From a virus: a DNA stretch of 39,048 nucleotides. Each line of letters starts with the position of its first letter. Positions within the stretch are counted from its first letter, which is position 1. The stretch lies in IMG/VR virus record IMGVR_UViG_3300025927_000421, positions 1 through 39,048 of that record; one strand, 5' to 3'. The position numbers were made by a program, and so were the translations under genes. Below the pieces are notes generated by a model, which was not told the DNA's origin, did not search any database, and saw nothing but the letters and a program-made list of their open reading frames with translations. Positions 1-39,048 of the stretch are shown here, piece by piece.

Positions 1-534
1 TTGCCAGGCCTGTCGAAGCTCACCCGCGACGAATTGAACGATCGCGCATTGGCGCTCGGTGTTGCCGACGCCGTGGAACTGCCGACTCGGCGCGCGGTGA
101 TCGAGGCCATCGATGCCAAGAAGGCGGAATTCGCCGGCGTCTCTCCCGACCTCTTCAAACGGGGCGCCCGGGTCGTGAGCGTCCACAAAGGACGAACGAT
201 GATCGAGATCTCGACGTCGCTCGCGTCCTATCTGTTTCATCGCCCACTGGGGGAGAGCGGCCGCGGCAACGCGATCGAGGCGGTCGAAGACGATCTGGAG
301 CTGATCCGATCGAGGGATCCTCTAGTCGCCGACTCGGCGATCGCGGCGGCGGCGTTGAGGATGGCCTACGAGCTCGAGGACCCGCTCAACTCTGCAACCT
401 CGAAGAGCATGTGCGCGAAAGCGTTGCAGGCCGCAATGGATCGACTGCTCGAGCTCTCTCCGCCCGGCCAGGAGGAGAAGGGGAAGCTTCATGAGCTCAA
501 AGCCAGGCGAGCCAAGAGGCGAGCAGCGGCCTAG
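1..534 (+). CDS. Putative terminase small subunit
   Basis: Probably the DNA-recognition subunit of the packaging motor. The call rests mainly on position: it lies directly upstream of, and overlaps by 44 bp, the large terminase. The 177-aa product opens with a short helical module (residues 3-35, around LTRDELNDRALALGV) resembling the HeH/SAP/Rho-N family of small nucleic-acid-binding folds, which suits a DNA-binding subunit. The rest is mostly helical and the C-terminus is very basic (KARRAKRRAAA). The TTG at base 1 is the window edge, so the true start and its ribosome site may lie upstream. Small terminases diverge strongly, so the functional name is inference. Confidence 0.6.
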   Translation: MPGLSKLTRDELNDRALALGVADAVELPTRRAVIEAIDAKKAEFAGVSPDLFKRGARVVSVHKGRTMIEISTSLASYLFHRPLGESGRGNAIEAVEDDLELIRSRDPLVADSAIAAAALRMAYELEDPLNSATSKSMCAKALQAAMDRLLELSPPGQEEKGKLHELKARRAKRRAAA

Positions 535-1972
535 ATCCATCTGGGTCCCCCCGTACGAGACCTCGACCGGCGCCGAAGCGTTCGAGCTATGTCAGCTCGC
601 CAACCTGAACCTCGACCCGTGGCAGGCCTTCATCCTCGGCGAGTCGCTGGGTGAACGGAGCAACAGGACCTGGGCGGCAATGGAGGTCGGCGTCGAGGTC
701 TCGCGGCAGAACGGCAAGGGGGGCCTCCTCGAGGCGCGACAGCTCACGGGCCTGTACATCCTCGAGGAGCCGCTACAGGTGCATTCGGCCCACCTCTTCG
801 ACACCAGCCTGGAGGCGTTTCGCCGGCTGAAAACCCTGATCGAAGAATGCCCCGACCTCGATCGCGAAGTGATGCGGATCGTGCAATCACATGGCGAAGA
901 GGGAATCGAACTGCGAGGCAAGCGACGGATTCGGTTTCGCACCAGGACGAGCGGCGGCGGTCGCGGCCTTTCCGGTGACTGCCTCTACCTCGACGAGGCG
1001 ATGTACATCAAGCAGGCAACCCACGGCGCGCTCTTCCCGATCATGGCCGCCCGTCCGAACCCCCAGCTTTGGTACACCGGCTCCGCCGTCGACCAGGACG
1101 TCCACGAGGACGGCCGCGTTTTCGCCAAGGTCCGGGAGCGCGGGCTGGCCGGCAACGATCCTCGGCTCGCCTGGTTCGGCTTTGGCGAGCCAAGCGATGA
1201 GATCACGCCGGACAGCGACGAGGCGGCCCAGATGCTCGACGATCCCGATGCCTGGGCGCGGGCTAACCCCGCCCTTGGGATCCGGATCTCGAAGGAGTAC
1301 ATCGAAGCTGAGCGGCGAGCCCTCAGCGCACGGAACTTCGCGGTCGAGCGTCTCGGAATCGGCGATTGGCCCAGCACCGCCGAATCCGAGGGGCAGGTAA
1401 TTCCCGCTGAGGCCTGGAGCAGAAACCTCGACGAGAAATCGGAGCTCGCCGATCCTGTCGTCTTTGCCCTGGATGTTTCTCCCGATCGCCGAAGCTCGTC
1501 GATCGGGGCCGCTGATGCTGACGGCCACCTCGAGCTGATCGATCGCAAGCGAGGTGTGGGTTGGCTCATCGACCGATCGGTCGAGCTCGCCGCGAAGTGG
1601 AAACCCAGCGCGATCGTCATCGACGGCGGGAGTCCGGCTGCATCACTGATCGATCCGCTCAAGGAGGCGTTGCGAGCGGCGGGGCTTGATCCGGACCTTG
1701 TCTATGAGGTCGACACCGGGGAGTACGTCGAGGCCTGCGTGACCTTCTACGACGCGGTCGAGCAGGACGGGGTGCAGCACCTGAACCAGGCAGAGCTAAA
1801 CGCCGCGGTGCAGGGTGCGGCGACCCGGCCACTTCGCGACTCCTGGGCCTGGTCCCGCAAAAAGTCAGACATCGACATCACGCCGCTGGTCGCCGTCACG
1901 TTGGCGCGCTGGAAGGCGGCGCAAGGCGAGGAGGTCTCTGTGTACGAGGAACGAGGGGTGGTGGTTCTGTGA
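491..1972 (+). CDS. terL: Terminase large subunit (ATPase/nuclease)
   Basis: Packaging motor that translocates DNA into the prohead and cuts it. The 493-aa length is normal for the family. The N-terminal ATPase has a deviant Walker A at residues 71-77 (SRQNGKG), as in the phage Terminase_1 group, and a Walker B at 164-169 (CLYLDE) with the catalytic Glu169. The C-terminal RNase H-like nuclease has acidic candidates Asp328 (FALDVS) and Asp378 (IVIDGG). The ATG at 491 lies inside the small-subunit gene, preceded by GGAGGAGAAGGGG at 470-482. The stop overlaps a GTG at 1969. Identification is secure from the motifs and from the order terminase-portal-protease-capsid. Confidence 0.93.
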   Translation: MSSKPGEPRGEQRPRSIWVPPYETSTGAEAFELCQLANLNLDPWQAFILGESLGERSNRTWAAMEVGVEVSRQNGKGGLLEARQLTGLYILEEPLQVHSAHLFDTSLEAFRRLKTLIEECPDLDREVMRIVQSHGEEGIELRGKRRIRFRTRTSGGGRGLSGDCLYLDEAMYIKQATHGALFPIMAARPNPQLWYTGSAVDQDVHEDGRVFAKVRERGLAGNDPRLAWFGFGEPSDEITPDSDEAAQMLDDPDAWARANPALGIRISKEYIEAERRALSARNFAVERLGIGDWPSTAESEGQVIPAEAWSRNLDEKSELADPVVFALDVSPDRRSSSIGAADADGHLELIDRKRGVGWLIDRSVELAAKWKPSAIVIDGGSPAASLIDPLKEALRAAGLDPDLVYEVDTGEYVEACVTFYDAVEQDGVQHLNQAELNAAVQGAATRPLRDSWAWSRKKSDIDITPLVAVTLARWKAAQGEEVSVYEERGVVVL

Positions 1973-2148
1973 GGCGGGTCAAGGAGGAGGCCGAGACGAT
2001 CGGCTTCGGGATCGGCTTCGCCTCGTTCGTGGCCGGCGTGGCAATGATCACCGTTCCCGGCGCATTCATTCTCGGCGGTCTTCTGTTCTGCGGGTTGATG
2101 GTGGCGCTCGCGCTGGCGAAGCAGCGGAAGAGGCGCCAGGCCTCGTGA
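1969..2148 (+). CDS. Small two-helix membrane protein between terminase and portal
   Basis: A 59-aa frame starts with GTG at 1969, overlapping the terminase stop (GTGA), and ends TGA at 2146-2148, overlapping the GTG of the portal gene. The product begins with a charged stretch (RRVKEEAE), continues with about 40 mostly hydrophobic residues that can form two short membrane helices with a Pro-Gly turn (TVPGAFILGG), and ends basic (KQRKRRQ). Perfect overlap at both ends and lack of a better frame here argue that it is translated by coupling. I do not recognise a family. A membrane protein at this place in a head operon is unusual. Confidence 0.65.
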   Translation: MRRVKEEAETIGFGIGFASFVAGVAMITVPGAFILGGLLFCGLMVALALAKQRKRRQAS

Positions 2149-3272
2149 GTCTTCTCGGAACGGCTCTCGACTCGATCTACAGGCCGCGTGACTTCTCCTG
2201 GGGCTGGGGCGGCGGCACCTACTCCGGCAAGTCGGTCACGGTCGAAAAGGCTCTCGGCCTGGTGCCCGTCTTCAACGCCGTCAGCCAGATCGCCGGCGCG
2301 ATCGGGAGTCTGCCTCTGATGGTTTACCAGCGCGAAGTTGATGAACGCCGGCGCGCCGAATCGCACCCGACCTGGTCGCTTCTCCACGAAGAACCGAACC
2401 CCGAGATGGCGGCCGACGAGGTGTGGGAGATGGTCGAGTCGCATCTCGATCTCTGGGGCAATGCTTTCCTCTTCAAGGTTCCCCGCCCGGGGACCGAAGG
2501 GCTTACCGAACAGCTCTGGCCGATCTCGCCCGACCGGGTCCAGGTCACCCGCGACGAAAAGAATCGCCGGATCTTCTACATCGAAGGCCGGGTCTTCCGC
2601 GAAGACACCATCCTCCACATCCGCGGCCTCTCCCTTGATGGCCTGGTCGGCTACTCGCCGATTCAGCTTGCGCGCAACGCCCTCGCTAACGCGATGTCCC
2701 AGGAGGAGTTCCAGGGGCGTTTCCTGCGCAGCGACGGGAAACCGGCGGTCCTGCTCCGTCACCCGAACTCCCTGAAGCCGGAGGCCGAAGAACGGTTAAA
2801 AAAGAGTTGGGATGCCGCCAAGGCCGGTGGCACCGTTGTGCTGGAGGAAGACATCAACGTCGAGCGCTGGACGATGCCGCTCGAGGACGCGCAGTTCATC
2901 GAGCAAATGGAGTTCTCCGACAAGCGGATCGCGCAGATGTTCCTTCTGCAGCCGCGGCGACTCGGCGCCAAGAGCGGCGATTCCCTCACCTACTCCACTG
3001 TCGAATCCGACAGCATCGACTTCATCACCTACACCCTGCAGCGCCGCTGCCGGCGGATCGAGAGCGCGATCCGCCGCGACCGGAGCATCTTTCCCGGGCC
3101 TGACTACTACCCGGAGTTTCTGCTGGACGCCCTCCTGCGAGCGAACCTGAAGGACCGTTTCGAAGCCTGGAAAACCGGCATCGACGCAGGGTTCCTCGAC
3201 GCCGACCAGGACGTCCGCCCCAAAGAGAACCTCCCCAAGCGCCAGAGCCAACCGGCTCCGCCCGCTCCCTAA
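2145..3272 (+). CDS. HK97-family portal protein
   Basis: Forms the dodecameric ring at the capsid vertex through which DNA enters and leaves and to which the tail connectors attach. The 375-aa length and sequence match the Phage_portal family: VFNAVSQIAGAIGSLPLMVY near the N-terminus, then WSLLHEEPNP, HLDLWGNAF, and the late FSDKRIAQMFLLQPRRLG segment. The frame is open much further upstream, but GTG 2145 is chosen because it overlaps the stop of the 59-aa gene and because the upstream extension only shadows the terminase. The C-terminus is Pro/Gln-rich (QSQPAPPAP). Confidence 0.92.
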   Translation: MSLLGTALDSIYRPRDFSWGWGGGTYSGKSVTVEKALGLVPVFNAVSQIAGAIGSLPLMVYQREVDERRRAESHPTWSLLHEEPNPEMAADEVWEMVESHLDLWGNAFLFKVPRPGTEGLTEQLWPISPDRVQVTRDEKNRRIFYIEGRVFREDTILHIRGLSLDGLVGYSPIQLARNALANAMSQEEFQGRFLRSDGKPAVLLRHPNSLKPEAEERLKKSWDAAKAGGTVVLEEDINVERWTMPLEDAQFIEQMEFSDKRIAQMFLLQPRRLGAKSGDSLTYSTVESDSIDFITYTLQRRCRRIESAIRRDRSIFPGPDYYPEFLLDALLRANLKDRFEAWKTGIDAGFLDADQDVRPKENLPKRQSQPAPPAP

Positions 3273-3303
3273 AGCCCACCCCTCAAAGGAGAGGAACGCC
3301 TGA

Positions 3304-4413
3304 ATGGACCTTGACGCCATCAATAGCCCCTGGGCTGTTCGCAGGGAGCTCCTGCCGACGATCGCCGCGGTGCTCACCGGCAGGCTTGCCGGAGCCGAGC
3401 AGCTTGCCACCGAGTCACCGGCGCCGGAAGCGGCCACGATCGGCGGTAACACCCTGCAGCAGAGCGTCGCCGTGATCCCGCTGCAGGGGATGATCACCCC
3501 CAAGGCTTCGATTCTGAGTCTCCTTTTCGGTGGAGGCGGAGGACTCGGCGTCTTCCGCTCGCAGCTGCGCGAAGCGATCGCGAGCGACGAAGTCGGCTCG
3601 ATCGTAATCAACGTGGACTCGCCCGGTGGGCGCCTCGACTTGGTCACCGAGACCGCGGCTGAGATCCGTGCCGCCGGCGAAGAGAAGCCGGTCATCGCTG
3701 TCGCCAACACGATGGCGGCATCGGCGGCCTACTGGCTCGCTTCGCAGGCGAACGAGCTGGTCGTCACCCCCAGCGGCCAGGTCGGGTCGGTGGGCGTCTA
3801 CTGCGTCCACGAAGACTGGAGCAGCTGGAACGAGAAATTCGGGATCGACATCTCCTACATCTTCTCCGGAGACCGCAAGGTTGACGGGAACCCCGACGAA
3901 CCGCTGAGCGACGAGGCTCGTGAGTACCTGCAGGCGCGCGTCGACTCCGGCCGCGAGCAGTTCGCCGCTGACGTCGCCAAAGGCCGCGACGTCAGCACGG
4001 CGGTCGTCAAAGGCGAGCAGTTCGGCGAAGGGCTGATGTTTAGCGCCAAGGACGCCGTCAAGCAGGGGATGGCGGACCGCGTCGAAACGCTCGAGGCGGC
4101 GATCGCCAAGCTGGCCAAGGGTGGCCGTCGCAGCTCGGCGGGATCCCGGGCAGAGGGTTTGCAGTTGACCGATCACATCTCCTCGGTCGTGACCGAGGTG
4201 GACGCCGTGATCGACCGTGTCGCTGACGTCGTGGCGAAGCGCGCGGAGAGGGGCAAGAAGCTCGGCGGCGAGTCGCAAGGCCTGCTGACCGACCTCGACG
4301 CCCGCCTACACCGGCTCAAAGGCGTTCTCGCCGCTGAGCCAACCACCGACGACAACGATGCCTCGGCGGTCGTGCAGGAGCACCTGCGCGAGATCCACCG
4401 CCGGGTGTCCTGA
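3304..4413 (+). CDS. Head maturation protease, S49/SppA type
   Basis: Prohead protease that trims the capsid precursor and scaffold during maturation, like lambda gpC. The product has 369 aa. The SppA/ClpP-like core shows NVDSPGG (103-109, the oxyanion region), the nucleophile Ser140 in MAASAAYWLAS, SGQVGSVGVY (157-166), and the general base Lys192 in GDRKVDGNP, the Ser-Lys arrangement of S49 peptidases. About 95 C-terminal residues after the protease are charged and helical and could act as scaffold or be removed; this is inference. The ATG is preceded by AAAGGAGAGG. It sits between portal and capsid as expected. Confidence 0.92.
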   Translation: MDLDAINSPWAVRRELLPTIAAVLTGRLAGAEQLATESPAPEAATIGGNTLQQSVAVIPLQGMITPKASILSLLFGGGGGLGVFRSQLREAIASDEVGSIVINVDSPGGRLDLVTETAAEIRAAGEEKPVIAVANTMAASAAYWLASQANELVVTPSGQVGSVGVYCVHEDWSSWNEKFGIDISYIFSGDRKVDGNPDEPLSDEAREYLQARVDSGREQFAADVAKGRDVSTAVVKGEQFGEGLMFSAKDAVKQGMADRVETLEAAIAKLAKGGRRSSAGSRAEGLQLTDHISSVVTEVDAVIDRVADVVAKRAERGKKLGGESQGLLTDLDARLHRLKGVLAAEPTTDDNDASAVVQEHLREIHRRVS

Positions 4414-4436
4414 AGCAAAGAAAGGCACACGGAAAA

Positions 4437-5684
4437 ATGGATAAACAGAAGCTGAAAGAGCTTCAGGGCCGCCTGGCCGAGAAACGGGCCGCGCTGAAAG
4501 AGGTCTTCGACCAGGCCGGGTCGGACTACGACATGGAGAAGGTCACCTCTCTGGAGGGAGACTCCGCCGCCAAGGTAGAGGCGATCCAGGGCATGAACGC
4601 CGAGATCGACGAGATCGCCAAAGAGCTCGAACCGATCGAGAAGGAAGCTGCGACCCTGCAGCGGGCTCACCGTGAGGCGGAGGCTTTTGTCGAGTCGCGC
4701 AGCGGCCACCCGCTGCCGCCGCGGTCCGAGGACGCCCTCGCCGCGGCTCTCACCGAGCCGACCAAAACGCTGGGGGAACTCTTCATCGAGTCCGGCGCCG
4801 GCGGTGAGTTCAAAGGCCGCGAGGTCGAGCTGGACGGCGTCGACATGAACGCCGCGCTCTTCCAAACGAGCGCCGGCTGGGCGCCGGAGGTGACCCGGAC
4901 CGGCCGGATCGTCGACAAAGCGGTGCGGCCGATCCAGGTCATCGACGTCATCCCCGGCGGGACGACGACGCAGGCGGCGGTGAAGTTCCTCGAAGAGGTC
5001 CTCTTCACCAACGCGGCCGAAGAGCGCGGCGAGGGGGAACAGTACCCCGAAGCGGCCCTCAAACTGGCGGATGCCGAAAGCCCGGTTCGCAAGATCCCGG
5101 TCTTCCTGCCTGTCACCGACGAGCAGCTCGAAGACGTCCCCCAGGCCGAGGGCTACATCAACCGGCGACTGCCGTTCATGCTGCGCCAGCGGCTCGACTC
5201 GCAGATCGTCAACGGCAACGGCGTCGGCAAAAACCTGCTCGGCTTCCTGAACAAGGAAGGCGTGCAGACGCAGGCCAAGGGGGTGGACCCGGTGCCGGAT
5301 GCGATCTTCAAGGCGATGGTGAAGGTCGAAACCCCGGGGCAGGCGATGACCGGGCCGGTGCTCATGAACCCACTCGACTGGCAGGACATCCGCCTGCTGC
5401 GGACCGCCGACGGCATCTACATCTGGGGCTCGCCCTCGGAGGCGGGGCCGGAGCGGATCTGGGGCCAGCCGGTCGTCAAAGCGCAGGTGATGCCCGAAGG
5501 CACCGCCGTGACCGGCGACTTCGCCAACTTCTCGGAACTCGCTTTCCGGAAGGGGATCACGGTGAAGGTGTCCGACTCCCACGCGGAATTCTTCCGCGAA
5601 GGGAAACAGGCCATCCGCGCCGAGATGCGCGTCGCCCTCGTCATCTACCGCCCGGGTGCCTTCTGCACCGTCACCGGGCTCTAA
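4437..5684 (+). CDS. Major capsid protein, HK97 fold
   Basis: Main shell protein. The 415-aa precursor begins with about 85 residues of charged heptad-like coiled coil (KLKELQGRLAEKRAALKE and onward), the delta/scaffolding domain of HK97-type capsids that the upstream protease should remove. The mature part follows, with family-typical stretches such as DVIPGGTTTQAAVKFLEE and PVTDEQLEDVPQ, then a C-terminal region rich in short beta strands. The start is well supported by AAAGG before ATG 4437. The gene is followed by a perfect 9-bp hairpin. The exact cleavage site cannot be seen from sequence alone. Confidence 0.93.
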   Translation: MDKQKLKELQGRLAEKRAALKEVFDQAGSDYDMEKVTSLEGDSAAKVEAIQGMNAEIDEIAKELEPIEKEAATLQRAHREAEAFVESRSGHPLPPRSEDALAAALTEPTKTLGELFIESGAGGEFKGREVELDGVDMNAALFQTSAGWAPEVTRTGRIVDKAVRPIQVIDVIPGGTTTQAAVKFLEEVLFTNAAEERGEGEQYPEAALKLADAESPVRKIPVFLPVTDEQLEDVPQAEGYINRRLPFMLRQRLDSQIVNGNGVGKNLLGFLNKEGVQTQAKGVDPVPDAIFKAMVKVETPGQAMTGPVLMNPLDWQDIRLLRTADGIYIWGSPSEAGPERIWGQPVVKAQVMPEGTAVTGDFANFSELAFRKGITVKVSDSHAEFFREGKQAIRAEMRVALVIYRPGAFCTVTGL

Positions 5685-5698
5685 GCCGCTAGCTGTGC

Positions 5699-5720
5699 GG
5701 GGCCGCCTGAGGGCGGCCCC
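5699..5720 (+). other. Perfect 9-bp hairpin after the capsid gene
   Basis: GGGGCCGCC at 5699-5707 and its exact complement GGCGGCCCC at 5712-5720 flank a TGAG tetraloop. No T-run follows, so it is not a canonical intrinsic terminator. Its place just 3' of the most highly expressed head gene suits an mRNA-stabilising or attenuating structure. Confidence 0.6.
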
Positions 5721-5745
5721 CAAGCTCGCTGAAAAGGAGGATGGG

Positions 5746-6165
5746 ATGACCATCATCGAGGGCACCAACCGGATCGGCGCCGGACTCGGCGGAGGCGTGA
5801 AGACTGCGGTGGCGGAGTACGACTTCGCGACCGACGGCGGCGCGGTCGGGACGATCAACCTGAGGGGCGACAGGCTCCCGGCCGGCGCGGTCATCGTTGA
5901 CTCGCTGATCAACGTCAAGACCAAACCGGAATCGGCCGGTGAAGCCACTGTTCAGGTGGGCTCCGAGGGCGAAGCCGATTTGCAGGCCGCAAAAAAAGTC
6001 ACCGAAGCGCCGTGGTCGACGGCGACGCCGAAGCGCGGCGCCGTCACCGCCACCAGCACCCCCGTCGTCACCACGGCGGAGCGCAGCATCACCGCAAAAG
6101 TCGCGACCGCTGCGCTGATGAAAGGCAAGTTCACCGTCGTCGTCTCCTACCTCGAGTTCGCGTAG
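5746..6165 (+). CDS. Putative beta-rich virion protein (head decoration candidate)
   Basis: A 139-aa protein with no motif I can name. It is rich in Gly, Ala, Thr and Val with alternating beta-type patterning, for example VAEYDFATDGG, AGAVIVDSLINVKT and GKFTVVVSYLEFA, and has no membrane segment or coiled coil. ATG 5746 is chosen over upstream in-frame codons because AAAAGGAGG ends 5 nt before it. Directly following the major capsid gene, in this position HK97-like phages often encode a decoration or minor head protein. That role is inference from position and composition. Confidence 0.7.
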   Translation: MTIIEGTNRIGAGLGGGVKTAVAEYDFATDGGAVGTINLRGDRLPAGAVIVDSLINVKTKPESAGEATVQVGSEGEADLQAAKKVTEAPWSTATPKRGAVTATSTPVVTTAERSITAKVATAALMKGKFTVVVSYLEFA

Positions 6166-6213
6166 GCGATGGGACTGGAAATCGCTCCCGGTGGGGGCAG
6201 AGAGGAGCACGTC

Positions 6214-6825
6214 ATGCGCAACGGATTCACCCTGGAGGAGCGGCTGTACAAAACCGAGGACGGCGAGATCGTCCGCGAGGGAGACGAGCGGGCGGTCACC
6301 GTCTACCGCGGCATCGGCCAGCAGATCTCTCTCAGCGAGGCGGCAGCTCTCGGGCTGACGGACGAGGCGCCGGACTTCGACCTCACCGGTTTGAGCTCGG
6401 TGGCCGAGGCCGACGATGTCCAGCTGGTCGAGCTGTTCATCACGGTCGTCGAGGAGCTGAAGAAGCGCGATCTGGCCGAGGACTCCGAGTTCCCGGAGCA
6501 TCTGCGGGAGCGGGCGGACGCGGTTTTTGCCGACGAGACTCCCGCCGCACCGACGGCGGCCACCGCGGCTGAGGAAGGTCAGGCCCAGGTCGGCGCCGAC
6601 GGCGCCGAACGGACGCCCGAGGGCGACGCGGTGAACGAGGCCGAGGAAGTCACGGAGAAGGCCTTCGAGGTCGAGCAACGCGAGGACCTCGAGAAGCTCA
6701 CCAAGGCCGATCTGGCCGAGCGGGCCGTCGCCCTCGCGGTGGAGGAGCCGGGCAAGCTCAAGAAGGCCGAGCTGGTCGACGCGATCCTGAAGGCGCAGGG
6801 CGCCCGCAAGGAAGCGGGCGAGTAG
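6214..6825 (+). CDS. Head-region protein with C-terminal HeH/SAP-like module
   Basis: A 203-aa acidic protein of unknown precise function. The N-terminal 90 residues are mixed helix/strand and the middle is Ala/Glu/Pro-rich and probably flexible. The C-terminal 40 residues (LEKLTKADLAERAVALAVEE and what follows) resemble the small HeH/Rho-N helical module, like the N-terminus of the gene at 1 and the middle of the gene at 8141. ATG 6214 is preferred to an in-frame ATG at 6169 because AGAGGAG lies 6 nt upstream of it, whereas 6169 has no ribosome site. Confidence 0.7.
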   Translation: MRNGFTLEERLYKTEDGEIVREGDERAVTVYRGIGQQISLSEAAALGLTDEAPDFDLTGLSSVAEADDVQLVELFITVVEELKKRDLAEDSEFPEHLRERADAVFADETPAAPTAATAAEEGQAQVGADGAERTPEGDAVNEAEEVTEKAFEVEQREDLEKLTKADLAERAVALAVEEPGKLKKAELVDAILKAQGARKEAGE

Positions 6826-6829
6826 CCGA

Positions 6830-7666
6830 ATGGAGCTGCTGAAGGGGGCGGCGGGCACCCTCCGCTTCCCCGACCACGACGGTGACCCGGTGGAGTTCGA
6901 TGAACTCCCGACGGTCACCGTCGTGCGGCACTCCGACGGCTCGGCGGTCGACGTCGGCGCTGTCGAAAAAGACGGAGCCGGCGAGGACCTCGTCTACACC
7001 GCCTCGGTCGATTCGACCGCGACGGCCGAGGTGGACCTATTGGTCGCCACCTGGACCGGCAAAGTTGCCGGTGCCGACAGCTCCTACACCACCTACGCCG
7101 AGGTGGTCGGCGGCGTCCTGACGTCGCTGAAGGCGATCCGGAAAAAGCAAAACCGGAACCAGCCGCCGCCTGACGGGGAGATCGCCGCGGCTCGAGAGGC
7201 TGCGTCGAGGCAAATCGAGTCTGCGTGCCGCTGCGCATTCCGGCCTCGCTATGGCAGGGAGATATTGAGCAGCGACGGCCGCGAAACCTTGATGTTGAAG
7301 CACCCGCAGTTGCAGCGGGTGTTGTCGATCGCCGTAGACGGCGTCGCATGGAGCGGCGAAGAGCTGGGCTGGGTGACGCTCGACTCCTCTGGCTTTCTAG
7401 GCATCTCGGGCCGCTGGCCTACCGGGCGGATCGAGGTCGCCTACGTGCACGGCTACGAGCACTTCCCAGAGGCAGCCGAGCCCGTCCGCGACCTCGCCGC
7501 CCACCTGCTGGCGACGAAGCCGATCGACTGGATGGACCGCGCCACCTCCTACAGCACCGGAGACGCGACCTACTCGCTGATCACGGCGGGTTTCAGGGGT
7601 GCGAGCTTCCCGGTGCCGTCTGTGAATGCGTTTGTCGAAGACCACCAGTACGTCTCGGTGGGCTGA
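6830..7666 (+). CDS. Head-tail connector (gp6-like adaptor)
   Basis: Probably the ring protein that docks under the portal. The 278-aa product has two parts. Residues 1-95 are beta-rich and Ig-like (TLRFPDHDGDPVEFDELPTV), ending in YTTYAEVVGG. The second part contains the helix AAREAASRQIESACRCAF, strands ending in RIEVAYVHGYEHFP, and helix EPVRDLAAHLLA. That helix-strand-helix arrangement with V.Y.HG is characteristic of phage head-tail adaptors. The gene begins 4 bp after the previous stop and overlaps the next start (ATGA at 7666). Assignment rests on pattern and synteny. Confidence 0.75.
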   Translation: MELLKGAAGTLRFPDHDGDPVEFDELPTVTVVRHSDGSAVDVGAVEKDGAGEDLVYTASVDSTATAEVDLLVATWTGKVAGADSSYTTYAEVVGGVLTSLKAIRKKQNRNQPPPDGEIAAAREAASRQIESACRCAFRPRYGREILSSDGRETLMLKHPQLQRVLSIAVDGVAWSGEELGWVTLDSSGFLGISGRWPTGRIEVAYVHGYEHFPEAAEPVRDLAAHLLATKPIDWMDRATSYSTGDATYSLITAGFRGASFPVPSVNAFVEDHQYVSVG

Positions 7667-8103
7667 TGAGCGGCTTCATCTCCACCGCGATCCCCTCTGT
7701 CGAAGCGGCCGTCCTCGAGCTGTTGGAGGGCGCTGCCGAGCTCGACGGCGTGTTCGTCACCGACGACTACAGCAAGGCAGTGCAGGAGACCAAATACGTC
7801 TGGCTGTGGAAAGCCGAGGCCGAGCGCGAGTTCAAGGGCATCGGTCGCCGGCCGGCGACCCAGGAGGAGGCGATCGAACTTACCCTGAGGGTCATCGCTG
7901 TCGGAGACACGGCTGCGGAAGCCAAGAACCGTAGCTACCAGATTGCCGGCGCCGTTGAGACGGTGCTGCGCAACGACATGAAGCTTGGCGGCACGGTGCT
8001 GAAGAACCACGTCAAGAAGCTCAGTGGCGAGCCGGTGACCGATTACGAGCCGCTTTTCGGCTACGCGGTCGTGCTGATCGTCGCCGCTGAGGCCCGCATC
8101 TAA
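7666..8103 (+). CDS. Tail terminator/completion-like protein
   Basis: A 145-aa soluble alpha/beta protein translated from an ATG that overlaps the preceding stop. The pattern is typical of small phage tail-terminator (lambda gpU-like) proteins: an N-terminal helix (SVEAAVLELLEG), a strand region (YVWLWKAEAEREF), EEAIELTLRVIAVGD and a C-terminal strand GYAVVLIVAAEARI. This group caps the tail tube at the head end. The long in-frame extension upstream only shadows the connector gene, so ATG 7666 is used. Functional name is moderate-confidence inference from fold pattern and position. Confidence 0.65.
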   Translation: MSGFISTAIPSVEAAVLELLEGAAELDGVFVTDDYSKAVQETKYVWLWKAEAEREFKGIGRRPATQEEAIELTLRVIAVGDTAAEAKNRSYQIAGAVETVLRNDMKLGGTVLKNHVKKLSGEPVTDYEPLFGYAVVLIVAAEARI

Positions 8104-8140
8104 CACTCCGGCAGCGGCCGGATCAAACAAGGAGGTAGCA

Positions 8141-8539
8141 GTGGAGAGCGTCGTCTACGACGGCCCCCAGCCGAGCCGCACGCTGGAACTCGGCCCGGGC
8201 AAGATCATCAACCTCACCAAGGGGGAGCCCTTCGAGGTCACTCCCGAGCTCGCCGAGCAGCTGCTCGAGCAACGCCACTTCTCGGCCGTCGGCAAGGCGA
8301 GCAAGGGCAGGGGCAAGGGCAAGAAGCCGAGCAAGCTCACCCAGCTCAAGGTCCAGGCCACCGAGCTCGGGATCGAGGGCGCCGAGAAGCTGCGGACGAT
8401 CAAGGCTGCCGAAGCCGCGATCGAGAAGGCGAGCGCCGACGCCGCCGCGGAGGCGGAGGCCCAGCAGTCCTCGCCTCCGGCCGAGACCACCGACAACACC
8501 GACGTCGGCGAGTCCGGCGCGCAGAAGGAAGGGGAGTAA
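8141..8539 (+). CDS. Small structural-region protein with HeH/SAP-like segment
   Basis: A 132-aa protein starting with GTG 8141 behind a strong AAGGAGGT. The N-terminal 50 residues include LELGPGKIINLTKGEPFEVT, a short beta-rich element. Then comes a Gly/Lys-rich hinge (SKGRGKGKKPSK), a helical segment (LTQLKVQATELGIEG onward) resembling the HeH module found in two other head genes, and an acidic Ser/Thr/Pro/Glu tail. Its role is unknown. It precedes the tail-tube gene, where phages often keep a small accessory head or tail protein. Confidence 0.65.
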   Translation: MESVVYDGPQPSRTLELGPGKIINLTKGEPFEVTPELAEQLLEQRHFSAVGKASKGRGKGKKPSKLTQLKVQATELGIEGAEKLRTIKAAEAAIEKASADAAAEAEAQQSSPPAETTDNTDVGESGAQKEGE

Positions 8540-8542
8540 CCG

Positions 8543-9547
8543 ATGGGCACCGGACTCGACGCATCCCTCGGGATGGCGCTGGAGGCAGGCTACGGCACCT
8601 ACAAAGCTCCGAGCGACTTCATCGAGGTGGAGCAGATCGGGCTGAAGCGCAAACCCAACTACACGAACTCGCGGCCGCTCCGCCGGCGGCCGGGCATCCC
8701 CGGGCGGCGGAGCCGGGAGACGTCGCGGATGGCCGAAGGCCCGATCGCGATCGAGGTCCCGAACAAGGGCCTCGGCCTGCTGCTCTACCTGCTCCACGGC
8801 GCCAACGAAGCCACGGCGGGGCCGAAAAAACAGGGCGAAACTGCCGCCTACCGGCAGAAACACCCGATTGGGGTCACGGCCCCGAAAGGGAAGTCGCTGA
8901 CGATCCAGGCCAACAAGCCGAGCGTCGAAGGCGACAACCCCTTCACCTACGTCGGGTCGAAGATCACGCAGGCGACGTTCTCCTGCGGGACCAACGAGCA
9001 GCTGAAAGCGTCCTTCGACATCAACGCGAAGGATGCGCTGACCGACAAACCGCTGGCGCCGACCAGCTACCCCGACCCGATCGACTCCTACGTTTTCGAC
9101 GAAGCCTTCGTCGAAATCGACGGCGTGGACGTGACGGCCACCGGCCTGATCATCGCTTCGTTCAATCTGGCAATCCCGCTGCCGATGAAAACCGGCCGGA
9201 TGGGGCTCGGTAGGGGCGGCACGCAGGCCGAACCGATCGGTTTCAACGACACGATGAAACCGACGCTCGGCCTCGATCTGGAGTTCACCGACATGGACCT
9301 CTACAACCACGTGATCAACGAGGACGAAATCCCGGTCGTGATCGGCTTCAAAGGCGAGGAAATCGCCGGTGGCTTCCACGACGAAATCGTCTTCGACGTC
9401 GCCGCCGGCAAGTTCGTCGGCGACGCCGCGGACCCGGACGTCTCCGGCCCCGACGTGGTCGGCCAGTCGGCCTCTCTGGAGGTCTTCGACTCGATCACCG
9501 ACCCGCTGGTGACGATCGAATACCAGAGCGTAGACGCGACCTTCTAA
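8543..9547 (+). CDS. Major tail (tube) protein
   Basis: Subunit of the non-contractile tail tube. The 334-aa sequence opens with MGTGLDASLGMALEAGYGTY, a start common to tail-tube proteins of actinobacterial siphoviruses, followed by FIEVEQIGLKRKPNY and an Arg-rich loop. The long remainder alternates beta strands, and the C-terminus ends in a short domain (TDPLVTIEYQSVDATF). Length and position between connector genes and the chaperone/tape-measure cluster fit. GGAAGGGGAG precedes the ATG. No frameshift or C-terminal Ig domain is evident. Confidence 0.8.
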   Translation: MGTGLDASLGMALEAGYGTYKAPSDFIEVEQIGLKRKPNYTNSRPLRRRPGIPGRRSRETSRMAEGPIAIEVPNKGLGLLLYLLHGANEATAGPKKQGETAAYRQKHPIGVTAPKGKSLTIQANKPSVEGDNPFTYVGSKITQATFSCGTNEQLKASFDINAKDALTDKPLAPTSYPDPIDSYVFDEAFVEIDGVDVTATGLIIASFNLAIPLPMKTGRMGLGRGGTQAEPIGFNDTMKPTLGLDLEFTDMDLYNHVINEDEIPVVIGFKGEEIAGGFHDEIVFDVAAGKFVGDAADPDVSGPDVVGQSASLEVFDSITDPLVTIEYQSVDATF

Positions 9548-9561
9548 GTCGCGGGCGGTCG

Positions 9562-9975
9562 ATGGCCCGCAGGGATGATCTCTCCCTCAAGGTAGAGGGC
9601 CTGGCGAAGCTCAGGCGAGACCTGCGGGCCATTGACAAAGACCTGGGGAAATCCCTCACCGATCATCTGAGGGATCTCGCCAGGGAGGTTCGAGACGACG
9701 CCCGATCAAACCTTCGGGAGCGTTCGAAGGATCCACAGAACCGGATCGAGAAGACGATCAAGCACTCGGTCAAGGCCAAGGGTGCCTCGGTCTTCTCCGA
9801 CCACCCCGGTGCCGCCGTACAGAACTACGGCGGCACCATCGCCCCGAAGGGGACGCCGATCGAGATCAAAGGCAAGTCCTACATGGACGACGCCGTTCAC
9901 AACCGGGCCGATCACGTCAAGGAGCAGGTCGAAGGCCTACTCGACGGGATCGCCGACCGCAACGGCTTTCACTGA
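9562..9975 (+). CDS. HK97 gp10-like minor tail/connector protein
   Basis: A 137-aa protein of the HK97-gp10 family, which takes part in head-tail joining or tail completion. Recognisable features are the N-terminal helical repeat (LRRDLRAIDKDLGKSLTDHL), RDDARSNLRERS, and the central GAAVQNYGGTIAPKG, the 'E/QYGGTI' element typical of this family, followed by a C-terminal helix. In many phages this gene precedes the tail tube; here it follows it. The start ATG 9562 has only a weak ribosome site. A large hairpin follows at 9991. Confidence 0.75.
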   Translation: MARRDDLSLKVEGLAKLRRDLRAIDKDLGKSLTDHLRDLAREVRDDARSNLRERSKDPQNRIEKTIKHSVKAKGASVFSDHPGAAVQNYGGTIAPKGTPIEIKGKSYMDDAVHNRADHVKEQVEGLLDGIADRNGFH

Positions 9976-9990
9976 TCTTCAAAAACGTGC

Positions 9991-10023
9991 CCCGGCCCGG
10001 CTTTTCGGCAGGGCTGGGCCGGG
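9991..10023 (+). other. GC-rich hairpin between gp10-like gene and chaperone
   Basis: CCCGGCCC at 9991-9998 pairs with GGGCCGGG at 10016-10023. The stem can extend inward by three further pairs, one of them G-T, giving about 11 bp around an 11-nt loop. No T-run follows. It may act as attenuator or mRNA end structure separating tube and tape-measure expression. Function is inference. Confidence 0.55.
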
Positions 10024-10065
10024 TCGCGAACTGCCGAACCTGCCGAGAGAAGGGAGCTACACCAC

Positions 10066-10434
10066 ATGGCGAGAGCGAAAAGCAAAGAGCAGAAAAGCGC
10101 TGAGGAGGAGAAGCCGAGCATTGTCTGCCGGTGCCACTTCCGCGGCACCCAGCGTCAGTTCACGATCGACGTGCTCGATCTCACTTTCGAAGAGCAGGCC
10201 ATCCTCGAGGAGTACTTTGACGAACCATTCGAGTTCGCCAAACAGCGCGGGTGGATCGGCTTCTCCGCCAAAGGCAAGATCGCGATCGCCTACCTCGCCC
10301 GCCGCCGGCGCGAGCCCGAGTACACGCTCGAGCAGGCGACCGAAGAGCTCAAGAAATTTGAGGCAGCCGCAGGAGGGGAGGACGCCGAGCGCCCTACTCC
10401 AGGCGACTCCAAGGACGATGGTTCCCAGAGCTGA
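10066..10434 (+). CDS. Tail assembly chaperone, short form (G-like)
   Basis: A 122-aa protein whose place directly upstream of the tape-measure gene, behind the tail tube, is the lambda G position. These chaperones hold the tape measure while tube subunits polymerise around it. The N-terminus is charged (ARAKSKEQKSAEEEK), the centre folds as mixed strand/helix with LTFEEQAILEEYF, and the C-terminus is an acidic tail ending in DDGSQS. A conserved second reading frame continues past its stop, as expected for G/GT pairs. AAGGGAG lies upstream of ATG 10066. Confidence 0.75.
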   Translation: MARAKSKEQKSAEEEKPSIVCRCHFRGTQRQFTIDVLDLTFEEQAILEEYFDEPFEFAKQRGWIGFSAKGKIAIAYLARRRREPEYTLEQATEELKKFEAAAGGEDAERPTPGDSKDDGSQS

Positions 10435-10583
10435 GCATCTACGGGATCACCCCGGCCGAAGTGCAGGGCCTGACCCCCGAAACCTGGGAGAAGATCCACG
10501 CGGATCTCGATTCAGCTACCGGCGTCGCCGCGCTAGTGAAGGCGGCCGGACTGCTTGCGATCACGCTGGCGAAGCGGGGCTGA
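10362..10583 (+). CDS. Frameshift extension of tail assembly chaperone (T-like)
   Basis: The -1 frame relative to the gene at 10066 is open from 10362 (after a TGA at 10359) to a TGA at 10581. It encodes ELSIYGITPAEVQGLTPETW and onward, the kind of 'xIYGITPAxV' segment seen in GT products of actinobacterial phages. It has no credible start of its own, and the tape-measure GTG follows immediately. So a fusion made by -1 slippage between 10362 and 10434 is the best reading. No perfect XXXYYYZ heptamer is visible. AGGGGAG at 10374-10380 and CCCT at 10392-10395 are the best slip candidates. Confidence 0.7.
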   Translation, partial: GSRRRGGRRAPYSRRLQGRWFPELSIYGITPAEVQGLTPETWEKIHADLDSATGVAALVKAAGLLAITLAKRG

Positions 10584-13500
10584 GTGGCCACTCGTAAGCT
10601 CGAGATCGAGATCGTCGGCGACAACTCTTCGTTGTCGCGGGCGCTGAGGGCTTCTGCCCGGGATTCCGACACGTTCGGATCCCGGCTAAGCCATGCAGCG
10701 AAGACGGGCGCCATAGCGCTCGGAACCGGCCTCGTTGCAGCTGCGGGCGCGGCTGCCTATGGGATCGCGAAGTCGACGGAGGCGGCTGAAGAGTCGAACA
10801 AAGTCCACGAGCAGACTGAGGCGGTTCTGCGCTCCACCGGGCACGCCGCCAACGTCAACCAGAAGGATGTCGAAGCTCTCGCCGGCGCAATCAGCCGCAA
10901 AACCGGCATTGATGACGAGCAGGTGCAGTCGGGCGCGAATCTCCTCCTCACCTTCACCAACATCCGCAACGAGGTCGGGAAGGGCAACGATATCTTCGAC
11001 GAGGCCACGCGCACCGTCGTCGACATGTCGGCTGCGCTGGACCAGGACGCGAAATCCTCAGCGATCCAGCTGGGTAAAGCCCTCAACGACCCGATCAAAG
11101 GCATCACGGCTCTGCAGCGCGTCGGCGTCTCCTTCTCCGAGCAAAAAGCCGAACAGATCAAACAGTGGGTGGAAGAGGGAGACACCCTGCGGGCCCAGAA
11201 GGCGATCTTGGCCGAGCTCACCACCGAGTTCGGTGGCTCGGCTGCCGCCCAGGCGACGGCCATGGACAAGATCAAAGTCTCGGTCGGCAACGTCGAGGAG
11301 TCGATCGGCAACGTCTTCCTGCCCCTGATCGAACAGGGCGCCGACAAGCTCAACCGGGACTTTGTCCCGCAGCTGCAGCACACCGCCGATGGCCTGGCGC
11401 GAATCGCCAAGCGGAAGGATCTCGACCTCGGCGAGAAGCTCGCGCTTGGTGAGGATCAGCTAAAGCGCGAATGGGGTGAGGTCCCCGGCGAGCTCGGCCA
11501 CCTGATCGACCAGGCGGCGCCGGTGGTCGCGTCTCATGCTGGGCATCTCGGCGTGCTCATGGTCAAGGGCCTGGGCGAAGGGTTCATCAACTCCGACATC
11601 TGGGGAAAACTGGCGCTCGGAGCAGTCGTCGTAAGCAAATTCGGCGGCGTAGGAGCCTTCAAAGGCCTCGGCGGTAAGGCGGGCAGGGCTTGGGGAGGTG
11701 GATTTATGGCCGCCATCCTCGGTTTCGAACTCGTCAAAGAGGCCAAACAGATCATCGAAGGCGAAAAGCTCGACAGCACGCCTCGTGAGGAACTGGCGCC
11801 GAAGCTGCGAGAGGAGTTCCACCTCGGCACCGATGACATCAAGTTCGAGGGTCGCGACAAGATCCGGCTTTCGACTGAAGTGGGCGACCTCGTCTTCAAC
11901 ACCAGGACCGAAAAGCTGGTGCACGCCCGGGCCGAGAAGCTCAAGCACGTCATCGGTCAGGTCCCGGGGCAGATGCTCGACGACTACGAACGGGCGTTGC
12001 GGCAGGGGACCCCGAAGGGAGAGCAGGCGCTCACCCATAGTCTGGATCGGCTCTCCAGCGTCAAGTTCGGCGGCGGCGACGATCCGCTCGGGTTCGCCCG
12101 CAGCTTCGAAGCGAGCTGGCGAAAGTCTGGACACATCACTGACCAAAACGTCGCCGGCATCGAACGGTCCCTGGAGAAGATGACGCCGGCCGGCGCGCTC
12201 GCGAGCGGTCGGATGATGGTCAAGATGGCTCGGGAACTCCAAGCGAAAGGAGAGCTGTCCAAGGGAGAGGTCGACGACCTGCGCACCGCGATTGGCAACA
12301 TGCTCACGCGGCTGGTCACGCAGGGCGGGAAAAAGAGCGAAGCGTTCGCAGCTGCCGTTGGTGCGCCGTTCGGAGTGCTCTCTCTCGACGTCGCTGAAGC
12401 CCTCGAAAACATCGGCGTCAACGTCGGCTCTTTGCTGGAGGCCCTCGGTGCCAAGAACCCCGACCTGCAGTTCACCCTCCAATACATCAAGGGCCACGGT
12501 GGTGCCGGCTCCGGCAAGAAATACCTCGGCCAGGTGCCGGAACTGGGCAAGGCCGCCGGGGGCGCGGTGCGGGTGCCCGGGCAAGGTCTCCATGACACGG
12601 TTCCCCTCGCCGTCAACGGCGCCCTGGCGGCGGTCGTCGCGCCCGGGGAGGAGCTGATGGTGGTCAACCGCCACCAGCGTGGCCCCCTGGACTTTGCGGT
12701 CGCCAACGCCTTCGGGGTGGCTGGGATGCCGGGATTCTTCGACGCTTTCGACCGCCCCCACTACATGGCGAAGGGTGGCCTGCATGAGCCACAACTGCAC
12801 GGTCCCGATCCTCTGCGCGGCCTCGGCCAGGCAGGGATTCACAAGGGCTACCTCGCCGCTGAGGCCTACCTGAAGGCGCACCGGCCGAAGGTCAGCCCCG
12901 GTGGCGGCGGGGTAGCCGGCTACAGCGGCCCGCCGGCGAGCATGAGGCAGCTCGGAGACAACGCCTGGGTCGATTCCCACACCCTCGCCGTGACCGCCTT
13001 CCTCGACAAGAAGTTCGGGTTGACGATGTCGAGCGGCTACCGCTCCCCCGAGCACAACGCCGAAATCGGCGGCGCCCCCGGATCCCTGCACACTCACGGC
13101 TCGCCGTCGAATCCTGGCGCCACCGATTCGGTCGGATCTATGGCGGCGATGCAGGCCTACATCGCCTTCGCGAAGCAGCACGTCGCCGGCCTGCAGGAGG
13201 CGATGGTCGACAACTACGCAGGCCTTGGTTACAACGCCCACCTCGGCTTCTTCGACACCGGCGGCATCGTCAAGGGCCGCGTGACCTGGTTCAACGGCGG
13301 TGCCACCGCTGGCGGCTGGAACACTTCTCAGCCCGGCCTTGCCCTCAACCTCGACCCGGGCACCGACTCGGGCTGGAACAACGACACGACCCAGCACTGG
13401 ATGGAGCTCGCCCGGGCCGGCCACCCCGTCTACGCGAAGGCGACGATCGGCGGGAAATCGGCAAATCTGCCGATCACCGACCTCGGTCCCGCAGGGTGGA

Positions 13501-14966
13501 CCGGGAATGCCATCGACGTCACCGAGGGCGGGGTCGCGAAGCTCGGCTTCACCACGGACACTTTCCCCTCGGGGTCTACCGGCCGCGTCGAAATCATGGG
13601 AGAAGGCGCCAGCGCCGGCGGCAAAAAAGAACACGTGCCGTCGGCTTCCAAGCAGCAGAAACACACCCTCGGCTCTCTGCACCACCGAGCCACTGGGGTT
13701 CTGCAGGAAATCAAGGGCCTCGAGCACCAGTACAAGAAGTACGGCGGCACGCCGCGCGGCCGCCGCGCCCTCAACCGGGCCGAGCGCTTCGCCGAGGAAG
13801 CCGTGGAGGAAGAGAAGGCAGGCAACCGCGAGCAGGCGCAGGAACTCATTAGCCATGCCCGCGACCAGATCGGCAAGGCCCGCGACTCCTTCCAGACCGC
13901 CCAGGAAAACGTCTACACCCCGGGGTTGAAACCGAGCTCGATGCCTGGGGCCGCCACCGGCACCTACGACCCGAGCAAGCCCTACTCGCCCTCGAACCTC
14001 CCCGGCGCCGCGGTGCTCCCGCCGGAAATCAAGTCGATCCTGACGGCGCCTGGGCTCGACTTCGGCGGCAAGCACGACGCCGTCGAAGCCGCGCTCACGA
14101 TGGCCGGTCTCACCGCGGGCGATGAAGACGACGCGGCGGCGCTGAATCTCCTCCTCGGCATGGACCGGGAACGGCGTAAACGGTTGAAGAAGAAGTGGCG
14201 CGAAGAGAACAAGGCCCTTCTCAAAGGCGGCCTCACCAAAAAACAACGCGAAGCTCTGATCGAACGACACGAACGCACCACCGCTGCCCTCGGCGAAGCA
14301 GCCGGCAACATCAGCTCCGACCGGGAACGGATCAAATCGCTGAATGAAGGCTCCTCGCCCGCCGATCGGGCTGACCTCGAGCTCGCCCGCGCTGAATCCA
14401 CCTCCGGCAAAGGCGATGATCTCGAAGCCCTCAAACACATCGAAGAACTGGCGAAGAAGGAACTTGACGAGGCCGAAAAGTCAGGCGACCCGCGGGAGAT
14501 CGCTGAAGCGACCCGCAACCTGAAACAGGCCGCAGAAGCGCTGCGCGAAGCGGCTCCGACCGAAGAAGACTTCGCCAACCGCGACCTGGCTCTGGCCGAA
14601 CTCACCGAAGGCACCGAAGACGACAAATCCGCCCTCGAAAAGCTTCTCGCGATCGCAGAAGCCGAATTGGCCACGGCCTTGGCCTCGCCGGATCCCCGCG
14701 ATGACATCGAAGCCGCCCACAAGGTCAAACAGATCCGCGACTCCCTGCAGTCGATCGACCAGTCCATTCAGAACGGCGAGCTCGCCCAGGAGGTCAAAGC
14801 CTTGCGCGAAGAGCTGGAGAAGAACCGGAAACTCTCGGAATCTGAGGCCGCGGTCTCAGCTGCCGTCGCGCGCCGCGCGCTCGCCGACATGATCTCCGGC
14901 GAGCTGGGCCCGCGGATCGCCCACCAATCGCTGACGGCCGGCCCTGGGACGATCGGGACGCTTTAG
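10584..14966 (+). CDS. Tape measure protein with M15-like and RlpA-like domains
   Basis: Sets tail length and is ejected with the DNA. The 1460-aa product starts at GTG immediately after the chaperone stop. Residues 36-60 are a hydrophobic Ala/Gly stretch, and 60-300 match the TP901-type tape-measure core (long helices, GKALNDPIKGITALQRVG). Residues about 780-890 resemble an M15 peptidase: Arg820 in GYRSPEHN, His836 and Asp848 as possible metal ligands, His886 in YNAHLGF. Residues about 895-1005 resemble an RlpA-like double-psi barrel with TDLGPAGW (Asp966) and NAIDVT (Asp978). Both could open peptidoglycan during entry. From about 1160 on are three degenerate helical repeats. The domain calls are motif-based. 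Confidence 0.88.
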   Translation: MATRKLEIEIVGDNSSLSRALRASARDSDTFGSRLSHAAKTGAIALGTGLVAAAGAAAYGIAKSTEAAEESNKVHEQTEAVLRSTGHAANVNQKDVEALAGAISRKTGIDDEQVQSGANLLLTFTNIRNEVGKGNDIFDEATRTVVDMSAALDQDAKSSAIQLGKALNDPIKGITALQRVGVSFSEQKAEQIKQWVEEGDTLRAQKAILAELTTEFGGSAAAQATAMDKIKVSVGNVEESIGNVFLPLIEQGADKLNRDFVPQLQHTADGLARIAKRKDLDLGEKLALGEDQLKREWGEVPGELGHLIDQAAPVVASHAGHLGVLMVKGLGEGFINSDIWGKLALGAVVVSKFGGVGAFKGLGGKAGRAWGGGFMAAILGFELVKEAKQIIEGEKLDSTPREELAPKLREEFHLGTDDIKFEGRDKIRLSTEVGDLVFNTRTEKLVHARAEKLKHVIGQVPGQMLDDYERALRQGTPKGEQALTHSLDRLSSVKFGGGDDPLGFARSFEASWRKSGHITDQNVAGIERSLEKMTPAGALASGRMMVKMARELQAKGELSKGEVDDLRTAIGNMLTRLVTQGGKKSEAFAAAVGAPFGVLSLDVAEALENIGVNVGSLLEALGAKNPDLQFTLQYIKGHGGAGSGKKYLGQVPELGKAAGGAVRVPGQGLHDTVPLAVNGALAAVVAPGEELMVVNRHQRGPLDFAVANAFGVAGMPGFFDAFDRPHYMAKGGLHEPQLHGPDPLRGLGQAGIHKGYLAAEAYLKAHRPKVSPGGGGVAGYSGPPASMRQLGDNAWVDSHTLAVTAFLDKKFGLTMSSGYRSPEHNAEIGGAPGSLHTHGSPSNPGATDSVGSMAAMQAYIAFAKQHVAGLQEAMVDNYAGLGYNAHLGFFDTGGIVKGRVTWFNGGATAGGWNTSQPGLALNLDPGTDSGWNNDTTQHWMELARAGHPVYAKATIGGKSANLPITDLGPAGWTGNAIDVTEGGVAKLGFTTDTFPSGSTGRVEIMGEGASAGGKKEHVPSASKQQKHTLGSLHHRATGVLQEIKGLEHQYKKYGGTPRGRRALNRAERFAEEAVEEEKAGNREQAQELISHARDQIGKARDSFQTAQENVYTPGLKPSSMPGAATGTYDPSKPYSPSNLPGAAVLPPEIKSILTAPGLDFGGKHDAVEAALTMAGLTAGDEDDAAALNLLLGMDRERRKRLKKKWREENKALLKGGLTKKQREALIERHERTTAALGEAAGNISSDRERIKSLNEGSSPADRADLELARAESTSGKGDDLEALKHIEELAKKELDEAEKSGDPREIAEATRNLKQAAEALREAAPTEEDFANRDLALAELTEGTEDDKSALEKLLAIAEAELATALASPDPRDDIEAAHKVKQIRDSLQSIDQSIQNGELAQEVKALREELEKNRKLSESEAAVSAAVARRALADMISGELGPRIAHQSLTAGPGTIGTL

Positions 14967-17027
14967 ATGATCAACAACCTCGAGGGGATCCTCATCGGCG
15001 AGCTCGACGTCAACGACGGCATCCGCTACAGCGTCGAGAGCTTTGTCTTCAAGCCCGCTGAAGCAAAGCCCCAGTGGGCCGACAACGCTGACTCCGACGG
15101 CGCCGTGCTGGTGCAGGAGCCCCACTACACCAACGCCTACTTCGAACTGCAGATCCGGGTGGAGCCCGCTCGCGACCAGGACGAAGCGCTGGAAGCTGTA
15201 GGTGACCTGCTCGACGCGATCCACTCGGCCAAACGCACCCCCGGTGGCCTGCCGATCCCGTGGACCCCGAACGCCTCGACGCGCACCTACACCTGGTATG
15301 CGCTGCTGGGGGAGCTAGAGGAGCTACCGACCGAGCTGAACGGTGACCTGGCGGGCTGGTTTATCGACTCACCGGTCGTGAAAGTGAAAATGACCTGCAG
15401 GCCCTTCGGCTATGGCGACGAGCGGGTGGTGCTGGAGCCCCTCACCTCCAGCGAGCCGCTCCAGGTCCTCTACCTCGAGAACATCGAGGGAGACGTCCCT
15501 GCGGAGGCGACGCTCCGAGTCACCGACGAGGCCATGGAGAATCGGCGCTACTTCGAGTGGGGCCAGGATGTCGTCGCTGCTGCTGCCGACAATTCGCCCC
15601 TGGAGATGGAAATAGGAGTCGGGCTCACCATCACCGGCTTCATGGGCGAGCTAGCCACTCGTGGCGGCTCCCGCTCGGAAAAAGCAGCAGAGGTGGTGCT
15701 GACCCAGACGCCGGTGGTGATCTGCTCTACCGGGCAGATCACCCACACCGGTACTTTCAAACTGAAAGGTCGCGTGTTGTGTGCCGGCGCCGGCGGGCTG
15801 TTCCGCGCCTCCTACCGCGTCGGCGAGGGTCCTTGGACGTCGCTTCCATGGGTAACCCCGCAGGTGATCGGCTCCGGGTTCGCCATCTCGCCTGAAGCCG
15901 AATGGGCCGATCTCGATCTTGGCGAGGCGTTTCTGGAAGAGGTCAGCGCCGGGCCACAGGTCTCGGAAATCCGCATCGAGGGCCGAGCTGAACAAGGTGC
16001 CCCTAAGCTCTCGGCGTTCTGGGATCTCCTCGACCTCTTTCCTTCCCGCCGCTGGGGCCGCGCTCACGCTCCTCTCACCGTCAGCCTGCCCACCTCGATC
16101 CTGTGGGGGGACGCCTTCGATCAATCCGCAGGCACCGCCACGGGGGGAAAAGCCGAATACGGCGGAGCGCTGATCGCTCCGACCAACAGTGACACCACCG
16201 ATTTCACCTTCGCCGGAGGCAAGCTAAAGCGCACCGCGATCGGTGACACCGGCTCGATCGGCAGCGCCCCGCTTGAGGGCCGCGGGATCGGGGTGGCGAC
16301 GAAAGTTGAGGATCTCGGGTTTCGATTTGACTACAACATCGTCGGCTCGGCTTTGAACGAAGGCTTTGGAGCGGCCGCATTTACCTTCGGGCAGATCGTC
16401 AGCTACGTCGACAACACGCACTTCATCGCTGTCACGCTCGAATACACCTTTGCGCTCGGTTGGACGTTGATCGTGCGGCGCCCGGACGGGACCCCAATCG
16501 GCACCGTCGGCCTGGGCTGGCACCTCGGGCCCGCCGGCATCGAACCGACCAATGCGAACTACAGGACCGGCACCCTAATGTCGATCGTGCACGGAAATGT
16601 CCTCTCGGTCTACCTGGCCGGAGAGGCCCAAACCCTCACCCAACTAGTTTCGATCGAAGACCCGTTAGTCGGAGTCGAAGCTCGCTGCTTCATCTACGAC
16701 CAGTGGACCGGCGGCGGTGCGCTCACCCGCGAATACGACAACGTGGCGCTGTGGGTGCCCGATCAACAGCTCGTCTGCGCGAGCGGCCGCGCACTTGAGG
16801 TGCGTGGCGACAGCGAGGACCGCGAAGACCAAGCAGGAGATTTCTGGAGTCCGATGCCCTATCGCGGCTCTCACTTCCTACTTGACCCCGCCGGGCGCGA
16901 AGAACGGGTCAACAGGCTCGCGCTGCGAATGCGCCGCAACGATGTCGTTGGGGAGCCATCGCGCGATCTCACCGACCCACAAAGCGTCGAAGTCCGTGTG
17001 CGTGAGCGCGTCCTGGCTCCGCGCTGA
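14967..17027 (+). CDS. Minor tail protein, distal-tail-like with LamG-like domain
   Basis: A 686-aa protein beginning on the base after the tape-measure stop. The N-terminal 200 residues (INNLEGILIGELDVNDGIRY, then LEAVGDLLDAIHSAKRTPGG) fit a distal-tail (Dit)-type protein of siphoviruses. Residues about 376-596 form a beta-rich stretch with GDAFDQSAG, FDYNIVGSA, SYVDNTHFIAVTLEY and YDNVALWVP, the pattern of LamG/concanavalin-like jelly rolls that often bind polysaccharide. Position after the tape measure supports a tail-tip role; sugar binding is inference. The C-terminus is Arg-rich. Confidence 0.75.
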   Translation: MINNLEGILIGELDVNDGIRYSVESFVFKPAEAKPQWADNADSDGAVLVQEPHYTNAYFELQIRVEPARDQDEALEAVGDLLDAIHSAKRTPGGLPIPWTPNASTRTYTWYALLGELEELPTELNGDLAGWFIDSPVVKVKMTCRPFGYGDERVVLEPLTSSEPLQVLYLENIEGDVPAEATLRVTDEAMENRRYFEWGQDVVAAAADNSPLEMEIGVGLTITGFMGELATRGGSRSEKAAEVVLTQTPVVICSTGQITHTGTFKLKGRVLCAGAGGLFRASYRVGEGPWTSLPWVTPQVIGSGFAISPEAEWADLDLGEAFLEEVSAGPQVSEIRIEGRAEQGAPKLSAFWDLLDLFPSRRWGRAHAPLTVSLPTSILWGDAFDQSAGTATGGKAEYGGALIAPTNSDTTDFTFAGGKLKRTAIGDTGSIGSAPLEGRGIGVATKVEDLGFRFDYNIVGSALNEGFGAAAFTFGQIVSYVDNTHFIAVTLEYTFALGWTLIVRRPDGTPIGTVGLGWHLGPAGIEPTNANYRTGTLMSIVHGNVLSVYLAGEAQTLTQLVSIEDPLVGVEARCFIYDQWTGGGALTREYDNVALWVPDQQLVCASGRALEVRGDSEDREDQAGDFWSPMPYRGSHFLLDPAGREERVNRLALRMRRNDVVGEPSRDLTDPQSVEVRVRERVLAPR

Positions 17028-17055
17028 CCACTAACTAGCTGAGGGGGCTCCGACA

Positions 17056-17271
17056 GTGCCGACCTACTTGATCCTGAAGCGAACCGGTCCCGGAGACATC
17101 GATCTCCAGCCTTGCGCGATCATCCTGGGCAAGAGTGCTGAAGAAGTCGACGACGCGATTGCGGAGGGCGCCACCGCGGGAGAAGGATCCTACGTGGCGG
17201 TGTCGTTGTCGACCGTAGTCGAACGCGATCTGCGGATGAGGGCCGAGCTGACGTCGCCAGAAGAAGGCTGA
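17056..17271 (+). CDS. Small tail-region protein, unknown
   Basis: A 71-aa protein from GTG 17056, with GAGGGGG just upstream. The sequence (PTYLILKRTGPGDIDLQPC, then SAEEVDDAIAEGA and GSYVAVSLSTVVERDL) suggests a small alpha/beta fold without membrane segment. It lies between two large tail-tip genes and is probably co-expressed with them. No family recognised. Confidence 0.6.
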   Translation: MPTYLILKRTGPGDIDLQPCAIILGKSAEEVDDAIAEGATAGEGSYVAVSLSTVVERDLRMRAELTSPEEG

Positions 17272-17275
17272 CGCG

Positions 17276-18886
17276 TTGGCGGCGAAGCCCGATCTGGCCC
17301 TCGACATCGAGGTCGAAGACGCAGAGGGCAACACCAAACGGCTCCCCTGCGATTCGCGAAAGGCCTCGAAGCGGCCACTCTTGCAGCCCTTCTCCACCCA
17401 GCGCGGCGACGGCTTTACCACCGGCGGCGTCCAGCTGAACCGCCAGATCCTCCGCGACTACCCCGACATCGCCCTCATTGACACCTGGCGCTACATCGGC
17501 CGCCAGGGCGACGTCGCCTACGAGGGCCGGCTGCACTCCAGCCCCCGCACCAACGATCCCCAACAGCAGATCACCGCGCAGCTGGTGGGGTGGGCGGCGA
17601 GCTACCTCAAGTCCTTCAAAATCGATCCACTGGTGGTTGATCAGCGCTTCGCAAGCTGGCAGCCACCCAGCCTTGTCCGCCGGGCCGGGATGCTCTTGGG
17701 CGGGCTTACGCTCTCGCACTACAGCTCCTCCAGCGACTTCGAGGGCTTGAGATTCGACGGCGAGTCGGGCCAGTCGATTCCTGCTGGCGCCGTCAACGAG
17801 CTCTCCTACGACGCCGGACCCCGCAACGCGATCGCCAAGGTGATGTACGAGGGCACGGAGCGCAATACCGCCAACCTCGAGGCGGCAACCCTTTACACCG
17901 ACGACAGTGACGCCCTTCCCAGCGCTGCTGCCATGCTGCTGACGCTCGACGGAACCCTGCATACGGCAACCCCTCTTACTTCCGAGCGCTTCGCGATGCT
18001 GCGCGCGCTGGCCGGCGCCACCCACACCCCGGCGGCCGGCTCGCCGTTTGCGCGCACCTTCGAACAGCTCGCCGTCTACGGCGACACTGGCCTTACCACC
18101 CGCCCCCAGGAAGGTGAACCCGACGGGATCTGGCTGACCGACCTGCTGGCCTGGATCCTCGCCACCTACTACCCGAAGATGAAGCTGGCCGGCCGCCAGA
18201 ACACTTTCCCCGTCACCCAGGCTGACTGGCGAGACAACAAGTCCTTCGGCTACGACATCATTCAGCAGCTCAACAACCTGGCGATGTGGGAGACGAACGT
18301 CTGGGAGAATCGCACCCTTCACTTCGAACCCGCCGATCTCACCACCTACGACTGGGTCTTCCGCACCGACGATCCCGGCGTCAGGGTCGTCTTCCAGGGC
18401 GACTCGATCGAGGACTTCGCCAACGGGATCGAAATCACCTTCACCGGCTTCGATGGGGTCAAGCAGACCCTCTACCCAGAGGACCATCCCGAGCTTCGCG
18501 ATGACTCAGAAAACAACCCCGCGAACCGTCACAAGGAAAAGCTCTACATCGAGAAGGAGATCACCTGGCGCTGCAGCCTCGAAGAAGCGCTGCAGATCGG
18601 CCGGGCCCAGCTGAAGGAGTTCAATCGGCCCAAGCGCCCGGGCTCCTACCAGATCGCCGGCCACATCCAGGATGCCGCCCGCCATTGGCACCAGGGCTGG
18701 AAGGCCCGCAACTCGATGACGGTCGGGATTCTCGATCACCCAGACGACGAACCTCGCCTTCTCACCGCCACTAGCTGGGACCCCCAGTCGGAGGTTCTGA
18801 GCCTCACGGTCGACGCGCCACCGAAGACCCTCGAAGCGATCGTCGCCCGACAAGAACTTGCCCGCCAGGCAAAGAACCTGGCCTGA
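17276..18886 (+). CDS. Minor tail protein (tail-hub/Tal-like)
   Basis: A 536-aa protein from TTG 17276, five bases after the previous stop and behind AAGAAGG. Alternating beta regions (DVAYEGRLHSSPRT, FRTDDPGVRVVFQGDSIEDF) and the late amphipathic segment (EEALQIGRAQLKEFNRPKRP, typical of tail-hub proteins that end their gp27-like part with a similar turn) suggest the central tail-tip hub. It follows the Dit-like gene, as tail-hub genes do. No endopeptidase motif is visible at its C-terminus. Role assigned mainly by synteny. Confidence 0.7.
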   Translation: MAAKPDLALDIEVEDAEGNTKRLPCDSRKASKRPLLQPFSTQRGDGFTTGGVQLNRQILRDYPDIALIDTWRYIGRQGDVAYEGRLHSSPRTNDPQQQITAQLVGWAASYLKSFKIDPLVVDQRFASWQPPSLVRRAGMLLGGLTLSHYSSSSDFEGLRFDGESGQSIPAGAVNELSYDAGPRNAIAKVMYEGTERNTANLEAATLYTDDSDALPSAAAMLLTLDGTLHTATPLTSERFAMLRALAGATHTPAAGSPFARTFEQLAVYGDTGLTTRPQEGEPDGIWLTDLLAWILATYYPKMKLAGRQNTFPVTQADWRDNKSFGYDIIQQLNNLAMWETNVWENRTLHFEPADLTTYDWVFRTDDPGVRVVFQGDSIEDFANGIEITFTGFDGVKQTLYPEDHPELRDDSENNPANRHKEKLYIEKEITWRCSLEEALQIGRAQLKEFNRPKRPGSYQIAGHIQDAARHWHQGWKARNSMTVGILDHPDDEPRLLTATSWDPQSEVLSLTVDAPPKTLEAIVARQELARQAKNLA

Positions 18887-18903
18887 GAGAGAGGAGCCCG
18901 CCG

Positions 18904-19251
18904 TTGTCTGCAGGCCGCTACGACATCGTGATCGAGCAGGGCGCCGGATTTCGCCTGGCGATCACCTGGAAGGACTCGGAAGGCAAACCCGTCAACCTGA
19001 CCGGCTACACCGCCAAAGCCCAGGTGCGGGCGAGCCACAAGGCCTCTGCGGCGCTCCTCACCTTCACCACGGCCGACGCCTCAATCGTTCTCGGCGGAGC
19101 CGCCGGCACGATCGTGCTCGAAGCCGACCACGAAGCCACTGAAGCCCTGGCGCGCGGCGGCGTCTGGGACCTGAAACTCACCCCGCCCGGTAAAGAGCCC
19201 GTCCGGCTCCTCGAAGGCCGGGCCGCCCTGAAGGAGGCGAGCACCAAATGA
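18904..19251 (+). CDS. Small beta-rich baseplate/tail protein
   Basis: A 115-aa protein from TTG 18904 with GAGAGAGGAG upstream. It follows a pattern found in many phage tail operons: IEQGAGFRLAITWKDSEGKP, then NLTGYTAKAQVRAS, LLTFTTADASI, GTIVLEADHEAT and a final WDLKLTPPGKEPVRLLEG. It reads as an Ig-like or BppU-N-like beta sandwich that links fibres to the tail tip. The stop overlaps the start of the next gene (ATGA at 19248), implying coupled translation with the esterase fibre. Confidence 0.65.
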   Translation: MSAGRYDIVIEQGAGFRLAITWKDSEGKPVNLTGYTAKAQVRASHKASAALLTFTTADASIVLGGAAGTIVLEADHEATEALARGGVWDLKLTPPGKEPVRLLEGRAALKEASTK

Positions 19252-20786
19252 GCGAGATGACCGTGATCGAGCTGGAGGAGAACAGCGTCGTCGAAGTCGC
19301 CTCTCCCGGCCCTGCAGGCGCGCAGGGGGAACCAGGGGTCTCGGTGGTGGGCGCCGTCATGTTCAGGGGCGCCTGGAATGCTTCCACCAACACCCCGGCC
19401 CTCGCCGACGGCAAAGGCGAAAAAGGCGACATGTACCGGGTGACCGCCGCAGCCAGCCGCAACCTCGGCTCCGGCGCGATCGACTTCCAGGTCGGCGACG
19501 ACGTCATCTACGACGGCGCAGTCTGGTTCAAGGTGGACACGACCGACGCGGTCGCCTCGGTCAACGGAAAAACCGGCGCAGTCGCTGGGCTCGAGGAATC
19601 GGCCAACAAGGTGCAGGCGCTAAGCGGGCAGAGCGAATCGGAGTTCCCGAGCGAGAAGGCGGTGCAGGAGGGCATCGCGGGGGCTGCGGCGCTGCCGAGC
19701 CATGCTCGGCCGCGCAGCAACTATGCCGGCCACCCGTCGAGGCATCTCTACCTCCCCGACTCCTTCAAGCGGCGGAAGAGCCAGGCGGCCCTCGGCAAGG
19801 CGATGACCGGCAGGACGGGCTCGGCGGAAACCGGCGGCGCCGCCACGATCATCTGCATCGGCGACTCGGAGACGGTCGGACGTCCGAACGTCCTCACCGG
19901 CTTCCCCTTCCAGCTGCGCACCTTCTTGAAAACCCTCGGCTACCCCATTGGGGGCACTGGGGCATGGGGCGCGCTGCCGGGACCCGAACAGGCCGACAGC
20001 CGCTGGACGCTCGGCGGAAGCTGGACCTGGAACGGGTCCTTCTGGCTGCGCGCCACCTCGGAAAACTCAGAAGTGAAATTTGTTAGCGACATCGCCGGCA
20101 CCGCCGTGGATGTCTGGTTCTTCGGCAACTCGGCCAAATTCACCGTGGCGATCGACGGCGGCGCGGCCGTGGAAGTCTCGCCCAGCGGCGTCAACGGCAA
20201 AGTCGAAAAGTACTCGGTGACCGGCCTGGCCAACGCGACCCACACCGTCGCCGTCAAATCGAAAACCGCGACCGCCACCTACATCAGCGCGATCAACGTC
20301 TACTCCCCGAACACGGGGATCCAGATCGCCAACTTCGGCTCGAGCGGCTCCCGGGTCTCTGAATGGATGAAACCGACCGCGGAAGTCTTCCAGCGCCCCA
20401 ACCAGGTGCAGGCCATCTACCCAAGCCCCGACATCGTCACCATCAGCCTCGGCGTCAACGACCTCACCGAAGGCGTCGCCCTCGCCACCTACAAGAAAGA
20501 ACTCGAAGAACTCGTCGCCCGCTACCAGGGCGTCGGAGCCGACGTCTACCTGATCGCCCAGGTCCAAAAGGGTGCCTTTGCCGAAGCCACCTGGAAAGAA
20601 TGGGTTGCGGCCCAGTACGACGTCGCCGACGCGAAAGGCTGCGGGCTGCTGGACGCCTACGATCTCGCCGGCCCCTACGCGACCGCGAACACGAACGGCC
20701 TGATGCTGGCCGACGGCACGCACCCCAACGCCGCGGTCTACTGGCACATGGCCAAAGGCCTCGCCGCCCTGATCGGGGCGCTGTGA
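19248..20786 (+). CDS. Tail fibre/receptor-binding protein with SGNH esterase domain
   Basis: A 512-aa fibre-type protein. The N-terminal part has a short collagen-like run (GPAGAQGEPG at 35-45, later GEKGDM) and the 'EFPSEKAVQEGI' turn seen at the trunk of many phage fibres. From about residue 195 it is an SGNH/GDSL hydrolase: block I IGDSETVG with Ser207, block II Gly364 in NFGSSGS, block III GVND (402-405), block V DGTH with Asp489 and His492. A beta domain is inserted between blocks I and II. Such enzymes deacylate cell-surface polysaccharide or lipid, so this is a good candidate host-recognition enzyme. The substrate is unknown. Confidence 0.85.
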   Translation: MSEMTVIELEENSVVEVASPGPAGAQGEPGVSVVGAVMFRGAWNASTNTPALADGKGEKGDMYRVTAAASRNLGSGAIDFQVGDDVIYDGAVWFKVDTTDAVASVNGKTGAVAGLEESANKVQALSGQSESEFPSEKAVQEGIAGAAALPSHARPRSNYAGHPSRHLYLPDSFKRRKSQAALGKAMTGRTGSAETGGAATIICIGDSETVGRPNVLTGFPFQLRTFLKTLGYPIGGTGAWGALPGPEQADSRWTLGGSWTWNGSFWLRATSENSEVKFVSDIAGTAVDVWFFGNSAKFTVAIDGGAAVEVSPSGVNGKVEKYSVTGLANATHTVAVKSKTATATYISAINVYSPNTGIQIANFGSSGSRVSEWMKPTAEVFQRPNQVQAIYPSPDIVTISLGVNDLTEGVALATYKKELEELVARYQGVGADVYLIAQVQKGAFAEATWKEWVAAQYDVADAKGCGLLDAYDLAGPYATANTNGLMLADGTHPNAAVYWHMAKGLAALIGAL

Positions 20787-20809
20787 GATGACCAGCAACG
20801 GAGAGTGTG

Positions 20810-20995
20810 ATGGCCGATGAGCAACCAAGCCTGGAGGAGCGAGTCCGCCAGCTCGAGCTCCGAGAGGCGGCGAGGGAGGTGAAGGTCGAAGTCGCGACCT
20901 CCGCCCTCAACCGACTCGCCGGGATCGTCGGCGCCGCCGGCGTCGGCCTCGTCGGCTCGATCGTCGCCTTCATCCTCACTGGGAGCAGCTCATGA
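20810..20995 (+). CDS. Single-span membrane protein, XhlA-like lysis candidate
   Basis: A 61-aa protein from ATG 20810 (a GTG at 20807 is also possible; GGAGAG lies upstream). The N-terminal half is a charged amphipathic helix (SLEERVRQLELREAAREVKV) and the C-terminal half one hydrophobic helix (IVGAAGVGLVGSIVAFIL). This layout matches haemolysin XhlA-type phage proteins that work with holins. The stop overlaps the next ATG. Lysis role is inferred from architecture and from its place before the endolysin. Confidence 0.65.
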   Translation: MADEQPSLEERVRQLELREAAREVKVEVATSALNRLAGIVGAAGVGLVGSIVAFILTGSSS

Positions 20996-21771
20996 CGCTC
21001 GCCGAGAAGATCGCCCACATCGCCAAGGACGATCCGAAGTTCGCCCGCTCGGTGAAGAGGCTGCGGATGGCCTCCTGGCTCTTCGGCCTCGGCGCTCTAC
21101 TGGCGCTCGCCTTCAGCATCTGGGCGGTGGCGGTGAACTTCTTCCAGTCGGCCGACATCACCAACGTCCACAACGACGTCACCCGGATCCAGAAGACGCC
21201 CTGCTCGAGGCACCCGGCCCAACCGAGCCAGGCCTGCGAAGAACTCCGCCAGGCCCTGGCCGCCAGCGAAAGCATCGTCGCCGAGTGCATCGCCCACCAG
21301 CGGGTCGAAGGCACCCGCGGCCGCAACTGCAAACGCTTCTATGTCGACGTCGACCTCGGCGGTGCGCCCGAACTGCAGCATCAAGGTGGTGATGCCCACC
21401 AGACCGGTTCCACCGGCCACCAGCAACCCTCGCCGTCTCCGAGTGGGGGCGGCGGGAGTGGAACTGAAGCAGGTAAGGGTGGGGGGCACGTAGCGCCTGC
21501 GCCGGGATCGGGCGGCGGTGGCGGGCCTTCGCCGGCGGCCGACGGTGGCCGCGCCCCGGCGGCCGCGCCAGCTTCAGGCGGCAGCGGCGGCCAGCAGAGT
21601 TCGGCTCCTCCGCCGCCACCCGCCAGCGAAGCCGCCGACTCCGAACCCCACCCGCTCCCTGAAGCCGTCGAAGCAGCCGGTGGCGCTGTAGGGGAGACCG
21701 GGGAAGCTGCTCAGGGCGTGGTGGAAGGGACCGGCAAAGCTGCCGGTTGTGTGCTGCGGGGGAGCTGCTAG
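20992..21771 (+). CDS. Membrane-anchored protein with Gly/Pro-rich exterior
   Basis: A 259-aa protein coupled by ATGA to the previous gene. Residues 1-25 are charged, 27-51 form one transmembrane helix (SWLFGLGALLALAFSIWAVA). After it comes a segment with several Cys residues (TPCSRHPAQPSQACEELRQ, then ECIAHQ and RNCKRFY), then about 120 residues of low-complexity Gly, Pro, Ser and Ala. The end is AAGCVLRGSC. It could span the thick cell wall or periplasm like a spanin-type lysis accessory, but no lipobox or spanin motif is present. Function unknown. Confidence 0.7.
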   Translation: MTLAEKIAHIAKDDPKFARSVKRLRMASWLFGLGALLALAFSIWAVAVNFFQSADITNVHNDVTRIQKTPCSRHPAQPSQACEELRQALAASESIVAECIAHQRVEGTRGRNCKRFYVDVDLGGAPELQHQGGDAHQTGSTGHQQPSPSPSGGGGSGTEAGKGGGHVAPAPGSGGGGGPSPAADGGRAPAAAPASGGSGGQQSSAPPPPPASEAADSEPHPLPEAVEAAGGAVGETGEAAQGVVEGTGKAAGCVLRGSC

Positions 21772-21941
21772 CTCCCCTTCGGGCCGACCCTCTCTGCCGC
21801 CCAGACGGCGAGCGCTGCAAGCGGCAGAGGCGTCACCACCCAGCCCTCCCGTCGAAATGTCTCCGCCAGCGTCTCCAGGTAGATCGGGATCTCGATCCCA
21901 CTGGAGGGAGACCGCACAACCCAGAATCGCTTCTCGTGCAT
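21768..21941 (-). CDS. Small antisense-oriented gene in the lysis region (moron candidate)
   Basis: A 57-aa frame on the minus strand, ATG at 21941 and TAG at 21768-21770. The product (MHEKRFWVVRSPSSGIEIPI and onward, with YLETLAETFRREGW and a C-terminal helix AALAVWAAERV) has balanced, protein-like composition, whereas the plus strand here encodes only Arg/Pro-rich shadow frames. GAAAGAG lies about 7 bases upstream of the start, and a consensus-like TTGACA occurs at 22006-22001. Its stop and the stop of the gene ending at 21771 share the palindrome GCTAGC. It would be the only leftward gene inside the late region. No family recognised. Confidence 0.45.
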   Translation of the reverse strand: MHEKRFWVVRSPSSGIEIPIYLETLAETFRREGWVVTPLPLAALAVWAAERVGPKGS

Positions 21942-21989
21942 CGGCGCTCTTTCGGTAGCGGCGCCTCCCTGAACAGAGCTTCGAGCGGG

Positions 21990-22007
21990 CTTGACGTGAC
22001 TGTCAAG
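21990..22007. promoter_or_regulatory. Inverted repeat with -35-like TTGACA/TTGACG on both strands
   Basis: CTTGAC (21990-21995) and GTCAAG (22002-22007) flank a 6-nt spacer. The minus strand reads TTGACA and the plus strand TTGACG, both good -35 elements, but no clear -10 follows on either side. It sits between the leftward 57-aa frame and the rightward gene at 22058, so it could serve either or bind a regulator. The rest of 21942-22057 shows nothing beyond the ribosome site GAAAGGAG at 22041. Confidence 0.35.
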
Positions 22008-22057
22008 GCTCGCGTTCGGTACCGCCTGATCCCTCTTCGCGAAAGGAGCCTTTGGCC

Positions 22058-22348
22058 ATGACCACCACCACGGGCCGGCGTCTGCCGGTGCCCGCGAGCA
22101 ACGACGTCAACGACGTCATCGGCCAGTTGGAGCCGGGGGACTACTGCGGCCCAATCAGCGGCTACAGCGGCGACAAGCCTGCCGTGTTCTTTCGCCTTCC
22201 AGACGGCAGCGGCATCCGCCACGTCGTCAGTCCCCCGCACGTCTTCACGGAGCAGCCTGACGGCAGCCTCCAGATCCGCGAGTCGATCCTGGCCGAGAAC
22301 GGCTGGCACGGCTACCTCGACGCTGGCCACATCTGGCGCCAGCTCTAA
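22058..22348 (+). CDS. Small phage protein with 'WHGYLxxGxxW' ending
   Basis: A 96-aa protein from ATG 22058, preceded by GAAAGGAG at 22041-22048. The C-terminal half reads VVSPPHVFTEQPDGSLQI, RESILAENGWHGYLDAGHIW. A similar ending (acidic DGSL.I..SI then WHGYL..G.W) is known in small phage proteins often found near lysis genes; I place it with those by pattern only. The N-terminus includes GYSGDKPAVFFRLPDGSG, a beta-type segment. No membrane segment or signal peptide. Its function is unknown. Confidence 0.65.
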   Translation: MTTTTGRRLPVPASNDVNDVIGQLEPGDYCGPISGYSGDKPAVFFRLPDGSGIRHVVSPPHVFTEQPDGSLQIRESILAENGWHGYLDAGHIWRQL

Positions 22349-22413
22349 CCCCTTCGACCCTCGCCGCGACTTCCAGCGGCCTCCATAGACACCCAACCGA
22401 AAGGAGGTCCGCA

Positions 22414-23964
22414 ATGCGGCGGACCACGGCTGCGCTGATCGCGGCCATCTTGCTCATTCTCGGCATCGGCGCCCCGAGCGCCGGCGCCTACTCCAACGGC
22501 CAGCTCCGCCAGTCGGTGCTCTCGCCGATCGCCTCCGGCGTGAAGTGCGAGAAGCCCGCCGGCGAGCTCGCCGACCCCGCCGCGGCCGCCTACAACTCGA
22601 TGGCGCTCGCCGCGGCGCGGCAGCTGCCGATCAACGGCTGCGACTCCGCCTACCGCTCCTACGTGCGCCAGCTCTACTACTGGGGCCTCTACCGCTCCGG
22701 CCTCGGCAACCTTGCCGCCTATCCCGGCACCTCGAACCACGGCTGGGGACTGGCGATCGACGGCACCCGGTTGACCGTCGGCGTCATCGACAAGATCGGC
22801 CGGCAGTTCTGCTGGGGGAAGACGGAAGCCTTCAGCGAGTGGTGGCACATGAACTACACGGGCTGCTGGCACCGCCCCGATCCCGGCCTGAATCTCCACT
22901 CCCCGACGCTCCGCCAGCACTCCGGCGGCCCCGGTCAAGGCCCCTACGTGCGCAAGGCCCAGAAGCTCCTGCGCGGCCACGGCGACAAGACCGTCGTCGT
23001 CAACGCGAAGTTCACCCACAACACCGTCGTCGCCGTCAAGCGCTTCCAGAAGGGCCAGCGGATTCCGGTCACCGGCGTCATCAACAAGCGGACCTGGAAG
23101 CGTCTGCGCCGACCGATCTCCAAGCCGGTGAAGACGACCCCCGAGCACGTCCCCGCCGGCGGCACCCCGGCGCCGGCCGCCCACCCCCACAAGCACCGCC
23201 ACCACCACAAGAAGAAGCACCACCACGTCCGCAACCGCAAGGCCTGGGGGATCGACATCTCCTACAACAACGGCTGCTCGATCGACTTCGGCAAGGTCCG
23301 CGGCGACGGCGCCACCTTCGCCATCACCAAGGCGACCGAGTCCACCAGCTACGTCAACCCCTGCTTCGGCCGCGATCAGGTCCGCGCCATCGGCGCCGCC
23401 CACCTGGTGCCGGGCGTCTACCACTGGCTCAGTCCTGGCGGCGCATCGGGCAAGGCAGAGGCCGCCTTCTTCGCCAACACGATCGGCCACGCCGGTTACG
23501 GCAAGGGCTTCCTGCAGCCGTTCGTCGACGTCGAGGAGCACAGTTCGATCTCCACCGGGGCCTACTGCCGGGAGCTCGGAGAATTCGTCCACACCCTCAA
23601 GCAGGTCCTCGGCGAGAAGCCGATCATCTACTCGACGCCTAGATTCGTCGGCGAAGAGCTTGGCGGGGCGAGCTGCGGATACCTCAGCCACTACCGGCTC
23701 TGGATCGCGCACCTCGGCGTCAGCCATCCCGACGTGCCGGCGCCCTTCGGGGCCTGGGCGCTCTGGCAGTACACCTGGACCGCGACCGTCGCCGGCGTCC
23801 CCGGCCAGGTCGACGTCTCCAAGATCTACGGCGGCACCAAGGCGCTGGCGAAGCTGCGGGTCCGTGACCTGCCGCGGCGGGTCAGAAAGCCCCCGCGGGC
23901 CCGGACGGTGAAGCCGGCCCTGGCCGGCGCCTCGAGCATCGAGCTCAAGGCGGTGAGTCGATGA
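22414..23964 (+). CDS. Secreted three-domain endolysin (VanY-type, PG-binding, GH25)
   Basis: Cell-wall lysin of 516 aa. Residues 1-24 are a Sec signal peptide (basic start, hydrophobic core, APSAGA before YSNG), so it can be exported without a holin. Residues about 45-155 form a VanY/M15 peptidase with metal ligands His109 and Asp116 (SNHGWGLAID) and Glu142/His145 (EWWH). Residues about 177-232 are a PG_binding_1 domain, followed by a His/Lys-rich linker (246-275). Residues 279-490 are a GH25 muramidase with Asp281 (GIDIS) and the catalytic DVEE at 372-375. It should cut both peptide and glycan bonds. AAAGGAGGT precedes the ATG. Confidence 0.93.
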   Translation: MRRTTAALIAAILLILGIGAPSAGAYSNGQLRQSVLSPIASGVKCEKPAGELADPAAAAYNSMALAAARQLPINGCDSAYRSYVRQLYYWGLYRSGLGNLAAYPGTSNHGWGLAIDGTRLTVGVIDKIGRQFCWGKTEAFSEWWHMNYTGCWHRPDPGLNLHSPTLRQHSGGPGQGPYVRKAQKLLRGHGDKTVVVNAKFTHNTVVAVKRFQKGQRIPVTGVINKRTWKRLRRPISKPVKTTPEHVPAGGTPAPAAHPHKHRHHHKKKHHHVRNRKAWGIDISYNNGCSIDFGKVRGDGATFAITKATESTSYVNPCFGRDQVRAIGAAHLVPGVYHWLSPGGASGKAEAAFFANTIGHAGYGKGFLQPFVDVEEHSSISTGAYCRELGEFVHTLKQVLGEKPIIYSTPRFVGEELGGASCGYLSHYRLWIAHLGVSHPDVPAPFGAWALWQYTWTATVAGVPGQVDVSKIYGGTKALAKLRVRDLPRRVRKPPRARTVKPALAGASSIELKAVSR

Positions 23965-24236
23965 TCACGGCTCTCGAAAAGCGACCGACTGAGGCCGTCA
24001 CCGGCCTCGCCCTCGCCGCGCTGATCTTCGACTTCCTCGTGCAACGAGGAGTGCCGGAGATCTGGGCGGCGATCATCGCCGTGGTAATCGCCTTCGTCCC
24101 CGCGGGGATCTCGGAGGTTGTTGACCGCATCCACGGTCCGCTGCCACCTGAACTGCAGCAGGCGGCGGAAGAGTTTGGCCGACGCGAAGCCGAGCTAGAG
24201 GCGCGCAGGGCCGCGATCACCAACAAATCGCCGTGA
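23961..24236 (+). CDS. Holin-like membrane protein
   Basis: A 91-aa protein coupled to the endolysin by ATGA. It has two predicted membrane helices (about 14-30, TGLALAALIFDFLV, and 34-55, WAAIIAVVIAFVPAG) and a charged C-terminal helix (EEFGRREAELEARRA). Size, topology and position directly after the lysin gene suit a class II holin. Because the lysin carries its own signal peptide, the holin may act mainly to depolarise the membrane and set lysis timing; that is inference from signal-endolysin systems. Confidence 0.75.
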   Translation: MITALEKRPTEAVTGLALAALIFDFLVQRGVPEIWAAIIAVVIAFVPAGISEVVDRIHGPLPPELQQAAEEFGRREAELEARRAAITNKSP

Positions 24237-24595
24237 CCGTCGAGCGCAATCGCAAGCTCGAGCGCGAGCTGCTCGAGCTGGTCGCCGCCGAGAGACCCGT
24301 CTACATCCAGGAGGTCACCGCTCGCCTCGATCGCTTCGAAGAGGACGACGGGGGCAACCTGCAGGGCTGGGATGCCGACGTCGACCAGATCCTTGCCGAG
24401 GCGCAAGAGGAGGCGGCCGACGTCTCCGGGTGGTTGATCGGGGCGGCGGCAAAGCTGGAGACCCACCAGCTCCACAAGCTCGTCCTGGCGATGCGCTTCG
24501 CATCGTGGGCACATCGCGAACTCGGAGCCCTGCGGGTCGAACTGGCAATGGTGGGTCAGCCCGCGTCCGCATCGGCCAAGAACGGACCGGCCTGA
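24233..24595 (+). CDS. Small charged helical protein ending the late operon
   Basis: A 120-aa protein starting GTG 24233 (GTGA overlap with the holin stop). It is largely helical and charged: RNRKLERELLELVAAERPVY, then DRFEEDD, ILAEAQEEAADVSGW, HQLHKLVLAMRFASWAHREL. There is no membrane segment or known motif. It is the last gene before the intrinsic terminator, so part of the late transcript. Function unknown; a lysis regulator is only a guess from location. Confidence 0.65.
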   Translation: MTVERNRKLERELLELVAAERPVYIQEVTARLDRFEEDDGGNLQGWDADVDQILAEAQEEAADVSGWLIGAAAKLETHQLHKLVLAMRFASWAHRELGALRVELAMVGQPASASAKNGPA

Positions 24596-24623
24596 CCCGT
24601 TCAGGAACGCTATAGGTATTCGG

Positions 24624-24656
24624 AGCCCCCCGACCGAGAGGCCGGGGGGCTTTTTT
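24624..24656 (+). terminator. Strong rho-independent terminator of the late operon
   Basis: AGCCCCCCG at 24624-24632 pairs perfectly with CGGGGGGCT at 24643-24651. Inside, CC/GG pairs close a GAGA tetraloop. Six T residues follow at 24651-24656. It works only for rightward transcription and ends the run of genes beginning at base 1. Confidence 0.92.
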
Positions 24657-24660
24657 CGTG

Positions 24661-24720
24661 TTAGGCCGTCTTCTGCGTCGAAATGAGCGGCGCAGCCGCA
24701 GTGGTGGCAGAGATCTGCAT
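24661..24720 (-). CDS. Possible 19-aa peptide frame in the intergenic region
   Basis: On the minus strand ATG at 24720 opens a 19-codon frame (MQISATTAAAPLISTQKTA) ending TAA at 24661. GGGAGGT lies 8 nt upstream and falls within the right arm of an inverted repeat. A longer frame from GTG 24730 with a CHHCGC start also exists but runs through the terminator. It may be a leader peptide or chance. There is no supporting neighbour on that strand. Confidence 0.18.
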   Translation of the reverse strand: MQISATTAAAPLISTQKTA

Positions 24721-24724
24721 TCGT

Positions 24725-24767
24725 GGTCACCTCCCTTCCCGCGTTTGTTGCTGGGACGGGAGTGACC
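24725..24767. promoter_or_regulatory. Long imperfect inverted repeat upstream of the HTH_20 regulator
   Basis: GGTCAC (24725-24730) pairs with GTGACC (24762-24767). After one bulged C, TCCC/GGGA pairs twice more with one mismatch between, enclosing a 12-nt loop: 14 pairs in all. Either a structured leader or a large operator. The remaining gene-free stretch, 24596-24895, holds only the terminator and this repeat, plus locally AT-rich DNA around 24810-24850 that may contain the promoter of the gene at 24896. Confidence 0.5.
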
Positions 24768-24895
24768 TAGCGGATTACTGGCTTCGATTCCGCCACTGAA
24801 GGATTGTCCGGTAAATAGATGACCAGACTGCTCTAAAAGTCCTTTACGATGAGCGGCGCTGGTTTGTTCCTACACCTTTGGAGGGGAGACGCAAG

Positions 24896-25474
24896 ATGCA
24901 CAAGCTCAAGGGGTCGAAGGGCTCCCTGAAATCGTTCGGGGCGATCGTCGCCCATCCGGTTCGAGCCCGTTGCTGGACCATCCTCAACGAACAGGTGGCG
25001 AGCCCCGTCGAACTCAGCCGCGTTCTCAAAGAGGACGTGAGCAACGTCTCCTACCACTGCAGGGCTCTGGTTGAGGTCGGGGTTGTGGAGTTGGTTGAGA
25101 CGAAGTCCGTGCGTGGCGCAGTGCAGCACTTCTACAGAGCAATCCAGCGGCCGATGTCCGGCATTCAAGAGACGGGTGAGCGTTCGCTCGAGAACCGCGA
25201 GCTCTTCGCCCGGGAGGCTTGCCAAATGATCTTTGCGGATGCGGCGCAGGCGCTCGACGCAGGTACCTTCTGCCGGCGCGCCGATCATCAGGTAGTCCGG
25301 ATCCCGCTCTCGCTTGACGAGGAGGGATGGCGCGAAGTTTCTGCCGCCTACGAGGACCTATACGAGCGGATCTTCGATGCCCAGGCCAAAGCCGTAGCTC
25401 GCGGTGGCGACAACGCTATCCGCGCGACGAGTGTAGGGATGCTCATGGAGCGCGCGCCGCGGGACCCGCTGTAG
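24896..25474 (+). CDS. Winged-helix (ArsR/HTH_20-type) transcriptional regulator
   Basis: A 192-aa regulator with an N-terminal winged helix: AHPVRARCWTILNEQVASPV, then ELSRVLKEDVSNVSYHCRAL and the wing GVVELVETKSVRGAVQHFY. This is the pattern of HTH_20 proteins that occur in large numbers in Thermoleophilia-type actinobacteria. The C-terminal 100 residues are helical and may sense a ligand or dimerise; their role is unknown. ATG 24896 is chosen over TTG 24878 because GGAGGGGAG (24879-24887) sits 8 nt before it. It stands alone after the late terminator, with no overlap to neighbours, like a host-derived cargo gene expressed in the lysogen. Confidence 0.82.
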   Translation: MHKLKGSKGSLKSFGAIVAHPVRARCWTILNEQVASPVELSRVLKEDVSNVSYHCRALVEVGVVELVETKSVRGAVQHFYRAIQRPMSGIQETGERSLENRELFAREACQMIFADAAQALDAGTFCRRADHQVVRIPLSLDEEGWREVSAAYEDLYERIFDAQAKAVARGGDNAIRATSVGMLMERAPRDPL

Positions 25475-25529
25475 AAGTTTCCTGCGGATAAGTTGCCCCA
25501 GCCAAAAGCTCGTTGGGTAGGGTCTCGCA

Positions 25530-25555
25530 CCACTAGGAAAGCTTTGGTCCTATGG
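25530..25555 (+). promoter_or_regulatory. Small hairpin touching the ribosome site of the 75-aa gene
   Basis: CCA-C-TAGGA (25530-25538) can pair with TCCTA-TGG (25548-25555) over a 9-nt loop, leaving one bulged C. The right arm includes the first bases of the GGAGGGA ribosome site of the gene at 25563, so folding could limit its translation. It could instead be a protein operator. Confidence 0.35.
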
Positions 25556-25562
25556 AGGGATT

Positions 25563-25790
25563 TTGCAGGAAGTGGAGCGGGACGAGGTACAGGGGAACGC
25601 CGGTGACCAGCCGGAGGCGTTGTGCGAGCAAGCTCATCTGTGGGGGGTTTACTTTCAGCTGCGGGCAATCGCTGACCCCCCCGCCTACCTTGCAGAAGCT
25701 GAGGAGAGGCTGCGATCAGAGCTGAGCCAGACCGAACACGGACCGGCCGCAGCGATGGTTAGCCGAGGACATCTCCGCCGGGTGAAGTAG
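25563..25790 (+). CDS. Small orphan protein, unknown
   Basis: A 75-aa acidic helical protein starting at TTG 25563, with GGAGGGA at 25554-25560 (an in-frame GTG at 25572 is an alternative). Sequence includes LWGVYFQLRAIADPPAYLAE and AEERLRSELSQTEHGP. Its 3' end overlaps the convergent gene 25759-25998 by 32 bp. No family recognised. It lies between a lysogeny-type regulator and the immunity genes, so expression from the prophage is plausible. Confidence 0.5.
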   Translation: MQEVERDEVQGNAGDQPEALCEQAHLWGVYFQLRAIADPPAYLAEAEERLRSELSQTEHGPAAAMVSRGHLRRVK

Positions 25791-25998
25791 CAGACCCGAC
25801 GCTCCTGAAGTCGAAACCGCAATCAGGGCAATCAAGCCGGCCCTTCACAACCCGCTCCCCGCACCGCGGACATGGCCGGGAATTGCCAACCCACCGCAGC
25901 CGCTGGAGGACTCTGTAGGCGAGGAGTGGCACCCCCACGATGACGACGGCGAGACTGCCGAGCAGGAGAACGAAAATCAGCAGCTCCGGTGCGCCCAT
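25759..25998 (-). CDS. Membrane protein with cytosolic zinc ribbon, co-transcribed with repressor
   Basis: A 79-aa protein. Residues 5-30 form one transmembrane helix (LLIFVLLLGSLAVVIVGVPL). A basic stretch (RVLQRLRWVGNSR) follows, then a zinc ribbon with Cys43, Cys46, Cys57 and Cys60 (CPRCG and CPDCG). The gene starts 6 bp downstream of the repressor stop on the same strand, so both are probably made in the lysogen. Prophage membrane proteins expressed with the repressor often affect superinfection, but no such function can be shown here. Confidence 0.72.
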   Translation of the reverse strand: MGAPELLIFVLLLGSLAVVIVGVPLLAYRVLQRLRWVGNSRPCPRCGERVVKGRLDCPDCGFDFRSVGSATSPGGDVLG

Positions 25999-26004
25999 TC
26001 GCTA

Positions 26005-26352
26005 CTAGGCCCCCTTCCGCCGAACCGGTCTCCTGCTTAACCGTGGCGGAACCTGCTCTAACGCCTGGCGCCCCTCCTGTTCGACATCGCCCCGCCAGCC
26101 ATCCCAACCACCCTCGAGAAACCACATCGGGACCGAGCAGGCCTCGGCGATTGCGAGTAGCTCAGGCCGCTTCGCATGACGTTTACCGAGCTCGATGTTC
26201 TTCACGGTTCCTTCGCTGACCTCCAAGGCCTCGGCCAGCGCAGGCTGGCTCAGATGCCCGTAGGCCCGGGCAGCCCTGATGCGGCGTGCTTCCTCTTCCA
26301 CGTCTCCCCACGCTACCGGGCAACTTTGGGCAGAAACCGCTAGTACTTGCAC
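26005..26352 (-). CDS. XRE-family phage repressor (CI-like)
   Basis: Candidate lysogeny repressor. From GTG 26352 the product has 115 aa. The helix-turn-helix lies at about residues 24-60 (LSQPALAEALEVSEGTVKNI, then ELGKR), followed by a second conserved part (ELLAIAEACSVPMWFLEGGW) typical of actinophage repressors. There is no LexA-type Ser/Lys autocleavage domain, so induction would have to work some other way. An internal GTG at 26301, which would give 98 aa, is a possible start. With GTG 26352 the mRNA would be nearly leaderless, since a -10-like TATCCT (26362-26357) lies just upstream. It is divergent from the Cro-like gene at 26383. Confidence 0.85.
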   Translation of the reverse strand: MQVLAVSAQSCPVAWGDVEEEARRIRAARAYGHLSQPALAEALEVSEGTVKNIELGKRHAKRPELLAIAEACSVPMWFLEGGWDGWRGDVEQEGRQALEQVPPRLSRRPVRRKGA

Positions 26353-26379
26353 TGAAAGGATAATTGTTATACGTTTCAG
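26347..26379. promoter_or_regulatory. Divergent promoter/operator of the lysogeny switch
   Basis: A quasi-palindrome occupies 26352-26379: outer arms CTGAAA (26352-26357) and TTTCAG (26374-26379), inner arms ATAA (26360-26363) and TTAT (26367-26370). Rightward, TTGCAC (26347-26352) is followed after 17 bp by TACGTT (26370-26375), a TTGnnn-17-TAnnnT promoter whose start would fall next to ATG 26383. Leftward, TATCCT (26362-26357) could be a -10 for the repressor. Only 30 bp separate the two start codons, so one bound dimer would block both promoters. Confidence 0.65.
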
Positions 26380-26382
26380 CTA

Positions 26383-26628
26383 ATGACTGTACGAACCAGC
26401 AACAGGCGTCGCGCCAACCGCCGCAACCATACGCTGATCCGACTGCGCGTCAACGCCGGTCTCTCGCCCAACGAACTCGGCGCAGAGGCAAAGGTCAGCG
26501 GCAAGACGATCCGAGATGCCGAGGAAGGGCGAATCACTCCTCTGCCGCGGACGCAGTTTCAGATCGCCGAGGCACTGGGGAGGCGGCCGACTGACATCTG
26601 GCCGATCGGAGGGGTCGATGGCGATTGA
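26383..26628 (+). CDS. Cro-like XRE regulator, first of two
   Basis: An 81-aa DNA-binding protein, first gene of the early operon. A basic N-terminal arm (TVRTSNRRRANRRNH) precedes an XRE helix-turn-helix (LRVNAGLSPNELGAEAKVSG, then KTIRDAEEGR) and the ending RRPTDIWPIGG. Position opposite the repressor and early-operon leadership suggest a Cro-type antagonist. ATG 26383 lies 3 bp from the palindrome with no room for a ribosome site, so its message may be leaderless. Confidence 0.8.
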   Translation: MTVRTSNRRRANRRNHTLIRLRVNAGLSPNELGAEAKVSGKTIRDAEEGRITPLPRTQFQIAEALGRRPTDIWPIGGVDGD

Positions 26629-26839
26629 CCTACGGGCCGAGCGTCTGAATCGGGGCCTGAGTCTCAACGGCATGGCGGCCGAGATCGGCATTGCTCGGAA
26701 CACGCTGAAGAGCGCGGAGGAGGGGGACCCGATCCACCCCGGCAGCGCTCTGAAGATCGCCAACTTTCTTGACCTTCAGGTCACCGACATCTGGCCCCTA
26801 GACGAGCCCGTCCCCGCAGGGACTGGGGAGGCGGTCTAG
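26618..26839 (+). CDS. Second XRE-type small regulator
   Basis: A 73-aa helix-turn-helix protein from ATG 26618, with GGAGGGG at 26608-26614 and an 11-bp overlap with the previous gene. It reads LRAERLNRGLSLNGMAAEIG, IARNTLKSAEEG, then LDLQVTDIWPLDEP. The shared 'AEEG' and 'TDIWP' and similar length point to common ancestry with the gene at 26383. It may be an excisionase-like or second Cro-like factor. The longer in-frame extension upstream is not used because it merely shadows the first regulator. Confidence 0.75.
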   Translation: MAIDLRAERLNRGLSLNGMAAEIGIARNTLKSAEEGDPIHPGSALKIANFLDLQVTDIWPLDEPVPAGTGEAV

Positions 26840-27136
26840 GTGGAGGAGATCCGCAAGGGCCCAAAGGGCGGCGACCTGATCGAGATCGAAGAGACGCCCT
26901 TCGAATTGGAGCCCGGGCTGACGTTGGCCGAGGTCAAGGCCAAGGAGGCGGAGGGCACCAAGGGCTGGCGCTGCCGGCGCGGTTGGCATCGGCGGGTCAC
27001 GATCGCGGAGCCGGCGACGCTGGCCATGATCGAGGCCCAGTCGCCGTTCGCCATGCTGACCTCGGCAGTCGCAAGGGCCTACACCGACGTCTCCCAGTGT
27101 GAGCGCTGCGGCGAGATCGGGCGGGCTCTGCGATGA
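26840..27136 (+). CDS. Small early protein with C-terminal CxxC
   Basis: A 98-aa protein starting with GTG on the base after the previous stop. It has an acidic start (EEIRKGPKGGDLIEIEETPF), a basic Trp/Arg segment (GWRCRRGWHRRVTI) and CERCGEIG near the end, so it may bind zinc. ATGA overlap couples it to the next gene. No family recognised. Confidence 0.6.
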   Translation: MEEIRKGPKGGDLIEIEETPFELEPGLTLAEVKAKEAEGTKGWRCRRGWHRRVTIAEPATLAMIEAQSPFAMLTSAVARAYTDVSQCERCGEIGRALR

Positions 27137-27300
27137 CCGCCCTGCGCTGCCTCGTCGCCTTCGCCATCCTTGCCCTCCTGGGGATCTTCACCTCCTCGAT
27201 CCTCCACGACCCCACGCCCCTCTACGTGCTCGCTGTTCCTGCAGTGATCTGCCTCCTGGCGGCTTTCTACTTCGAGCACCGTGAAGGGAAGAGGCAGTGA
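27133..27300 (+). CDS. Small two-helix membrane protein in the early operon
   Basis: A 55-aa frame, ATG 27133 to TGA 27298-27300, overlapping genes on both sides by four bases. Two hydrophobic stretches (LVAFAILALLGIF and LYVLAVPAVICLLAAFYF) are joined by a short HDPTP turn, and the end is charged (EHREGKRQ). Junction pattern and protein-like composition support it. It and the next gene form a membrane-protein pair early after induction. Function unknown. Confidence 0.65.
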   Translation: MTALRCLVAFAILALLGIFTSSILHDPTPLYVLAVPAVICLLAAFYFEHREGKRQ

Positions 27301-27584
27301 TCGACACGGTCCTCACCGTCATCTGGCACGGCGTCCTCTTCGTCGTCGCCTGCAGCTTCCTCGTGGCCGGGGCAGCAGCAACCGCGAGCCGTCTAGGTCA
27401 ACGCCGCCACGACCGAGAGCAGCGCGAGCACATCGAAGCCGTGGCCCAACACGTCAACGGCGAGCTCGGCGCCCGCGTTTCAGGGGACCCGGTCATCCAC
27501 GATCGCCAGCACCCCCTCTACTGCCACGGGGCCCGCCGAGGCCCTGAGCCTCCGAGCCAGTCCCTGCAGGGGAGGTTCCGGTGA
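27297..27584 (+). CDS. Small single-span membrane protein
   Basis: A 95-aa protein starting GTG 27297 (GTGA overlap). The N-terminus is one membrane helix (VLTVIWHGVLFVVACSFLVA), followed by a charged cytosolic part with many His and Arg (RRHDREQREHIEAVAQHVNG) and a Pro/Gln-rich end. It is paired with the preceding membrane protein. No family recognised. Confidence 0.62.
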   Translation: MIDTVLTVIWHGVLFVVACSFLVAGAAATASRLGQRRHDREQREHIEAVAQHVNGELGARVSGDPVIHDRQHPLYCHGARRGPEPPSQSLQGRFR

Positions 27585-27985
27585 AAAACCAAGCCCGCCT
27601 TCCGATGGGCTGCACCGTCACCCGCGAGCAGCTCGACCGCCTCTGCATCGTCAGCTCGTCGGAGACGATCACGCTTTCCTGCTCCGACCACCCGTCCGCT
27701 GGCGCCAGCATCTCCTACTCCGCCGGCCACCTCCGCCTGCTCTGCCGCAGCTGCGGCTACGAGATCATCAGGGTCAAGGTTGCCCTCGTCCCAATGGCCG
27801 GCGGCGAATCATCTCGCCTCGAAGCTCTCCTCGAGCTGTTCGAGGACAAGGCAACTGCCCACCTGGTCCGAGCCGACGACGCGACCGACCCTGAGATCCA
27901 GGCCTGCGCAGAGACCGCAGCCCTGGCATACAGGGCCGCGATCGAGGATGTGCGGCAGCTGCTTCCCGAAGGGGGGCAGCGATGA
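27581..27985 (+). CDS. Zinc-binding early protein, paralogue of the gene at 35975
   Basis: A 134-aa protein from GTG 27581. The N-terminal 65 residues carry CSDH (Cys34, His37) and LCRSCGY (Cys55, Cys58), a probable C-x2-H/C-x2-C zinc site. The same arrangement, with REQLDRL matching RETLDRL, occurs in the protein at 35975, so the two are paralogues in this domain. The C-terminal part is a helical bundle (LEALLELFEDKA onward). DNA or protein binding is inferred only from the zinc site. Confidence 0.65.
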   Translation: MKNQARLPMGCTVTREQLDRLCIVSSSETITLSCSDHPSAGASISYSAGHLRLLCRSCGYEIIRVKVALVPMAGGESSRLEALLELFEDKATAHLVRADDATDPEIQACAETAALAYRAAIEDVRQLLPEGGQR

Positions 27986-28311
27986 GCGACGGCGTCACCT
28001 ACATGCCGAACCCCTCGACCGACGCGCTCCGGCGCTTCTTCGTCGTCGCCGTCGAGCACAAGCCCGACAAGGGTCGACCCTGGGTCAGCACGTTCCTGGT
28101 CCGCGATCGCTGCGGCTTCGCCCCCGACATCCCGTTCCCGGTGACGATGCCGGAAGGGGACCGGAGACGGCGGCCGTCGACCGATGCCGAAGATGCCGCC
28201 CGCACCGCCGCCGAGCAGCACCGCCGCGACCTCAACCTCTGCGAGCTGAACGGCCACAACTTTGCCGCGAGCGATCACGACCACTGCACCCAGTGCGGGG
28301 GGCGGCCGTGA
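27982..28311 (+). CDS. Small early protein with C-terminal zinc motif
   Basis: A 109-aa protein linked by ATGA. The N-terminal part (LRRFFVVAVEHKPDKGRPWV, STFLVRDRCGF) looks like a beta-rich fold, and the end, GHNFAASDHDHCTQCGG, is a likely zinc-binding tail. Family unknown. The TGA overlaps the next GTG. Confidence 0.6.
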   Translation: MSDGVTYMPNPSTDALRRFFVVAVEHKPDKGRPWVSTFLVRDRCGFAPDIPFPVTMPEGDRRRRPSTDAEDAARTAAEQHRRDLNLCELNGHNFAASDHDHCTQCGGRP

Positions 28312-28532
28312 GCGAGGGGGCAGTTACGGCTCTTGGAGGAGACGGCCCCCTCGCTGACTGCCGCTACACGGTGGTAATTCCGAGCCGGCACAACTTGTCG
28401 ACGATCGATCACCGCCCCGTTGATGACTTGGCCGCTGCGCTTCCGATTCTCGAAGAGCACCCGCATGGCTGGGTCTACGACCGAGCGGCCGGGCCGATGG
28501 GCAAGCGACTGCAGCTGGAGGATCTGAGGTGA
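28308..28532 (+). CDS. Small early protein, unknown
   Basis: A 74-aa protein from GTG 28308, overlapping both neighbours by four bases. It contains CRYTVVIPSRHNLSTIDHRP and AALPILEEHPHGWVYD; no motif, membrane segment or coiled coil. The overlap pattern is the main support for the start. Function unknown. Confidence 0.55.
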   Translation: MSEGAVTALGGDGPLADCRYTVVIPSRHNLSTIDHRPVDDLAAALPILEEHPHGWVYDRAAGPMGKRLQLEDLR

Positions 28533-28768
28533 GCGCTGACCTCACCCCCACCCAGCAGGAAGTACTCGAGCACGAGACCGCCAGAGCGATCTTCGACCTG
28601 CTCCAGAAGAAAGAGCACTCCCTGGGCCTGACCCTCGGCAAGATCGGGGTCGCCATCGACCTGCGCGACCTGCTGCCCCAGGTCTTCCGCCAGCTCGCCC
28701 TCCTAGTCGACGCCCAGCTGGTCGAACAGATCCCGGGGACCCGGCGCTACAGGGTGGTGGAGAAGTAA
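28529..28768 (+). CDS. Small winged-helix-like protein
   Basis: A 79-aa protein from GTG 28529. The C-terminal part, VFRQLALLVDAQLVEQIPGT then RRYRVVEK, looks like a recognition helix followed by a wing, as in small winged-helix DNA-binding proteins. The N-terminus is helical (TQQEVLEHETARAIFDLLQK). DNA binding is inference. The next gene starts on the base after its stop. Confidence 0.55.
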   Translation: MSADLTPTQQEVLEHETARAIFDLLQKKEHSLGLTLGKIGVAIDLRDLLPQVFRQLALLVDAQLVEQIPGTRRYRVVEK

Positions 28769-29356
28769 ATGGGCGCGGAGACGCTCGTCGGAAAGGGTGC
28801 CGTGGGGGCTGCGTTGACCCCCGGGATGGGCGGCACCCTTTCGGGCGAGATCTCCGGTGCCGGCGCCTCGGCTTTCCCTGGGTCGAGTAGCGGAGCCCTG
28901 ACTGGTGGCTCACGCAGCGCGTCGGCACCGGGCTCGCCCGACCACGGCGAGCTCAGCACCGGAGTCCCGGCATCGAAAGGGCCGGGGGGCCTTGGTGCTT
29001 CCGCCTCTCCCGCTCCGGTTGCTGAGCCCGCCCGTCCCTGCGAGTGGTGCGGAGAGGACCTGCCTGACGATGCACGGCCCGACCGCCGCTACTGCGACTC
29101 GTCATGCAGGGCTCGCGCTGCTGAGGAGAACAAGGGTTCCGCCAGCGTCCCTAGGCCCGCCAAGGGAAAAACGCTCAAAAGCGCTCGGAGACGACGCAGA
29201 CGAGCGAATCGGCAGGGGGTTGGGACCCGGATCTACATCCTCCCCGACGAGCTGCACGCGGTAACCAACGACCTCGCCCCGACCTCGCCGCAATCCGAGC
29301 GCTTCAAGGAGAAGCTGCAGGCTGCGGGCAAGCGGCTGGAGAGCAGGGCGGCATGA
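28769..29356 (+). CDS. Low-complexity protein with CxxC-type zinc finger and basic tail
   Basis: A 195-aa protein. Residues 1-85 are Gly/Ser/Ala-rich and probably disordered. Residues 91-114 form a zinc finger (CEWCGEDL with Cys91 and Cys94, YCDSSC with Cys109 and Cys113). Residues about 132-146 are strongly basic (KSARRRRRRANRQG), followed by a helical end. The finger resembles those of small actinophage proteins that bind nucleic acid. Starting directly after the previous stop, ATG 28769 is the simplest choice, but a later start after the low-complexity part cannot be excluded. Confidence 0.62.
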   Translation: MGAETLVGKGAVGAALTPGMGGTLSGEISGAGASAFPGSSSGALTGGSRSASAPGSPDHGELSTGVPASKGPGGLGASASPAPVAEPARPCEWCGEDLPDDARPDRRYCDSSCRARAAEENKGSASVPRPAKGKTLKSARRRRRRANRQGVGTRIYILPDELHAVTNDLAPTSPQSERFKEKLQAAGKRLESRAA

Positions 29357-30234
29357 GCATCCAGGCAGTCGGCGCAGTCCTCGACCACTCGCAAGCCGAG
29401 AAGAGCGCGCGCCTCGTCGCGATCTCTATCGCCAACCACGTCGACAAGAACGGCGTCGGCTGGCTGTCAGTGCGCCTCGCGATGGAGGAGTCGAAGATCA
29501 AGTCCAAGCAGACGGTCATCGACTCGATGAAGCAACTTCGCGACGAGCTAGGCGAGCTGGTGGTGCTCGTGCCGGCGGATGGCAGAACCCACCGTCCCGC
29601 CCTCTACTGGTTGAACCTTCCCGGCCTCAGCGGTGAGTGCGGCGATGACCACCCCTACTTCCTCGCCTACGGCCCCCGCTCGGAGATCGGCCTGACCCCG
29701 GTCCAGAAATTAGACCCGGGTCCTAGTCCAGTTTCTAGACCAACCCCGGTCCAAGATTCAGACCCCCCCGGGTCCAAAGATCAGACCCACCCCGGTCCAA
29801 TTTTCGAGGGCGGTCTATATAGGGAACCGTCCAAAAGCCAAAAAGAGAAACCCGACGATGACTCGTCGGGACCTCTCTCCAACCTCCTCGCTGATCTCGT
29901 TGCAGCCAACGATCCGAACGGCAAACGCCCCACCGTCACCAAGGCCTGGCTGAACGCCGAGCGCCTCCTGCTCGAGCGCGACGGACGCGAATACGACGTA
30001 GCCGAGCGCCTGATTCGCTGGTGCCAGAACGACGACTTCTGGCGGGCCAACGTTCGCTCGATGCCGAAATTCCGCCACCAGTACGGGACTCTCTTCCTGC
30101 AGGCGAGCAAACAGTCGATCGACCGTCGCCGGCAGAACGGCTCCGGGGCCCATCCGGCGGACGAGCGCATCCGCCAGCTCCGCGAGGGCGACGGCGAGGT
30201 CATCGATGCCGAGGCCACGGAGATCGCCGCATGA
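29353..30234 (+). CDS. Replication initiator (winged helix plus DnaD-like domain)
   Basis: A 293-aa replication protein. Residues 1-90 are a winged helix of the HTH_36 kind (KSARLVAISIANHVDKNGVG, WLSVRLAMEESKIKSKQTVI). Residues about 115-160 are a Pro/Asp-rich linker encoded by the iteron DNA. The C-terminus (TKAWLNAERLLLERDGREYD, then ERLIRWCQNDDFWRANVRSM) resembles DnaD-like/replisome-organiser tails. The layout parallels lambda O, where the origin lies inside the initiator gene. The downstream gene is loader-like, which strengthens the call. Coupled to the previous gene by ATGA. Confidence 0.8.
   Translation: MSIQAVGAVLDHSQAEKSARLVAISIANHVDKNGVGWLSVRLAMEESKIKSKQTVIDSMKQLRDELGELVVLVPADGRTHRPALYWLNLPGLSGECGDDHPYFLAYGPRSEIGLTPVQKLDPGPSPVSRPTPVQDSDPPGSKDQTHPGPIFEGGLYREPSKSQKEKPDDDSSGPLSNLLADLVAANDPNGKRPTVTKAWLNAERLLLERDGREYDVAERLIRWCQNDDFWRANVRSMPKFRHQYGTLFLQASKQSIDRRRQNGSGAHPADERIRQLREGDGEVIDAEATEIAA
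29701..29850. other. Putative replication origin: iterons plus AT-rich DNA
   Basis: Four 16-bp repeats GTCCA-N6-AGACC start at 29701, 29726, 29749 and 29772, and a partial fifth at 29795; the steps are 25, 23, 23 and 23 bp. The 6-bp centres are AT-rich. The unit is itself a weak inverted repeat (GGTC...GACC). AT-richer DNA follows at 29796-29850, including CTATATAG at 29815-29822. Since 23 is not a multiple of 3, the repeats fall in different reading frames and cannot be explained by a repeated peptide. Confidence 0.75.
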
Positions 30235-30911
30235 TCGATCGCGACTGGAACCGCGTGGTCGCGCTGTTGGCTGAAAACTGGCCCCACCAGCTGCAGCCGG
30301 AGTCGGCGCTGGCGAAGTATCGCCGCGACCTCGACGGCTTTCCGGCGAGCCAGGTCATGGTCGCCATCGAGACCTTCTACCGCGACGGCCGCGAGTTCCC
30401 GCCCAACGGCGGCCACATCATCCGCCGCCTCGCCGACCTCCACACCGACCCCCCGGACTGGTTCGAGGCCTGCACGCACATCCGCCGCGCGCTTCGGAAG
30501 ACCTCTGACCTGATCGTCGAGGACGACAGCGAGAAAGGCTGGCACTACCACGACGAGCGCATCGCCTACCTCGATCGAGAGGCGCCCCTGGTGGCCACCT
30601 TCGTCCGGCAGATCGGCTTGGACACGATCGTCCTGGAGGACGGCGGCGACGAGGCGAGGCTGCGCAACAAGTACGAGGGCTTCGTCGCCCGCAGCAAAGA
30701 GCGGCTCGTCTACGGTGGCCTGCCGACGGCGGGGCTGGCGCGGCTCGAACGGGTGAAGGACGGCGAGCTAGTGGAGGGGCGTGCAGGCGAGCTGCCGCCG
30801 CGGGCGATTCCGCTTGAGGGCGGGGGCGTCCGTCGGATCGCTCAAGGACCCGAGCAGCCCCGCAAGGTCGGATTCGACGTCATCGCAGGCGCAGGGAGAA
30901 AGGCCGCGTGA
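30231..30911 (+). CDS. Helicase-loader-like replication protein
   Basis: A 226-aa protein from ATG 30231 (ATGA overlap). The N-terminal 75 residues (WNRVVALLAENWPHQLQPES, YRRDLDGFPASQVMVAIETF, then GREFPPNGGHIIRRLADL) match the pattern of phage helicase loaders of the G39P type, which deliver and inhibit the replicative helicase. No Walker motif is visible, so it is not an AAA+ DnaC-type loader. Directly following the initiator gene, as in lambda O-P or SPP1 38-39, supports the role. The C-terminal half is charged and unassigned. Confidence 0.7.
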   Translation: MIDRDWNRVVALLAENWPHQLQPESALAKYRRDLDGFPASQVMVAIETFYRDGREFPPNGGHIIRRLADLHTDPPDWFEACTHIRRALRKTSDLIVEDDSEKGWHYHDERIAYLDREAPLVATFVRQIGLDTIVLEDGGDEARLRNKYEGFVARSKERLVYGGLPTAGLARLERVKDGELVEGRAGELPPRAIPLEGGGVRRIAQGPEQPRKVGFDVIAGAGRKAA

Positions 30912-31117
30912 CCGTCATGGACCGCCCCCTCAAGCCCCGCATCGTCGGCCCCTCGACGGTGGCCAAAGCCGACGGCCGCTGCCCCTTCTGCCACCAGTCG
31001 ATCCGCGCCCACATCGACTTCATCGCCGAAGTGCAGCCAAACGGCAAGTGGGCCCACACCCACTGCGCGGTCGGCTATGCCAAGACCGTCAACGAGTACC
31101 TCGAGGACGTGGCCTGA
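30908..31117 (+). CDS. Small zinc-finger protein
   Basis: A 69-aa protein from GTG 30908 (GTGA overlap; an in-frame ATG at 30917 is possible). CPFCHQSI (Cys25, Cys28) and WAHTHC (His50/His52, Cys53) form a likely C2HC zinc site around a short beta hairpin. Next to replication genes it may bind DNA or a replication protein; no direct evidence. Confidence 0.6.
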   Translation: MTVMDRPLKPRIVGPSTVAKADGRCPFCHQSIRAHIDFIAEVQPNGKWAHTHCAVGYAKTVNEYLEDVA

Positions 31118-31294
31118 TTGTTCCGCACCCCGCTCAGCGATCTCGCCTGGGCCGAGGCCAATCGCCGTCGCCTCCTCAAAGCCCGCCAGCGCGAAGCAGG
31201 CATGGACGTCCGCGCCCGGAACTCAGAGCGCGCTCGCCTTTCCGGAGGCAAGGACAGCAAGCCGCACGCGGATCGCGAGGGCAGGAAGCGATGA
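31118..31294 (+). CDS. Small basic protein, unknown
   Basis: A 58-aa frame from TTG 31118, one base after the previous TGA, to TGA 31292-31294, overlapping ATG 31291. The product is strongly basic and helical (LAWAEANRRRLLKARQREAG, then RARNSERARLSGG). Start and stop junctions match the operon's pattern. It may bind nucleic acid, judged from charge only. Confidence 0.5.
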   Translation: MFRTPLSDLAWAEANRRRLLKARQREAGMDVRARNSERARLSGGKDSKPHADREGRKR

Positions 31295-31725
31295 TCCCCA
31301 AGGCCGAACGATCCCTGACGAAGGCGTTCAAGAAGGGGGTAGATGCCCGCTACGTCTGGGATTCCGAGGAGACCGTCTGCTGGCTCGCCCCCCACGATCC
31401 TGAGCGCCGGCCCTGTACCCACAAGCTCGAACGTTTCCACTTCATCGGTCGCCAGCGGGTCCGCAACGCCCTCTACGCATTGCTCCCCGACTTCCCACCG
31501 GACGTCCCCGACTGGGACCTCTACGAGCTGATCCTGCTGGCCGAATGGGATTCCCGGAACGGTGCGATCGCCTGCGAGGGCCACCATCGCCGCTACGACT
31601 CCCACCTCACCCCGGCCCTGGAGGTCCCCAGCTTCGAGCTGCCCGACCACGTCCTCGAGTTCGTCGAGGACTGGGGACTTGAGGCGCAGCTGCCGGCCCC
31701 CGCCATAGAGGGAGCGGTGGGTTGA
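31291..31725 (+). CDS. HNH-like protein
   Basis: A 144-aa protein starting at the ATGA overlap. It shows RPCTHKLERFHFIGRQRVRN (His50 and Asn59) and, later, SRNGAIACEGHHRRYD (Asn90, Cys95, His98/His99). This is a pattern like the His-Asn-His arrangement of HNH nucleases, though without the usual paired CxxC ligands. It may be a degenerate HNH endonuclease or a non-catalytic relative. The neighbouring methyltransferase would suit a DNA-modification context. Confidence 0.5.
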   Translation: MIPKAERSLTKAFKKGVDARYVWDSEETVCWLAPHDPERRPCTHKLERFHFIGRQRVRNALYALLPDFPPDVPDWDLYELILLAEWDSRNGAIACEGHHRRYDSHLTPALEVPSFELPDHVLEFVEDWGLEAQLPAPAIEGAVG

Positions 31726-33371
31726 GCGGGGAGATCCACATCGGCGACTGCATCGAGGAGATGCGCAAGCTCGAGGAGAGCTCGGTCGACGCCGTGGTTA
31801 CCGATCCTCCCTACGGGATCGGCTTCATGGGGCACGAGTGGGATCAGCCTGGGGAGTTCGGCTCCGATTGCAAGGCAGGGAAGACCGCCACCTTCGCTCA
31901 GGGCCGGCCCGACCCCGGGCCACACGATGCAGGTCCTGGCGCTGCTAAGCGGCGAGCGGTCTTCCGGGAGGAGCGGGGCGAGGTCCTGGATCACACGAAG
32001 ACGCGGGAGCGCTCGGGATCAATGCAGGCGGGGCACTACGACCTCTCCCTCACCGCCAACCGCCGCTACCAAGCCTGGTGCGAGGCATGGGCACGAGAGG
32101 CGTTCCGGGTCCTGAAGCCCGGTGGCCACCTGCTCGCCTCCTGCGGATCGCGCACCTACCACCGCCTCGCCGCCGGCGTAGAGGACGCGGGGTTCGAGAT
32201 CCGCGACTCGATCATGTGGCTCTACGGCTCGGGCTTCCCCAAGTCCCTCGACGTGTCGAAGGCGATCGACAAGGCGGCGGGGGCTGAGCGAGAGGTTGTC
32301 GGCCCTCCGACTCGACACGGCGGCGGGACCAATGGCGTCTACGCCCAAGACGAGTGGACGAAGGAGAACCAGGCGACTATGGGCGCTCAGACGGCCCCCG
32401 TCACCCCCGAGGCCACCCCATGGGACGGATGGGGCACCTCTTTGAAGCCGGCCCACGAGCCGATCGTCGTCGCCCGCAAACCTCTGATCGGAACCGTCGC
32501 AGAGAACGTGCTGCAGCACGGGACCGGGGGGCTAAACATCGACGCCTGCCGGATCGAGGGCGCGCCCGACCTGCGCGGCAGGGATGCGCCGGGCAACCTG
32601 CCAAACGGCAACGGGTGCACGCACGGTGCTATGGAGCGGGCGCCCTACGAAGTTCCCGCCGGCCGCTGGCCCGCCAACGTCGTCCTCGACGAGGAGGCAG
32701 CGGCAGAGCTGGATGCGCAGAGCGGAAGACTCGTCAGCGGCCCGGAGTCGGACAAGGGCCACCGGCGCAACGCTGACGCGGACGCTCAACGCAATGCCTA
32801 CGGCGGCTTCAAGGGGCAGACCGCCACCGGAGTTTTGTACGGCGACTCCGGCGGCGCCTCCCGATTCTTCTACTGCGCCAAGACCTCACGGACTGAGAGG
32901 AACGCGGGGCTGGACCACTTCCCGGACGTGCCCGGTGGGATGCGCTCGGAAAACTCCGGGCAGCACCTGACCCGCCGAGCTGGCGACGACCCGGGTCCGA
33001 CGAAGAACGGTCACCCGACCGTCAAGCCCATCAACCTCATGCGGTGGCTGGTCCGCCTCATCACCCCGCCCGCCGGCGTCGTCCTCGACCCCTTCCTCGG
33101 CAGCGGCAGCACCGGGGCGGCGACGGTCCTCGAGGGCTTCGACTTCATCGGCATCGAGAGGGAACCGGAGTACGTCGCGATTGCCGAGGCCCGCATCTCA
33201 TTCTGGTCCCAGCACGTAGGGCGAGAAGTCGAGGAGGTCCTGGGGATCGTCGGCCGCTCCCAGCGTGAGGCCAAGGCACACGCAGATCTCGGCCAGGGAT
33301 CGCTTCTCCAGCTCCACCCCGAAGACCAACAGGAAGGGGCCATAGCTGCCCCGGAAGGAGCAGCAAAATGA
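31722..33371 (+). CDS. DNA methyltransferase, beta class (adenine-N6 or cytosine-N4)
   Basis: A 549-aa SAM-dependent methyltransferase from TTG 31722 (TTGA overlap). Motif IV comes first (TDPPYGIGF, around residue 28) and motif I/X last (HPTVKPINLMRWL and DPFLGSGSTGAA, around 460), the circular order of the beta class. DPPY fits adenine-N6 methylation. The central 250 residues (GSGFPKSLDVSKAIDK, PAHEPIVVARKPL, SRFFYCAKTSRTERN) are the usual phage-type insertion that reads the target. No cognate restriction enzyme is evident, so it is probably an orphan that protects phage DNA. The target site cannot be read from sequence. Confidence 0.9.
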   Translation: MSGEIHIGDCIEEMRKLEESSVDAVVTDPPYGIGFMGHEWDQPGEFGSDCKAGKTATFAQGRPDPGPHDAGPGAAKRRAVFREERGEVLDHTKTRERSGSMQAGHYDLSLTANRRYQAWCEAWAREAFRVLKPGGHLLASCGSRTYHRLAAGVEDAGFEIRDSIMWLYGSGFPKSLDVSKAIDKAAGAEREVVGPPTRHGGGTNGVYAQDEWTKENQATMGAQTAPVTPEATPWDGWGTSLKPAHEPIVVARKPLIGTVAENVLQHGTGGLNIDACRIEGAPDLRGRDAPGNLPNGNGCTHGAMERAPYEVPAGRWPANVVLDEEAAAELDAQSGRLVSGPESDKGHRRNADADAQRNAYGGFKGQTATGVLYGDSGGASRFFYCAKTSRTERNAGLDHFPDVPGGMRSENSGQHLTRRAGDDPGPTKNGHPTVKPINLMRWLVRLITPPAGVVLDPFLGSGSTGAATVLEGFDFIGIEREPEYVAIAEARISFWSQHVGREVEEVLGIVGRSQREAKAHADLGQGSLLQLHPEDQQEGAIAAPEGAAK

Positions 33372-33526
33372 GTAATGCAGCAACGCTGAAGCCGATTCCC
33401 GACCGCCTGGAGGTCGTCAAGGCCGACGACTTCAAGCTCCTCAGCGGATCACACCAGCCGCCGACCCCGACCGACGAAGCCCCGCAGGCCTGCGTCATGG
33501 AGGCCGAGGCCCCCGATGCCTCCTAG
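33368..33526 (+). CDS. Small protein preceding the repeat-junction gene cluster
   Basis: A 52-aa frame, ATG 33368 (ATGA overlap) to TAG 33524-33526. It reads SNAATLKPIPDRLEVVKADD, FKLLSGSHQPPTPTDE, and ends in an acidic tail. Its stop codon lies inside the first copy of the junction repeat, so its 3' end overlaps the next gene by 11 bases. No family recognised. Confidence 0.55.
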   Translation: MSNAATLKPIPDRLEVVKADDFKLLSGSHQPPTPTDEAPQACVMEAEAPDAS

Positions 33527-33535
33527 CTCTAACCC
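33516..33535 (+). repeat. Junction repeat copy 1 (with 3-bp insertion)
   Basis: ATGCCTCCTAGCTCTAACCC. It is the start of the gene at 33516 and contains the stop (TAG 33524-33526) of the gene at 33368. It matches the other three copies apart from an added CTC/TCC triplet. Confidence 0.85.
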
Positions 33536-33752
33536 GGTAAAGCAGCAGGTGGAGAACCGGTCTGCGGCGGCGCTTGCTCGCCAGATGGCTTGCGTCCTGC
33601 GTGAGAGCGAGATGGCCGAGGAGCAGCTTCTCGCTCAGGAATGGTTCGCAGCCTCCGGCCTGTGTCGCGTCTGCTGCGGGCCGCTCGAAGGTTCTCCGGG
33701 TCCAGAGTGCGCAGAGGACGGCTGCCCGAGCAGGGACGGTTCCGATGCCTAG
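33516..33752 (+). CDS. Small Cys-rich protein, first of four MPSSNP-start genes
   Basis: A 78-aa protein beginning MPPSSNP. A helical part (ENRSAAALARQMACVLRESE) precedes a Cys cluster (CRVCC at 50-54, Cys65, Cys70), probably zinc-binding. Its first 30 residues resemble those of the gene at 34428 (KQ..ENR.A...RQ), suggesting partial duplication. It ends at the TAG embedded in the second repeat copy. Function unknown. Confidence 0.55.
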   Translation: MPPSSNPVKQQVENRSAAALARQMACVLRESEMAEEQLLAQEWFAASGLCRVCCGPLEGSPGPECAEDGCPSRDGSDA

Positions 33753-33761
33753 CTCTAACCC
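33745..33761 (+). repeat. Junction repeat copy 2
   Basis: ATGCCTAGCTCTAACCC, start codon of the gene at 33745 with the upstream stop TAG at 33750-33752 inside it. Confidence 0.88.
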
Positions 33762-33972
33762 CCGAAATGAAGACTGCTCGCAGTGCGGGATGGCGAACGT
33801 CGGCAAGGAGTACCACCCGTACACGCTCTGCCTGCTGGTGAAGGCCCGGGGCGGCGACACGACCGCAGCCCGTCAAGAGCTGGCCTCGGTGCTCCAGGCC
33901 GGTCGCAGCAACGACTCCTGGCTACGTCCCCGCGTTGACGAGTTCTTGAAGGCGGTGAGCAAAGGTGCCTAG
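33745..33972 (+). CDS. Small protein with CxxC, second MPSSNP-start gene
   Basis: A 75-aa protein. After MPSSNP comes CSQCG (Cys11, Cys14) with His24 and Cys29 nearby, a candidate zinc site, and then a helical end (TTAARQELASVLQAG, DEFLKAVSK). ATG 33745 overlaps the previous stop by eight bases. It is followed by the third repeat copy at its own stop. Family unknown. Confidence 0.55.
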   Translation: MPSSNPRNEDCSQCGMANVGKEYHPYTLCLLVKARGGDTTAARQELASVLQAGRSNDSWLRPRVDEFLKAVSKGA

Positions 33973-33981
33973 CTCTAACCC
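33965..33981 (+). repeat. Junction repeat copy 3
   Basis: GTGCCTAGCTCTAACCC, identical to copy 2 except for the first base. The upstream stop TAG is at 33970-33972. Confidence 0.88.
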
Positions 33982-34435
33982 TCGCGAGGAGAACAACCGC
34001 GAGCCGACGAGAGCCGAACTCATCGATCAGTTGGGGTTTGCCGAATGGCAGGTATCGGAGTTCTGGGGGCTGATCGCCAACTCACCGCCCACGGCGCTCA
34101 ACGATGAGTTGAGGGAGAAGCTGACTGCTGTCTGCCGCGTCGGGTGGAAACGCAACGGCGACCGCGAGTTCTACGCGGTCAGCGCAGAGGCGATGAAGCG
34201 GCAGAACGAGCTTCTGATGAGGATCGAGGGAGCGCTCCAACGAGCCTCCTACCTGGTCCACATGAAGCGAGAGACGAAGCGGGGTCTTCGCCGGCGCCTC
34301 AGGAAGTCCACGCGAGCGGCCTCGCTGCTTTCTTTTGCGCTCTCCGGACTGCGCAGCCCGTCCCTCGCCTTCACCGAGGAGTGTCTGAAAGAAGCGGAAA
34401 AGCTCCTCAAAGCAGGGGAGCCGACCAATGCCTAG
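33965..34435 (+). CDS. Helical basic protein, third MPSSNP-start gene
   Basis: A 156-aa protein from GTG 33965 (the repeat copy here has GTG instead of ATG). It is largely helical with Trp-containing segments (LGFAEWQVSEFWGLIANSPP), then a very basic stretch (KRETKRGLRRRLRKSTRAAS) and an amphipathic end (FTEECLKEAEKLLKAG). The basic segment could bind nucleic acid. No family recognised. Confidence 0.58.
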   Translation: MPSSNPREENNREPTRAELIDQLGFAEWQVSEFWGLIANSPPTALNDELREKLTAVCRVGWKRNGDREFYAVSAEAMKRQNELLMRIEGALQRASYLVHMKRETKRGLRRRLRKSTRAASLLSFALSGLRSPSLAFTEECLKEAEKLLKAGEPTNA

Positions 34436-34444
34436 CTCTAACCC
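34428..34444 (+). repeat. Junction repeat copy 4
   Basis: ATGCCTAGCTCTAACCC, start of the gene at 34428, with the upstream stop TAG at 34433-34435 inside it. Confidence 0.88.
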
Positions 34445-35978
34445 CCAGGGTGGTAAGCAGTCGCGGACCGAAAACCGGCTCGCACTTGTCAAGCGCCAGC
34501 GGGAAGAAGCGATGCTTCGGGTCGGGACGCTGCGCGACCAGTTAGATGAAGCGGCCGACCGGGCAACCACGCTCGAAGAGCTCGCCTCGCTGCTGGAGCG
34601 CGACGAATCGACCGAGGTCCGCGAGAACGTCATCAGGGAGCTCAACGAGATCTCCGACACGCTGGCGAAGCTGCCGCAGCGAGGGATCAACGAGTACGAC
34701 GAGATCCAAGCCGTCCACGGCCGCGCCGAGAAAGCCGAGGCCGCTCTGGCAGACAGAGACAACCAGATCGCGGAAGCGCTGCACTGGCTGGAGGATGGCG
34801 AGACGGACAAGGCCAAGGACGCCCTCGATGACATGGAACGTGTCCCGCCGCTCGGTTGGACCCAGCCCTCCTACAACCCGCCCCAGCAGGACCGTGAGGA
34901 CGGCAGCTACTCCCGCGACGACATGCAGGAGGCGGTCGAGGTCATCGACTCGGTCTTCAAGTACCTGGAGGAGTCGGGCCTGGCAGAAGAGAGCCTGAAG
35001 CTCTACGAGGCGACCAAGCCGCTGGCGCAGGTCCGCGTACGTCTCGCTGAAGCCCTCCTTACCCAGCCCGAGGCGGACCCCGAGGTACCACGGTGCGGGA
35101 ATCGGGATCGAATCGAACGGCTGGTCAAGGGTCTGCGCCAGGTAGCGGGCGAGCGCCACGACAGGGCGGAGAACGTCTCGGTAGCGGCCCAGAACGTCCA
35201 CTACGCGGCGGACCTAATCGAGACCGCATTCCTCACCGAGCCCGACTGCCAGCCCACCCCCGAGCTACTGGGGGAGGAGGTCGCGCACGAGCTGAAATGC
35301 TGGCCGCCGTACTTCGAGGAGGTCCTGACGGGTCGCAAGCCCTTCGAGGTCCGCAAGATTGAGGACCGCTGGTTCAAAGTCGGCCAGACGATCCTGCTGC
35401 GCGAGTACGACGGGTCGCTGAAGCAGCGGGAGCCGGAGACGGACGGCTACACCGGGCGCACCTGTCTTCGCCGGATCACCTACATCCTCGGCGACGGCGA
35501 TTGGGGCATCGAGAAAGGAACCGTCGTCCTTGGCCTCGCCTCCACTCAGCCTGTTTCGGAGTCACCGGGGGACAGCGGGGTAGAGATCGACGGCGCTGTT
35601 GAGCTTCTGGCCGAACGGCTCTTTCGGTTCCACGCGATCAACACGGGCGCGATCACCCGCTGGCCGGACACCGCAGAGGGCACGAGGAACGGCTGGCGCC
35701 AGGACGCCCGCTCTCACCTCGAAGCAATTCGCCACCTGCTCACCCAGCCAGTACCAGGGAACAGCGGCGGGCTTCAGCGGTATCGAGTCGAGGCAACCTC
35801 CGATGGCCACGTCGAACTGATCGCCGACGACCAGGGCGGCCTCTGTCTCGTTGCTGATGTTGTCCGAGGGAACAGCGGCGGGGTGGAGGAGGCGTGCCAT
35901 CCGGATTGCGGCGGAGGTCCTCAGCACCAGTCGTTCTGCCCGCTCGGCGGCCATGACGACGAGGCGCTGATCTCGTGA
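34428..35978 (+). CDS. Modular protein: coiled coil, DUF3850/ASCH-like domain and TQP-linked modules
   Basis: A 516-aa protein, fourth MPSSNP-start gene. Residues 1-140 are coiled coil with a heptad-like Leu/Glu pattern. Residues 287-370 are a DUF3850 domain of the ASCH superfamily (HELKCWPPYFEEVLTGRKPF, EVRK, YTGRTCLRRITYI, GTVVLGL). Short modules on either side are separated by similar linkers: WTQP, LLTQP, LTEP, STQP, LLTQP and two GNSGG segments encoded by exact 15-bp repeats. The C-terminus has possible zinc ligands (CHPDCGG, SFCPLGG). ASCH domains are generally linked to RNA binding. I cannot assign a cellular role to the fusion. Confidence 0.68.
   Translation: MPSSNPQGGKQSRTENRLALVKRQREEAMLRVGTLRDQLDEAADRATTLEELASLLERDESTEVRENVIRELNEISDTLAKLPQRGINEYDEIQAVHGRAEKAEAALADRDNQIAEALHWLEDGETDKAKDALDDMERVPPLGWTQPSYNPPQQDREDGSYSRDDMQEAVEVIDSVFKYLEESGLAEESLKLYEATKPLAQVRVRLAEALLTQPEADPEVPRCGNRDRIERLVKGLRQVAGERHDRAENVSVAAQNVHYAADLIETAFLTEPDCQPTPELLGEEVAHELKCWPPYFEEVLTGRKPFEVRKIEDRWFKVGQTILLREYDGSLKQREPETDGYTGRTCLRRITYILGDGDWGIEKGTVVLGLASTQPVSESPGDSGVEIDGAVELLAERLFRFHAINTGAITRWPDTAEGTRNGWRQDARSHLEAIRHLLTQPVPGNSGGLQRYRVEATSDGHVELIADDQGGLCLVADVVRGNSGGVEEACHPDCGGGPQHQSFCPLGGHDDEALIS
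35757..35882 (+). repeat. Two exact 15-bp linker repeats
   Basis: GGGAACAGCGGCGGG occurs at 35757-35771 and 35868-35882, both in the frame that encodes GNSGG. A related pair, GCCTCCACTCAGCCT (35538-35552) and GCCTCTACTCAGCCT (36149-36163), encodes ASTQP in this gene and in the next one. Confidence 0.8.
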
Positions 35979-36574
35979 CCCGCGAGCTGAACCGCGAGAC
36001 CCTGGACCGACTCGCTATCCACGGCGGCGGCAGCGTCACCCTCGGCTGCGCTGACCACGATGACGGCACGAACGCCATCTACCAAGACGGCGTCGTCCGC
36101 GTGCTTTGCCGCACTTGCGGGTTCGAGGGCGCGCGAGTCAAAGCCGCCGCCTCTACTCAGCCTCCCTCACCACAGGCCGAGGTACAGGACGGGAAGCGGC
36201 CGAGCGATCTCGACTGGAACGCCACGTCAGGAGCCGTCTTCACCAACGGCGAGCTTTGGGAGCTACGCGCCTTTGCCCTCCAAGCAGGCGCCGACAAGAT
36301 CTCGAAGGGGTCCTTCGCTCGCAGGGCGCTCGACCGCCTGAACTTCGTCCTGGGCGCAACCGGCACCGGCAAGCAGCCCCCGGCCGAGCCACAGGGTGAC
36401 GTGGTGGAGGGCGATCTGGTCGAGCGGATCGCGCGGCAGATCTACGGCTCGGGTTGGTGCGAATCCACCTGGCCCGAAGCACACGAGAAGGTCCAGCATC
36501 GCTACCGAGATCTAGCCCGCAAGCTCATCGCCGAATCCCGTTCCTCCCTCGCCCAGCAGGAGAAGGCCGAATGA
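35975..36574 (+). CDS. Zinc-binding early protein, paralogue of the gene at 27581
   Basis: A 199-aa protein from GTG 35975 (GTGA overlap). The N-terminal 55 residues hold RETLDRLAIHGGGSVTLGC with Cys25/His28 and VLCRTCGFE with Cys45/Cys48, the same zinc arrangement as the protein at 27581. An ASTQP linker, like those in the upstream modular protein, then joins two helical parts (LWELRAFALQAGADKISKGS and LVERIARQIYGSGW, ending in HRYRDLARKLIAES). So this gene shares pieces with two others in the operon. Function unknown. Confidence 0.62.
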   Translation: MTRELNRETLDRLAIHGGGSVTLGCADHDDGTNAIYQDGVVRVLCRTCGFEGARVKAAASTQPPSPQAEVQDGKRPSDLDWNATSGAVFTNGELWELRAFALQAGADKISKGSFARRALDRLNFVLGATGTGKQPPAEPQGDVVEGDLVERIARQIYGSGWCESTWPEAHEKVQHRYRDLARKLIAESRSSLAQQEKAE

Positions 36575-37131
36575 GCCCGCGTCGAAGCGAAACCGACCGG
36601 GTGAACGCGTGGCGCAAGCGGCATCCAGAGAAATTGGCCGCACAGCTAGCCGTCAGGTCGGCCATAGAAAAGAAGCAGATGGTCAAGCCGCGGATCTGCG
36701 ATCGGTGCTGGGTCGAATACCGATCTCGTGGCGAGCTTCAGGCCCATCACCGCGATTACTCGAAGCCCCTTCAGATCGTCTGGCTCTGTCGGGCCTGCCA
36801 CCTCGAAGCTCATGGCAGGGATGGTTCTGCCCTCCGCGCTCGCTCGGCGAAGGCCGCGCCGCCGACCGTTTGCCAAGTGGAGACGATGCGCGTCATCGCA
36901 TCCTTCGACGGCCCCGTAGCGACGAAGAGGCTGCAGGAGGTGCTGGTGGATGGTCCCGCTCGAATCCGATCCCATCAGGGTCTGTGGGCCCGCCTTAACC
37001 GGCTAGCGGAGGACGGCTATGTCCACAAGGACGCTCGCAGGGGAACTGCCGGCATCGCTCGCTGGAGCCTCACTTCCAAAGGTTGGACCGCCATCCCCGC
37101 CCCCTCGGAACCGGAGGAGGGGAGCAAGTGA
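36571..37131 (+). CDS. HNH-type zinc domain fused to a winged helix
   Basis: A 186-aa protein from ATG 36571 (ATGA overlap). Residues 1-40 are basic helical. Residues 43-81 are an HNH-like zinc domain: CDRC (43-46), LQAHHRDY (His59/His60, Asp62), LCRACHLEAH (Cys73, Cys76, His77, His81), the C2/H-H/C2-H layout of many phage HNH nucleases. Residues about 105-180 look like a winged helix (MRVIASFDGPVATKRLQEVL, GLWARLNRLAEDGYV, ARWSLTSKGW). It could be a sequence-targeted nuclease or a regulator derived from one. Catalytic activity cannot be decided by eye. Confidence 0.68.
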   Translation: MSPRRSETDRVNAWRKRHPEKLAAQLAVRSAIEKKQMVKPRICDRCWVEYRSRGELQAHHRDYSKPLQIVWLCRACHLEAHGRDGSALRARSAKAAPPTVCQVETMRVIASFDGPVATKRLQEVLVDGPARIRSHQGLWARLNRLAEDGYVHKDARRGTAGIARWSLTSKGWTAIPAPSEPEEGSK

Positions 37132-37454
37132 ACGGCGACGAGGAGACGCCCTTGTTCCGCGACCGCGACGGCTCGATTTTGCTGATGCGCCTGCCGGGTG
37201 ATGCCTGGACGGTCTGCAAATGCCAGTCGGACGCGGATTGGATCCGCGCCACCGAATGCAGCGGCGCGCTCACCGGGCTCACCAAGGACGGCGTCAGCTT
37301 CTTGCCGGTCGTCCCCCTCAGCGAGGTAAAGGAGGCGCTGCTGGAGGCTGCGGCAGATCGTCAGGACGTGGGGCTCTCGCGCACCGTTGGTGAACTGCTC
37401 GACGCCGCCTTCCCGGCACACACCGAGGAGAAAGGAGAGGGACGTGCGGGTTGA
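37128..37454 (+). CDS. Small early protein, unknown
   Basis: A 108-aa protein from GTG 37128, with a strong GGAGGAGGGGAG just before it. It contains RDGSILLMRLPGDAWTVCKC, a beta-type segment, SDADWIRATECSG and helices (SEVKEALLEAAADRQDV, VGELLDAAF). No family recognised. It is the last well-supported rightward gene. Confidence 0.6.
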   Translation: MNGDEETPLFRDRDGSILLMRLPGDAWTVCKCQSDADWIRATECSGALTGLTKDGVSFLPVVPLSEVKEALLEAAADRQDVGLSRTVGELLDAAFPAHTEEKGEGRAG

Positions 37455-37719
37455 GCAGCTCGAGCCTGGGCCAACCGCCCTTCGCAAGGGGATCGACTCC
37501 CTGCTCTGCGGCGAACGCGCTCGCCAAGGGGGGCGGTGGAAGCTGCTTTCACCACCGGATCGGCTCGAAGACCTTGCGGTTGTGGGTGTTCCTACCGGGG
37601 ACGTCGATGACGCGGGTGTCATCGCTCCAGATGACGAGCACGCGATCGGCAACCGCAGCACCCCGGGGCTGCCGGCGAACAAAGACGTGTCGAATCGTCC
37701 CCACCAGGAGATCGCGTAG
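37444..37719 (+). CDS. Possible last early gene running antisense into integrase
   Basis: A 91-aa frame from GTG 37444 with AAAGGAGAGG at 37429-37438, so its start is well formed. The first 35 codons (RVEQLEPGPTALRKGIDSLL) look like real protein. The remaining 56 lie antisense to the 3' end of the integrase gene and look like a shadow. It may be a short gene that lost its end by recombination, or a genuine overlap. No function assigned. Confidence 0.35.
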   Translation: MRVEQLEPGPTALRKGIDSLLCGERARQGGRWKLLSPPDRLEDLAVVGVPTGDVDDAGVIAPDDEHAIGNRSTPGLPANKDVSNRPHQEIA

Positions 37720-39048
37720 CCCGTGCCTGTCGAGATCGTCCACCGAGACCTTCAGCACCTCTCGGGTCCGCAGTCGAGCCAGCGCGGCGTCCCGGGCTGG
37801 CAGCTTCGCTTCTCGTGCCTCCACTCGCAGTCGCAGTCCCTCCTGCCAACTCTCCTCGCCCATGAGCTGGCGGGCGCCGGTGTCGGCCAGAAAGACATCG
37901 ACCTCACGGGCGGCTGCCTCGAATGCCTCGACGTCGACCAGATCAGCCTCGTCGTCGTCGGCCTGGCCGATCAGAAGCCCACGTTGGTAGCCCTCGACCA
38001 GCTCCTTGATGTGCCCCTCGACCAGCTCTGCCGTGATCACGCTCGGTTCAGGGCAATTACGGCTGGCGCCGCTGTAGCAGCGATAGACCGGAGTGGCGCC
38101 GGTACCGCCGTAGCTCTGGCCCCCCATGCTGTAGCGGCAGCCGGCGCACCGGATCAACCCGCGGAGAAGGAAAGGGCTGTCAGCGACCATTTGTTCACCA
38201 GGCTCTCGCTGGCAGGCCTCCCAGATGTCCTCATCCGTGAGGGCCTTATGTGCATCTGCATTGACCAAGCCGCCGTGCTTCACCTCTCCGAGGTAGACGC
38301 GATTCTTGAACCAGCGGCGAACTTCAGTCTGGGTCCACGCGGCACCTCCACCTTCGCGCGGCGCCTCCACCGAGAACCACCGAGCCACAGCTGCATCGGT
38401 ATATCGACCGCTCGCGCCCTTCTCGAAGGCCTCCGTCATGGCCGGCCCGTAGACGGGACTGGGGACGAGAACGCCTGGGATCGTGCTTTCACCAAGAGCA
38501 GCGGCATCCACCGGGGAGATGTGGGTGGGCTTGCTCGGGAGCGCATCGATCTTCAGGTAGCCGTTGGGCGTAGGGCCGATGTGTTTGCCGACAGCGATCG
38601 CCCGGGCCTTGGCGACCGTCCAGCTCTCCTTGATCTGGTCGAGGAAGTACTCGGCGTTGGAGAGGAACTGCCGCAGCATGTAGCGGCCCTCTTTGGTTTT
38701 CGGGTCGATCCGCTCGTGGCAGGAAGCGAAGATCTGGTCTCGATCGAGGATCTCCTTGACGATCGCCAGCCCGTCAGCGGTCGAGCGGGAGAAGCGGTCG
38801 ATCTTCATGACGACGATGCCGTCGACCTTGTGGCGCACCAAGAGGGCCAACATCTCCTGGAACGCAGGGCGAGCAGTGTTCCCGCCGCTGAAGTCCTGGT
38901 CGTCGTACCAGGCAACGATCTCGCCGCCCAGTTCTCGGGCGTACTGTTCGATCGCTTCTCGTTGAACCGAAGGGGAGATGTAGCCTTCCCCTTCTCGGCC
39001 GCCGATGGCGCTGACGCGGATGTAACCAACCAGCCGAAGAAGGGGCAC
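37549..39048 (-). CDS. Large serine integrase (site-specific recombinase)
   Basis: Catalyses phage integration at att sites. The 499 visible residues begin at the window edge with GTG (complement of 39046-39048), so a slightly earlier start is possible. Residues 1-150 are the resolvase catalytic domain with Ser13 (GYIRVSA), the YDDQDFSGGNTARPAF region and MKIDRFSRS (Asp84, Arg85, Arg89). Residues about 160-280 form the recombinase domain, and about 295-335 a zinc ribbon with Cys301, Cys304, Cys324 and Cys332. The rest is a coiled-coil region that usually controls direction. It is convergent to the early operon. No tyrosine integrase is present. Confidence 0.93.
   Translation of the reverse strand: MPLLRLVGYIRVSAIGGREGEGYISPSVQREAIEQYARELGGEIVAWYDDQDFSGGNTARPAFQEMLALLVRHKVDGIVVMKIDRFSRSTADGLAIVKEILDRDQIFASCHERIDPKTKEGRYMLRQFLSNAEYFLDQIKESWTVAKARAIAVGKHIGPTPNGYLKIDALPSKPTHISPVDAAALGESTIPGVLVPSPVYGPAMTEAFEKGASGRYTDAAVARWFSVEAPREGGGAAWTQTEVRRWFKNRVYLGEVKHGGLVNADAHKALTDEDIWEACQREPGEQMVADSPFLLRGLIRCAGCRYSMGGQSYGGTGATPVYRCYSGASRNCPEPSVITAELVEGHIKELVEGYQRGLLIGQADDDEADLVDVEAFEAAAREVDVFLADTGARQLMGEESWQEGLRLRVEAREAKLPARDAALARLRTREVLKVSVDDLDRHGLRDLLVGTIRHVFVRRQPRGAAVADRVLVIWSDDTRVIDVPGRNTHNRKVFEPIRW

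Follow-up and report, generated by a model that had tools for sequence, protein, structure and literature searches.

The window, i.e. the whole stretch of 39,048 nucleotides analysed here (an IMG/VR virus record, IMGVR_UViG_3300025927_000421), contains a 17-bp element at four consecutive gene starts on the plus strand, as had been reported in a preliminary description made from the sequence. The element, RTGCCTAGCTCTAACCC, occurs exactly at 33745-33761, 33965-33981 and 34428-34444, and a fourth copy carrying three extra bases, ATGCCTCCTAGCTCTAACCC, starts at 33516. Every copy supplies the start codon of one gene (ATG at 33516, 33745 and 34428, GTG at 33965) together with the TAG stop codon of the preceding gene, which falls in the first 8-11 bases of the following gene. 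Open frames at 33368-33526, 33516-33752, 33965-34435 and 34428-35978 match this start/stop layout; the frame that ends at 33972 stays open upstream as far as a TTG at 33574, which makes 33745 its presumed start. The spacings between the copies are 226, 220 and 463, all 1 mod 3, as is required by the stop-in-start layout. In dinucleotide shuffles, a mean of 0.06 matches to the element was obtained and the number of four was never reached. The genes enclosed by the copies, cassette gene 1 (33516-33752, 78 aa), cassette gene 2 (33745-33972, 75 aa, counted from the presumed start) and cassette gene 3 (33965-34435, 156 aa), are without Pfam or PHROG match and are unrelated, in agreement with the earlier remark that the proteins following the element mostly differ.

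Beyond what had been described beforehand, the element is also present in relatives and is one of many such linkers, which together form an array. Using DNA-pattern scans and one protein search, eight further records with this array were recovered, of which six remain after dropping two duplicate pairs: G001 (= G002), G003, G004, G005, G006 and G008 (= G009). Together with the window these constitute seven distinct uncultured soil phages, all of them metagenomic contigs and some possibly from related samples. Absence of the copies from relatives, which the preliminary description would have taken to indicate a chance duplication, was not observed, as the element is found there beside different genes. 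A recent, functionless tandem duplication in this one phage, to which the occurrence of four copies within 1 kb could be ascribed, is already contradicted by the presence of the same site with other genes in G001, G002 and G003; moreover, the exact repeat unit, the only part that is duplicated, is just 14-17 bp long and the genes between the copies are unrelated, which makes this explanation hardly credible. Among isolate phages (INPHARED), array DNA was unmatched and the tested array proteins were unmatched except via a DUF3850 domain, which is also the one cassette that a further record, G007, has in common with the array carriers. One genome scan for hosts with an 18-bp linker returned only matches without other linkers, judged to be due to chance, and most of the 79 viral matches to a 14-mer were chance occurrences in unrelated contigs. 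The integrase types differ among the carriers, the window possessing a serine-type large frame (37549-39048) and G008 a tyrosine-type phrog_1 integrase (L125, 15811-16974), and given this difference the array appears to cross phage backbones. G008 starts and ends with identical ~86 bp (L124, 1-86, and the end of L126), so that its genome may be complete, being either circular or terminally redundant.

Clustering of short matches across the seven genomes yielded about 20 linkers present in at least four genomes and further ones present in two or three. The linkers are 24-50 bp long and their order is kept in the seven phages, with mostly unrelated coding DNA in between. When the window is compared to G001 (49 kb), all blastn matches (1e-4) fall within 33503-37446 of the window and are collinear, forming islands of 27-50 bp with the sole exception of one of 146 bp that covers linkers M and N, and comparing the translations reveals hardly any further similarity beyond the array. 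The edges of the linkers are sharp, background identity being reached within a few codons. We consider it likely, judging from these sequence comparisons, that a cassette array spans about 31.7-37.4 kb of the window and that the 17-bp element is the core of one of its ports, the term used here for such a conserved DNA joint (the SSNP port). That the contigs are chimeric and the array is an assembly artefact could be suspected since every carrier is metagenomic, but separate records agree at 100% (G001 and G002 over 31,988 bp, G008 and G009 over ~37.8 kb) and the frames are kept through the joints, so that the probability of such an artefact is close to negligible.

At least nine ports, SSNP, E, F, H, I, J, K, L and O, occur both intact and split across the genomes, a split port consisting of two half-units with a common core of 11-19 bp (15 measured cases) and a cassette between them. 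The SSNP port is empty in G003, where a single copy is present, holds one cassette in G001, which has two copies, and three in the window with its four. Its conservation spans 33-40 bp and extends past the start and stop codons. Copy 1 of the window, consisting of the constant left flank and the core (33503-33535), has a 33-bp identity to copy 1 of G001, and the same left flank heads the single G003 copy; copy 4, consisting of the core and the constant right flank CCAGGGTGGTAAGCAG (34428-34460), has a 31-bp identity to copy 2 of G001 and one of 30 bp to the single G003 copy. The outer flanks are thus constant irrespective of the number of cassettes, the single copy of G003 agreeing at 7/9 positions with the left flank of the first copies in the window and G001 and at 16/17 and 17/17 with the right flank of their last copies. 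In the array region, 11 exact direct repeats of at least 13 bp were counted per 6 kb, compared to 1-4 elsewhere in the window.

Some linkers, among which SSNP, A and L, are situated at gene junctions with start and stop codons, and others inside frames of 500-890 aa; E to K lie inside open frames in most genomes, and the intra-gene linkers read as TQP-type peptides. On the plus strand of the window, linker A (31694-31717) covers a gene end just before a DNA methyltransferase gene and shows a 24-bp identity to G001, where different genes follow, and a 22-bp identity to G003. The last SSNP copy opens a 516-aa frame (34428-35978; GC 0.82 at the third codon position versus 0.43 at the second) in which several cassettes are joined in frame by linkers E to I. 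These are linker E (TQPSYNPPQQDREDG, 34860-34903), intact in the window and split in G001; linker F (TQPEADPEVPRCG, 35053-35099), intact in the window and split in G001 and G003; linker G (DCQPTPELLGEE, 35241-35279), present in six genomes; linker H (STQPVSESPGDSG, 35535-35580), intact in the window and split in G008; and linker I, which is split in the window into a left copy (TQPVPGNSGG, 35739-35771) and a right copy (GNSGGVEE, 35862-35892) with a core spacing of 111 bp and is intact in G004 and G005. Downstream follow linker J (STQPPSPQAEVQD, 36143-36192), found in seven genomes, intact in the window and split in G008; linker K (GKQPPAEPQGDVVE, 36362-36410), intact in the window and split in G001, G003 and G008; linker L (37095-37132), a gene end plus the next start, found in six genomes and split in G008; and linkers M (VVPLSEVKEALLE, 37304-37371) and N (37411-37446), each in six genomes. 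In all seven genomes, coding-strand copies of the heptamer ACCCAGC reach a density in the arrays that is about 2 to 20 times that of the remaining sequence; many linkers contain this heptamer, where it encodes Thr-Gln. Other repeats were noted as well: G003 and G004 have in common a long tandem run with a 6-bp period, situated close to the array or upstream of it (L107 reversed, ~3745-4440), and at 29695-29805 of the window there are imperfect tandem repeats of the AGACCCACCCCGGTCCAA type, with a 23-bp unit in three to four copies.

The spacing between the two cores of a split port follows a frame rule, being 0 mod 3 at every measured intra-gene port, whereas the four SSNP cases and the gene-junction port L show 1 mod 3. 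The start-type ports of G004, G005 and G006 likewise carry the upstream stop. The overlap of a stop with the next start in every SSNP copy, together with these other start-type ports, would agree with a translational-coupling or start-associated signal in which the overlap sets reinitiation, one of the options of the preliminary description. However, many linkers lie inside open frames without start or stop, which coupling cannot explain, the conservation of 33-40 bp exceeds the start and stop codons, folding of the element as RNA is not unusual (z -0.4 to 1.7) and no Rfam family was matched. As an explanation of the linkers we therefore regard such a signal as unlikely, coupling being a plausible by-product of the port sequence.

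To compare linkers free of the choice by which they had been defined, namely their conservation, G001 and G008 were left out when a set of linkers was defined, and this set was then compared between the two, the only test of that kind. Linker identity was 94.7% over 437 bases (15 entries, some overlapping), whereas the larger shared core-gene alignments of G001 and G008 are 68-81% identical. Conservation at the peptide level, with a multi-domain protein requiring the TQP-type linkers for cleavage or as flexible connections, is suggested by the (T)QP pattern and Pro-rich peptides in many intra-gene linkers and by the frame always being kept. Nevertheless, the single-base codon changes in the intra-gene linkers E to K, some of them at linker edges, comprise 9 synonymous and 23 other changes, and this share of 9/32 equals the neutral expectation of 0.28 and is far below the 0.75 taken as typical of protein constraint. 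As there is no synonymous excess, peptide function does not explain the conservation of the linkers. Moreover, the codons CTA CTG are identical in all carriers of linker G and the gene-junction linkers are conserved likewise, so that the peptide explanation is very unlikely. The linkers would then be kept alike either by selection on the DNA or by exchange between phages.

When 107 segments lying between linkers were compared across genomes, each of the top nine matches paired segments from one and the same port, and 42 of the 74 matches are at a common port although only 372 of the 4846 pairs have a common port; a few weaker matches cross ports. Where recognised, the cassettes are ordinary phage genes, including phrog_419 (function unknown) in G001, a DUF3850 (ASCH-like) cassette between linkers G and H (35283-35537, plus strand, Pfam 2.8e-21) and an HNH-endonuclease-like gene between linkers K and L (36571-37131, plus strand, phrog_2340, 6.6e-17), which, situated inside the array, might stimulate cassette exchange. 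The DUF3850 cassette is also found in G005 (91% identity) and, with other flanks, in G007 (81.5%). In G007 it is part of a 589-aa frame (L120, 17251-19017) and flanked by an 18-bp direct repeat, GGAGAGAAGCCCTCCTTC, with a spacing of 306 bp, which is 0 mod 3, and the preceding frame contains a second repeat of 17 bp, CCCCGACTGCAAGCCCC, with a spacing of 180 bp. The G007 repeats are perhaps a second, unrelated set of ports. Matches to GGAGAGAAGCCCTCCTTC in other viruses proved to be unrelated sites.

Taken together, the linkers probably act as anchors of homology at which cassettes are exchanged by recombination, and would be an extreme form of the boundary sequences of lambdoid phages. A port of 24-50 bp would be long enough for general homologous or annealing recombination, minimal pairing lengths being 31-34 bp for RecA and 23-27 for Red-beta (PMC3945230). 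When two related phages are present in one cell, recombination between matching ports would swap the cassettes, and a cassette may also come to sit within a port, between direct repeats of the 11-19 bp core, the intact form presumably preceding the split one. At gene-junction ports, where start and stop overlap, a cassette with a length of 1 mod 3 would constitute a complete gene and, because of this overlap, its coupled translation is likely; intra-gene ports would be read through in frame, rendering their cassettes exchangeable protein segments. Alternatively, a mobile element or site-specific recombinase might insert the cassettes and duplicate its target in an integron- or transposon-like way, in agreement with the direct repeats flanking the cassettes, the HNH gene in the array and the integrase in the window, but the variable length of these repeats, the own sequence of each port and the difference in integrase type between the window and G008 make this quite unlikely. 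Port-specific sequences, a fixed order, a variable core length and a near-minimal pairing length fit general recombination better than a site-specific enzyme. As for the enzymes of such homologous exchange, a phrog_69 exonuclease (a phage DNA-metabolism family) is encoded by G001 and G008 and a related one by G006, G004 encodes an ERF protein and G008 a RusA resolvase; RecT and YqaJ families were not found in the genomes searched, nor was any recombinase recognised in the window, the record of which is possibly incomplete, and host enzymes could serve the exchange. No recent swap was seen in the near-identical pairs G001/G002 and G008/G009. A further-reaching proposal, possible but in our opinion doubtful, is that phages maintain a dedicated multi-port array for cassette capture, with joints selected as recombination anchors and a core duplication by which foreign genes or domains could be inserted, exchanged or excised with automatic restoration of start, stop and frame, resulting in ever-changing multi-domain early proteins.

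For decades it has been debated whether the mosaicism of phage genomes arises mainly by random illegitimate joining followed by selection or by recombination at conserved joints, and in published accounts most mosaic boundaries are without conserved sequence (PMC3029335, PMC3233612). In the array, conserved joints are plainly visible and numerous; they are collinear, keep the frame and extend down to protein segments, which makes the conserved-joint model directly testable. The array shows with unusual clarity how phages could exchange parts with reading frames unbroken, suggests a route to the rapid building of new multi-domain phage proteins, and provides a signature by which further cases can be searched for, i.e. 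short collinear identical islands between unrelated coding DNA.

In integrons, gene cassettes are arranged serially with short recombination sites between them. The array likewise consists of serial cassettes parted by short putative recombination sites; unlike in integrons, there is no common type of site, each port having its own sequence and the order being fixed by these port-specific sequences. In contrast to the target duplications of transposon insertion, the repeats have no fixed length. The process would be of the same kind as the relaxed homologous recombination by Rad52-like phage recombinases, whose minimal pairing length fits the linkers, but the studies on these recombinases concern diverged flanks of hundreds of bases, compared to dedicated short joints here (PMC3945230, PMC2327257). 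The Start-Associated Sequences of cluster K mycobacteriophages resemble the SSNP element in being short asymmetric repeats at several gene starts, beside different gene families and sometimes with an upstream stop; they are, however, 13 bp long (GGGATAGGAGCCC) and located at the ribosome-binding position, whereas the SSNP element has the start codon at its very beginning and extends into the coding sequence (PMC3203893). The consensus GGGATAGGAGCCC is absent from the window, with one match at two mismatches versus 1.6 expected by chance. From the three options of the preliminary description, a repressor or start-associated site of the mycobacteriophage type is thus not supported, as sequence and position differ, and the recombination boundary for swapping whole genes is the one that finds support; the boundaries reach further than proposed, into single open frames. 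The statement that no such element had been described was too strong, short conserved boundaries between phage modules having been proposed since 1978. These boundary or linker sequences of lambdoid phages (Susskind and Botstein 1978; Clark et al. 2001, for HK620; both as cited in PMC3233612 and PMC3029335) are, according to the citing papers, short sequences at module edges that are common to different phages while the modules between them differ, as was found here, and they have been explained by homologous recombination, the explanation that we propose for the linkers as well. What differs from the lambdoid boundaries as portrayed in those papers is the number of about 20 linkers in one array, the position of many of them inside genes, the intact and split forms and the frame rule.
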